NCBI GenBank assembly: GCA_019359115.1
Contig: JAHHHW010000111.1
Location: 1 to 45,377, forward strand
Origin: Pelatocladus maniniholoensis HA4357-MV3
GTDB lineage: Bacteria; Cyanobacteriota; Cyanobacteriia; Cyanobacteriales; Nostocaceae
DNA length: 45,377 bases
Direction: 5' to 3'
Shown: piece after piece, positions 1 to 45,377 of the stretch
How positions within the stretch are numbered: the first letter of the stretch is position 1
How the letters are laid out: every line of letters begins with the position of its first letter
Notes under the pieces: generated by a model
Database searches by the model: none
The model's input: the letters and a program-made list of their open reading frames with translations, nothing else
What the model was told of the DNA's origin: nothing
Translations under genes and position numbers: made by a program

Positions 1-122
1 GGGGACGGGAAACCGTCTAGTTAAGAGTCGAAGAAGCAAGAACAGTGGTGGAGAGGCACGGATTCATCCTGCCTCGTAACATCATTTGAGAATCCCTGCG
101 GCTTTAGTCCAGGGAGTACGTC
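1..122 (+). mobile_element. 3' end of an IS200/IS605-family tnpB element (partial, left edge)
   Basis: A reading frame open from base 2 ends at TAA 77-79 (last residues GGEARIHPAS). It is followed by a short C/G hairpin, TCCCTG 93-98 with CAGGGA 110-115, inside a block from GAATCCC to GTCAA at about 122. The layout GAATCCC..CGGCTT..TAG..GGGAGT..GTCAA recurs at 15543-15576 beside an unmistakable TnpB C-terminal fragment, which is why I read it as an IS200/IS605 right end. In this family the tnpB 3' end and right end also encode the guide-RNA (omega/reRNA) scaffold. Whether an intact tnpB lies to the left cannot be seen. Confidence 0.5.
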
Positions 123-141
123 AATAAAGTATTTTATATAA

Positions 142-163
142 ATAGCCTGCCTACGCAGGCTAT
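142..163. repeat. Short palindromic hairpin
   Basis: ATAGCCTGC and GCAGGCTAT form a perfect 9-bp stem with a CTAC loop. It lies between the IS-like right end and the haem/HAMP gene. Such small palindromes are common dispersed repeats in Nostocales genomes. It could also help end transcription, but no T tract follows it on the plus strand. Confidence 0.5.
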
Positions 164-211
164 GTTTGTGTAGCGTGACTTCTAGTCGCCAGGTATTTCT
201 TGATTGTGGAG

Positions 212-245
212 TCAATCAAAAATCAAAAATCAAAAATCAAAAATA
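212..245. repeat. 7-nt tandem repeat (STRR type), unit AATCAAA
   Basis: About four and a half copies of a 7-nt unit lie just downstream of the stop codon of the minus-strand gene at 255. The 7-nt period recurs with other units elsewhere in the window. This matches the short tandemly repeated repetitive sequences known from heterocystous cyanobacteria. Confidence 0.75.
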
Positions 246-254
246 GAATAACAT

Positions 255-1208
255 TCACCTTTGAGGGTAGTCACTACTTCCAGTACTCCCCATACCTCCT
301 GTACCATGTGTATTTCCAGGAGGACGTTTGAGCCGTTTCATCGCCATTTCTAAACTTAACTTCATGCGTTTAAAAGCTTTGGCGAGATTACCAATTTCAT
401 CATTAGATAACTGATCAAACTCAACCTCCATATGTCCTGTGCTGACTTCTTCCGCTACACGAGTGATGCGTTTGAGAGGAAGAACTACTTGTCGATTCAA
501 AAAGATGTTAACTAAGACAATTACGATCACAAAAACAAGAGATACAAGCCCAACAATTAATACAGAAGATTGATTTGCTTTTTGAATTACTCTGCTAGCT
601 GGTACAGAAATTATTTGCGCGCCCACAATTTCATCTAATTTCCAGTTAAAACCGTTAGCTGTACCATAGCGGTCTAGCATACTTTTTGGTGCTTGCTCTG
701 GCGTACTGTGGCATTCTAGGCATTTTGGAGCAGAAACAGCAAGTGGACGAGCAATGTAAAAAATATCTCCACCAGGAAGCGATCGAAATCCACTTGCTTC
801 TTTTAAATTTTTGTTACCCCGGAAACTATTGACAATTTGTGTCTCAAAACTATCAGCCTTATCCCGCAAATTAGTAGGGTTTAAGGTTGCTTCCTTGTAA
901 AAGAACTCTCGATAATCTTGTTTTTGTCGCAAATTCTCAAAGACTTCCCGTGCTGAGTAACCAGGTACTGATTGCGGTAGAAACTCAGTTTCCAATTGAT
1001 CAACAAGTTCTGGATTAACTTGATTGCTAGTGTACTGGCGGACAGCAATCATAGTTTCCATCAACATCAAAGCTGTAGAGGTAATTTCTTGTTTGGCATT
1101 TTGCCTTAAAACAGAAGATAAAGCCAAACCGCTCAAACTTAAGCCAAATGTCAGAATTACAAGTAATAAAATCGTAACTTTTTGTTTCAGTCGTAAATTT
1201 TTTAACAT
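255..1208 (-). CDS. Tll0287-like c-type haem/HAMP membrane protein (DUF3365)
   Basis: A 317-residue membrane protein with a short cytoplasmic N-terminus and a membrane helix at about 11-33. An extracytoplasmic domain follows, with a CLECH haem-attachment motif (C163, C166, H167), then a second helix at about 214-237 and a HAMP linker at about 238-292. The tail is short and Gly/Ser/Thr-rich. The Tll0287-like (DUF3365) family binds covalent haem c and is thought to sense redox or small ligands. No kinase, cyclase or methyl-accepting domain follows HAMP, so any output must go through a partner. It is a close paralogue of the next gene upstream (1357-2274) and lies on the same strand, about 150 nt away. 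The ATG at 1208 places the start just before the hydrophobic helix. Confidence 0.85.
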   Translation of the reverse strand: MLKNLRLKQKVTILLLVILTFGLSLSGLALSSVLRQNAKQEITSTALMLMETMIAVRQYTSNQVNPELVDQLETEFLPQSVPGYSAREVFENLRQKQDYREFFYKEATLNPTNLRDKADSFETQIVNSFRGNKNLKEASGFRSLPGGDIFYIARPLAVSAPKCLECHSTPEQAPKSMLDRYGTANGFNWKLDEIVGAQIISVPASRVIQKANQSSVLIVGLVSLVFVIVIVLVNIFLNRQVVLPLKRITRVAEEVSTGHMEVEFDQLSNDEIGNLAKAFKRMKLSLEMAMKRLKRPPGNTHGTGGMGSTGSSDYPQR

Positions 1209-1356
1209 AGATTTAGGCGTATAATATCATGTTAGCTAACTTTTATATTTATATAGTTCGTAATGTCTGGCAAATAATTGTAGGTAGTTAATTATATTTG
1301 CCAATCTTGCCTCAATTGAGATATGTAACATATTTTTTATTCTTTATTTGTAAATA

Positions 1357-2274
1357 TTAATTTTCTGTAGTACCAGTATTTCTTTTCAGTCGTTTCATCG
1401 CCATTTCTAAACTTAACTTCATGCGTTTAAAAGCCTTGGCGAGATTACCAATTTCATCATTAGTTATTTGTTTAAATTCAACATCCATGTGTCCTGTGCT
1501 AACTTCCTCAGCTACACGAGTTAGACGTTTTAAAGGGCGAATAACTTGACGTTCTAAGAAAATATTGACTAAAAGAACAACACAAATAAAAACAGCAGAG
1601 ACAATTAGAATAATTACAAAAGAAGATTTATGTGCTTTTTCAATAACTTTGCTAGCTGGCAAAGAAATTATCTGTGCGCCAATGATACTGTTCAACTGCC
1701 ATCCAAATCCATTTTCTGCGCCATAACGCTCAATCATCGTTTTCGGTGCAACATCAGGAGTACTGTGACACCTCAAGCAGGCTTGTTGAGTCAGTTTAAG
1801 TGGACGAGCAATATAGAAAATATCTCCACCAGGTAATGAACGAAAACCACTTAATTCTTTTAAATCTTTTTCATCAATAAAACGCTTGATAATATCCGAC
1901 TCAAAAGTATCAGCTTTATCCCTTAAATTTGTAGGATTAAGTGCTGCTTCTTTATAGAAAAATTCTTTATATTCTGGTTTTTTTCGCAAAATTTCAAATA
2001 CTTCTTTGGCGGAATAAGCAGATACCGTTTGTGGCAAAAATTTCGTTTCCAATTTATCAAGTAATTCCGGCGTGACTTGAGAAACTGTATACTCACGTAA
2101 AGCACTAATTGTTTCAATCAGTGACAAAGCATTGTTAGCGATTTCTTGTTTAGCATTTTGCTTGAGTAACGAAGATAAACTGAATCCACTCAAACCCAAG
2201 CCAAACACAAGAATAAGAATTAGTAGGATCGTAAACTTTTGTCTCAATTTCAGACTTTTTAACATTGTGGTCAT
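1357..2274 (-). CDS. Tll0287-like c-type haem/HAMP membrane protein, paralogue
   Basis: A 305-residue paralogue of the 255-1208 product with the same architecture: membrane helix at about 14-36, extracytoplasmic Tll0287-like domain with CLRCH (C166, C169, H170), a second helix, and a HAMP domain ending in the shared segment RMKLSLEMAMKRLKR. It too has no signalling output domain. The start may be ATG 2274 or an ATG three codons in, where the sequence begins MLKSLKL much like the MLKNLRL start of its neighbour. The pair looks like a tandem duplication, possibly one transcription unit read leftwards. Family assignment is firm; a sensory role is inferred. Confidence 0.85.
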   Translation of the reverse strand: MTTMLKSLKLRQKFTILLILILVFGLGLSGFSLSSLLKQNAKQEIANNALSLIETISALREYTVSQVTPELLDKLETKFLPQTVSAYSAKEVFEILRKKPEYKEFFYKEAALNPTNLRDKADTFESDIIKRFIDEKDLKELSGFRSLPGGDIFYIARPLKLTQQACLRCHSTPDVAPKTMIERYGAENGFGWQLNSIIGAQIISLPASKVIEKAHKSSFVIILIVSAVFICVVLLVNIFLERQVIRPLKRLTRVAEEVSTGHMDVEFKQITNDEIGNLAKAFKRMKLSLEMAMKRLKRNTGTTEN

Positions 2275-2621
2275 ATCTCGGTTTTAGCAGGAATGATTAA
2301 AACTACATAATCCGATTCCAGTGTTCCAGATATAAAATATATTTTTTATTAACAAAAAGCAATCTAAAAATAAACATTAGGTTCTACACCCCAAAATACA
2401 AAAATTACGCAAGATAAATATTAATAATTTTAATAAGTAGCCATCATGAATTGTATACACCAGGGTGAATAAAATATAACTCTTCTTACACCCCTATACC
2501 TTTATTCCCCTACACCCCTTTTTCAAGTTAGATTTTAGATTACTTCCCTATGGAATCTGAGAGCTTGTACCATTAAGGAATTATCGGTCAAAATAAATAG
2601 CAGATTTAGCAATTATTACTA
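2275..2621. other. Divergent intergenic region, no gene seen
   Basis: About 350 AT-rich bases separate the leftward haem/HAMP pair from the rightward kinase gene, so it must hold promoters in both directions. A C-rich stretch at about 2490-2522 resembles the low-complexity filler seen elsewhere in the window. I see no convincing small ORF or strong hairpin. Confidence 0.6.
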
Positions 2622-4424
2622 ATGGTTTGGAATCCAGGACAACGGTTGTTTGGGGGACGATATATAATCCAAAGCAAACTAGGTGAGGGTGGAATTGGTA
2701 TCACTTACCTCGCCACAACTAAACATGGAGAACTACGGGTTATAAAAACCTTAAAGGAAGAAATTTTCAATAACCCCGCCTGGAAACCGCACCGAGACAA
2801 GTTAAAGCTTGATTTTAGAGATGAAGCTGTGAGATTGGCTGTGTGTCGCCATCCGCACATAGTCCAAATAGAAAATATCTTTGATGAAGCAAATATGCCT
2901 TGTATGGTGATGGAGTACATCGAAGGCGAAGATATGGGTAAGCGCCTACAGCGACTAGGAATATTACCAGAAGCAGAAGCACTGCTTTACATACGCCAAG
3001 TGGGCGCTGCTGTAGCCATGATTCACCGCAAAGGCTTGCTACATCGGGACATAAAGCCACGCAATATTATGCTTCGTAACGATAAATTAGAAGCTGTTTT
3101 GATTGACTTTGGTATTGCCAGAGAATTTATTCCCAATGTTGTACAAAAACATACAGTCTATCGTACTCCTGGTTTTGCCCCTCCAGAACAATACGAATTG
3201 GAAGCACCACGAGGAGAATACATCGATGTTTATGGTTTAGCAGCTACCTTATATAGTTTGGTGACTGGGATCATACCAACCAGTGCGGAGGAGAGACGGC
3301 GTAATATTTCTTTAAGACCACCACAGTACTACAATCCCAATCTTAGTCACAAAGTAAATTTGGCAATTCTGCGCGGTATGGAATTGCAATCCAAACAGCG
3401 TCCTCAAAGTGTACAAGACTGGTTAAATCTACTAAATAGTGAATTTGAAGAAGATTCTTCTGTACCTCCTACACAAATTATCACTCCAAACACCCACACT
3501 CAAACTACCACTTTATTGAATCAAGGGGAATGGGAGTGTGTAAATACTCTCAAAGGTCATGCCAGCATGGTGCAAACTGTAGCAGTTAGTGGTGACGGAC
3601 AGCTTTTAGCAAGTGGTAGTAGTGACACCACGATCAAACTGTGGCAGCTCGATAGTGGTAAGTTACTGCGTAGCCTTGGTCGTTGGTTTTCTGGCCATTC
3701 CAGTATGGTTAGTAGTGTTACCTTTAGCCCAGATGGAGAAATTCTTGCTAGTGCGGGTTGGGATGAGACGATTAAATTGTGGTTGATTAGTTCTGGCAAA
3801 GCAATTCGTACTCTGAGGAGTCACAGCAATTGCGTTAATTCTGTTAGCTTTAGTCCGAATGGACAAATGCTCGTTAGTGGCAGTGCTGATTGTAAAATAA
3901 AACTATGGCAAGTGAGTACGGGTAGAGAAATTCGGACTTTTGTTGGCCATACTGATACTGTTTGGTCTGTTGCTTGGAGTCCGAATCGAGAAGTGATTGC
4001 CAGTGGTAGTGCTGATTACACTGTCAAGCTGTGGTACATCAATACAGGTCAAGAAATTCGCACTTTGAGGGGACATTCATTTTTTGTGAATGCGATCGCC
4101 TTCAGTCCAGATGGCGAAATGATCGCCAGTGGCAGCGCAGACTCTACTATCAAGCTATGGCTAGTAAGTACAGGTCAAGAAATTTGCACTCTCGCAGGTC
4201 ATTCTAACTCAGTATGGTCACTTGCCTTTAGTCCTGATGGACAGTGTTTAGTAAGTGGTAGTTGGGACAAAACTATCAAGATTTGGCATATCAGTACAGG
4301 TAAAGAAGTTTACACATTGACTGGTCATTTGAACTATATCCGGTCTGTCACCTATAGTCCAAGTGGGCAAACTTTAGTAAGTGGTAGTGATGACGACACC
4401 ATAAAAATTTGGCGGTGTAGGTGA
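2622..4424 (+). CDS. Serine/threonine protein kinase with C-terminal WD40 propeller
   Basis: A 600-residue soluble eukaryotic-type kinase. The kinase domain spans about 12-275: glycine loop GEGGIGITYL (21-30), ATP-anchoring Lys (K42 in VIK), catalytic loop HRDIKPRN (141-148, D143), metal-binding DFG (162-164), and an APPEQ activation-segment end. A short Thr-rich linker is followed by about seven WD40 repeats (roughly 300-600), seen as recurring GH...V.S..FSPDG...ASGS.D.TIKLW units. Fusions of kinase and WD40 are typical of filamentous cyanobacteria, where the propeller is taken to recruit partners. All catalytic residues are present. The substrate is unknown. No membrane helix is visible. 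Confidence 0.93.
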   Translation: MVWNPGQRLFGGRYIIQSKLGEGGIGITYLATTKHGELRVIKTLKEEIFNNPAWKPHRDKLKLDFRDEAVRLAVCRHPHIVQIENIFDEANMPCMVMEYIEGEDMGKRLQRLGILPEAEALLYIRQVGAAVAMIHRKGLLHRDIKPRNIMLRNDKLEAVLIDFGIAREFIPNVVQKHTVYRTPGFAPPEQYELEAPRGEYIDVYGLAATLYSLVTGIIPTSAEERRRNISLRPPQYYNPNLSHKVNLAILRGMELQSKQRPQSVQDWLNLLNSEFEEDSSVPPTQIITPNTHTQTTTLLNQGEWECVNTLKGHASMVQTVAVSGDGQLLASGSSDTTIKLWQLDSGKLLRSLGRWFSGHSSMVSSVTFSPDGEILASAGWDETIKLWLISSGKAIRTLRSHSNCVNSVSFSPNGQMLVSGSADCKIKLWQVSTGREIRTFVGHTDTVWSVAWSPNREVIASGSADYTVKLWYINTGQEIRTLRGHSFFVNAIAFSPDGEMIASGSADSTIKLWLVSTGQEICTLAGHSNSVWSLAFSPDGQCLVSGSWDKTIKIWHISTGKEVYTLTGHLNYIRSVTYSPSGQTLVSGSDDDTIKIWRCR

Positions 4425-4439
4425 AGGAGATCAAAGATC

Positions 4440-4520
4440 GGGGACAAGGGATCGAGGATTAAGTATAAATCAGTTAACAGTTAACAGTGATCTTTTAACT
4501 GACAAGTTCTCCTTGTCCCC
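4440..4520. terminator. Long inverted repeat downstream of the kinase gene
   Basis: GGGGACAAGG (4440-4449) pairs perfectly with CCTTGTCCCC (4511-4520). The loop contains CAGTTAA heptamers. It lies 16 nt after the kinase stop codon and could work as a terminator or mRNA-end structure, but no T tract follows. The arms belong to the GGGACAAGG/CCTTGTCCC repeat family also found at 20711-20764 and inside cobN. Confidence 0.4.
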
Positions 4521-4626
4521 AATCCCCGATCCCTAGTAGGCTTTTGTTTCTTCAGATAGAGCTGGCAATTCTCAAAAATTGGGACAATAATGACGGCAAA
4601 CCGTTATTTTTAAATATTAAAAACCT

Positions 4627-5511
4627 ATGAGTTTAGGTATCGGTGATTTATTCTTGATATTTCTGCTTTTTTCGTCTTTTCAACCGATTTGGCAGAAACG
4701 TCAGATGGAATATCGACGTTTCCGCGCACTTCAAGAATTTCAGCAGCAACGTAAAAGCAGAGCAATTTTTCTGATTCACCGCCAAGAGTCAATTAGTTTA
4801 CTGGGAATTCCCCTATCACGCTACATAACTATTGAAGACTCAGAACAAATTCTGCGGGCAATTCGTCTCACTCCGCCAGATGTGCCAATTGACTTAATTT
4901 TACATACTCCTGGTGGTTTGGTTTTGGCTACCGAACAAATTGCTAGGGCATTAATTCGTCATCCCTCTAAAGTTACAGTTTTTGTACCCCACTATGCTAT
5001 GAGTGGCGGTACTATGCTTGCCCTGGCTGCTGACGAAATTGTTATGGATGCCAATGCTGTTTTAGGGCCTGTTGATCCCCAACTTGGTAATTTCCCGGCG
5101 GCAAGTATTTTAAAAATTGTAGAAGATAAACCCATCAGTGAAATTGATGATCAAACACTGATTATGGCTGACTTATCGCGTAAGGCGATGCAACAGGTGC
5201 AGCGCTTTGTGCGGACTCTACTAAAAGACTATGTACCTAAACAAAAAGTTAAGCCAGAAGATATTGAAAAAATTGTTGAAGCCTTAACAACAGGGCGCGT
5301 TACTCATGACTACCCAATTACGGTTGAAGAAGCAACAGAGATGGGGCTGCCCGTAACAGTCGGACTGCCCCGTATAGTTTACGACCTGATGGAGTTGTAT
5401 CCGCAACCTCAAGGCGGACGCCCAACAGTACAGTACATCCCCATGCCTTATGATGACCGTCGCCCCATACTACCAGTTCCCAAAGGTAGACCCCTAGAAG
5501 AACCGAATTAA
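4627..5511 (+). CDS. SDH-family Clp-fold serine protease, membrane-anchored
   Basis: A 294-residue protein with a hydrophobic N-terminal anchor (about 5-20), a charged linker, and a ClpP/crotonase-fold domain. The likely nucleophile is Ser126 in HYAMSGGTM; the upstream strand-turn HTPGG (93-97) matches the oxyanion-side glycines of the family. This is the serine dehydrogenase proteinase-like (SppA/ClpP-related) group, expected to cleave membrane or membrane-associated proteins. The C-terminus is Pro-rich. The gene lies about 200 nt after the kinase, with a repeat hairpin between, so co-transcription is uncertain. The substrate is unknown. Confidence 0.85.
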   Translation: MSLGIGDLFLIFLLFSSFQPIWQKRQMEYRRFRALQEFQQQRKSRAIFLIHRQESISLLGIPLSRYITIEDSEQILRAIRLTPPDVPIDLILHTPGGLVLATEQIARALIRHPSKVTVFVPHYAMSGGTMLALAADEIVMDANAVLGPVDPQLGNFPAASILKIVEDKPISEIDDQTLIMADLSRKAMQQVQRFVRTLLKDYVPKQKVKPEDIEKIVEALTTGRVTHDYPITVEEATEMGLPVTVGLPRIVYDLMELYPQPQGGRPTVQYIPMPYDDRRPILPVPKGRPLEEPN

Positions 5512-5531
5512 ATGAGCGCCCTACAAGGGGG

Positions 5532-5570
5532 AAGTCAAAAGTCAAAAGTCAAAAGTCAAAAATCAAAAGT
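5532..5570. repeat. 7-nt tandem repeat (STRR type), unit AAGTCAA
   Basis: Five or so imperfect copies of a 7-nt unit start about 20 nt after the protease stop codon. The rest of this gene-free stretch (to 5770) is AT-rich followed by C-rich low-complexity filler, with no ORF I would support. Confidence 0.75.
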
Positions 5571-5770
5571 ATTAAACCCCTCTCGCAACAAATGAAACAA
5601 ACACATTTTTATTGTTTAGCTAAAAGCCTTGCTATATAAGGGTTATAAAATGTGTTAGTTAGGAGTTGGTACTTAGATGGGACATTATTGGGGAAAGACT
5701 TGTTAAATAATTCACCCTTGTCCCCCTTGTCCCCAATTCCCAATTCCCAATTCCTGTTACTTTATTTAGT

Positions 5771-6607
5771 CTAAGGTGTGGGTGACGGGGTTGCTGTAGG
5801 TGTTGTCGTAGGTGTTGCTGTTGATGTTGGGGTTGGTGTGGGTGATGGGGTTGTTGTAGGTGTTGATGTTGGTGTGGGTGATGGGGTTGTTGTAGGTGTT
5901 GATGTTGGTGTGGGTGACGGGGTTGTCGTAGGTGTTGTCGTAGGTGTTGCTGTTGATGTTGGGGTTGGCGATGGGGTTGTTGTAGGTGTTGTCGTAGGTG
6001 TTGCTGTTGATGTTGGTGTGGGTGATGGGGTTGTCGTTGGTGTCGATGTTGGTGTGGGTGATGGGGTTGTCGTTGGTGTCGATGTTGGTGTTGGTGGTGT
6101 AGATGATGGTGCTACTGATGGATTTTGAAGTATTTTCTTAGCATCTTTGTCAAGTCTCTGGCGCAATGCTAAATCAGCAATTCCTGTTTGGGGAAGCTGT
6201 AGTTTTTTCTGATAAACTTTGACTGCGGATTGGGTTTGAGGCCCGTAAAATGAGTTTTTAGGTAGAGCAGGATTTGGCTTAGTTACCAGATTCAGATTTG
6301 CCTGTAAAATCTTGACAATATTTGCTGCATAAGCTTGAGTTTTTGGCCCAGCTATGCCATCGACTGGTTGTAGTCTATAACCCTTTTGAAATTCTTGAAC
6401 TGCTTTTTTAGTTTCTGCATCTGTTAAGGGTGCATTTGATACCGTAACTTTATAACCTAATCCTTGCAGTACACTACGAAATTGCTGGGGAGTATAGATT
6501 TGCTGGCGCACAGTCGTTGGTGTTTGTGCGATCGCTGCACTTGTTGCCACAGTTACTATACAAACGGCAGCTACACTAAAGCTTGATTTTCCAAATTCAC
6601 ACCACAT
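5771..6607 (-). CDS. Secreted peptidoglycan-binding protein with Thr/Pro/Ser repeat tail
   Basis: A 278-residue protein. Residues 1-27 look like a signal peptide, with a hydrophobic core and AIA before the probable cleavage site. Two PG_binding_1-like modules follow (about 38-95 and 95-155), marked by VDGIAGPKTQ and NSFYGPQTQSAVKVYQ. From about residue 165 to the end the protein is a run of TPTTTPSPTPTS-type repeats, so about 40% is low complexity. Such tails act as flexible, often glycosylated, spacers in cell-wall proteins. Expected location is the periplasm or cell wall. The repeat DNA is prone to length change, so the exact end may vary between strains. No enzymatic domain is visible. Confidence 0.82.
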   Translation of the reverse strand: MWCEFGKSSFSVAAVCIVTVATSAAIAQTPTTVRQQIYTPQQFRSVLQGLGYKVTVSNAPLTDAETKKAVQEFQKGYRLQPVDGIAGPKTQAYAANIVKILQANLNLVTKPNPALPKNSFYGPQTQSAVKVYQKKLQLPQTGIADLALRQRLDKDAKKILQNPSVAPSSTPPTPTSTPTTTPSPTPTSTPTTTPSPTPTSTATPTTTPTTTPSPTPTSTATPTTTPTTTPSPTPTSTPTTTPSPTPTSTPTTTPSPTPTPTSTATPTTTPTATPSPTP

Positions 6608-6942
6608 AATTCAAACTCCTTTCAATGAAGCCGGGAAAATATTGATGTTACCAGAACTAACAGATGCATTTTAAGTTTATATAAATACTTTGGCTGAAAT
6701 ATTAATGATTTTTGATTAAAACGAGTTGAATTCAGTTTAAAATCAGAATACTTGTATAAAAAATTTACAAAATAATTTATAAAAAGTATTTCTACTTAGT
6801 AAAAAAAGATAGATAAACAAACCTAAAACAACATAAATTATAGTTGTTTGTTGGTGGTTGTTTGTTGATTATTGGTAAGTTTATTGTTTTCTATCACTCA
6901 CTAACCACTAACTCCTAACCATTTAAAATCTTTACAGCTATA
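6608..6942. other. Divergent intergenic region, no gene seen
   Basis: An AT-rich region between the leftward wall-protein gene and the rightward membrane-protein gene. A T/G-rich stretch at about 6841-6875 repeats TTGTTTGTTGG-like words. Promoters for both genes should lie here; no clear operator or hairpin was recognised. Confidence 0.55.
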
Positions 6943-8346
6943 ATGTCTTATTCAAAATCTCTAAAGAATTACAAACTCTGGTTTGAACGAGTAATGGCAA
7001 TCATTGCCACTATTAATTTATGCTTAGTCTTATTTAATTTAAGTTATATTTCTTGGCGTGATAGGTATTTACAGTATGCACCACGAATTGTGATTGCCTA
7101 TGATCCACTCAAAGGTATTGAACCTCATAGAGAAACGGAAAAATATCTCGACACAATCGATGAACTGAAAAATCAGGTCAGTAAAACTGGTTTACAGTCA
7201 CTGGAGGTAAAAAATAAGCTAGCTGATTTACGCCGTCTGAGTGTTGAAATGATAGGAAATAATCCTTTTGCTTCAGCTAATAAAAGTGGCACATTGGAAA
7301 AAATTAAAAATAAAATGCGTACTCACCTCAAACAAGAATCTGCCAAAATAGCTTTTGAGATTTTTTGGAGTCAGGAGTATTTATTGCAAAATGGCTGGAC
7401 AAAAGAAATCATGTTTTTTAATCAGCAAGTAAGACCTTTAATTGCTACAAATTACTATCGAAGCATTGGAGAAAATGGTGAATATTTTGATTATTTTTGG
7501 CTAATTGATTTACCTTTTGTCTGGATATTTGCTGTCGAATTACTCCTTCGTAGTTATTATATTAAACGCCGCTATCCACGTTTCAGTTGGTTAAATGCGA
7601 TTTTGTGGCGCTGGTATGACTTATTTTTACTAATACCGTTTTGGCGCTGGTTAAGAGTCATACCTGTGATGATTCGTCTTGATCAAGCAGAAATATTAAA
7701 TTTGCAACCGATTAGACAGCAGATGCATTTAGGAGTTGTATCAAATTTTGCCGAAGATCTTACTGAAATAGTTGTAGTTAGAGTTATTAACCAGGTACAA
7801 GGTTCTATTCATCGGGGCGAATTATTTAGTTGGTTTTTGCAAAAAGAGAATTTGCGTCCTTATATCGACATAAATAATGTCAATGAAGTGGAAGCGATCG
7901 CTGCTATTTTGGTACAAACTATCGTCTACCAAGTTTTGCCTACAATTCAACCAGAACTAGTGGCTATCTTACATCACAACCTAGAAAATGCATTAAATAA
8001 TTCCCCTGTCTACCGCAACCTGCAAAACTTACCTGGAGTGGCAAAAATACAAACACAATTGAGTGAACAATTAGCAACTCAAATCACCACTAATTTATAC
8101 AATGCTCTAGTTAGTACCGTGGAAGATCCTGTTGCAGCAAAACTCTCTAGTCAATTATTACAACGCTTTCGTGAAGCTTTAGGAGAGCAAATACAACAAA
8201 AACATATACTCTCAGAACTACAAGGCTTACTTGTAGACTTTTTAGAGGAAATCAAGCTGAATTATGTTGAACGCCTATCACAAGAGGATTTTAATAAAAT
8301 TTTGGAGCAAACTACACGGTTAAAAAACGGGCAGGAAAATAAATAA
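6943..8346 (+). CDS. Conserved membrane protein with voltage-sensor-like segment, function unknown
   Basis: A 467-residue protein I cannot name. There is a membrane helix at about 17-35, a mainly helical soluble insert (about 60-175), then a segment at 184-246 reading like S2-S3-S4 of a voltage-sensing domain. In it, FAVELLLRSYY resembles S2 (acidic E199, then R203), WYDLFLLIPF resembles S3 (D226), and WRWLRVIPVMIRL resembles a short S4 with Arg about every third to seventh position. No pore helix or selectivity filter follows. The last 200 residues look helical and soluble. Possibilities are a voltage-sensor-like regulator or a membrane scaffold with chance resemblance. The STRR repeat begins immediately after the stop. 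Confidence 0.75.
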   Translation: MSYSKSLKNYKLWFERVMAIIATINLCLVLFNLSYISWRDRYLQYAPRIVIAYDPLKGIEPHRETEKYLDTIDELKNQVSKTGLQSLEVKNKLADLRRLSVEMIGNNPFASANKSGTLEKIKNKMRTHLKQESAKIAFEIFWSQEYLLQNGWTKEIMFFNQQVRPLIATNYYRSIGENGEYFDYFWLIDLPFVWIFAVELLLRSYYIKRRYPRFSWLNAILWRWYDLFLLIPFWRWLRVIPVMIRLDQAEILNLQPIRQQMHLGVVSNFAEDLTEIVVVRVINQVQGSIHRGELFSWFLQKENLRPYIDINNVNEVEAIAAILVQTIVYQVLPTIQPELVAILHHNLENALNNSPVYRNLQNLPGVAKIQTQLSEQLATQITTNLYNALVSTVEDPVAAKLSSQLLQRFREALGEQIQQKHILSELQGLLVDFLEEIKLNYVERLSQEDFNKILEQTTRLKNGQENK

Positions 8347-8374
8347 CAATTGACAATTGGCAATTGACAATTGA
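8347..8374. repeat. 7-nt tandem repeat (STRR type), unit CAATTGA
   Basis: Four head-to-tail 7-nt units (the second is CAATTGG) start one base after the TAA stop of the preceding gene. It separates that gene from the rimP leader. Confidence 0.75.
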
Positions 8375-8439
8375 CTCTTGACTAAATAAATATTTGTTGC
8401 TTCTCGCCCTGAAAAAAATACGCTACACTCAGAAAGAGG

Positions 8440-8517
8440 CGAATCAACTTTGATTCGTCCAAAGACTTCTTGGAAGATATCCCTATCGCAGGAAGTGGGT
8501 AAGTACCCACTTTTTTT
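8440..8517 (+). promoter_or_regulatory. rimP operon leader with intrinsic-terminator-like hairpin (candidate attenuator)
   Basis: CGAATCAA 8440-8447 and TTGATTCG 8450-8457 form a tight 8-bp hairpin. Further on, AAGTGGGTA 8493-8501 pairs with TACCCACTT 8504-8512, followed by more T to make a TTTTTTT run. That is a textbook intrinsic terminator, placed only 14 nt before the rimP start codon. It either ends transcription from upstream or attenuates the rimP-nusA-infB operon. In E. coli this operon is regulated in its leader and by NusA itself, which makes attenuation plausible here, but that is inference. Confidence 0.65.
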
Positions 8518-8531
8518 GTTGGAATTGTCGC

Positions 8532-8990
8532 ATGACTCATCCTTTAGTCCCACAAATTATTGATTTAGCCATACCAGTAGCACAAGAACTGGAATTAGAG
8601 ATTGTTGGAGTCGTTTTTCACACAAACCAACGTCCACCAGTTTTGCGGGTGGACATTCGCAATCCACACCAAGATACTGGGTTGGATGATTGCGAACGGA
8701 TGAGCCGCGCTTTAGAAGCGACTCTAGATGCAACAGAAGTTATTCCAGATACCTATGTTTTGGAAGTATCCAGTCCTGGTATCTCCCGACAATTAACAAC
8801 AGACAGAGAATTTAATTCCTTCAAAGGATTTCCCGTCATAGTTTCCACTTTCCCGCCCTATGAGGGACAGCAAGAGTGGACTGGCCAATTAATTCGGCGG
8901 GATGAAACATCTGTTTACTTAAATCAAAAAGGTCGGGCGATCGCAATTCCCCTCACTCAGATTACTAAAGTACAGTTGGATGAACGTTGA
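8532..8990 (+). CDS. rimP: Ribosome maturation factor RimP
   Basis: A 152-residue protein, normal RimP length, needed for maturation of the 30S ribosomal subunit in the cytoplasm. The N-terminal alpha/beta domain contains [20 protein letters not shown] followed by the family signature [16 protein letters not shown]-terminal Sm-like barrel covers about 80-150. It is the first gene of the conserved rimP-nusA-ylxR-infB order, which secures the identification. The ATG lies shortly after a terminator-like hairpin. Confidence 0.95.
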
Positions 8991-8998
8991 TCACACAA

Positions 8999-9160
8999 GG
9001 GGAAAGGGATAAGGGGAAAAGGGGATTGGTAATCGGGTATCGGGAGAAGACAACCAAAAGGGGAGACAAGGAAGAGACTTCTTCAATCATTCTTCCTTCT
9101 CCCCTTAGTTCTACTTCCCCAATCCCCAGTCTCTAGTCCCCAGTCCCTAATCCCTCATTA
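8999..9160. repeat. G-rich then C-rich low-complexity spacer between rimP and nusA
   Basis: The first half is rich in GGGGA/GGGGAAA words and the second in TCCCC words, so the two can pair; for example GGGGAGACAAGGAAGA near 9080 can pair with TCTTCCTTCTCCCC near 9100. This filler is typical of intergenic regions in this window. It may form a hairpin between the two cistrons. No coding capacity was seen. Confidence 0.5.
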
Positions 9161-9176
9161 TTTAAGGAGATTGCTT

Positions 9177-10535
9177 ATGTCAATGGTTAGTTTACCTGGT
9201 TTAAAAGAGTTAATAGAAAGTATAAGTAGAGAGCGTAATTTACCTAGAGTCGCGGTGCAATCAGCCATTAGAGAGGCACTATTAAAAGGTTACGAACGTT
9301 ATCGTCGTGCTCAAAATTTAGACAAAAAACAATTTGATGAAGATTATTTTGAAAACTTTGATGTCCAACTAGATGCAGAAGAAGAAGGTTTTCGCGTCGT
9401 TGCTACCAAAACTATAGTTGAAGAAGTTAGCAATACTGACCATGAAATTGCCTTGCAACAAGTTCAAGACATGGGAGGTGAAGAAGCACAATTGGGTCAA
9501 GAAGTAGTATTAGATGTTACCCCAGATCAAGGCGAATTTGGGCGGATGGCAGCAATGCAAACCAAACAAGTCTTGGCGCAAAAATTGCGGGATCAACAAC
9601 GGCAATTAATCCAAGAAGAGTTTCAAGATTTAGAAAGTACAGTTCTACAAGCCAGAGTTTTACGGTTTGAGCGTCAGTCAGTAATCTTGGCTGTGAGCAG
9701 TGGTTTTGGTCAGCCTGAAGTAGAAGCGGAATTACCCAAACGTGAACAACTTCCTAATGACAATTATCGTATTGGTGCGACATTCAAAGTCTATTTAAAA
9801 AAAGTTTCTCAAGGTCAACAACGCGGACCACAACTATTAGTATCTAGAGCGGATGCTGGTTTGGTAGTTTACTTATTTGCCAACGAAGTTCCGGAAATAG
9901 AAGATGAAGTCGTACGCATTGTAGCCGTGGCCAGGGAAGCTAACCCCCCATCCCGTCATGTCGGGCCTCGGACTAAAATTGCTGTAGATACCCTAGACCG
10001 GGATGTAGATCCAGTAGGCGCTTGTATTGGCGCACGGGGATCACGGATTCAAGTAGTAGTCAACGAGTTGCGAGGTGAAAAAATCGATGTCATTCGCTGG
10101 TCTCCAGACCCTGCTACCTATATTGCTAATGCTTTGAGTCCAGCACGAGTAGATGAAGTGCGCCTTATGGACCCAGAAACCAGGCAAACTCATGTCCTGG
10201 TGGCAGAAGATCAACTCAGTTTAGCAATTGGTAAAGAAGGACAAAACGTCCGCTTGGCAGCTCGTCTGACTGGCTGGAAAATAGATATCAAAGACAAAGC
10301 TAAGTATGATCATGGAGCAGAAGATGCTAAATTTGCTGCTGCCAGAGCGAAATATGCCGCAGAATTGAATGAAATAGAAGAGGAGGAATTTGAAGAAGAG
10401 GAATTTGAAGACGAAAATCAACCACAGTTAAAAGTAAAAGATGATTTAAACAATAAAATCGAACAGGATATTGAAGAGGACGAGGACATTGACGACGAAC
10501 TCGAAGACGAACTTTACGATCCCGATGAAGAATAG
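9177..10535 (+). CDS. nusA: Transcription termination/antitermination factor NusA
   Basis: NusA binds RNA polymerase and modulates pausing, termination and antitermination. An N-terminal polymerase-binding domain (about 1-130) is followed by an S1 domain and two KH domains with GxxG loops, GARGSRIQ and GKEGQNVR. The last 70 residues are extremely acidic (runs of Glu/Asp); cyanobacterial NusA lacks the E. coli acidic repeats, and this tail is low complexity. I take ATG 9177 as the start because AAGGAGA (9164-9170) sits 6 nt upstream; an in-frame TTG at 9171 abuts the Shine-Dalgarno sequence and is unlikely. Protein length is about 452 residues. Confidence 0.95.
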   Translation: MSMVSLPGLKELIESISRERNLPRVAVQSAIREALLKGYERYRRAQNLDKKQFDEDYFENFDVQLDAEEEGFRVVATKTIVEEVSNTDHEIALQQVQDMGGEEAQLGQEVVLDVTPDQGEFGRMAAMQTKQVLAQKLRDQQRQLIQEEFQDLESTVLQARVLRFERQSVILAVSSGFGQPEVEAELPKREQLPNDNYRIGATFKVYLKKVSQGQQRGPQLLVSRADAGLVVYLFANEVPEIEDEVVRIVAVAREANPPSRHVGPRTKIAVDTLDRDVDPVGACIGARGSRIQVVVNELRGEKIDVIRWSPDPATYIANALSPARVDEVRLMDPETRQTHVLVAEDQLSLAIGKEGQNVRLAARLTGWKIDIKDKAKYDHGAEDAKFAAARAKYAAELNEIEEEEFEEEEFEDENQPQLKVKDDLNNKIEQDIEEDEDIDDELEDELYDPDEE

Positions 10536-10699
10536 TTAAAACATTAACTAGCCCTGATATTAAGGTGTGCATCAAAATATCGATGAAACAAAAAATAGAT
10601 ATTTGGGATCGGATAATAGGTAATAAGTAACAGGTAAATAGGTAATGTAAGTATTATTTTGTCTAGACCTTCTACTTCCTGCCTCCTGCCTGATTCAAA

Positions 10700-10966
10700 A
10701 TGATGAAACCAAACTATCGACGTTGTATTAGTTGTCGCAAAGTGGGTATAAAAAATGAGTTTTGGCGGATTGTCCGCGTCTTTCCTTCTAGACAGGTACA
10801 ATTAGATGAGGGCATGGGGCGTTCTGCCTACATTTGCCCTAATATGAGTTGTCTAAGTGCAGCTCAGAAAAAAAACAGGTTAGGGCGATCGCTACATGCA
10901 TCAGTGCCAGAAACACTGTATAAGACATTGTTGCAGCGTTTAGCCCAAAGCAATCTCCAAAATTAA
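10700..10966 (+). CDS. ylxR: YlxR family RNA-binding protein (DUF448)
   Basis: An 88-residue small basic protein with the YlxR signature RRCISCRKV near the N-terminus and GRSAYICPNMSCL in the middle. It lies between nusA and infB, its normal place in bacteria. YlxR is a nucleic-acid-binding protein; links to RNase P and to transcription regulation have been proposed. Two adjacent ATG codons begin at 10700 and either may be used. The 160-nt gap after nusA contains only filler. Confidence 0.93.
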   Translation: MMKPNYRRCISCRKVGIKNEFWRIVRVFPSRQVQLDEGMGRSAYICPNMSCLSAAQKKNRLGRSLHASVPETLYKTLLQRLAQSNLQN

Positions 10967-11398
10967 ATCGAGCTTAATCGCTTTGGCGGTAATTACCTGA
11001 AAAATTGTGTCGGCAGCCGTACCTAAAGGCTATCGCTACATTTTCAGCTAGGCTTGAATTTAGTGCCAAAATAGTAGTAGGGTGTCTGGCAAATCGCTCT
11101 TCAATATCCAAAAGGGGCGAGACAACACTCCAAACAAGACTTACGCTTAATGTGTTGTGGAAGACTCAGAATCAGCAAAACAAAAACAAAAAAAATTGCA
11201 ATCTGGTAGCGCCCACGCGCAGTCCGGCGTCAACCATCGTTTTAGGTGGGGATGCCAGCCTTAAACCGATACATCTCTCTTTCCTGATTGGAGGCACCGG
11301 CAACAAAACGGCAACCTAAAAACAGTAATCAAAGGATGGAGATGTCGCTTTTGTCTGGCATCCATCCGCTAAAACTGTAAATTAAAGGGGAAGAGTGG
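10967..11398 (+). other. Long ylxR-infB spacer, possible infB leader, no gene supported
   Basis: 432 nt separate ylxR from infB in an otherwise compact operon. An open frame at 11005-11319 has no recognisable domain, no clear ribosome-binding site and odd composition, so I do not call it. Near the 3' end GGATGG (about 11334) and CCATCC (about 11361) can pair around a T-rich loop, about 30 nt before the infB start. An internal promoter or 5' leader for infB is plausible. Confidence 0.4.
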
Positions 11399-14300
11399 AT
11401 GAACAACGGCAAAGTTAGAATCTACGAATTATCAAAGGAATTGAATTTGGATAACAAAGAGCTATTAGCAATTTGCGACCAGCTCAATATTGCGGTCAAA
11501 AGTCATAGCAGCACGATCACAGAATCCGAAGCAGAACGCATTCGTTCTCAAGCGGAAAAACTGGCGGCTACGCACCAGATGCCAAAAAAAGAGCATCATG
11601 GTGCATTTAGTCATAAGCCCAATACAACACAAATACCATCTCACCATCGACCAGCTGCATCTCAAAAACAAGAATTGTTAGAAATTCGCAAACCACAACC
11701 ACCCAAAAACAAATCTGGCAACGCCTTTGAGGCGTCAGCTGCTACCAATACTGAAATTGCTTCTTCTGAAGTTAACCCGCTCTCACCCCCCAGACCCTTC
11801 GCCACACCAGTCTCATCCATGAAGCCGACGGCACCTATTCGACCTATTTCCCGAAATCAGTCTGAGGCAATGCCAGAAACTGCTGTGACCAACGCAGATA
11901 AAACGCCTAAGCCCAACAACCACCAGCCCACAGAAAAAATGGCAGAGGAAAAACCAGAACTAACTTCCCCTGCACCAAGTAAATTAAAACCAGAAAGGCC
12001 TCAAAAACCACAACTGGTTTCCCCACCCACAAGACCTGCTGCGGACAAATCAGAATTAACGCCCCAGGCTCATCAAGCAGAAAAACCGATCCTCAAGCGC
12101 GATCGCGACCAGACTCGTGAGCCAGTTAAGGGTAAGGGTAAACCACAGCCTGCCACAAACGCAGAAGCGAAAGACACTACCCAACAGCCACCTAGACCTG
12201 CACGTCCAGTTGCAGGACGAGCCTCGTCGGAGCAAAAAGGTAATAGAGGTGCCTCTGTCATAGGAGAATCTCCAAGACCCAAGCCTCCAACACGTCCAAT
12301 ACCAGCACCAGCAGCAGTAGGACCACAAAAACCTGGGCTAGCACCAGTAAAATCACAGGTAGGACAAGAGGAAGAAACAACAGACGAGGAAGAAACTCCC
12401 GAAATTGTTGAACTTAAGCGTCCCACTCCTCCACGCCAACCAAAAATTGGTAAAAAGTGGCAAGAAGAAGAAATTGACGAAGCCAAAGAAGCTAACAAGG
12501 CTAAAACTGGCGTTAAAGGTAAACGTGTCAAGCCTATTGTTGATGAAGAGGACTTTGAAGAAGATTTCCTCGATGATGAAGATGCAGAGCTTGCTGCTGC
12601 TGCTGTTGCAATCAGTAATGCGATCGTACGTCCGCCCAAACCGAAGACGGGCAAACCAGCACAGACTAGTGCGGTTGCAGCTGCTCCTAAACCAACCAAA
12701 AAACCAGCAACTGCGGCAGTTCGTGACCAACAACGTCGCCCACAGGAGCAAAAGCGCGATCGCCCTGAAACACTAGTTGTCACAGGCACAATGACTGTCC
12801 AAGAGTTGGCTGATGCCTTAGTAGTTGCTGACACAGAAATTGTGAAGATTCTGTTCCTCAAAGGCATGGCGGTGAGTATCACTCAAAGTCTGGATATTCC
12901 CACAATTACTTTAATCGCCAACGAACTAGGCACAGAAGTCGAAACCCAAGAACCAGAAGCCGAAGCCCGTAAAGTCACAGAAATGATCGACGTGGCAGAT
13001 TTGGAAAACCTGCACCGACGCCCACCAGTAGTGACAATCATGGGTCACGTAGACCACGGTAAAACCACCTTGCTCGATTCAATTCGCAATACCAAGGTAG
13101 CATCTGGAGAAGCGGGTGGTATTACGCAACACATCGGTGCTTACCACGTAGACGTAGAACATGGCGGCAAAGTCCAGCAAGTAGTATTTTTAGATACACC
13201 TGGTCACGAAGCCTTTACAGCCATGCGGGCGCGAGGAGCAAGAGTTACAGACATTGCCATTTTAGTTGTGGCAGCTGATGATGGTGTCCGTCCCCAAACG
13301 ATTGAAGCCATTAGCCACGCCAAAGCCGCAGAAGTGCCTATTGTTGTGGCAATTAATAAAATCGACAAAGAAGGCGCTCAACCAGACCGAGTTAAGCAAG
13401 AGTTAACTAATTATGGTCTGACTTCAGAGGAATGGGGCGGCGACACAATTATGGTTCCTGTGAGTGCAATCAAAGGTGAAAATCTCGATACCCTACTTGA
13501 GATGATCCTGTTGGTCGCAGAAGTAGAAGAACTGTCTGCTAACCCAGATCGTTCTGCGAAGGGAACCGTAATTGAAGCTCACTTAGACAAAGCCAAAGGT
13601 GCTGTTGCAACTCTGCTCGTACAGAATGGTACATTGCGAGTAGGCGATATCCTCGTGGCTGGCTCGGTATTTGGTAAAGTCCGAGCAATGATCGATGATC
13701 GAGGTAGAAAGGTTGAAGCCGCTACTCCTTCTTTTGCTGTTGAGGTACTTGGTTTAAGTGATGTGCCAGCAGCAGGAGATGAGTTTGAGGTCTTCCACAT
13801 TGAAAAAGAAGCACGATCACTAGCGAGCGATCGCGCCGAGAAACAGCGTCAATCCCGTCTCATGCAAGGTCGCGTCACCCTGGCTGCGATTTCTGCTCAG
13901 GCTCAAGAAGGCGAGTTGAAAGAACTCAACTTGATCCTCAAGGGAGACGTCCAAGGCTCAGTCGAAGCAATTGTGGGATCGCTCAGGCAAATTCCACAAA
14001 ACGAAGTCCAAATCCGCTTGCTGTTAGCTTCTGCGGGAGAAATTACCCAGACAGACATTGACCTAGCTGCTGCGAGTGGAGCCGTGATCATTGGCTTCAA
14101 CACCACCTACGCAAGTGGTGCTAGACAAGCTGCTGATGAAGCTGGCGTAGATGTACGAGAATACAACATCATCTACAAACTCCTAGAAGACATCCAAGGT
14201 GCTTTGGAAGGTCTATTAGAGCCAGAGTTAGTGGAAGAACCCCTGGGTCAAGCAGAAGTACGTGCTGTCTTCCCTGTTGGTCGCGGAGCTGTTGCTGGTT

Positions 14301-14542
14301 GTTATGTTCAATCTGGCAAACTACTTCGCAACTGCAAGCTGCGAGTACGTCGTGGTAGTAAAGTTGTCTACGAAGGCATTCTGGATTCGCTCAAGCGTAT
14401 GAAAGAAGATACTCGCGAGGTCAACCCAGGGTTTGAGTGCGGTGTCGGCGTTGATAAATATAGTGACTGGGCGGAAGGCGACATTATTGAAGCCTACCAG
14501 ATGGTGACTAAGCGTCGTACCCTCTCGGCTGCGGCGAGATAA
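11399..14542 (+). CDS. infB: Translation initiation factor IF-2
   Basis: 1047 residues. IF-2 is the GTPase that brings initiator tRNA to the 30S subunit and drives subunit joining. An N-terminal IF2N module (about 1-55, [19 protein letters not shown]) is followed by a long Pro/Lys/Ala/Glu-rich disordered stretch (about 60-450) and a second IF2N module ([19 protein letters not shown]). The G domain carries GHVDHGKTT (G1), [12 protein letters not shown] (G2), DTPGHEAF (G3), NKID (G4) and VSAIKG (G5). Domains II, III and IV reach the C-terminus. The long N-terminus is usual for cyanobacteria. GGGGAAGAG just before ATG 11399 serves as Shine-Dalgarno sequence. Confidence 0.97.
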
Positions 14543-14595
14543 AACTGTGGCTAGCAAGAGAGGAAGTAGACACTTCGTATCTAGGCTAAACACCG

Positions 14596-14628
14596 GACAT
14601 GGAAAGTTTTTTACAAACTCTCCATGTC
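14596..14628. terminator. Hairpin downstream of infB
   Basis: GACATGGAAAGTTT (14596-14609) pairs with AAACTCTCCATGTC (14615-14628) with one mismatch. A second stem, CTGGCTTG 14653-14660 with CAAGCCAG 14673-14680, follows and precedes an A/T-rich stretch. Together they are the likely end of the rimP-infB transcript, although neither has a clean T tract. The remaining bases to 15169 are AT-rich with a C-rich patch at about 14845-14875; I see no gene there. Confidence 0.5.
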
Positions 14629-15169
14629 AACCCATATCTAGCAAATCTCTCTCTGGCTTGATGAGCTTTCGGCAAGCCAGAATTATATTAATATTTACTC
14701 TCATATTAGTAAATTTTCTAAGTCTGTAGCTTTATATTGTAAAACGTTAAGACTTATGAAAGGCTATTTAAAATGCGTCTGACTTGAAACCCATAGTTTT
14801 TTCTTAATTAGGTTTTACTCCCAAATCCTAAACTGTTCCCTGTTAAGAGTTTCCAATCCCCAGTCCCCGTTCCCTTTTGAAAAACTCCAGTTCTCAACTT
14901 GGACGAGGTTTAGTTGTTTTAATCAAAATAATTTTCTTCAGCAAATTACCGTAAGCATCGCATCGCTTTTAGTCACAAATGAAACAGAATTTAATGCCAT
15001 AGAAGTATTAGCTTTAATAATATGTTTGGCAAGGTTTCACAATTGCGGGGTGTAGTCAATTTAGATATAACATTGGTTCTGTTTATCCCTATTTTCAACA
15101 TAGGTGTACAAAAATCAAGGATGTGTGGATAAGTCTATTAATTAAGCTAAAACTAAGGACAAAAAACCT

Positions 15170-15367
15170 ATGTCACCAATTCAAACTTCTAGCGATCGCC
15201 ATTTTTCTGATGAAACTCAAATTTGGAATCATTTAAAGAGTGCGATCGCAGCTAGTTCTGGTTTCCAGCGCTGGTTGTTGGAACGCGATATTCAATTCCA
15301 AAAACTCAGCCTTGAACAACAGATACAGCGCTATTTACGAGAAACTTTAGAAAATTTAGCTTACTAA
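15170..15367 (+). CDS. Small conserved cyanobacterial protein, function unknown
   Basis: A 65-residue soluble protein beginning MSPIQTSSDRHFSDETQIW and rich in Gln, Leu and Arg. It is probably all alpha-helical; the second half (about 33-63) reads as an amphipathic helix. The gene contains two HIP1-like sites, and its codon use looks native. It has no recognisable domain. I believe similar short proteins occur in other filamentous cyanobacteria but cannot verify this here. A weak AAGGA lies about 11 nt before the ATG. Confidence 0.6.
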   Translation: MSPIQTSSDRHFSDETQIWNHLKSAIAASSGFQRWLLERDIQFQKLSLEQQIQRYLRETLENLAY

Positions 15368-15399
15368 AATACACTCGCTGCTTGTGGTTTCCTTTGATA

Positions 15400-15576
15400 G
15401 CAAAATTGTCTAGAGATGTTGCAGCCGCTCAAGTAGTCGCAATACGTGGACTTGCAGCCGTAGGGCATACGGTCAAGATGCTTGCTGTAGGCGGAAGCCT
15501 TCCCGAAGGGTGGGTAAATTCATTTTCTACCCCGCGAAGCAAGAATCCCCCGGCTTCTAGCCGTGGGGAGTGTCAA
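15400..15576 (+). pseudogene. Decayed tnpB 3' fragment with IS200/IS605-type right end
   Basis: The frame through 15406-15480 reads SRDVAAAQVV then RGLAAVGHTVKMLA, the C-terminal stretch of cyanobacterial IS605 OrfB/TnpB right after the zinc finger. In intact proteins this begins DRDV, where the first Asp belongs to the RuvC active site; here it reads SRDV. Everything upstream is gone. Downstream, GAATCCCC, an inner GGCT-TCTA-GCC hairpin and TGGGGAGTGTCAA form a typical element end, where the guide-RNA scaffold would be encoded. A smaller hairpin, GGAAGCCTTCCCGAAGGGT, lies in the fragment at about 15494-15512. The relic probably arose by 5' deletion. Confidence 0.72.
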
Positions 15577-15657
15577 ACCCGTTCGAGTGACGCTCACGGC
15601 GAAAGCTTTACAATTGTTAGTGTAATCTCAGCATAGATTCTTCAGGGCAACTAAAAG

Positions 15658-15689
15658 CCCACACTATAACCGTTTCGGGTCAGTGTGGG
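15658..15689. repeat. Inverted repeat before the first parvulin-like gene
   Basis: CCCACACT (15658-15665) and AGTGTGGG (15682-15689) form a perfect 8-bp stem, 30 nt upstream of the ATG at 15720. It could be the end of the upstream unit, a leader structure or a palindromic repeat. No T tract is present. Confidence 0.4.
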
Positions 15690-15719
15690 TGATTTACATT
15701 GTGCCTTATATACAATACT

Positions 15720-16484
15720 ATGAAAGACATTTCTCAAAAAGGTATAAATTCTGAGGAAATTATCAACTACCTCAAAAGTGAAATGACTTTGAGGCAAGTA
15801 TGTCAAAAAATCTTATATCAAAGAATTATAGACAATGCAGCCCAAGAGAGGGGCATAATTGTTACTACAGAAGAAATTGAAATTGAGGCAGATCGTCAAC
15901 GTCGTGAACAGCGTTTAGAAAAAGCTGTTGATACATTGACCTGGTTAGCAGAGCAATTTGTTAGTCCCTATGATTGGGAGGTTGGAATTCGCAATCAACT
16001 GCTAGCACTAAAAGTAGCACAAACACTCTTTGATAAAGAGGTAAAAAAGTTTTTTAACCAAAATCGACAAGAATTTGAGCAAGTCATTCTTTATCAAATG
16101 ATAGTGACGTCCGAAAAACTTGCTCAAGAACTTTATTATCAAATTGAAGAGGGCGAAATTAGTTTATATGATGCGGCTCACATTTATGACATTGATGATA
16201 ACCGTAGACATAAATGTGGTTATGAAGGGACAATTTATCGTTGGGCTATCCAAGCAAATATAGGTGAGCTTGTATTTAGTACTCCTCCCAAACAATTAAT
16301 TGGTCCATTAAAAAGTGAACAAGGCTACCATCTTCTTATGGTCGAACAATTTATTATAGCAGAATTAACACCTCAAAGGCATGAAGAAATTCTCCAGAAT
16401 ATGTTTCAACAATGGCTGAATAGTGAAGTGCAGTATTTGTTAAATTCTGATGGAATTTATATAGATACATTAGAGATGCATTAG
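15720..16484 (+). CDS. Parvulin/SurA-like (PpiC-type) protein of peptide-export island
   Basis: About 254 residues from ATG 15720; an in-frame TTG at 15699 is possible but has no better ribosome-binding site. The protein resembles SurA/PpiC peptidyl-prolyl isomerases: an N-terminal helical chaperone-like part (about 15-120), a parvulin-like part with ELYYQIEEGEISLYDAAHIY and a C-terminal IGPLKSEQGYHLLMVE strand pair. It has no signal peptide, so it should act in the cytoplasm. It is a paralogue of the 22382-23146 product. Such proteins often accompany C39-ABC exporters in cyanobacterial bacteriocin clusters; a role as chaperone for precursors or exporter is inferred. Isomerase activity is not assured. 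Confidence 0.78.
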   Translation: MKDISQKGINSEEIINYLKSEMTLRQVCQKILYQRIIDNAAQERGIIVTTEEIEIEADRQRREQRLEKAVDTLTWLAEQFVSPYDWEVGIRNQLLALKVAQTLFDKEVKKFFNQNRQEFEQVILYQMIVTSEKLAQELYYQIEEGEISLYDAAHIYDIDDNRRHKCGYEGTIYRWAIQANIGELVFSTPPKQLIGPLKSEQGYHLLMVEQFIIAELTPQRHEEILQNMFQQWLNSEVQYLLNSDGIYIDTLEMH

Positions 16485-17562
16485 AGATACAAACCAGATA
16501 TAAAATAGATACAAAAATATATTTTTAACACGTTATATTTTTTGAATACAATAATTTTAATTCTTAGCCATATAAACACCGATATTTAATGGGTTTTATC
16601 ACACAAAAAGACGTCATATCGAAAACTTATGAGGCTTGGAGATAATTAAATGGACAAAAAAAGGGAGAAAATCTTTAAAATTAATAATCAGGTAAGCTTT
16701 ACTCGCTAAGAGTTTTATTTTTAAGCTCTAATATGTTTTATTGTCTCTTTTTCAATTAATTAAATTGATAGTCATACACAACAATTATTCTTAAAGAGTT
16801 GATAAAGGAATCATGAAACAGTAAGCAAATATTGTAAAACTAAGTAAAATATATTGAAAAGCTTTTGAGATATATACAGAATAATTAAAGATAGCAAATA
16901 CTGTATAGCTTGAAAAACTCATACTCTTGGACAAAATTAAATTTTTATAAACTTTGTGTGTTCGGTTTTACTAAAAAGGATTATTTATGAGCCAATTCAG
17001 TCTTTTGATAGATTACTAGGAAAGTATTAAAACACAAAAATAGGGATTGCAATGGTCTTATGATTATTAAAATAATAATCAATTTGTTGACCAAAACATA
17101 AGGGGAATTATCTTTCTACCTACTGATAGCGCTTAGATAGCCTTTACTTCTACACAAGAGATAGACTCTTATGATAATTGAGTAAACCTCAATGCAGAAG
17201 CATCATTATCAATATTGCTTGTTGCTGTCATAAATCATTTGTCATTCATAGAATATTCATTTCCAAATGGCTAATGATAAATGATCTGAAAACTCCAACT
17301 GAAAGACATTATTTCGGCTTGATTCAAATTTAATTCAAGCTTTGCATTACTGTAGAAAATTACCGTAGAAAGTAAGCTGATATCTTGTATCAAGCGACAA
17401 GAAGCCACACGCCAGCGCTATTAGTCCACCACACATTGGATGTGGCGGACTACTAAGTGCAAAATCTGAGCTAACTCTTTTGTGTAGCGATGAAGATTTA
17501 ACAAAAATAATTTTAAAAACAGCTGCGGCGGATTCGTGTATTTGATTCCTGGAGGTGAGCGG
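16485..17562. other. 1.1-kb AT-rich region without a supported gene, upstream of the exporter
   Basis: No ORF with a ribosome-binding site and coding character was found; the few ATG-initiated frames are under 20 codons. A stem at 17422-17452 pairs TAGTCCACCACA with TGTGGCGGACTA (one mismatch) about 110 nt before the exporter start. The length suggests a long regulatory region or untranslated leader for the exporter operon. Small RNAs cannot be excluded. Confidence 0.5.
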
Positions 17563-20500
17563 GTGTTATCTGTGTTTTCTGAGCAAGAACTAGTGACTCA
17601 ACAACTCACTGTAACTTTCGGTGAGACGCTCTCAAAAAAGGAGTTAGACGACTATTTGGCGGCAGTGGAAATTATAGAACCACCACCGACACAGCAGTTT
17701 TGGCAAGCCACAGAAACTCAAGCAGGAATTTATATTGTCATTGCAGGCAAAGTTAGACTGCTAGATAGTTGTGATAACTTGATTGCTACTCTGACAAAAG
17801 GAGGAACATTTGGTGAAATCACTCTATTTCCCACAGCACAATTCCAGCCATATGCAGCTAGAGCTTCCCATCGCTTAAAACTTTGCTATCTCAAAGATGA
17901 GGAAATGCAGAGATTGATGCATAACTCTGCTCAAATCCGCGATCGCCTTTATCAAAAAGCAGAAATTTGGGATCTGTTGCTTGGTTATAGCCAAAACTCA
18001 TCACAGCATCAGATATCTGTGCCAGAAATGTTCAAAGTTTTATCTCTATGTGAACGGCGCAGTCTGGAAATTGGTTCTCTACCTATCGAACTATACCAAG
18101 ATAAGCAACTATGGCTACTCTATCGAGGAAAACTGCTTCATACTGATGGTCAAAGACTAACTCAGGGAGATATTTGTGTTCCAAAGACGCAAACTCACTG
18201 GCAGGTAGCTGCACCTACAATTATCTACAGTCTCAAACGTTCTCAGTGGCAAACAGCATTGCAATACTGGCCACAACTAGGGAATATTGATGGTTTTGAT
18301 TCAACACAAATTGTCATTGACGAGAAGGAAACACCACCAGTCAACAAACCTGAACGTTACAGAAAAATTATTCCTTTTCCCGTACCAGAAACATCTACAA
18401 AACAACCAAAACAGCTAAAACAACTAAAACCAGAGCGAACAAAACTACGCCCTTATTTTCCCAGTCCGAAGGTGCAAATCGGGCATTGGTGGGGACGCCT
18501 TACCTGTCGCTATCCCTTTTATGCTCAACAAAGTGCTTCTGACTGTGGTGCTGCTTGCTTGGTAATGATTGGTAGCTATTGGGGTAAGCACTTTAGTGTT
18601 AATCGTCTGCGGGATATGACCAACGTCAGCCGTAGTGGGGCATCTTTACGCGCTATTGCTGCAACTGCTGAAAGCCTTGGTTTTGTTACCCGGCCTGTGA
18701 AAGCCAGTTTTGATAAATTGGCAGAACAAGCTTTACCTGGAATTATTCATTGGGAAGGTAAGCACTTTATCGTTGTCTATGAAATAACGAAAAAGCATGT
18801 GGTTGTGGGTGATCCTGCGATCGGTCAACGCACTCTCACCCCCAAGGAATTTGAAACGGGTTGGACTGGTTATGCATTGTTGCTACAACCCACAGTTCTA
18901 CTTAAAGATGCCAAAAATAACACTGCTAGCCTTTGGAAGTTTTTTGACTTAGTCAAACCTCACCATAAGGTACTGCTAGAAATATTCTTTGCCTCAGTCT
19001 TAATTCAGTTATTTGGATTAGTAACACCAGTTTTCACCCAGTTACTATTAGACCGGGTGTTAGTACAACGCAGTTTTACCACCTTAAATGCTATTGCTTT
19101 AGGGATGATCATTTTTGGTTTGTTCCGAGTGATCATGAATGGAGTGCGGCAATATTTGCTGGATCACACTGCCAACCGCGTTAGTGTTGCCTTACTAGTA
19201 GGATTTATCAAACATACTTTCAGTTTACCTCTCTCGTATTTTGAGTCTCGTTATGTTGGGGACATAGTCTCCCGCGTCCAAGAAAATGAAAAAATTCAAC
19301 GCTTCTTGACTGGACAGACATTGTCTATCTTGCTGGATTTGCTGACATTGGTAATTTATCTAGGCATGATGTTCTGGTATAGCTGGCGCATGGCATTGTT
19401 TGTATTGTTCACTGTACCGCCATTTTTTATCTTGGCGCTGGCTAGCACTAGTATTTTACGCCGCATTTCCAGAGAGATTTTTAATGCTGGGGCAGAAGAA
19501 AATAGCTATCTAATCGAGTCCTTGACAGGGATTCGCACTGTTCGTTCATTGTCTATAGAACAGACAGTGCGCTGGCGTTGGGAAGAGCTACTGAATAAAT
19601 TGATTAAAAAAGCCTTTAATGCTCAGATCATCAGCAACCGCCTCACTGTCATTACTGGTGTAATTGAAACCTTCGTGAATACCTCCTTACTCTGGTATGG
19701 AGCATCGTTAGTTATTAATCAAGAACTAACGATTGGGCAGTTGGTTGCTTTCAACATGCTAGTAGGTTATGTGATCAGTCCTTTTCAAAGGCTGTCACTG
19801 CTATGGAATCAATTACAGGAAATTGTTATTTCCACCGAACGTATCAATGATGTTCTAGAGGCAGAACCAGAAGAAGATTTACAACATAAACCCCGTCAAT
19901 CTTTGGGTAGTCTTCGTGGTCATATTAATTTTCAAAATGTTACCTTTCGCTACCACCCAGAAAGTGATACCAACGTCTTAGAAAATATCAACTTTGAAAT
20001 TCAACCAGAGCAAATGATCGCTGTGGTTGGACGTAGTGGTTCTGGGAAAACCACACTCAGCAAATTGATTTTGGGTTTATATCCACCGAGTGATGGCAAA
20101 GTATTCATTGATGGTCAAGATGTCAATAATATTTCCCTGCGATCGCTCCGTTCTCAAGTTGGTGTAGTAGACCAAGATTCCTTCCTTTTTGGTGGTACTA
20201 TTCGCGAAAATATTGCCATAGCTCATCCAGATGCTTCTTTGGAACAAATCATCCAAGCAGCACAAATGGCGGGAGCAGATGAATTTATCCAGCAACTACC
20301 ACTAGGTTATGAAACCCAAATCGGTGAAGGTGGTGGAATGCTCTCCGGTGGACAACGCCAACGTCTAGCGATCGCTCGTGCTTTACTAGGAAATCCCCGC
20401 TTGTTGCTTTTGGATGAAGCCACCAGTCATCTAGATGCTGAATCAGAACGCATTATTCAAAATAATCTCAAAACCATTCTCAAAGAACGCACAAGTGTGA

Positions 20501-20655
20501 TCATTGCCCATCGTCTTTCTACTGTCCGTAACGCTGACTTAATTCTGGTTCTAGATCGTGGCTTATTGGTAGAAAGCGGAACCCATGACAAACTCATCGC
20601 CAAAAAAGGTCACTACTATTACCTAAATCAACAACAGTTATCTCAAACAGGTTAA
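17563..20655 (+). CDS. C39-peptidase ABC exporter with N-terminal cNMP-binding-like region (PCAT, HetC-like)
   Basis: About 1030 residues. Residues 1-250 contain a cyclic-nucleotide-binding-like fold (IVIAGKVRLLD...GGTFGEI) and a degenerate second copy. The C39 peptidase lies at about 310-440 with Gln and Cys in QQSASDCGAAC (Cys328), His401 in GKHFIVVY and Asp in VVGDPA, a complete triad for cutting after double glycine. Six-helix membrane domain at about 460-750. Nucleotide-binding domain with Walker A GRSGSGKTT (about 823), signature LSGGQRQR, Walker B LLLLDEATS and switch IAHRLS. I choose GTG 17563 because GGAGGTGA (17551-17558) precedes it; GTG 17536 has no such site. The product should cleave and export the GG-leader peptides encoded downstream. 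HetC has the same architecture, but no hetP is nearby. Confidence 0.93.
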   Translation: MLSVFSEQELVTQQLTVTFGETLSKKELDDYLAAVEIIEPPPTQQFWQATETQAGIYIVIAGKVRLLDSCDNLIATLTKGGTFGEITLFPTAQFQPYAARASHRLKLCYLKDEEMQRLMHNSAQIRDRLYQKAEIWDLLLGYSQNSSQHQISVPEMFKVLSLCERRSLEIGSLPIELYQDKQLWLLYRGKLLHTDGQRLTQGDICVPKTQTHWQVAAPTIIYSLKRSQWQTALQYWPQLGNIDGFDSTQIVIDEKETPPVNKPERYRKIIPFPVPETSTKQPKQLKQLKPERTKLRPYFPSPKVQIGHWWGRLTCRYPFYAQQSASDCGAACLVMIGSYWGKHFSVNRLRDMTNVSRSGASLRAIAATAESLGFVTRPVKASFDKLAEQALPGIIHWEGKHFIVVYEITKKHVVVGDPAIGQRTLTPKEFETGWTGYALLLQPTVLLKDAKNNTASLWKFFDLVKPHHKVLLEIFFASVLIQLFGLVTPVFTQLLLDRVLVQRSFTTLNAIALGMIIFGLFRVIMNGVRQYLLDHTANRVSVALLVGFIKHTFSLPLSYFESRYVGDIVSRVQENEKIQRFLTGQTLSILLDLLTLVIYLGMMFWYSWRMALFVLFTVPPFFILALASTSILRRISREIFNAGAEENSYLIESLTGIRTVRSLSIEQTVRWRWEELLNKLIKKAFNAQIISNRLTVITGVIETFVNTSLLWYGASLVINQELTIGQLVAFNMLVGYVISPFQRLSLLWNQLQEIVISTERINDVLEAEPEEDLQHKPRQSLGSLRGHINFQNVTFRYHPESDTNVLENINFEIQPEQMIAVVGRSGSGKTTLSKLILGLYPPSDGKVFIDGQDVNNISLRSLRSQVGVVDQDSFLFGGTIRENIAIAHPDASLEQIIQAAQMAGADEFIQQLPLGYETQIGEGGGMLSGGQRQRLAIARALLGNPRLLLLDEATSHLDAESERIIQNNLKTILKERTSVIIAHRLSTVRNADLILVLDRGLLVESGTHDKLIAKKGHYYYLNQQQLSQTG

Positions 20656-20710
20656 TTATTGGTTGTTGCTCATTGACAAGTCAATAGTTAGTTTTCTTTT
20701 TTCTCCATTG

Positions 20711-20764
20711 TCTTCCTTGTCCCCCGTGTCCTCCTTGTCTCCCGTGTCCTCCGTGTCTCTCGTG
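20711..20764. repeat. 9-nt minisatellite between exporter and hlyD genes
   Basis: Six consecutive 9-nt units of the form TCyyCCkTG (for example TCCCCCGTG, TCCTCCTTG, TCTCCCGTG) fill the intergenic space. The reverse-complement sense, CAAGG-type units, is related to the GGGACAAGG units found in cobN. It does not interrupt the operon order. Confidence 0.7.
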
Positions 20765-20795
20765 TTCCCCTTACCTTATCCATGAGCAAGGAACT

Positions 20796-22328
20796 ATGCC
20801 ATATCCACATGCGAACTCTTCATCTGCACTGGTCAACGAACCAGATAATAAACAAAGCTACCCACAGACTCAGGAATTTACTCAGCCAAAGGAACATATC
20901 AAAGATTGGCATTATGCCACTGAAGAGTTACTAGATGCCTTACCGAGAGTTTGGACTCGTAGTGTTCTTTATGCACTTATAGGTTTTACAGTTCTTGCCT
21001 TACCTTGGTCAGTGCTTACCAAGGTAGATGAGACTGGTAACGCCAGAGGACGTATAGAACCTAAAGGTTCAACCCAGAAACTAGATGCACTGTCAAGCGG
21101 GAGTGTGAAGGCTGTCCAAGTTAAGGAAGGTGACACTGTTCAAGCTGGGCAAGTTCTGCTGGAACTTGAATCTGATATCTTGCAAACGGAACTCCAACAA
21201 GCTCAAGAAAAACTGACTGGATTGCTCAATCAGCGATCGCAGTTTGATCTACTCAAAAACCAACTCCAGTTGACGCTTGGAGTTCAGGAGCAACAAAACA
21301 AATCTCAAGCATTAGAAAAAATATCCCAAGTCAACCAAGCAAAACAGGAACTGGATGCCAAACAGAGTACCTACAACTTACAAAAGTTAGAAAAACAGTC
21401 ATCACTCAACCAAGCACAGGAACAAATTTCTACGAGTCATAATGACCTGAAATCGGCTGAAGAACGTTTGAAGCTAGATTCCAGAATAGTTCATCGCTTT
21501 AGTAAATTGTTACAGGATGGTGCGGTATCCATAACTCAAATTGACCAACTCAAAAAAGAGCAACAGCAAAGCAAGCAAATGTATGAAAAGGCTCAATCTG
21601 ATGTTAAACAAGCTCAATTGCGCTTGGCGGGGGAACAGAGCCGTTATCAAGCAACAGTCAATCAGTTGGAGTCTGATATAGAGAAAGCAAAACTGCAATT
21701 ACAAGGGGAGCAAAGCAATTATCAAAGCTTATTACAAGCTGGTAAATTGGCGATTCTCAAAAATCAGCAACAATTCAAAGACTTGCAAACACAAATCACT
21801 AGCTTAGAATCTCAAATTGCTCAAATCAAAAGCCAAATGGCATCTTTAAAGCTTCAGTTACAGCAACGAATAGTGCGATCGCCTGTTAATGGTGTAGTTT
21901 TTGAGTTGCCAGTCACAAAGCCAGGAGCAGTAGTACAACTTGGTCAAAGAGTAGCCCAAATTGCGCCTAAAAATACGCCTTTCATCCTGAAAGCTCAGAT
22001 GCCTAGTCAACAAAGTGGCTTCTTGAAAGTAGGAATGCCAGTCAAAATCAAGTTAGATGCCTATCCTTTCCAACAGTATGGTATTGCCCAAGGCAAAGTT
22101 ACTTGGATATCTCCCGACTCGAAAGTTAGTCAAACACCCCAAGGAAAACTAGAAAGCTTTGATTTAGACATCGCTTTAGATCAGCAATATCTCCAAAATG
22201 GCAACCAACGTATTCCGTTGAATCCTGGTCAGACAGCAACCGCAGAAGTTGTTATTCGTCAACGACGGGTGATTGACTTTGTCTTAGATCCATTCCAGCG
22301 ACTGCAAAAAGATGGCTTGAAGCTTTAG
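20796..22328 (+). CDS. HlyD-family membrane fusion protein
   Basis: 510 residues. This is the periplasmic adaptor that links the inner-membrane C39-ABC exporter to an outer-membrane channel. One membrane helix (about 55-75) follows a cytoplasmic N-terminus. A split lipoyl-like domain has its first half at about 95-125 (GSVKAVQVKEGDTVQAGQVLLEL) and its second at about 360-395 (VRSPVNGVVFELPV). Between them is a very Gln/Lys-rich coiled coil (about 125-355). A beta-barrel and membrane-proximal region end the protein. AAGGA lies close before ATG 20796. The gene is 140 nt behind the exporter on the same strand. No TolC homologue is in the window. Confidence 0.93.
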   Translation: MPYPHANSSSALVNEPDNKQSYPQTQEFTQPKEHIKDWHYATEELLDALPRVWTRSVLYALIGFTVLALPWSVLTKVDETGNARGRIEPKGSTQKLDALSSGSVKAVQVKEGDTVQAGQVLLELESDILQTELQQAQEKLTGLLNQRSQFDLLKNQLQLTLGVQEQQNKSQALEKISQVNQAKQELDAKQSTYNLQKLEKQSSLNQAQEQISTSHNDLKSAEERLKLDSRIVHRFSKLLQDGAVSITQIDQLKKEQQQSKQMYEKAQSDVKQAQLRLAGEQSRYQATVNQLESDIEKAKLQLQGEQSNYQSLLQAGKLAILKNQQQFKDLQTQITSLESQIAQIKSQMASLKLQLQQRIVRSPVNGVVFELPVTKPGAVVQLGQRVAQIAPKNTPFILKAQMPSQQSGFLKVGMPVKIKLDAYPFQQYGIAQGKVTWISPDSKVSQTPQGKLESFDLDIALDQQYLQNGNQRIPLNPGQTATAEVVIRQRRVIDFVLDPFQRLQKDGLKL

Positions 22329-22381
22329 CAATTAGTTGCTGGTCTTTCCAAAAAATCAGATTACTCACAAGGGATTGCATC

Positions 22382-23146
22382 ATGGCTAAAAATCTCACTG
22401 TGACTTCTTCAGACATCATTCGCAACATCAAACTTTCTTGCCACATTCCTATAGTTGTGGAGGCGATCGCATCTGAAAAAATCATTGCTGAAGCAGCTAA
22501 AGAAGCTGGTATTCAAATCGAGAAAGCAGAACTTCAAGAAGAAGGAGACAAGCTGCGCCTAGAGAAGAAACTCATCAAAGCAAAAGATACTTGGGAATGG
22601 CTCAAAAAACATCATCTATCTTTAGATGAGTTTGAAGAATTAATCTACAATCAAGTCCTCTCTAATAAATTGGCAGATTATTTATTTGCAGATCATGTCG
22701 AAAAGTTCTTTTACCAAAATCAACTTGAGTATCTAGCTGCTGTTACCTACGAAATCATCCTTGAAGATAGAGATTTAGCTTTGGAATTGTTTTATGAACT
22801 AGAAGAAGGTGAAACCAGTTTTTCAGAAATCGCCCGTCAATATATCCAAGTACCAGAATTACGTCGTGCTGGTGGATATCAAGGAATTCGACGCCGCAAA
22901 GAATTTCGCCCAGAAATTGCAGCTGCCGTGTTTGCGGCAACTCCACCTCAAATTATCAAACCAATTACAACTCCTAAAGGAGTATATTTAATTTGGGTTG
23001 AGGAAATAATTCAACCCAAATTAAATGACCAATTATATAAACAAATAATTTTTGAATTGTTCTCTGATTGGTTAAAACAACAAATCGAAAGCATGGAAAT
23101 AGTGATTGAATTAGATACAACTATCAATCAACTTAACATCATTTAA
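22382..23146 (+). CDS. Second parvulin/SurA-like (PpiC-type) protein of the island
   Basis: 254 residues, paralogous to the 15720-16484 product. The two share layout and blocks such as (V/K)KFFxQN, ELxYxxEEGExS and the C-terminal PIxTxxGxxLxxVE. An N-terminal helical part is followed by a parvulin-like domain (about 120-215) with GGYQGIRRRKEF. There is no signal peptide, so it is expected in the cytoplasm. It starts 53 nt after hlyD and probably shares its transcript; AAGGGA precedes the ATG. Inferred role: chaperone or maturation factor for the GG-peptides encoded directly downstream, or for assembly of the exporter. Confidence 0.82.
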   Translation: MAKNLTVTSSDIIRNIKLSCHIPIVVEAIASEKIIAEAAKEAGIQIEKAELQEEGDKLRLEKKLIKAKDTWEWLKKHHLSLDEFEELIYNQVLSNKLADYLFADHVEKFFYQNQLEYLAAVTYEIILEDRDLALELFYELEEGETSFSEIARQYIQVPELRRAGGYQGIRRRKEFRPEIAAAVFAATPPQIIKPITTPKGVYLIWVEEIIQPKLNDQLYKQIIFELFSDWLKQQIESMEIVIELDTTINQLNII

Positions 23147-23560
23147 TCAAATTAGAAAATAACTGATTCTTTTTTCAAAGAAGTAAATTAATTGTTTCAC
23201 AAACACTCTTGCATGGTGAAGTTGGGTCGTTTTTTTTTGCAAATAAACATGTTTCAAATAAATATATATGAAAAATAAAAATTAACATTTCTTCAAAATA
23301 AATCTAAAAGTTTGATAGAGACAATAAAAATACTTTTATTGTCTAAAATTGCATACAACAATGCTTGTTTCTTTGCATAGAAATAATATATTGATATGGC
23401 AAGCCTGTAGATCATATATTAGTTTTTTAAATAAAAAAATATTCAAATAACTCTTGTATTTTTATGGCGATGAGATAAATTAAAAATAGTTAGCAATACA
23501 AATTAGATTGGTTGCTAAACTAAAAGCAAGAAAGAATTAATCAATTCTCAGGTGAAATCT
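23147..23560 (+). other. AT-rich leader region before the precursor-gene array
   Basis: 414 nt with no coding capacity I can support. It probably holds the promoter of the precursor array, which would let the peptides be expressed apart from the exporter genes. TAGCAA (about 23491) and TTGCTA (about 23512) can pair. The last 40 nt resemble the conserved end of the later spacers (TTAAT.AATT..CAGG.GAAA.CT). Confidence 0.45.
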
Positions 23561-23722
23561 ATGATTATTTCTGATCTGAATCAAATTGAATCTGTTGAAT
23601 CTAGTCAAGTAATTGGTGGGGGCTGCTGTTGTTACAAGAAGTATGACAAGTGTGACGACGACAGCGCTACTGCTGTTGCTGTTGCTATTGCTGCGGCTAA
23701 AAGTGGTGGTTGGGGCTACTAA
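23561..23722 (+). CDS. Double-glycine leader peptide precursor 1 (Cys-cluster core)
   Basis: 53 codons, too short for usual gene finding. The leader MIISDLNQIESVESSQVIGG ends in the GG cut by C39 peptidases. The 33-residue core starts G then CCC, has a fourth Cys at residue 31 and an Asp run, and ends in an Ala/Val-rich stretch and GWGY. AGGTGA lies 5 nt before the ATG. It is the first of four cassettes. Expected fate: leader removal and export by the 17563-20655 transporter. Antibacterial, signalling or metal-binding activity cannot be decided; the Cys cluster could form disulfides or bind metal. Confidence 0.85.
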   Translation: MIISDLNQIESVESSQVIGGGCCCYKKYDKCDDDSATAVAVAIAAAKSGGWGY

Positions 23723-23887
23723 ATTTTGAATAATGTAACCAATAAAAAATAAGTTGGTTACTCGTAGGATATCTGATTATTCAAAGTTTAATTAATCACT
23801 ATCGGTGATGCTAAATCGTAGATCAGTACTTTTCAGATATCCTTGAAATCACAGCAATTACCATTAATTAATTCCCAGGAGAAACTC

Positions 23888-24064
23888 ATGATTATTTCTG
23901 ATCTGAATCACATCGAATCTGTTGAATCTAATCAAGTCGTTGGTGGTTGTGGTCATCGCTACTATGGCGGATATGGCAAGAAGTATGACGGATATGGTGG
24001 TGACAATGCTACTGCTGTTGCTGTTGCTATTGCTGCGGCCAATAGCGATGGTTGGGGCTACTAA
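23888..24064 (+). CDS. Double-glycine leader peptide precursor 2
   Basis: 58 codons from ATG 23888, placed by AGGAGAA at 23877-23883; a longer in-frame start at 23843 lies in the conserved spacer and is not credible. The leader MIISDLNHIESVESNQVVGG is nearly the same as in precursor 1. The core has one Cys directly after GG, then Gly/Tyr-rich YYGGYGKKYDGYGG, the Ala/Val-rich ATAVAVAIAAA stretch and a GWGY end. Its protein is identical to that of precursor 3. Likely substrate of the C39-ABC exporter upstream. Confidence 0.87.
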   Translation: MIISDLNHIESVESNQVVGGCGHRYYGGYGKKYDGYGGDNATAVAVAIAAANSDGWGY

Positions 24065-24229
24065 GTTTTGAATAATGTAACCAATAAAAAATAAGTTGGT
24101 TACTCAGAGGATGTCTGATTAGTCAAACTTTCATTAATCACCATTGGTGATGATAAATCGCAATCCAGTACTTTTCAGATATCCTTGAAATCACAGCAAT
24201 TACCATTAATTAATTCCCAGGAGAAACTC

Positions 24230-24406
24230 ATGATTATTTCTGATCTGAATCACATCGAATCTGTTGAATCTAATCAAGTCGTTGGTGGTTGTGGTCATCG
24301 CTACTATGGCGGATATGGCAAGAAGTATGACGGATATGGTGGTGACAATGCTACTGCTGTTGCTGTTGCTATTGCTGCGGCCAATAGCGATGGTTGGGGC
24401 TATTAA
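24230..24406 (+). CDS. Double-glycine leader peptide precursor 3 (protein identical to 2)
   Basis: 58 codons from ATG 24230 after AGGAGAA. The coding sequence differs from precursor 2 at only one base that I find (final Tyr codon TAT instead of TAC), giving the same protein. The flanking spacers differ at about ten positions. This points to recent gene conversion or duplication and to a dosage effect, with two genes for one peptide. Structure and expected processing are as for precursor 2. Confidence 0.87.
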   Translation: MIISDLNHIESVESNQVVGGCGHRYYGGYGKKYDGYGGDNATAVAVAIAAANSDGWGY

Positions 24407-24571
24407 GTCATGAAAAATGTAACCAATAAAAAATAAATTGGTTATTCACAGGATGTCTGATTAGTCAAACTTCCATTAATCACCATTAGTGATGATAAAT
24501 CGCAACCCAGTACTTTTCAGACATCCTTGAAATCACAGCAATTACCATTAATTAATTCCCAGGAGAAACTC

Positions 24572-24706
24572 ATGATTATTTCTGACCTACAGCACATCGA
24601 ATCTGTTGAATCTAATCAAATTATTGGTGGTTACCACAAAAAAGGCAAATACAGAGATAAAGGCAAATATAAGTATTACAAACACTATAATAGTTACAAG
24701 GACTGA
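24572..24706 (+). CDS. Double-glycine leader peptide precursor 4 (Lys/Tyr-rich core)
   Basis: 44 codons. The leader MIISDLQHIESVESNQIIGG matches the other three, but the core is unrelated: 24 residues with 8 Lys and 7 Tyr, no Cys and no Ala/Val tail. It is therefore short and strongly cationic. AGGAGAA lies 5 nt before the ATG. The same leader with a swapped core implies that the exporter recognises only the leader. A cationic antimicrobial role is possible; that is inference from charge alone. A small stem, TACCAGGT 24757-24764 with ACCTGGTA 24768-24775, follows the array. Confidence 0.83.
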   Translation: MIISDLQHIESVESNQIIGGYHKKGKYRDKGKYKYYKHYNSYKD

Positions 24707-24936
24707 TTACTAGCACACTTATGTAGTATTAGGATGCGAAATCTCCAAACCCTTGTTACCAGGTTCAACCTGGTAAAGAGAATAATAGTCTTTGGTTCTT
24801 GCTGAGAATAGTGCAAGTTATCAGTAGGTGTGGAGTCAGCAACCCCGCTCTTTTGACATGGGACATCAAGTCCACTGGTTGGGGAACTCGTGATATTTTC
24901 AGTGAAGTACATTATCTTGCAAACAAGGATGAAATT

Positions 24937-25242
24937 ATGAGTGGATTAAAAATTGATGACCTAAGTTTTTGTGAAATTGAGGTTTATAATGATCTGAAAG
25001 TTCAGGGTGGTTTATTTCCAAATCAGCTTTTTAAAGGCATTTCAAATATTTTTGGAGACGATTTAGCTGAGTTTGATAAGCATCCAGGAGAATATTCTTT
25101 GGAAAAGGAGACAACAGATAAATTCGGAATCAAGCATAAAATTTCAGCAAAGAAAACTGAAAATAGCAAAGTTATAACTAGTACATCAAACAATACTAAG
25201 GGTGGTGCAGAGTATTTTGGAAGTATATTGTCGGTAATGTAA
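24937..25242 (+). CDS. Probable double-glycine precursor 5, longer core, different leader
   Basis: 101 codons from ATG 24937, chosen because AAGGA (24925-24929) lies 7 nt upstream; the frame is open further back to 24799 but without such a site. The N-terminus MSGLKIDDLSFCEIEVYNDL leads to KVQGG, a GG-type leader whose residues differ from the array leaders. The core of about 76 residues is charged, Lys/Ser/Thr/Asn-rich and has no Cys. A strong hairpin terminator follows at 25302. It may use the same exporter. No family is recognised; it could also be a plain small acidic protein with a chance GG. Confidence 0.6.
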   Translation: MSGLKIDDLSFCEIEVYNDLKVQGGLFPNQLFKGISNIFGDDLAEFDKHPGEYSLEKETTDKFGIKHKISAKKTENSKVITSTSNNTKGGAEYFGSILSVM

Positions 25243-25301
25243 GTAATTTAATCAGTACCTAAAAGTGACACAATTTTTTTGTAATCGGATAGGCGATTGA
25301 G

Positions 25302-25333
25302 TATAGGCATAGCAAAGCTTTGTTATGCCTATA
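25302..25333 (+). terminator. Intrinsic terminator-like hairpin after precursor 5
   Basis: TATAGGCATAGCAAAG (25302-25317) is followed directly by its near-perfect complement CTTTGTTATGCCTATA (one G-T pair). TTTAATTTTGTTG follows on the plus strand. It is 60 nt after the stop codon of the fifth precursor gene and probably ends the plus-strand peptide unit. Confidence 0.7.
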
Positions 25334-25400
25334 TTTAATTTTGTTGTAATAAATATTCTACTGAAGCTATTAAATATGTAATTGAAAGTAATTAAAAATT

Positions 25401-25430
25401 AATCCCTTGTTTTTTATAAAACAAGGGATT
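25401..25430 (-). terminator. Perfect 13-bp hairpin, probable terminator of the minus-strand peptide unit
   Basis: AATCCCTTGTTTT and AAAACAAGGGATT pair perfectly around a TTAT loop. On the minus strand it is followed by AATTTTTAATT, a weak T tract; on the plus strand no T run follows. It lies about 160 nt behind the minus-strand precursor gene (25593-25784) and faces the plus-strand terminator at 25302-25333. Confidence 0.65.
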
Positions 25431-25592
25431 AGCAAAAAGATTAGATGATTTAAATCCCAATTACTAAAAATCAAATAATTTTCTAATACTTGTTACAGAT
25501 GATGCCTAAATTAAAAATGTGACTTATAGAATTGGATACACCATCTTTATCAGAAACTATGATAACTCTTATTTCTCCTGCAAAACTAGTTG

Positions 25593-25784
25593 TTAAATGT
25601 TTTCCATGATAGAGTCTTGTAAAGTTTTTATAGAAGGTGATATCTCCAGTAGTTTTTCATCAGCTTTTTCTAATCCAGACGTATCATTTGGATTGAAACT
25701 AGTGTAACTATAAAATGATGAACCACCCATTATAGCGTTGGTTAATTCTACTAATTCGTCAAATTTTAAATCAGCAATAATCAT
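25593..25784 (-). CDS. Double-glycine leader peptide precursor 6, minus strand
   Basis: 63 codons. The N-terminus MIIADLKFDELVELTNAIMGG has the same MII(A/S)DL opening and GG end as the plus-strand leaders, so it should be a C39 substrate. The core (about 42 residues) begins with aromatic and Ser-rich SSFYSYTSF and becomes acidic. It lies 41 nt behind the L,D-transpeptidase gene on the same strand, suggesting co-transcription. The -1 frame after its stop stays open and coding-like to 25483, so the gene may be a frameshifted form of a longer peptide. Confidence 0.72.
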   Translation of the reverse strand: MIIADLKFDELVELTNAIMGGSSFYSYTSFNPNDTSGLEKADEKLLEISPSIKTLQDSIMENI

Positions 25785-25825
25785 GTTTTTGTCTCAAAAT
25801 ATATTTATTTTTCTGCCTGTTCAAC

Positions 25826-26374
25826 CTATGGCACTACAGTTATTGGTGTTCCTATACTTACCTGATCAAATAATTCTTGAACATCCTTGTTATACATACG
25901 AATACAACCATGAGAAGCTGCTTTCCCAACTGATTCAGCATCAGGAGTCCCATGAAAACCAATCCAATTTGTACCATTTGTCCAAAATCCAATCCAGTAA
26001 CGACCAAGAGGATTTTTTGGACTTCCTCCTGGGATAGATTCGCCTGTAAAAGGATGCATCCAAGCTGGATTTTTTGTCATCTTGAGTACTTGAAAATGAC
26101 CAATTGGAGTTTCCCAACCTGGACGACCAACTGCAATAGGATAAGACTTGATTTGAATTTTACCTCGATAGAGGATTACTTGGCGTCGGCTAATAACAAT
26201 CTTTAAGTTAATAGGCTGCTCTATAGAATTTGCTGAAGTTTTTGCTTCACTATGAGAGTATGGTGTGCTAAGAGATGGAACTTCTGTGAAAATATTTAGC
26301 ACAACACTGGTACTAGCAATCACAACAACACTAGCAAGCTTTGAACACAAACTTTTATTGTTGTTTACGCTCAT
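25826..26374 (-). CDS. L,D-transpeptidase (YkuD domain), exported
   Basis: 182 residues from ATG 26374, which begins directly before a signal-like hydrophobic segment (about 9-30); an upstream in-frame ATG at 26479 would bury that segment. The YkuD catalytic motif HG...SHGCIRM is complete, with His141, His155 and Cys157. L,D-transpeptidases form 3-3 peptidoglycan crosslinks or attach proteins to the wall in the periplasm. The protein is at the short end for the family and has no binding module. Its placement directly before a GG-peptide gene suggests a wall-related partner or immunity function, which is inference. Confidence 0.87.
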   Translation of the reverse strand: MSVNNNKSLCSKLASVVVIASTSVVLNIFTEVPSLSTPYSHSEAKTSANSIEQPINLKIVISRRQVILYRGKIQIKSYPIAVGRPGWETPIGHFQVLKMTKNPAWMHPFTGESIPGGSPKNPLGRYWIGFWTNGTNWIGFHGTPDAESVGKAASHGCIRMYNKDVQELFDQVSIGTPITVVP

Positions 26375-26888
26375 TTTTTTGTTCCAGCTAAAAGATATTA
26401 GTTGCAAATAAGTTTGCGGATTTTTGAACAAATCATTACAATATTTGGGGAAATCCAAAAAAATATTCAATTCATGCATCTAATACAATTTCTTTTTTTG
26501 TCTCCCTTATATCTTCCCTGCAACGCCAATATTTCTTATTTGGAATTCCCTGATATGGAAGTAATTATGTCAGCCAGAAGTATTTACTAGATGTGGAAGT
26601 TTATTATTAATATTTATCTGTATTTATTGGTTTATCGTCTGCCTCAAGGTTAGTGTCAGATTACATTATGCTGTGATCAAAAAAACAGATTTAATGTTGC
26701 ATATATCTAATAAATAAAAACTTGTATCCTCCGATTCAAGGTAAAGTAGCTGAGTATGGGAAGAATGGGAATGTGCAAGTCGCAGCTATGTCTTTTGTTC
26801 ATTCATATAAATATTTCTAAAATTCATTTCCACAGAGAGTGAGATAGTGTATTGATCTTGGCGTCAAATAAAATCAGAGTTAAAGTAG
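26375..26888. other. Divergent intergenic region, no gene supported
   Basis: Between the leftward L,D-transpeptidase and the rightward DUF1802 gene. Short frames here have no ribosome-binding site or coding character. The region marks the right border of the peptide island; promoters for both flanking genes are expected. Confidence 0.5.
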
Positions 26889-27488
26889 ATGTTTATGGTG
26901 ACTACAACTTTTCACGCACTCAAAGAATGGGCAATTACCGTCAATGCTTTAGAAGCAGGGAAAACAATCATGCTGCTTCGCAAAGGCGGTATTCACGAAC
27001 GTAATGGACGCTTTCAAGTAGTCCATGACGAGATTTTGCTTTACCCAACTTACGAACATCAACAACCTTTTCTACTGAAGCCTGAGTATGCTAACCTTGT
27101 TTATCCCGTAACACCTGGTTGGCATCCAGAGACAATACGCATCGGTAGCTGGGCAAAAATTACCGATATTTTTCCAGTTTGCGATGAATCAATAGTCAAT
27201 GCTTTGCTTCCCTTTCATATTTGGAACGAGCATTTTATTAGCGATCGCCTGAAGTGGAAAGCGCGTCAGCCATTATTTATTTTGCTATTGCGGACATACA
27301 ATCTATCGCAAGTTCGAGAAATCCCTTATCTACCTGAGTATGGTGGTTGTAAGTCATGGATTGATTTGGATGAAACAATTCATATACAAGATGCAAAACC
27401 AGCTTTGTCAGATTCTACTTACTATCAGTTAGTAGCGGAAATTCGTGATATTGTTGGTGACAAGTTTTATGTCTCTGCCTTTGAATAA
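26889..27488 (+). CDS. DUF1802 family protein
   Basis: 199 residues matching the cyanobacterial and bacterial DUF1802 family. It opens with HALKEWAITVNALEAGKTIMLLRKGGI, followed by HERNGRFQVVHDEILLYPTYEHQ, a typical layout of the domain over its whole length. It is soluble and its function is unknown. Start is ATG 26889 or the ATG two codons later; neither has a strong Shine-Dalgarno sequence. It stands alone, with long intergenic regions on both sides. Confidence 0.85.
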   Translation: MFMVTTTFHALKEWAITVNALEAGKTIMLLRKGGIHERNGRFQVVHDEILLYPTYEHQQPFLLKPEYANLVYPVTPGWHPETIRIGSWAKITDIFPVCDESIVNALLPFHIWNEHFISDRLKWKARQPLFILLLRTYNLSQVREIPYLPEYGGCKSWIDLDETIHIQDAKPALSDSTYYQLVAEIRDIVGDKFYVSAFE

Positions 27489-27596
27489 GTCATTTAGGCT
27501 AACGCACAGAACCGTCGCTAATATAAATTCGGTTCTTCAGTACAGTTAATGTTCCCTGTTAATAGTTTCCTTTCCCTACTCAGTACACTTTCTATT

Positions 27597-27624
27597 CCCC
27601 GTACCCCGTACCCCGTACCCCGTT
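27597..27624. repeat. 7-nt tandem repeat (STRR type), unit CCCCGTA
   Basis: Four 7-nt units, the last varying as CCCCGTT. It sits in a 626-nt gene-free stretch (27489-28114) that otherwise holds AT-rich sequence and C-rich filler, with no RNA gene or hairpin that I can support. Confidence 0.75.
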
Positions 27625-28114
27625 CCTTATTTTCTCTGTTTACTCATAAATTCATAAATCAAACCAGATTCCTATATTTAGTGTTAATTTGAATATTATT
27701 GTTGCTTTGAAAAAACTAGAACGCTAACCAGATATTGTGGCGTTAGCAGTTCATGTTAAATCATTTAGACGCAAAAGCACAGATTCCCAATTACTGTAAA
27801 TAAAATTGGTGAATCTGGTTAAAAAATAATAGTACAGCTACGTGAGTTCACTTAAAAAACTTTGAGAAACAAAAAACCGTATTTGTCGATACACCAGTTT
27901 TGTTTTACAGCACTTAACATTAGTGGAACACAAGTGTTGTTTATTGCTATCTGATATTCATGAAGGTGCGTAATTTCTACTCAGACTCAAGAAAGAATTG
28001 TATGAGTATACGCATCTGGAAAACTAGCCAAAAAACTACCCCAATGGGTTGATGTTAGGCTTGACAAAAGTCTGTCATTATGCATCTAAAGATAAAAATA
28101 CAAAGGAGTTTACT

Positions 28115-28366
28115 ATGCAGCAAAGAATGTGCTGGCTATCTACCTCTGGTGAGAATGAGATTAAAATTTTGCATTTGCAAACTGCACCTCATCAACCATG
28201 GCGTCCTTACACAGCTTTCCCTCAATATGTAGTACCAGATTATAAAATCCCTGGCGGTTCTAGAGGTTGGGCAACTTATCAGAAACTTTTAAAAGCAGGT
28301 TGGACTTTAGTGCCTACTGCATTAGCCAACGAGTTTTCTGTATCCAAGGCTCCCGTTGAGCTTTAA
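28115..28366 (+). CDS. Small hypothetical protein
   Basis: 83 residues from ATG 28115, fixed by AAGGAG (28103-28108) 6 nt upstream; the frame is open further back to 28049 without such a site. The protein is soluble and rich in Pro, Trp and Tyr (HQPWRPYTAFPQYVVPDYKIP), then RGWATYQKLLKAGWTLV, which reads like a helix near the end. The ribosome-binding site and codon use support a real gene. No family is recognised; a stand-alone cyanobacterial orphan is likely. Confidence 0.68.
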   Translation: MQQRMCWLSTSGENEIKILHLQTAPHQPWRPYTAFPQYVVPDYKIPGGSRGWATYQKLLKAGWTLVPTALANEFSVSKAPVEL

Positions 28367-28547
28367 TTTGTAGTTTATAGATTTATAATTCTTTCGTATA
28401 GGCTTTGACTAAATAATCAATCCCCCTTGTTGATATTCAACAAGGCAAACTTGCTGGATATGAGGGCAAGGGAAAAAAATGGTTAGTCTTAGGAGTGTAA
28501 CGAAACAGATTCCAAGCATGTCTGCACCAAAAGCAGATTTTAAACAT

Positions 28548-28560
28548 TTGGGATGCTCCC
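28548..28560. repeat. 13-nt sequence shared with the IS-like end at 45251
   Basis: TTGGGATGCTCCC here is the exact reverse complement of 45251-45263, where it begins foreign sequence that cuts hsdR. It may be a solitary terminal repeat left by an IS element or a MITE in the spacer between the small orphan and the histidine kinase. Confidence 0.4.
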
Positions 28561-28612
28561 TATCCAAAATCCATAGATACGATCGCGGCTTCAAGAAAGA
28601 GTAATCTAAAAT

Positions 28613-30670
28613 CTAAAATCTCATGACCGACTCTGGTTGAACTGGTATCCAAACTGTAAAAATTGAACCAACACCGACGCTAGATTCTACTTCAATTCGA
28701 CCCCGATGTAGTTCTACAAGTTGTTTGGTTAATGCCAAACCGAGTCCCGTACCTTCGTAACGGCGACGGTAGGGGGTATCTAGTTGATGAAATTTTTCAA
28801 ACAGCAGTGGTAACTGTTCTTGAGGAATACCGATACCAGTATCTTCCACTTGAAATACAGCCGTGTCATATTCCATCCACAGGCGTAAAGTTACATTTCC
28901 ACCTTCAGGCGTAAATTTGATCGCATTACTTAAAAGATTCCATAAGATTTGTTCTACTCTTCTGACATCAGCAGTAAAATTATCGCCTTTTTGATCGACA
29001 AGTAACTCTAGTCTCAAGCTAACTTGCTGGCTGGTAGCTTTTTCCAATAACGATGCAACTATATTTTCTGATACCTTGACCAAAGAAAATTCTGTAATAT
29101 TTAAAACAGCTTTACCTGCTTCAATCTGGGATAAATCCAGAATGTCATTAATCATTTCTAATAGATGTTCACCGCTATCGTGGATAGTTTGCAGATATTC
29201 CCGTTGGCGTTGATTTAAATCTCCAAAAGACCAACGTAGTAAAGTTGCTGACATACCAATTACGTAGGTCAAAGGAGTCAGTAATTCATGGCTAATGGTA
29301 GCAAGAAATTCACTGCGGAGGCGACTAGCAGCCTCCGCAGCAACTAAAGCGTCATGTAGTGCTACAGTACGTTCAACTACTCTTTGTTCTAGAGTTTGTT
29401 TTTCTTGAGTAAGCGATCGCATTAACTCAGCTTGATGAATTGCGATCGCTAATTGTTCAGCAACAGAAGTTAAAAGACTTTTTTCATTTTCATTCCAATT
29501 GTGTGGTGTATTGCACTGATGAGCAATTAATAGCCCCCAAAGTTGATCTTCAAATACAATTGGAGCGATGAACTTTGAGCGGACTTTGATATTTCTTAAA
29601 AAATTTAATAAACACTCTTCTAAAGCATAAGTTTTTTCGATATCATCGACAGCGACAGTAAATCCCTGGCGATACTTTTCCCACCATGGAGAGTTAGGTA
29701 CAAAGCAGTATTCTTCTCTATAGTTCAATACAGAAGGAATAGTCTCGTCAATCCGGGATTCATAAATGACGCAACTCGCAGATTGCCCTAAATTTAGTGA
29801 AGATGAAAAATCTGAAGCGTGATTTTTTTCCTCACTAAAATTTGGAATTCCGAAACCAAAATTTCTACCATTCAATGATGGATAATTTACTTGTGTAGGC
29901 TTTGACTGGCGGACATAGGTTAAGGAATTTTCTGGAGAAAATAGCCCAGAAGGCAAATTATTATTATTTACATTCTCAAGATCGTTGTAAAGCTGTGCGA
30001 CTTGTGGATAAACTAGCTTGCAAATTACTAGACGATCTAATTCTAAAAACTTTCGCACTTGCTCAATTGCTGTCACCATAATTACCGACAAGTCTAGACT
30101 TTGGCGAGTCCGAGTAGTAATCTGATTCAACAGGCGCTCTTGAGCAAGTTGTTTGTTAAGAGCATCTTCCACTGGCTGACAAACAGAAGCAACAGGAGTT
30201 GTTGAGGCTTGTGATTGTGTTACTTCCTGATTTAGCTGTGGCAGGAAAAAATCTAACAATAATAGCGTAAACTGACTTTGGAGTTTGACATCATTAGGAG
30301 CAAGCAGTTGACAAACAGAATCAATTTTTTGATGTTGCGGAGAATTATGTACAAATAAATCTCTGATGCTTGTCAGGAAAGAGGCGATCGCTTCACAACT
30401 AAATGTAAACTTGACATCCAACTGTTCCCCAAAATCTCCTTTTTGCTCTGGAAAACCCACCATCAAAGCACTAAAACCCTTAGAAATGACAACTGTAAAT
30501 CTTTGCGTCTGCCATTCTTCAGGTATAGTAATCCGCTTCAGCACAGCTTCTGTTAGAACCACAAACTCACCTTCTACTGCTTGAGCCATTTGCTCTAACA
30601 ATTCGCCAAGCTGATTAAATATATCTAAAGGCAAGGTGCGAGAAAAGCTCAAATCAGGGGAAATCAGCAT
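28613..30670 (-). CDS. Sensor histidine kinase with DICT and GAF domains
   Basis: 685 residues, no membrane helix. A DICT sensory domain lies at about 1-150 (LSFSRTLPLDIFNQLGELLEQ). A GAF domain of phytochrome-like type spans about 175-415, interrupted by an acidic/Ser-rich insert (about 228-300). A coiled coil follows at about 418-450. HisKA has His461 in SHELLTPL. The HATPase domain has the N box (NLLSNAIKF, about 578-586), DTGIGIP (610-616) and GTGLGLA (640-646). The usual SHELRTPL Arg is Leu here. I do not see a bilin-binding Cys in the usual place. No response regulator is adjacent. It is divergent from cobN with a 93-nt gap. Confidence 0.9.
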   Translation of the reverse strand: MLISPDLSFSRTLPLDIFNQLGELLEQMAQAVEGEFVVLTEAVLKRITIPEEWQTQRFTVVISKGFSALMVGFPEQKGDFGEQLDVKFTFSCEAIASFLTSIRDLFVHNSPQHQKIDSVCQLLAPNDVKLQSQFTLLLLDFFLPQLNQEVTQSQASTTPVASVCQPVEDALNKQLAQERLLNQITTRTRQSLDLSVIMVTAIEQVRKFLELDRLVICKLVYPQVAQLYNDLENVNNNNLPSGLFSPENSLTYVRQSKPTQVNYPSLNGRNFGFGIPNFSEEKNHASDFSSSLNLGQSASCVIYESRIDETIPSVLNYREEYCFVPNSPWWEKYRQGFTVAVDDIEKTYALEECLLNFLRNIKVRSKFIAPIVFEDQLWGLLIAHQCNTPHNWNENEKSLLTSVAEQLAIAIHQAELMRSLTQEKQTLEQRVVERTVALHDALVAAEAASRLRSEFLATISHELLTPLTYVIGMSATLLRWSFGDLNQRQREYLQTIHDSGEHLLEMINDILDLSQIEAGKAVLNITEFSLVKVSENIVASLLEKATSQQVSLRLELLVDQKGDNFTADVRRVEQILWNLLSNAIKFTPEGGNVTLRLWMEYDTAVFQVEDTGIGIPQEQLPLLFEKFHQLDTPYRRRYEGTGLGLALTKQLVELHRGRIEVESSVGVGSIFTVWIPVQPESVMRF

Positions 30671-30763
30671 GTTCCAAAATTCGTGAAAATGAAGCTAGAT
30701 GCAGTTGTTTAATTATTTTTTGATCGCGTTCTAATAAACAGTTTAAGATCCTCAGACAGGAAT

Positions 30764-33700
30764 ATGCATCGAATTAATGCCACTCCCGGAGGTTGGAACC
30801 CCCAATCAGAAGGTGTAAGCTTCTTAGAACAAACCCCAGCCCCACTTGTATTGCTGACGGCCGCTGACACCGACATTCAAACTTTGGCAGCTGCAATCCC
30901 CAAGTTACCTACAAAATTTCCTGAATTTAGAGTTGCTAACCTATTGAACTTGCAGCATCAAATTAGCATTGACACTTATGCCGAGCAAGTTTTGCAACCA
31001 GCCCAGGTAATTATTCTGCGCTTACTAGGGGGACGTTCCTATTGGGCTTACGGCTTAGAAGTAGTCCAGGAAATAGCACAAAGCAATGGTATAACCCTAA
31101 TTGTAATGCCAGGCGATGATGCTCTTGATCCTGATCTTATGTCTCACTCTACCCTGCCTTTGGGGAATGTCAATCAAATCTGGCGCTATTTCAATGAAGG
31201 TGGTATAGAAAATATTGCTAACGCCCTAAAATATATTGCTGATCATTGCCTTTCCACTTCCTTTAACCCACCACCACCCCAGATTGTGCCACGTGTTGGG
31301 TTGTATGAAGGGGATCGGGAATTGGGGATTGGGGATTCTCCAGAGGAGACGCTTCGCGTAGACGCGCAAGCGGCTTCTCACAGAGTACGGGTATGGGTAA
31401 GAGACTTGTTGAATTATTCTCCCTTGTCTTCCCACACTCCCCACACTCCCTTACCCCCAATCCCCAAAATCGGCATCCTCTTCTACCGCGCCCATTATCT
31501 GGCTGGAAATACTAAAGTCATTGATGCTTTGTGCGAAGCTTTGGCAAAACGGAATTTAGAACCTATACCAGTTTTTGTTTCTTCGCTGCGTGAACTCGAT
31601 GTACAAGAAGAGTTAAGCGAAATTTTTCAACCCAAAGATTCACAGCCAATATCTGTACTACTAAATACTACAAGTTTTTCTTTGGCGCGGTTGGAAACAG
31701 AAGCACCCCAACTAGAACTGTGGCAAAAATTGGATGTGCCTGTATTACAAGTAATTTTAAGCGGTGGTGGTGTAGAACAGTGGCGATCGCAGTATCAAGG
31801 ACTTTCCCCCCGTGATGTCGCCATGAATGTAGCATTACCAGAAGTAGATGGCCGCATTATTAGTCGGGCTGTATCTTTTAAAACAGTGCAAACTCGCCAT
31901 CCTCAGCTAGAAACTGATGTGATGGTATATGAACCAGTGAGCGATCGCATTGATTTTGTCGCTGACTTAGCAGCAAAATGGGTGCGTCTGCGTTCTAAAT
32001 TGCCCCAACAAAGGCGTATTGCTCTGATTTTGGCTAATTACCCCGCCCGTGATGGTCGCATTGCCAATGGTGTAGGATTAGATACACCTGCTAGTGGTGT
32101 GGAAATTCTGCAAGCTTTACAGTTGGCAGGATACGATGTAGAGAATATTCCTGCTACTGGTGATCAATTAATCCAACTTCTGACTGCTGGGGTAACGAAT
32201 GATCCAGAAGGTAGAGAGTTGCGTCCCGTCCAGCAAAGTGTTTCCGAACAGGAGTATCAAGAGTATTTTGCTACCTTGCCACAAAAAGTGCAGCAGGGTA
32301 TCGGCGATAGATGGGGAGTGAGGGGACAAGGGGGACAAGGGAGACAAGGGGGACAAGAGAGACAAGAGGGACAAGCGGGACAAGCGGGACAAGGAAGTAA
32401 TTTTTCTCCCCACACTCCCCACACTCCCCAATTCCCAATCCCCGGTATTCAACTTGGTAATATTTTCATAGGTATTCAGCCAGCGCGGGGCTATGATCTT
32501 GACCCTAGTTTGAATTATCACGCGCCAGATTTGGAACCAACTCATGCTTATTTGGCTTTTTATTACTGGGTGAGAGAATGTTTTGGCGCGGATGCTGTGG
32601 TGCATGTGGGTAAACATGGAAATTTGGAATGGCTACCGGGTAAGAGTCTGGCTTTATCCAATAGTTGTTACCCAGAGGTGGCTTTGGGGGCGCTTCCTCA
32701 TTTATATCCGTTTATTGTCAATGATCCTGGTGAAGGTTCCCAGGCGAAACGTCGCGCCCAAGCGGTGATTGTGGATCACTTGACGCCGCCTTTGACTCGT
32801 GCAGAATTATATGGTGGTTTGCAGCAACTGGAAAATTTAATTGATGAGTATTATGAGGCGGAGAGTTTAGATCCAGGACGTTTAAGCCTAGTTTGCGATC
32901 GCATTCAAGAATTAATTCTCAAAGAAAATCTTCACCTTGATTTGAAATTGGTTAATAACAAAGAACAATTACTAATTGGCAAAATCGATGGTTATCTGTG
33001 TGAATTAAAAGAAGCCCAAATTCGCGATGGTTTACACATTTTTGGGCAGTGTCCAACTGGAAGACAACTACGAGATTTAATTATAGCGATCGCTCGTCAT
33101 CCTAATCGTCATCACAATGGCTTTACTCGCGCCATAGCTGAAGATTTAGGCTTAGATTTCGATCCGTTGACAGCAGATTTCGCTACTCAACTATCACCTC
33201 AAAGCCATCAAATTCTCCAAGAAAAATTTCAGCATTCCTGTCGCACTGTTGGCGATGCTGTCGAAGTTCTAGAAACCTACGCCGCTACTCTCGTAGAAAA
33301 CTTAATCTCTTCCCCCACTCCCCCTACTCCCCCCATTCCCCACTTCAGCGCCCTCACCTGGATACACTCCCGTCTTTTTCCTGCTTTACAAAAAACTCAC
33401 CAAGAAATTACTCACTTGTTACGGGGACTTGATGGTAGATATGTTCCTAGCGGCCCTGCTGGTGCGCCTACGCGGGGGCGTCCGGAGGTTTTGCCAACAG
33501 GAAATAATTTTTACACTTTTGATATTCGGGCTTTACCTACAGAAATAGCCTGGGATATAGGTAGGAAGGCAGCCGAGACTTTAATAGAATGCTATACCCA
33601 AGAGCATGGGGAGTATCCTAAAACACTAGGTTTATCTCTGTGGGGAACAGCGACGATGCGGACTGGCGGTGATGATATTGCTGAAGCTTTGGCTTTGTTG

Positions 33701-34738
33701 GGTGTACAACCTGTTTGGGATGGTGCAGCAAGGCGGGTTGTAGATTTTGAAATTTTGCCGTTGTCAGTGTTAGGGCGTCCACGTGTGGATGTAACATTAA
33801 GAATTTCTGGATTTTTCCGGGATGCTTTTCCCAATCTGATCGATTTATTCGACCAAGCAGTATCAGCAATCGCAATGTTGGATGAACCTCCATCATTAAA
33901 CCCCCTCGCAGCACAAGTTCGCCAAGAAACAGATTGTTGGATGCAAGCAGGCTTGAGTTTAGAAGAAGCGCAGGTGCGATCGCGTTACCGGGTTTTTGGT
34001 TCTAAACCAGGTGCTTATGGTGCTGGATTGCAAGGTTTAATAGAATCACAAAATTGGACAAATGATCAAGATTTAGCGCGTGCGTACATTAATTGGAGTT
34101 GCTACGCCTATACTAGTTCACCCCAATCTCAAGAAGGATTAGGGAGTTTAGGTGGCATTTCGGCACCCGAAGCTTTTGAGCAACGTCTATCACAAATGCA
34201 GATTGTCTTACATAATCAAGACAATCGTGAACACGACATACTTGATTCTGATGATTATTACCAATTTCAAGGAGGTTTAACCACAGCAGTACGTTCTATG
34301 CAAGGGACAAATCCCCAAACCTATTTCGGAGATAATTCGATTGCTGCCAAACCACGAATCCGCACTCTCAAAGAAGAGATTGCTAGAGTATATCGTTCTC
34401 GTGTAGTTAATCCGAAATGGATCGCAGGAGTCATGCGCCACGGTTATAAAGGTGCATTTGAAATGGCAGCGACTGTAGATTATTTATTTGCCTATGATGC
34501 TACAGCCCAATGCGTAGAAGATCATATGTATGAGGGAATTGCCCAGGCGTACCTATTCGATCCTACTGTCAGTGAATTTATCCAGAGTAAAAACCCGTAT
34601 GCCTTGCGTGATATGGCTGAGAGACTTTTGGAAGCACACAAACGTGGTTTTTGGCAGGATGCAAATTTACAGATACTCGAAAATTTGAGAAACTTAATTC
34701 ATCAAGCAGAAGCTGTTATAGAACAAAAATTAATTTGA
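30764..34738 (+). CDS. cobN: Cobaltochelatase subunit CobN, with in-frame repeat insertions
   Basis: 1324 residues. CobN is the large subunit of the aerobic-type chelatase that inserts cobalt into hydrogenobyrinic acid diamide or a related corrin ring in (pseudo)cobalamin synthesis. The N-terminus MHRINATPGGWNPQ and the segment VHVGKHGNLEWLPGKSLALS are characteristic and separate it from ChlH. Three low-complexity blocks interrupt the conserved fold: residues about 182-235, about 517-561 (Gly/Gln/Arg repeats) and about 848-861 (Pro/Thr). Their DNA matches intergenic repeats of this genome. The frame is intact and conserved motifs remain on both sides, so activity is likely kept. Cyanobacteria often lack CobS/CobT next door, as here. 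Confidence 0.95.
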   Translation: MHRINATPGGWNPQSEGVSFLEQTPAPLVLLTAADTDIQTLAAAIPKLPTKFPEFRVANLLNLQHQISIDTYAEQVLQPAQVIILRLLGGRSYWAYGLEVVQEIAQSNGITLIVMPGDDALDPDLMSHSTLPLGNVNQIWRYFNEGGIENIANALKYIADHCLSTSFNPPPPQIVPRVGLYEGDRELGIGDSPEETLRVDAQAASHRVRVWVRDLLNYSPLSSHTPHTPLPPIPKIGILFYRAHYLAGNTKVIDALCEALAKRNLEPIPVFVSSLRELDVQEELSEIFQPKDSQPISVLLNTTSFSLARLETEAPQLELWQKLDVPVLQVILSGGGVEQWRSQYQGLSPRDVAMNVALPEVDGRIISRAVSFKTVQTRHPQLETDVMVYEPVSDRIDFVADLAAKWVRLRSKLPQQRRIALILANYPARDGRIANGVGLDTPASGVEILQALQLAGYDVENIPATGDQLIQLLTAGVTNDPEGRELRPVQQSVSEQEYQEYFATLPQKVQQGIGDRWGVRGQGGQGRQGGQERQEGQAGQAGQGSNFSPHTPHTPQFPIPGIQLGNIFIGIQPARGYDLDPSLNYHAPDLEPTHAYLAFYYWVRECFGADAVVHVGKHGNLEWLPGKSLALSNSCYPEVALGALPHLYPFIVNDPGEGSQAKRRAQAVIVDHLTPPLTRAELYGGLQQLENLIDEYYEAESLDPGRLSLVCDRIQELILKENLHLDLKLVNNKEQLLIGKIDGYLCELKEAQIRDGLHIFGQCPTGRQLRDLIIAIARHPNRHHNGFTRAIAEDLGLDFDPLTADFATQLSPQSHQILQEKFQHSCRTVGDAVEVLETYAATLVENLISSPTPPTPPIPHFSALTWIHSRLFPALQKTHQEITHLLRGLDGRYVPSGPAGAPTRGRPEVLPTGNNFYTFDIRALPTEIAWDIGRKAAETLIECYTQEHGEYPKTLGLSLWGTATMRTGGDDIAEALALLGVQPVWDGAARRVVDFEILPLSVLGRPRVDVTLRISGFFRDAFPNLIDLFDQAVSAIAMLDEPPSLNPLAAQVRQETDCWMQAGLSLEEAQVRSRYRVFGSKPGAYGAGLQGLIESQNWTNDQDLARAYINWSCYAYTSSPQSQEGLGSLGGISAPEAFEQRLSQMQIVLHNQDNREHDILDSDDYYQFQGGLTTAVRSMQGTNPQTYFGDNSIAAKPRIRTLKEEIARVYRSRVVNPKWIAGVMRHGYKGAFEMAATVDYLFAYDATAQCVEDHMYEGIAQAYLFDPTVSEFIQSKNPYALRDMAERLLEAHKRGFWQDANLQILENLRNLIHQAEAVIEQKLI
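31358..31387. repeat. Dispersed palindrome-type repeat inside cobN
   Basis: A 30-nt block from GTAGACGCGCAAGCGG to AGAGTA matches 40526-40555 at all but three positions. In cobN it is part of a longer insertion, 31310-31465, that also contains GGGGATTGGG filler. It is read in frame as part of the CobN insert. Confidence 0.7.
32324..32395. repeat. In-frame 9-nt minisatellite inside cobN
   Basis: Eight 9-nt units, GGACAAGGG and variants (AGACAAGAG, GGACAAGCG), encode a Gly-Gln-Gly/Arg/Ala repeat. A unit of 9 nt keeps the frame whatever the copy number. The unit is the reverse complement of the CCTTGTCCC-type words found between genes. Confidence 0.85.
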
Positions 34739-34763
34739 AGTAAAAAGTAGTGTAGGGAAATCT

Positions 34764-35939
34764 ATGGACAATCTTGCGTATTTGCACGTAGCTTTTGCCT
34801 ACGAGGAATCACCAACTGATGAGCTAATTTCCTTAAGTTCTTGGTTGGAGAACGCAGCACTACCAGATTGGAAACGTCTTTCTGGCAAGGCTTGGAAGCA
34901 TATGCTACCCCTTGTTCTCACCTTGTCTGTTCTCAGTAGTGTTGGCAGTGCCTTGGCATTGGAAAGAGGTGATCAAGGGCCTTCTGTTCGTTCCTTGCAA
35001 CAAAAGTTAACAAATATAGGTCTTTATCAAGCGCCCATTACACAAGTATACGACTTTGATACAGAGGCTGCCGTTCGGCGTTTTCAAAAAGCTGCTGGTA
35101 TTCAAGTTAACGGTGTTGCGGGGCCAACAACCTTACAAACATTACAAAAATGGCCAAAAGCTACTAAAAAAGCTACTACAAATAGTAGCGAAATCTCAAA
35201 ACTCCGGAGTTTGAATTATCTGACTCCCAAAATCAGTACTGTGAGTTACCAAACTCAACAAGTCAGTACTGTGAATCTCACTACAACCAACAAGCGCCGT
35301 AATCCCAATCTATTACAGAAAGGTGACGAAGGAAAAGCAGTCAAAATCTTGCAAGAGCGGTTACGAGTAGCAGGTTATTATTACGGGAAGTCTACGGGTA
35401 TATTTGGCCCAATTACCGAAGAATCTGTGAAGCGGTTCCAAAAAGCTTATAACTTAAAAGTTGATGGGGTCGTAGGATCAGCAACAACGCGGAAATTGCC
35501 GCCAGTTGGTGTTGGTTATGGAGAGGAAACACCCAAAATAGCCAAAAATAGAGATAATCTTACCCAAGGCGATCGCGGTGAAGTTGTCAGAGTTCTACAA
35601 GCACAACTAATTAAAGCTGGATATTTACAGGGAGATCCAAATGGCTACTATGGCCCTTACACGGCTGATGCTGTACGGCGCTTCCAGGCTGATAATTACC
35701 TCAAAGCAAGCGGAATTGCAGGGCCAACGACTCGAGCCAAGTTGTACAGTGTGCTAAACCCTACTTCTAAATCCAAGAGCGAATTTAACGTTTTGGAAAT
35801 ACAAAGACGACTTCAAGAGCGTGGTTTCTACAAGGGGCCTCTTAATGGTGTGATGGGGGATGAAACAAAACGAGCTATCAAACAAGCTCAAGAATTTTAT
35901 GGCATTAGTCTCAGTGACGTGAGAAGCGGAACTTACTAG
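34764..35939 (+). CDS. Multi-module peptidoglycan-binding protein (alr1690-like)
   Basis: 391 residues. A 47-residue cytoplasmic-looking N-terminus precedes a hydrophobic, signal- or anchor-like segment (about 48-66). Four PG_binding_1 modules follow, at about 68-128, 181-245, 268-330 and 338-390, with repeated VDGVVG/ASGIAGP..T and (A/V)R(R/K)FQ words. It should bind cell-wall peptidoglycan. It starts 25 nt after cobN and converges on furA 123 nt away. In Anabaena PCC 7120 the gene at this place, alr1690, is co-transcribed with an antisense RNA covering furA. No strong terminator is visible between the two genes here, which fits the same arrangement. Confidence 0.88.
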   Translation: MDNLAYLHVAFAYEESPTDELISLSSWLENAALPDWKRLSGKAWKHMLPLVLTLSVLSSVGSALALERGDQGPSVRSLQQKLTNIGLYQAPITQVYDFDTEAAVRRFQKAAGIQVNGVAGPTTLQTLQKWPKATKKATTNSSEISKLRSLNYLTPKISTVSYQTQQVSTVNLTTTNKRRNPNLLQKGDEGKAVKILQERLRVAGYYYGKSTGIFGPITEESVKRFQKAYNLKVDGVVGSATTRKLPPVGVGYGEETPKIAKNRDNLTQGDRGEVVRVLQAQLIKAGYLQGDPNGYYGPYTADAVRRFQADNYLKASGIAGPTTRAKLYSVLNPTSKSKSEFNVLEIQRRLQERGFYKGPLNGVMGDETKRAIKQAQEFYGISLSDVRSGTY

Positions 35940-36062
35940 CTCCGCTCAGTTGTCAGTATTAATACTTACAGCCTGCCTATCCCCACTCACAGTCAGTCGA
36001 AAACTGTTCAAATAATTTCTCGTTTGTGATGTCAGCACCTTACCCAATAACCTACTCAAGTG

Positions 36063-36518
36063 TTACAGAGGCATTAATGCTCGTTGACACTTAGGACAAA
36101 TAGCATGGATTGTTAACTGGCAATCAAGCAGTTGATAACCTTCTCTTTGAGCAGTTTTCGCACCTATTTTTAAAATAGAGTCATTTTTGAACTCTATAGT
36201 TGTGTTGCATCTGACACATATAAGGTGATGGTGATGGTGAGGATAGGGTTGATTCAATTCATAATGTTTATGACCCTCCCCTAACTCCAATTCCCGTAAA
36301 ATCCCCATTCGTGCCATCAACTTGAGCGTCCGGTAAATTGTTGACAGGCTGATTCCTTCGCCATCGGTTTCTAGCCTGTGATACAAATCCTCGGCACTAA
36401 GATGTTCACCTTGCGGAAGATCCTGAAAAATGTGTAGAATTGTTTCTCGCTGGGGTGTTAAACGCCAGCCTCGATCATTTAGTTCTGCCTTGAGTGAAGA
36501 AGCTGTATAGACCGTCAT
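36063..36518 (-). CDS. furA: Ferric uptake regulator FurA
   Basis: 151 residues from ATG 36518 (MTVYTASSLK), the start used by cyanobacterial FurA; an in-frame start six codons upstream is less likely. An N-terminal winged helix contains TPQRETILHIF and the DNA-recognition stretch GISLSTIYRTLKLM. The metal-binding dimerisation domain has the His-rich PYPHHHHHLICVRC and a CPKC pair near the C-terminus, giving two CXXC motifs. FurA represses iron acquisition and links iron, redox and nitrogen control; a Cys-Pro motif there binds haem in Anabaena. A product made from the facing gene could run antisense through it. Confidence 0.95.
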   Translation of the reverse strand: MTVYTASSLKAELNDRGWRLTPQRETILHIFQDLPQGEHLSAEDLYHRLETDGEGISLSTIYRTLKLMARMGILRELELGEGHKHYELNQPYPHHHHHLICVRCNTTIEFKNDSILKIGAKTAQREGYQLLDCQLTIHAICPKCQRALMPL

Positions 36519-36803
36519 ACTAGTTTTTCTCAACAAACCCTTTCAGCTGAGAATATAGCAAAACTTGAGGGCAATTTGCAACAATGATGTCTTATTGAGA
36601 ACATTTACTAAATGTGATGTAGCTAACAATGAGAAATTAATAGGTAACACACTCTGTTATAATCCCCGTCTTGAAAATATCTTGACGAAATAAACTTTTT
36701 AGCTGCGGTTCTATTACTGCAAATGATTTGCCATAACTTAGTAAGAGTCTATGGGAATGGGGATCGGGGATCGGGGATTGGAGACAAGGGGGAATCTATC
36801 TTT

Positions 36804-36831
36804 CCTGTTCCCTGTTCCCTGTTCCCTGTTC
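36804..36831. repeat. 7-nt tandem repeat (STRR type), unit CCTGTTC
   Basis: Four 7-nt copies lie 9 nt downstream of the sigC stop codon (read leftwards). The 320-nt sigC-furA gap also holds G-rich filler at about 36755-36792 and must contain the furA promoter. I see no convincing Fur box. Confidence 0.75.
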
Positions 36832-36839
36832 CCCAATAA

Positions 36840-38090
36840 CTAACTAAGAGACTCCATATAGTCGCGAATAAGGTTACGTCGCTTGGGTTGACGCAGCTTT
36901 TGTAGTGCTTTGGATTCAATTTGGCGTACTCGTTCCCGTGATAACTCAAGAGCACGTCCAATTTCTGCTAGCGAGTAAGGATGACCGTCTGCTAGCCCAA
37001 AACGCATTAAAATTACGTCTCGTTCGCGGGTGGTTAAATCTGCCAAGAGATTGTGCAAGTCTCTTTGTAAAGATTCTCGCATTAACATATCCTCTGGCGT
37101 CACGCTGTCGGTTTCTAGTAATTCACCCAATTCTGTGTCTTTATCTTTACCGACTTTCGTTTCTAGAGAGACGGAGCGCGGAACTCTTAACAACACTTCC
37201 CGGACTTGGGCTGGTGTCATTTCTAACTCTTGGGCTAAGTCTTCTAGAGTTGGGGTACGACCTTTTTCTTGAGCAATTTTACGTTGAGCTTTTTTGATTT
37301 TGTTCAGCTTTTCTGTGATGTGAACTGGGAGGCGAATTGTTCGACTAGAAGTAGCGATCGCCCGTGTGATCCCCTGACGAATCCACCAATAGGCGTAGGT
37401 GCTGAAACGATAACCTTTGGTTGGGTCAAATTTTTCAACAGCTCGCTCTAAACCCAAAGTTCCTTCTTGGACTAAATCTAACAATTCCAGACCACGATTT
37501 TGATACTTTTTAGCAACAGATACAACTAGGCGGAGGTTGGCCTTGATCATGTGTTCTTTAGATTGGAGTCCATCACTTTGGATTTTCTCTAATTCTTCTA
37601 CATTCAACTTGGCAATTTCAGCCCAGCGCCGTTTCCCCTGTCCTAAAATTTGTTTGAGATCAAAAACATCTACACCAGCAGCGCGCGCCCACCTTTCTAT
37701 AGAAGGACGATGTCCTAATTCCGATGCTAAACGCTCTTGAACTTCGATTATCCGAAGATAAGGTACAAGTATTTCATCTCCTTGCTTGGCAGCATTAGAC
37801 AAAACTATCCGCATCCGCAAGTAGCGCTGCACTTTCTGAGCTTCTGCAACCTCTTCATCCCGCCCTAAAAGTCTCACTCTACCAATTTCTTGAAGATACA
37901 GACGTACTAAGTCTGTACTGCGACGGTTAGGACTAACAGCAGAACTGGCGGAATCTTGAGAAGCCATCTCCAACTCTTCGAGGTCGTCTACCTCTAATTC
38001 AGTTTCATCAATAGTTAGATCTGGATCAAACATCTGAGGAGGTTGTTGGGTTTCGTAGGTTGCATCTGCGTAAAAGGATGTTGCTGGCAT
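36840..38090 (-). CDS. sigC: Group 2 sigma-70 factor, SigC
   Basis: 416 residues from ATG 38090 (MPATSFYADATYE); a TTG ten codons upstream is less likely. Region 1.2 (STDLVRLYLQEIGR), region 2 with core binding and -10 recognition (YRFSTYAYWWIRQGITRAI), region 3, and region 4 helix-turn-helix (YSLAEIGRALELSRERVRQIESKALQKLR) are all present. This is RpoD-like but non-essential group 2. I choose SigC over SigA because of length, the N-terminus and the position next to furA, as with all1692 in Anabaena PCC 7120. SigC there is linked to the early response to nitrogen step-down. Confidence 0.85.
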   Translation of the reverse strand: MPATSFYADATYETQQPPQMFDPDLTIDETELEVDDLEELEMASQDSASSAVSPNRRSTDLVRLYLQEIGRVRLLGRDEEVAEAQKVQRYLRMRIVLSNAAKQGDEILVPYLRIIEVQERLASELGHRPSIERWARAAGVDVFDLKQILGQGKRRWAEIAKLNVEELEKIQSDGLQSKEHMIKANLRLVVSVAKKYQNRGLELLDLVQEGTLGLERAVEKFDPTKGYRFSTYAYWWIRQGITRAIATSSRTIRLPVHITEKLNKIKKAQRKIAQEKGRTPTLEDLAQELEMTPAQVREVLLRVPRSVSLETKVGKDKDTELGELLETDSVTPEDMLMRESLQRDLHNLLADLTTRERDVILMRFGLADGHPYSLAEIGRALELSRERVRQIESKALQKLRQPKRRNLIRDYMESLS

Positions 38091-38267
38091 AAGGATCGTC
38101 TCAATGGCTCCAGGTAACAATAGATTGCGGTCAGCTAAATCTAATCAACTGTTGCTATTGTTCCCGTGATTTACGAAGAACTAACACGGTTTTGAGTAAT
38201 ATTTGGGTTTTTTTCCAAAAAACCATACTGGTTTTTATTCTTACATCTCCGTAATTCAGCTGTTCGG

Positions 38268-38311
38268 CTGGCTTTGCCTATGAACCAATAGCTATCCAAA
38301 GGCAAAGCCAG
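38268..38311. repeat. 12-bp inverted repeat in the gpsA-sigC spacer
   Basis: CTGGCTTTGCCT (38268-38279) and AGGCAAAGCCAG (38300-38311) pair perfectly around a 20-nt loop. It lies about 180 nt upstream of the sigC start and could be part of its leader, or a dispersed palindrome. No T tract is present on either strand. The rest of 38091-38557 is AT-rich with no gene seen. Confidence 0.5.
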
Positions 38312-38504
38312 ACTATAAATCACCAATCTTCTAGTTACAATTTCAACTGTAGTCGAGCTTGACGGTGACTTTTATAACGAGGTATAAACATCTATCAGTG
38401 AAAAACTTATTTTTTTACAGGCATAGTCATATCTACATAGCTATGCAGATACTTTCCTGAAGATTTGATATTTTTTCGTCAGGGAATTTTGGTAATTCAT
38501 ATTT

Positions 38505-38551
38505 GGTGGTTGGTAGTTGGGATTCCAAGCAATCACCAACTACCAACCACC
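38505..38551 (-). terminator. 16-bp hairpin just behind gpsA
   Basis: GGTGGTTGGTAGTTGG (38505-38520) pairs perfectly with CCAACTACCAACCACC (38536-38551), starting 6 nt after the gpsA stop codon on the minus strand. It probably stabilises or ends the lipA-gpsA transcript. The arms are made of GTTGGT-type words common in the repeats of this genome, and no T run follows. Confidence 0.5.
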
Positions 38552-38557
38552 AACAAA

Positions 38558-39481
38558 TCAATCGTGATATTCCGGCTTGATATCGCGTAACATAAGTTCT
38601 TCAAGCGCCTGTCGGGGAGTCACGTCGGCTTGGAGTAAGCGATACACTTGTTCGGTAATAGGTATGGAAATATTTTGCTGGTGCGATCGCACCAGCAAAA
38701 CTTTGGTGGTATTAATCCCTTCAGCAGTCCCTTGTAAGTGGGTAAGAATTTCTGTAAGAGTTTTACCACAAGCTAGTTGATAACCAACTTGGTAATTACG
38801 ACTCAAAGGACTGTTACCAGTTGCCAGTAAGTCACCTAAACCAGATAATCCATAAAATGTTTCCTGTTTTGCACCCCAGTGAACACCGATGCGAACCATT
38901 TCTGTTAAACCACGGGTGAGTAAAGCAGCTTTAGCATTAGTTCCCAATTCCAAACCGTCACATACACCAGCAGCGATCGCCATGACGTTTTTTAGTGTTC
39001 CTCCTAGTTCTACTCCCAAAGGATCAGCATTTGTATAAACTCGGAAACGGTTTGAAGAAAATACCAACTGTACAACCTCAGCAGCACCGATAACACTGCT
39101 AGCAACTACCGTTGCAGCTGGTAATTCCTGTTGAATTTCCTGAGATAAATTTGGTCCAGAAAGAACAACTACAGGATTGTTGGGGAAAGCTTCTTGCCAA
39201 ATTTGCGACGGTGTACAAGTAGTTTGCAGGTCTAAACCTTTCGTAGCTGTGACAAAAATTATCTTTGGAGAAAGGGGTAAAGACTGAAGTTGAGAAATCA
39301 CATCTCTGACACCTTTCATGGAAACAGCAGAAACAATAATATCTACATCCTTTACGAGTTTCTCCAAAGTTTGCAAACTACGACGCGACCAAACGTGTAC
39401 TTTGTAGTCATTGGCTTTAACCAAAACAGCCAAAGCACTACCCCAAGCACCCGCACCTAGAATTACTACTGATTTTGTCAT
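38558..39481 (-). CDS. gpsA: Glycerol-3-phosphate dehydrogenase [NAD(P)+]
   Basis: 307 residues, slightly short for GpsA (about 310-340). It reduces dihydroxyacetone phosphate to sn-glycerol 3-phosphate for phospholipid synthesis in the cytoplasm. The Rossmann motif GAGAWGSALA lies at the N-terminus. GTLKNVMAIAAGVCDGLELG carries the catalytic Lys, with TRGLTEMVRIG behind it. It starts 24 nt after lipA, and the two are probably one unit read leftwards. Overlapping heptamer repeats form the junction. Confidence 0.95.
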   Translation of the reverse strand: MTKSVVILGAGAWGSALAVLVKANDYKVHVWSRRSLQTLEKLVKDVDIIVSAVSMKGVRDVISQLQSLPLSPKIIFVTATKGLDLQTTCTPSQIWQEAFPNNPVVVLSGPNLSQEIQQELPAATVVASSVIGAAEVVQLVFSSNRFRVYTNADPLGVELGGTLKNVMAIAAGVCDGLELGTNAKAALLTRGLTEMVRIGVHWGAKQETFYGLSGLGDLLATGNSPLSRNYQVGYQLACGKTLTEILTHLQGTAEGINTTKVLLVRSHQQNISIPITEQVYRLLQADVTPRQALEELMLRDIKPEYHD

Positions 39482-39511
39482 TGGTCATTTGTCATTTGTC
39501 ATTGGTCATTG
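39482..39511. repeat. 7-nt tandem repeat (STRR type) at the lipA-gpsA junction
   Basis: About four 7-nt units of TTGTCAT/TTGGTCA type fill the whole gap between lipA and gpsA and run into the lipA stop region. The last dozen codons of lipA come from the adjoining C-rich filler, so the LipA C-terminus appears repeat-derived. Confidence 0.65.
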
Positions 39512-40459
39512 GTTATTCTCCCTTTTCTTCCCACACTCCCCACGTGGATATCTTTCCATCAATTCTCTGACTTGTTCAGCATGATAAGAGCTTCTTGTCA
39601 AGGGTGATGAAACTACTTGTAAAAAGCCTATTTCTTCACCGAATGCTTGCCAAGCAGCAAATTGATCTGGATGAATAAATGTATTTACTTGCAAGTGTTT
39701 TTGACTGGGTTGGAGGTATTGCCCGATTGTCAAGATATCACAATCAACGCTGCGTAAATCTTGCATGACTTGGCGAATTTCTTCGTCTGTTTCACCGAGT
39801 CCGACCATAATTCCGGATTTGGTGTAAATTGCAGGAGCAATTTGACGCGTTAGCGTTCGCGCAAGCGTGTCGCTTTGCGACTCAGCTCTTCTGTAGGAAG
39901 CTCGCTTGAGTAATTCTAGGGTGCGATCGTAATTACCTTGGGGACGGACACGGCGATATAAACGCGGAACTGTTTCTGTATTATGGTTGAGGACTTCCGG
40001 TTTGCCTTGAAGAATTAACTCTAGTGCTTCCCAATTACCGCACAAATCAGGAATTAATACTTCAATCGTAGTGTGAGGTGAAATCGCGCGAATTGCTTCA
40101 ATACAACGGACAAAGTGTGATGCGCCTCCATCCGGCAAGTCATCTCGATTCACAGAAGTAATAACCACGTGGTTGAGTTTCATCCGCCGCACTGCTTCTG
40201 CTAGTCGTGCGGGTTCTGTGGGGTCTAGAGGTTTGGGTTTTTTCTCAAAATCAATATCACAGTAAGGACAAGCACGTGTACAAGCAGGCCCCATAATTAA
40301 AAAAGTCGCCGTTCCAGCATTAAAGCACTCACCAATATTCGGACAGGACGCTTCCTCACAAACCGTATTCAGGGCTAAATCCCGTAAAATCTCTTTAACA
40401 TTTCCGACGCGCTCCCGCTGAGGCGCTTTCACCCGCAACCAGTCTGGTTTTACAGTCAC
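39506..40459 (-). CDS. lipA: Lipoyl synthase, with an in-frame repeat insertion
   Basis: 317 residues; LipA is normally about 290. It inserts sulfur into octanoyl groups on lipoyl proteins by radical-SAM chemistry. The auxiliary cluster uses C34, C39 and C45 ([12 protein letters not shown]). The radical-SAM cluster uses C60, C64 and C67 (CTRACPYC). The conserved C-terminal RSSYHAE is present. Residues about 187-206 ([19 protein letters not shown]) interrupt the conserved RTLELL...[10 protein letters not shown] segment and come from a GC-rich palindromic repeat. The end [11 protein letters not shown] also looks repeat-derived. All catalytic Cys are intact, so the enzyme is probably active. Confidence 0.95.
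39843..39899. repeat. Palindromic repeat inserted in frame in lipA
   Basis: A GC-rich block (GCGTTAGCGTTCGCGCAAGC, then GTGTCGCTTTGCGACTC) of about 57 nt, a multiple of three. It lies where other LipA proteins are continuous. The internal GTCGC..GCGAC and GCGTT..AAGC words can fold. Limits are approximate, set from the protein break. Confidence 0.65.
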
Positions 40460-40525
40460 AATCCACTTTTACCACTTAAATATAGTTATCAAAGTTAATG
40501 TTAGCAAGCTTCTGCCGAGAAGGAT

Positions 40526-40555
40526 GTAGACGTGCAAGCGGCTTCTCGTAGAGTA
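40526..40555. repeat. Dispersed repeat, second copy of the cobN-insert repeat
   Basis: This 30-nt stretch (GTAGACGTGCAAGCGG to AGAGTA) repeats 31358-31387 of cobN with three differences. Here it lies in the lipA-tRNA spacer (40460-40640), which shows no gene. Confidence 0.7.
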
Positions 40556-40640
40556 GGGTGAAGAATGTCCTACCTTTTTTCTTTAATTGTCATTTAGGCA
40601 AGCTTGTGATAGTCTATTATCTATATTGGCATTATAGTGC

Positions 40641-40714
40641 CGGGATGTAGCGCAGCTTGGTAGCGCACTTCGTTCGGGACGAAGGGGCCGCTGGTTCGAA
40701 TCCAGTCATCCCGA
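40641..40714 (+). tRNA. tRNA-Pro(CGG)
   Basis: A 74-nt cloverleaf. Acceptor arms are CGGGATG and CATCCCG with discriminator A. The D stem is GCGC/GCGC, the anticodon stem CTTCG/CGAAG with loop TTCGGGA (anticodon CGG, codon CCG), and the T arm is GCTGG-TTCGAAT-CCAGT. The 3' CCA is not encoded. It stands alone at the border between native genes and the foreign-looking restriction locus. Confidence 0.96.
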
Positions 40715-40828
40715 TTTGATCTTGTTGAATAACTAATTAAATATCGTCGTTAACAGAATTAGTGTCGCTGTTAACAGATGAATGTCCAATACTGTAAGGT
40801 ATAGGATTTTTCGTCATAATTTTGGGCA

Positions 40829-40859
40829 TGTAGAGACGTTGCACTGCAACGTCTCTACA
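40829..40859. repeat. Perfect 15-bp palindrome, dispersed cyanobacterial repeat
   Basis: TGTAGAGACGTTGCA and TGCAACGTCTCTACA flank a single C. From memory this GTAGAGACGTTGCA palindrome occurs in many copies in Nostocales intergenic DNA and behaves like a MITE-type element. It lies between the tRNA gene and hsdM; the rest of 40715-41084 shows no gene. Confidence 0.75.
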
Positions 40860-41084
40860 GGGTTTAAATGTCAATCGATTTGTCTTATCCGAGCAGTATT
40901 GCCTTACAACCAGCCTCAAGGGACAAACTCGGTGCGTAAGTCCTAACATTGTCAAGCAATCCATTGCCAAGTAGGGATTATACCCTGCAATATAAGAGAT
41001 GCTAAAATTCCCAGAGGTAATCACACGGGGGATAAGGTAGCAAAAAACAACAGTGCTGGCAATGTACAATAGGGAATTGCGTGA

Positions 41085-42128
41085 ATGAATAATTTTGGGG
41101 AAAAAGTCAGCTTTATCTGGAGTGTGGCGGATTTGATCCGTGACACGTTTAAACGGGGCAAATACCAAGATGTGATCTTACCCTTCACGGTGCTGCGCCG
41201 CCTAGATTGTGTGCTGGAACCCACCAAGGAACAGGTGCTAGAAACCCACGCCCAGTATAAGGATAAACTCGATAACCTCGATCCTGTCCTGTGTCGAAAG
41301 GCGGGTTTTGCGTTTTACAACAGTTCCCGCTACGATTTTGGCAAGCTACTGGACGACCCAAAAAATCTGGCGGCTAACCTGAAACTCTACATCAACAGCT
41401 TCAGCGCCAATATGCGCGAAGTGCTGGAAAAATTCGACTTCCCCAACACCATCAACAAGCTTGACGAAGCAAATCTGTTGTATCTGGTGATGGAGAAATT
41501 CAAAAAGATCGACCTGCACCCCGATAAAGTGTCGAACCTGGAAATGGGGTATATTTTTGAAGAATTGATCCGCAAGTTTAACGAAGCCCTCGACGAAAAT
41601 CCGGGGGAACACTTCACCCCTCGCGAAGTAATTCACCTGATGGTGAGTTTGCTGCTATCTCAGGATAAATCATCCCTCAGCCAGGATTACATCACCCGCA
41701 CCGTGTACGATCCCTGCTGTGGTTCGGGCGGAATGTTGACCATTGCCAAAGACCGGATTTTAGACCTTAACCCTAATGCTACAGTGTTTCTGTTTGGGCA
41801 GGAAGTCAACCCGGAAACCTTTGCCGTCTGCAAATCCGACCTCTACATGAAAAGCATCGACGGTAAGGACGCAGAAAATATCCAGTTTGGCAGTACCCTT
41901 TCTAACGATAAACACAGCCATAAAACCTTTGATTATCTGCTTGCTAACCCGCCCTATGGCAAGGACTGGAAGCGGGACGAAATAGCCGTCAAGTCAGAAG
42001 CCGCCAAGACGGGTAGTCGTTTTAGTGCGGGTACACCGCGTATCAGTGATGGGCAGTTGCTATTTTTACAGCACATGCTCTGCCGGATGAAGGAACCAAA
42101 GGGGGTAGCCGTGTGGCGATCGTTATGA
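41085..42128 (+). CDS. hsdM: Type I restriction-modification DNA methyltransferase HsdM, 5' part (frameshifted)
   Basis: 347 residues covering the N-terminal helical domain (about 1-150) and most of the catalytic domain. The AdoMet-binding motif DPCCGSGGM and the catalytic NPPYG for N6-adenine methylation are both present. At the GGGGG run 42101-42105 the frame changes: this part ends GVAVWRSL, while one added G would read on into the next frame as KGGSRVAIVMNGSPLF. The two parts together make a normal-length HsdM (about 675 residues). Codons are more GC-rich than in the host genes to the left, suggesting transfer. The frameshift may be real, phase-variable or a sequencing error. Confidence 0.88.
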   Translation: MNNFGEKVSFIWSVADLIRDTFKRGKYQDVILPFTVLRRLDCVLEPTKEQVLETHAQYKDKLDNLDPVLCRKAGFAFYNSSRYDFGKLLDDPKNLAANLKLYINSFSANMREVLEKFDFPNTINKLDEANLLYLVMEKFKKIDLHPDKVSNLEMGYIFEELIRKFNEALDENPGEHFTPREVIHLMVSLLLSQDKSSLSQDYITRTVYDPCCGSGGMLTIAKDRILDLNPNATVFLFGQEVNPETFAVCKSDLYMKSIDGKDAENIQFGSTLSNDKHSHKTFDYLLANPPYGKDWKRDEIAVKSEAAKTGSRFSAGTPRISDGQLLFLQHMLCRMKEPKGVAVWRSL

Positions 42129-43111
42129 ATGGTTCGCCGTTGTTTACGGGTGATGCAGGGAGCGGCGAAAGTGAGATTCGGCGGTGGATTCTGGAAAATG
42201 ACTGGCTAGAAGCGATTATCGCTCTGCCGGAACAGCTTTTTTATAACACGGGCATTGCTACGTATATTTGGGTACTCACCAACCATAAAGCACCAGAGCG
42301 TCAGGGGAAGGTACAACTGATTAACGCTTCTGGCTTCTGGATAGCGATGCGGAAAAGCCTGGGTGATAAGCGTCGCGAAATCAGCACCGAACAAATTGAC
42401 CAGATTACCGAGTTATTCCAGACATTCACAGCCAACGAGGTAAGCCGGATTTTTGATAGCACCGATTTTGGCGATCGCAAAATCACCATTGAGCGCCCGT
42501 TACGGCTAAACTTTCAGGCATCCCCAGAACGCATCGAACGCCTGAAGGAACAGAAAGCCTTTATTAACCTTGCCGTCAGCAAGAAGAAAGACCAAAGCAT
42601 CAAGGATATTGAGGAACAGGCAGGGCAAGCCCAGCAACAGCTGATCCTGACGATGCTGCAAACGTTGCCGGATACGGTGTTTAAAGACCGTGCCGATTTT
42701 GAGAAAGTGCTGAAAAAAGCCATTAAAGCGAAGGAGCTAAAAATCGCGGCTCCTGTCTATACCGCCATCCTTACCGCGTTATCAGAGCGGGATGAAACGG
42801 CGGAAATTTGCCGCGATAAAAACGGTGATCCTGAGCCAGACAGTGAGTTACGCGATACTGAAAATGTTCCGCTTCAGGAAGATATCCAAGCATATTTTGA
42901 GCGGGAAGTCAAACCCCATGTGTCCGATGCATGGATTAACATTAGCATCCGCGACGAGAAAGATGGGGGAATAGGTAAGGTAGGGTATGAAATCAACTTT
43001 AACCGCTATTTTTACCAGTATCAGCCACCAAGAACGCTGGAAGCGATCGAAGCCGATATGAAACAGGTGGAAGCCGAGATTCTGGAGATGTTGCGGGAGG
43101 TGGCAGGATGA
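42113..43111 (+). CDS. hsdM: HsdM, 3' part after the frameshift
   Basis: 332 residues from GTG 42113, continuing HsdM: AIVMNGSPLFTGDAGSGESE, then GIATYIWVLTNHKA and a long C-terminal region with a coiled-coil-like stretch used to contact HsdS. By itself it lacks the AdoMet and NPPY motifs and cannot methylate. Separate translation from GTG 42113 is possible, as it overlaps the end of the 5' part, but no Shine-Dalgarno sequence is evident. It overlaps the hsdS start by four bases (ATGA), the usual translational coupling. Confidence 0.85.
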   Translation: MAIVMNGSPLFTGDAGSGESEIRRWILENDWLEAIIALPEQLFYNTGIATYIWVLTNHKAPERQGKVQLINASGFWIAMRKSLGDKRREISTEQIDQITELFQTFTANEVSRIFDSTDFGDRKITIERPLRLNFQASPERIERLKEQKAFINLAVSKKKDQSIKDIEEQAGQAQQQLILTMLQTLPDTVFKDRADFEKVLKKAIKAKELKIAAPVYTAILTALSERDETAEICRDKNGDPEPDSELRDTENVPLQEDIQAYFEREVKPHVSDAWINISIRDEKDGGIGKVGYEINFNRYFYQYQPPRTLEAIEADMKQVEAEILEMLREVAG

Positions 43112-44433
43112 ACCAAGCTACTTTGGAAATGCAGGATGTTACCCAAACCGTGCGGACGTGGAAGCGGTATCCGAAGTATAAAGATTCAGGGGTTGAGTGG
43201 TTGGGGGAGGTTCCTGAGAATTGGGAATTAAAACGAATAAAATATATAGCCCCTATATCATCAAAGAAAGTAACTAAGAAACCTGATGATTTAACCTATA
43301 TTGGGCTAGAACATATTGAATCTAAAACAGGAAGGCTTCTCTTAGACGCTCCAGTAGAAAGTGTAGAAAGTACAGTTGCAACTTTTGAAAAAGGTAACGT
43401 TCTTTTTGGAAAACTCCGCCCTTACTTAGCCAAAGTTATTTTGGCTGATTTTTGTGGGGTTTGCACAACTGAGCTATTAGCATTTGAACCAGCAAAAAAT
43501 ATAGATGGTAAATTTCTTTGTTATCAGTTTTTAGCTGATGGATTTATTGACCTGGTTAATTCATTTACCTACGGTACAAAAATGCCTCGTGCAAACGGTG
43601 AACAAATAATTAATCTTTCTGTTGCTGTACCTACTTTTATAGAACAAAAAACTATAGCCTTATTTCTCGATCGCGAAACTGCCAAAATTGATGCGCTGAT
43701 AGCCAAGAAAGAGCGGTTTATTGAATTATTGCAGGAAAAACGCACGGCGTTAATTAGTCATGCTGTCACCAAAGGGCTTAACCCTGATGTACCGATGAAA
43801 GATTCCGGTATTGAGTGGTTGGGCGAGATTCCAGCGCATTGGGATATGGTTCCAAGCAATCGGCTTTTCCTGGAAAGCAAAGAGCGGGCGCATGATGACG
43901 ACGAGCATCTTTCGGCAACTCAAAAATATGGTGTGATTCCGCTAGCTGAGTTTGAACGCTTGGAAGGTCGCCAAGTAACACATGCAGTGAAAAACCTTGA
44001 TCAACGAAAACATGTCGAGGTTGGCAACTTCGTTATCAGTATGCGGAGTTTTGAAGGCGGTATTGAGCGGGTGAAAGCGCGCGGATGCATCCGATCATCA
44101 TACGTCGCCCTGGTTGCTGAGAAAAAAGCACATATTGGCTTTTACTCTTACCTGTTCAAGTCAAGAGCCTACATTCAGGGGCTTCAGGCAACGGCAACAT
44201 TCATCCGAGACGGGCAAGACCTTAACTACAACAATTTCCGGCAAGTAAAACTGCCATGTCCGGGCATTAATGAGCAGAAAGCAATTGCCGATTTCGTTGA
44301 GCGGTCAATTATCCGTATCGACCTTCTCTCCGATAAAATCCAACTCAGCATTGACCACCTAAAAGAATACCGCACCGCCCTGATTTCCGCCGCCGTAACC
44401 GGAAAAATCGACATACGGGAGGAGGTAGCATAA
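43108..44433 (+). CDS. hsdS: Type I restriction-modification specificity subunit HsdS
   Basis: 441 residues with two target-recognition domains, each opening DSGxEWLGExPxxW (about 27-40 and 231-244). The conserved helical spacers contain EQKTIALFLDRETAKIDALI (centre) and EQKAIADFVERSIIRIDLL (C-terminal). The domains recognise the two halves of a split DNA target; the sequence recognised cannot be read from here. Domain 1 (about 43230-43660) is strikingly AT-rich, whereas domain 2 and the spacers are GC-richer like hsdM. This suggests that domain 1 was swapped by recombination. It overlaps hsdM by four bases and ends one base before the hsdR start. Confidence 0.93.
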   Translation: MNQATLEMQDVTQTVRTWKRYPKYKDSGVEWLGEVPENWELKRIKYIAPISSKKVTKKPDDLTYIGLEHIESKTGRLLLDAPVESVESTVATFEKGNVLFGKLRPYLAKVILADFCGVCTTELLAFEPAKNIDGKFLCYQFLADGFIDLVNSFTYGTKMPRANGEQIINLSVAVPTFIEQKTIALFLDRETAKIDALIAKKERFIELLQEKRTALISHAVTKGLNPDVPMKDSGIEWLGEIPAHWDMVPSNRLFLESKERAHDDDEHLSATQKYGVIPLAEFERLEGRQVTHAVKNLDQRKHVEVGNFVISMRSFEGGIERVKARGCIRSSYVALVAEKKAHIGFYSYLFKSRAYIQGLQATATFIRDGQDLNYNNFRQVKLPCPGINEQKAIADFVERSIIRIDLLSDKIQLSIDHLKEYRTALISAAVTGKIDIREEVA

Positions 44434-45315
44434 ATGGTTGACACCTCCGAAAAAAACTTTGAAACCACAATCGAACAAAGCCTCCTACAAAGCGGCTATA
44501 CCTCCCGCAACCCCAGCGACTATGACCGCGCCCTGTGCCTGATTCCCCAGGATGTGTTCAATTTTATCCAGGCAACCCAACCCCAGGAGTGGCAGAAATT
44601 CGTCACCCAGTATGGAGAAGACGCAAAACCCAAACTTTTGAAACGCCTTGCCGAGGTGATCAAAAAACGCGGCACACTGGAGGTGTTCCGCAAAGGGCTG
44701 AAAGTCAACGGCTGCCGCTTCCAGCTTGCCTATTTCCGCCCTGTCACAGGGTTGAACGCCGAAACCCAGCAACTCTATCAGGCAAATTTTTTCAGCATTA
44801 TCCGCCAGCTTCGTTACAGTGAAAGAACCCCCGATAAAAGTCTTGACTTGGCGCTGTTCCTCAATGGCGTACCCTTGTTTACCGCCGAACTGAAAAACCC
44901 CTTTAAGGGACAATCGGTAGAACACGCCATCAAGCAATACCGCACCACCCGCGATGCGCGGGAACCCCTGTTTACCTTTGGCGTTTGCCTGTCTCATTTT
45001 GCGGTTGACCCCGATTTGGTCTACATGACCACCCATCTGCAAAACGGTAAAACCCGCTTTCTGCCGTTCAATCAGGGGCGTAGTGGTGGCGCAGGGAACC
45101 CGCCTTCAGCATTGAGTTTCAGCACCGCCTATCTCTGGGAACAAGTGTGGCAGAAAGATAGCGTGTTGGACTTGATCCAGAATTTCATCACCTCGGTGGA
45201 AGAAGAGGACGACCAAGGCAGAAAGACGGGCAAGAAAAGTCTGATTTTCCGGGAGCATCCCAATTTTGCAAAAATAAAGAAAGGAAAGTTATTCGCGAGC
45301 TTGAATCGCGAATAA
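44434..45315 (+). pseudogene. hsdR: Type I restriction endonuclease HsdR, N-terminal fragment
   Basis: Only 293 codons of a protein usually near 1000. The N-terminal nuclease domain is present: LDLALFLNGVPLFTAELKNP contains the D...E-x-K endonuclease motif (ELK). It stops just after GKKSLIF, where the helicase domain would begin. The last residues (REHPNFAKIKKGKLFASLNRE) are foreign and encoded by IS-like sequence from about 45251. No helicase motifs remain, so DNA translocation and cleavage by this product are not expected. Whether the rest of hsdR lies beyond the window is unknown. Confidence 0.85.
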
Positions 45316-45377
45316 CAAGAGAGACTCAATCTTGTGGATCTTCCTCCTCTTGCTCAGAACCAGAACTAATATCTAGT
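45251..45377 (-). mobile_element. Probable IS element end interrupting hsdR (partial, right edge)
   Basis: Foreign sequence starts with GGGAGCATCCCAATTTTGCA, which reads like a terminal inverted repeat; 13 nt of it recur at 28548-28560. Further in, TTATTCGCGA (45289-45298) and TCGCGAATAA (45306-45315) form a perfect hairpin. On the minus strand an open frame enters from the right edge and ends ...SGSEQEEEDPQD at TGA about 45330, directly before the hairpin. The picture is a transposase gene read leftwards with its terminator and element end. The IS family cannot be named from this piece. Confidence 0.5.

Follow-up and report, generated by a model that had tools for sequence, protein, structure and literature searches.

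Judging from its sequence, the window (the whole stretch of 45,377 nucleotides analysed here) probably houses a GG-leader peptide family at a group I-type C39 locus, whose tandem units carry a transposon (MITE) relic and whose fourth gene, g4, is a solitary sister gene copied back into the array. The host is a branched filamentous cyanobacterium with a 6.7 Mb genome. GG-peptide genes at a C39 exporter are a kind of system that is already known; the novelty lies in the transposon-bearing unit, in first genes with an empty site and in the sister-gene copy within the array. Among the matches listed for literature searches on MITEs with cyanobacteria, bacteriocins or precursors, no title or opening of an abstract pointed to a transposon relic in such units. 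A first-pass annotation had already described the GG-peptide array and read it as a modular cassette system; its observation is partly confirmed and its interpretation partly supported.

The array genes and their relatives

Coordinates and translation confirm the four genes of 53, 58, 58 and 44 codons that had been reported here:

23561-23722, + strand: g1, GG-leader precursor, 53 codons without stop, 33-residue core with 4 Cys
23888-24064, + strand: g2, precursor, 58 codons without stop, 38-residue core
24230-24406, + strand: g3, precursor, 58 codons without stop, protein identical to that of g2
24572-24706, + strand: g4, precursor, 44 codons without stop, 24-residue Lys/Tyr-rich core, net charge +7

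All four share a leader of 20 residues that ends in GG. In the pairwise comparison of g1-g4 the leaders are 83-100% identical over 60 nt, and gap-free alignment to the g2 leader gives 53-60 matching positions among the array copies versus 31/60 for the best match outside the array leaders on the + strand; the best match on the - strand (35/60) is itself the leader of another GG gene. The shared leader claimed earlier is thus borne out, far above the best outside match, and the 342-nt period is found in the start-to-start distances of genes 2-4. The statement that the cores differ holds for g4, which has the only unrelated core in the array, and for g1 just behind the GG, where we read GCCCYKKYDKCDDDS versus CGHRYYGGYGKKYDGYGGDN in g2 and g3. 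It fails for g2 and g3, which are separated by one synonymous base change in 177 nt, and for the tail ATAVAVAIAAA..GWGY, which is common to g1, g2 and g3.

Could the array be an expanding repeat with decayed open frames, and hence a set of non-functional relics? The frames are indeed short. Pfam gave no match for g2 and g4, and NCBIfam models gave none for g1, g2 and g4 up to E 0.1 (NHLP/Nif11 included) and none for seven related GG proteins up to E 10. However, the leader is kept across genera, the frames are open in the copies listed from seven genomes (a second Westiellopsis copy being only partly readable), and g2 and g3 differ at 1/177 coding positions versus 10/165 in the spacers behind them (p 0.004). 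We consider this explanation very improbable.

The relatives compared were Fischerella sp. PCC 9431, F. thermalis PCC 7521, F. muscicola PCC 7414, F. muscicola PCC 73103, Westiellopsis prolifica IICB1 and the genome G100. The order exporter, HlyD, PpiC, array, 101-aa gene and convergent GG gene is kept in all six (loci L050, L051, L052, L053, L056 and L157). The array has four copies in the window's genome, six in PCC 9431 and three each in PCC 7521, PCC 7414, PCC 73103 and G100; Westiellopsis has at least two, a run of N interrupting its array. The leader-spacer unit is therefore found in relatives, as the first-pass annotation had anticipated, with copy numbers and post-GG residues that vary; we encountered neither unrelated spacers nor non-conserved leaders there. 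The leader strings MIISDL, MIISDLN and IISDLNH had no occurrence that we found in literature text, and a PCC 9431 peptide gave no match to plasmid sequences.

A profile search over 217 genomes of the family gave 64 with a match at E 1e-4 or better. Seven of these are set apart by a best E of 8e-25 or better, namely 4/4 of the window's genus and three genomes of a second genus, these three being the ones among the matches listed and not a measure of presence across that genus; the other 57 have best E values of 1e-11 or weaker. Named loci outside Fischerella and Westiellopsis (in Moorena, Scytonema, Calothrix and others) have the same leader type with longer cores, several of them in tandem, and their precursors measure 63-111 aa. 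The longer precursors (L058, L062, L065, L066, L068 and others) often contain an alternating A-x-A-x-A..G(D/P)xT stretch, which on visual inspection is similar to NVAVAVAVAGDR in the short cores of Fischerella.

How the units change was measured in PCC 9431. In its array genes 2-6, 13 of the 27 gap-free columns directly behind the GG are polymorphic, versus 22/233 in the spacer (p 3e-6), 2/60 in the leader (p 1e-6) and 11/69 in the tail (p 0.003); these p-values are a guide only, because the columns are not independent, the five copies are related and the segment was chosen after the alignment had been seen. The post-GG codons diversify fastest in this one relative measured. In the window the opposite trend is seen as well, with the protein of g2 and g3 kept or made identical.

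Spacers, hairpin and putative transposon relic

The array genes of the window are separated by spacers that contain a hairpin and, behind it, a short element with inverted repeats:

23487-23519, + strand: hairpin upstream of g1, in empty-site context without transposon relic
23723-23887: spacer 1, 165 nt
23733-23765, + strand: spacer hairpin 1, with copies at 24075-24107 and 24417-24449
23766-23843, no strand assigned: putative MITE relic of spacer 1, inverted repeats AGGATATCTGA/TCAGATATCCT
24065-24229: spacer 2, 165 nt
24108-24185, no strand assigned: putative MITE relic of spacer 2
24407-24571: spacer 3, 165 nt
24450-24527, no strand assigned: putative MITE relic of spacer 3

The equal length of 165 nt noted by the first-pass annotation is correct, and the three spacers are homologous DNA, 87-94% identical in a gap-free alignment. 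Their length is equal because they are homologous and the unit was tandemly duplicated, recently. In five Fischerella relatives, 13 homologous spacers run to 233-258 nt; since they differ in length, we reject a functional constraint on spacer length, and the idea that the constancy is a design feature is not upheld.

Hairpin arms of the AAxCAA/TTGyTT type were present in 20/20 upstream regions of array genes compared, with six pairs complete in 19. One pair occurs as G-C four, C-G seven and T-A nine times in these 20 regions when the 3' arm is allowed to slide; in a fixed-register alignment of ten spacers the variable pair is broken in 3/10. A protein-bound dyad would look the same as a hairpin here. 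A TACAAT or TATATT box stands directly before the hairpin 5' of the first array genes in five relatives (L024 10766-10875 and the matching place in L025, L026, L027 and L052), so placed that the mRNA may start right at the hairpin. An Rfam scan of the region gave no match up to E 1. Promoters from a consensus scan were rejected, with 7 sites found versus 15.2 expected from shuffles.

The element behind the hairpin of the later array genes is bounded by AGGATGTYTGA.../...TCARACATCCT and measures 77 nt in the window versus 156-165 nt in the 11 measured spacers of relatives. Genome-wide, the 16-base repeat-end pattern (up to 2 mismatches) gave 82 matches versus 3 for a backward control; 7/82 lie within the array and the solitary sister gene described below, and 75/82 outside them. 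We took 20 stretches with such ends, 19 chosen for paired-looking ends and one single-ended. Of the 19 paired-end elements, 16 are flanked by a perfect 3-bp target duplication (TNA). Two of the 19, with lengths of 941 and 1037 bp, code for IS4/IS5-type transposases containing DUF4096 and DDE domains, and the remaining 17 measure 125-582 bp. The array element thereby shares its terminal inverted repeats with a transposase-encoding IS of the same genome. Passages of PMC10969869 describe MITEs of IS4/IS5 type as short and intergenic, with inverted repeats shared with transposase-encoding IS and a 3-bp target duplication.

In some relatives' spacers the likeness also extends inward from the ends. 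For three of the elements (L114-L116), alignments with the relatives' array spacers span up to 49 nt, a repeat end included, the best matches in the 20-sequence set being to PCC 73103 (E 6e-11, 85% over 47 nt) and PCC 7521 (E 3e-9, 87% over 39 nt). With the 18-nt ends removed, an inner match of 24-28 nt at 86-92% was left in three spacers of PCC 73103 and PCC 7521, scoring 33.7-36.5 bits versus 26.5 for the best of 300 shuffles; PCC 9431, PCC 7414 and the second PCC 7521 spacer reached 25.6-27.4 bits, not clearly above shuffles. The window spacers match a MITE at the ends only, and in spacer 3 only (22 nt, E 2e-4); the inner link between window and MITE is short and runs through the relatives' spacers. 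The target-duplication flanks of the array relic are imperfect, TAA/TGA in PCC 9431 and worn in the window.

The element is absent from the first array genes (6/6), in which hairpin and ribosome-binding region are adjacent, and present in 14/14 later array genes compared. The first genes thus seem to be the empty-site form, and the spacer element seems, from its sequence, to be what remains of an IS5-type MITE. The simplest history is a single insertion in an ancestral copy that then multiplied with the gene. Unlike usual MITEs, this one insertion was apparently copied with the gene unit and is now part of each array spacer.

The element might instead be an ancient regulatory inverted repeat that resembles MITE ends by convergence. 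One stem pair reads A-T, G-T and G-C across the three window spacers, the element is retained in every one of the later units compared, and the inner likeness to MITEs is short, all of which would suit a regulatory repeat. However, three spacers share inner sequence with full MITEs beyond shuffles, the repeat ends match on both sides, the first genes are MITE-free, and the stem is decayed in several relatives. We hold a regulatory origin to be quite improbable and retain the MITE relic as our reading. Another MITE type shares these ends; it is about 150-175 bp long, has CCCTCCCCTT inside and is present in several copies in the window's genome (for example L117-L121, L127, L130 and L131); some longer ones (L123-L125) carry apparent other repeats inserted.

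A solitary sister gene and the proposed origin of g4

We found a fifth leader on contig C154, in a solitary gene whose neighbors are cytochrome oxidase and UbiA-type genes. Solo counterparts stand next to the same UbiA-type gene in 5/5 loci, with one each in PCC 73103, PCC 9431 and PCC 7521; PCC 7414 and G100 each have two. A search of the 13-kb solo-gene locus for relatives of the window exporter found none at E 1e-5. The element upstream of the solo gene is of the short form. Over the 75 nt that precede g2-g4, identity is 83-95% with four solo genes versus 62-75% with nine of the relatives' later array genes, and in a tree of 20 sequences (66 nt upstream plus leader) g2-g4 group with six solo genes with support 99/98, the split between window and solo genes inside this group being weak (60/43). 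The similarity of g4 to the solo gene runs on through core and flank:

24641-24786, + strand: g4 core and 3' flank; 77% identity with solo gene plus 3' flank at C154:34313-34461 (E 2.5e-26)

Starting at about 24746, the window is similar to the sequence that follows the relatives' arrays (89% over 82 nt in PCC 73103, 84% over 80 nt in PCC 9431). The solo-like and the array-end-like sequence overlap, the overlap holding the GTTACCAGGTT.AACCTGGTAA hairpin, and because the two flank matches meet there, g4 has the look of a complete copy of the solo gene, attached to the end of the array within shared sequence. We favor the direction from solo locus to array since all 11 relatives' array spacers measured carry the long element. 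This modifies the earlier proposal that new cores are fitted to one leader-spacer unit. The g4 core apparently did arrive together with a leader and an upstream region, but a fitting onto an existing leader is not supported; what was acquired would be a whole gene with its flanks.

Plain tandem duplication, without import and with g4 diverging in place, would account for the gap-free spacers at 87-94% identity and for g2 being equal to g3. It has difficulty with the 77% match of g4 core and 3' flank to the solo gene, and with a solo-type short element and ribosome-binding region in an array whose 11 measured counterparts in relatives have the long element. We think it improbable, and keep to the copied sister gene. 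A second stretch that matches the solo 3' flank, at L030 3546-3629 in F. thermalis PCC 7521, may be what is left of another solo gene since lost.

The history that we propose is read from these comparisons, with the order and direction of events inferred. The repeated unit would consist of hairpin, IS5-type MITE relic, ribosome-binding site, leader and core. A MITE would have inserted into a single ancestral copy, in its 5' region, leaving the MITE-free first genes in the empty-site form; units would then have multiplied in tandem, giving equal spacers in recent copies. In this genome the sister copy beside the cox genes would have been copied back with its flanks as g4, and the sister's version of the MITE-RBS-leader segment also appears to precede g2 and g3.

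Because the later array copies and the solo sister carry the same MITE-to-leader stretch, MITE relic, ribosome-binding region and leader may together act as a recombination platform that lets whole cores pass between two chromosomal loci, with exchange beside the one exporter. We regard this as speculative and on the whole unlikely; if it were true, an immobilised MITE would drive repertoire change in a secreted peptide family. The locus offers a traceable case of possible repertoire growth in short peptides, by tandem copying of the unit, gene copying between loci and fast change behind the cleavage site.

Export locus and possible role of the peptides

The array is flanked by the following genes and signals:

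15699-16484, + strand: PpiC-type rotamase 1 (Pfam PF00639, 1.5e-7)
17536-20655, + strand: C39-ABC exporter of the long type, with N-terminal cNMP-binding (CAP_ED-like) domain, C39 peptidase, TM part and ATPase
20796-22328, + strand: HlyD-type membrane fusion protein (TIGR01843, 240.9 bits, cut-off 208.65)
22382-23146, + strand: PpiC/SurA-type rotamase 2 (PF00639, 1.2e-8)
24937-25242, + strand: 101-aa protein with QGG leader KIDDLSFCEIEVYNDLKVQGG, conserved
25295-25340, + strand: terminator-like hairpin behind the 101-aa gene, from a scan of the region
25593-25784, - strand: convergent GG-leader gene (MIIADL..MGG), MIIADLKFDELVELTNAIMGG; relatives have counterparts in this position

The C39 exporter that had been placed just upstream of the array is indeed nearby and on the same strand, but the HlyD and a PpiC-type protein stand in between. 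Its Pfam domains are PF00027 (34.5 bits, cut-off 27.5), PF03412, PF00664 and PF00005, and its PDB matches are HlyB and 'ABC-type bacteriocin transporter' chains. The peptidase retains Cys337 in QQSASDCGAAC and His410 in GKHFIV, which we take to be the usual catalytic positions of C39 peptidases. Nine C39 domains over the family cut-off occur in the genome, six of them strong; with six strong C39 proteins present, the partner exporter of the array is assigned by position, and cross-use may occur. PpiC rotamase 1 stands upstream of the exporter in 5/5 relatives whose DNA reaches there (L050-L053 and L056). In addition to the four genes described first, we count two further GG-type genes, at 24937-25242 (+) and 25593-25784 (-), so that six adjoin the exporter.

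From gene order and protein families, the locus would work as follows. The precursors would be made from one transcription unit, possibly ending at the terminator-like hairpin (25295-25340). The neighboring ABC protein is expected to cut after Gly19-Gly20 through its C39 domain, as leader, family and position suggest; the ABC protein and HlyD would then export cores of 33, 38, 38 and 24 residues, and the PpiC proteins may act as chaperones.

This layout resembles the group I 'bacteriocin' clusters of cyanobacteria outlined in passages of Wang, Fewer and Sivonen (2011, PMC3140520), which a Subsection V survey (PMC4558948, again in passages) counts also in four of the strains compared here. Like these clusters, the window has a long C39 ABC transporter with CAP_ED, an HlyD, a SurA/rotamase and GG precursors nearby. 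Group I clusters have 0.35 precursors on average according to passages of these two papers, whereas six GG-type genes adjoin the exporter here; a further difference from the group I description is that the precursors have no NCBIfam match and that each later array unit compared carries the apparent transposon relic. Marks of other types were looked for in a set of 18 window proteins that covers 14 of the 34 ORFs with at least 120 aa: we recognised no M16 peptidase (mark of group II), no S8 peptidase (mark of group VI) and no LanM-type enzyme. Prochlorosins, too, combine a conserved leader with highly variable cores; they are lanthipeptides made by ProcM-type enzymes. At the window locus LanM was not recognised among the neighbors scanned.

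A second precedent comes from Synechococcus elongatus PCC 7942, where biofilm formation requires the four GG genes ebfG1-4, the secretion of their products being aided by the C39 protein PteB, as passages of PMC4997328 report. EbfG1-3 form amyloid in a heterologous test (PMC9981879, in part), and the mature EbfG is said in passages of both papers to have no homologues in other cyanobacteria. The likeness to the window is one of layout, with several small GG genes in a row and a C39 exporter. EbfG1-4 are described there as partly redundant and as exported by a C39 protein with a neighboring locus number, from which number we infer that pteB lies next to the ebfG genes. HetC of Nostoc PCC 7120 is a C39 peptidase ABC exporter of filamentous cyanobacteria for which passages of PMC10986499 give no identified substrate; hetC is described there as having no nearby membrane fusion protein or GG-leader gene, whereas both are present at the window exporter.

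The array products are likely a family of exported extracellular peptides, as far as the genes tell. Because of the group I layout, the ebfG1-4 precedent and HetC, we rank matrix or surface peptides ahead of bacteriocins, and these ahead of signals. By analogy, an EbfG-like function at the surface or in the matrix is our first choice, with a chance that we put a little short of even. Bacteriocin-like antagonism comes second, as a lesser but serious possibility suggested by the sequence, and signaling third, which on the same grounds seems improbable. The stricter proposal of a multi-peptide bacteriocin, whose cores kill or inhibit related cyanobacteria and diversify in an arms race, draws on the bacteriocin name given by Wang et al. 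to the group in which this C39/HlyD locus falls (PMC3140520, in passages), on post-GG codons that are more variable than the spacer, and on the four Cys of g1 and the strongly cationic g4. We nevertheless deem it rather unlikely. No immunity gene was recognised among the neighbors scanned, passages of PMC3140520 and PMC4558948 contain no report that we found of antimicrobial activity for group I clusters, g2 and g3 are identical, and in S. elongatus a similar gene set serves biofilm formation (PMC4997328, in passages). With six GG-type genes beside one exporter and relatives among named culture strains (Fischerella PCC 9431, 7521, 7414 and 73103), the substrate question is directly testable in such strains.

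Finally, the two GG-type genes behind the array deserve a comment. The 101-aa protein is 65-76% identical in four relatives, with a well-kept middle, DDLAEFDKHPGE..TTD.FGIKHKISAKKT; it gave no match in Pfam and NCBIfam, and its AlphaFold prediction is poor (mean pLDDT 51.4). Its leader KIDDLSFCEIEVYNDLKVQGG fits the spacing of KIxDLxYLEx10GG, the motif of HetP-like precursors in passages of Wang et al. (PMC3140520), with F replacing Y and C replacing L. The terminator scan gave 3 sites in the region versus 1.3 expected from shuffles, and two of the three are the hairpin at 25295-25340. For the convergent GG gene, tblastn aligns 21-23 residues only in PCC 7521, PCC 7414 and G100, about the leader. 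A terminator-like hairpin lies at 25431-25400 on the strand of this gene.
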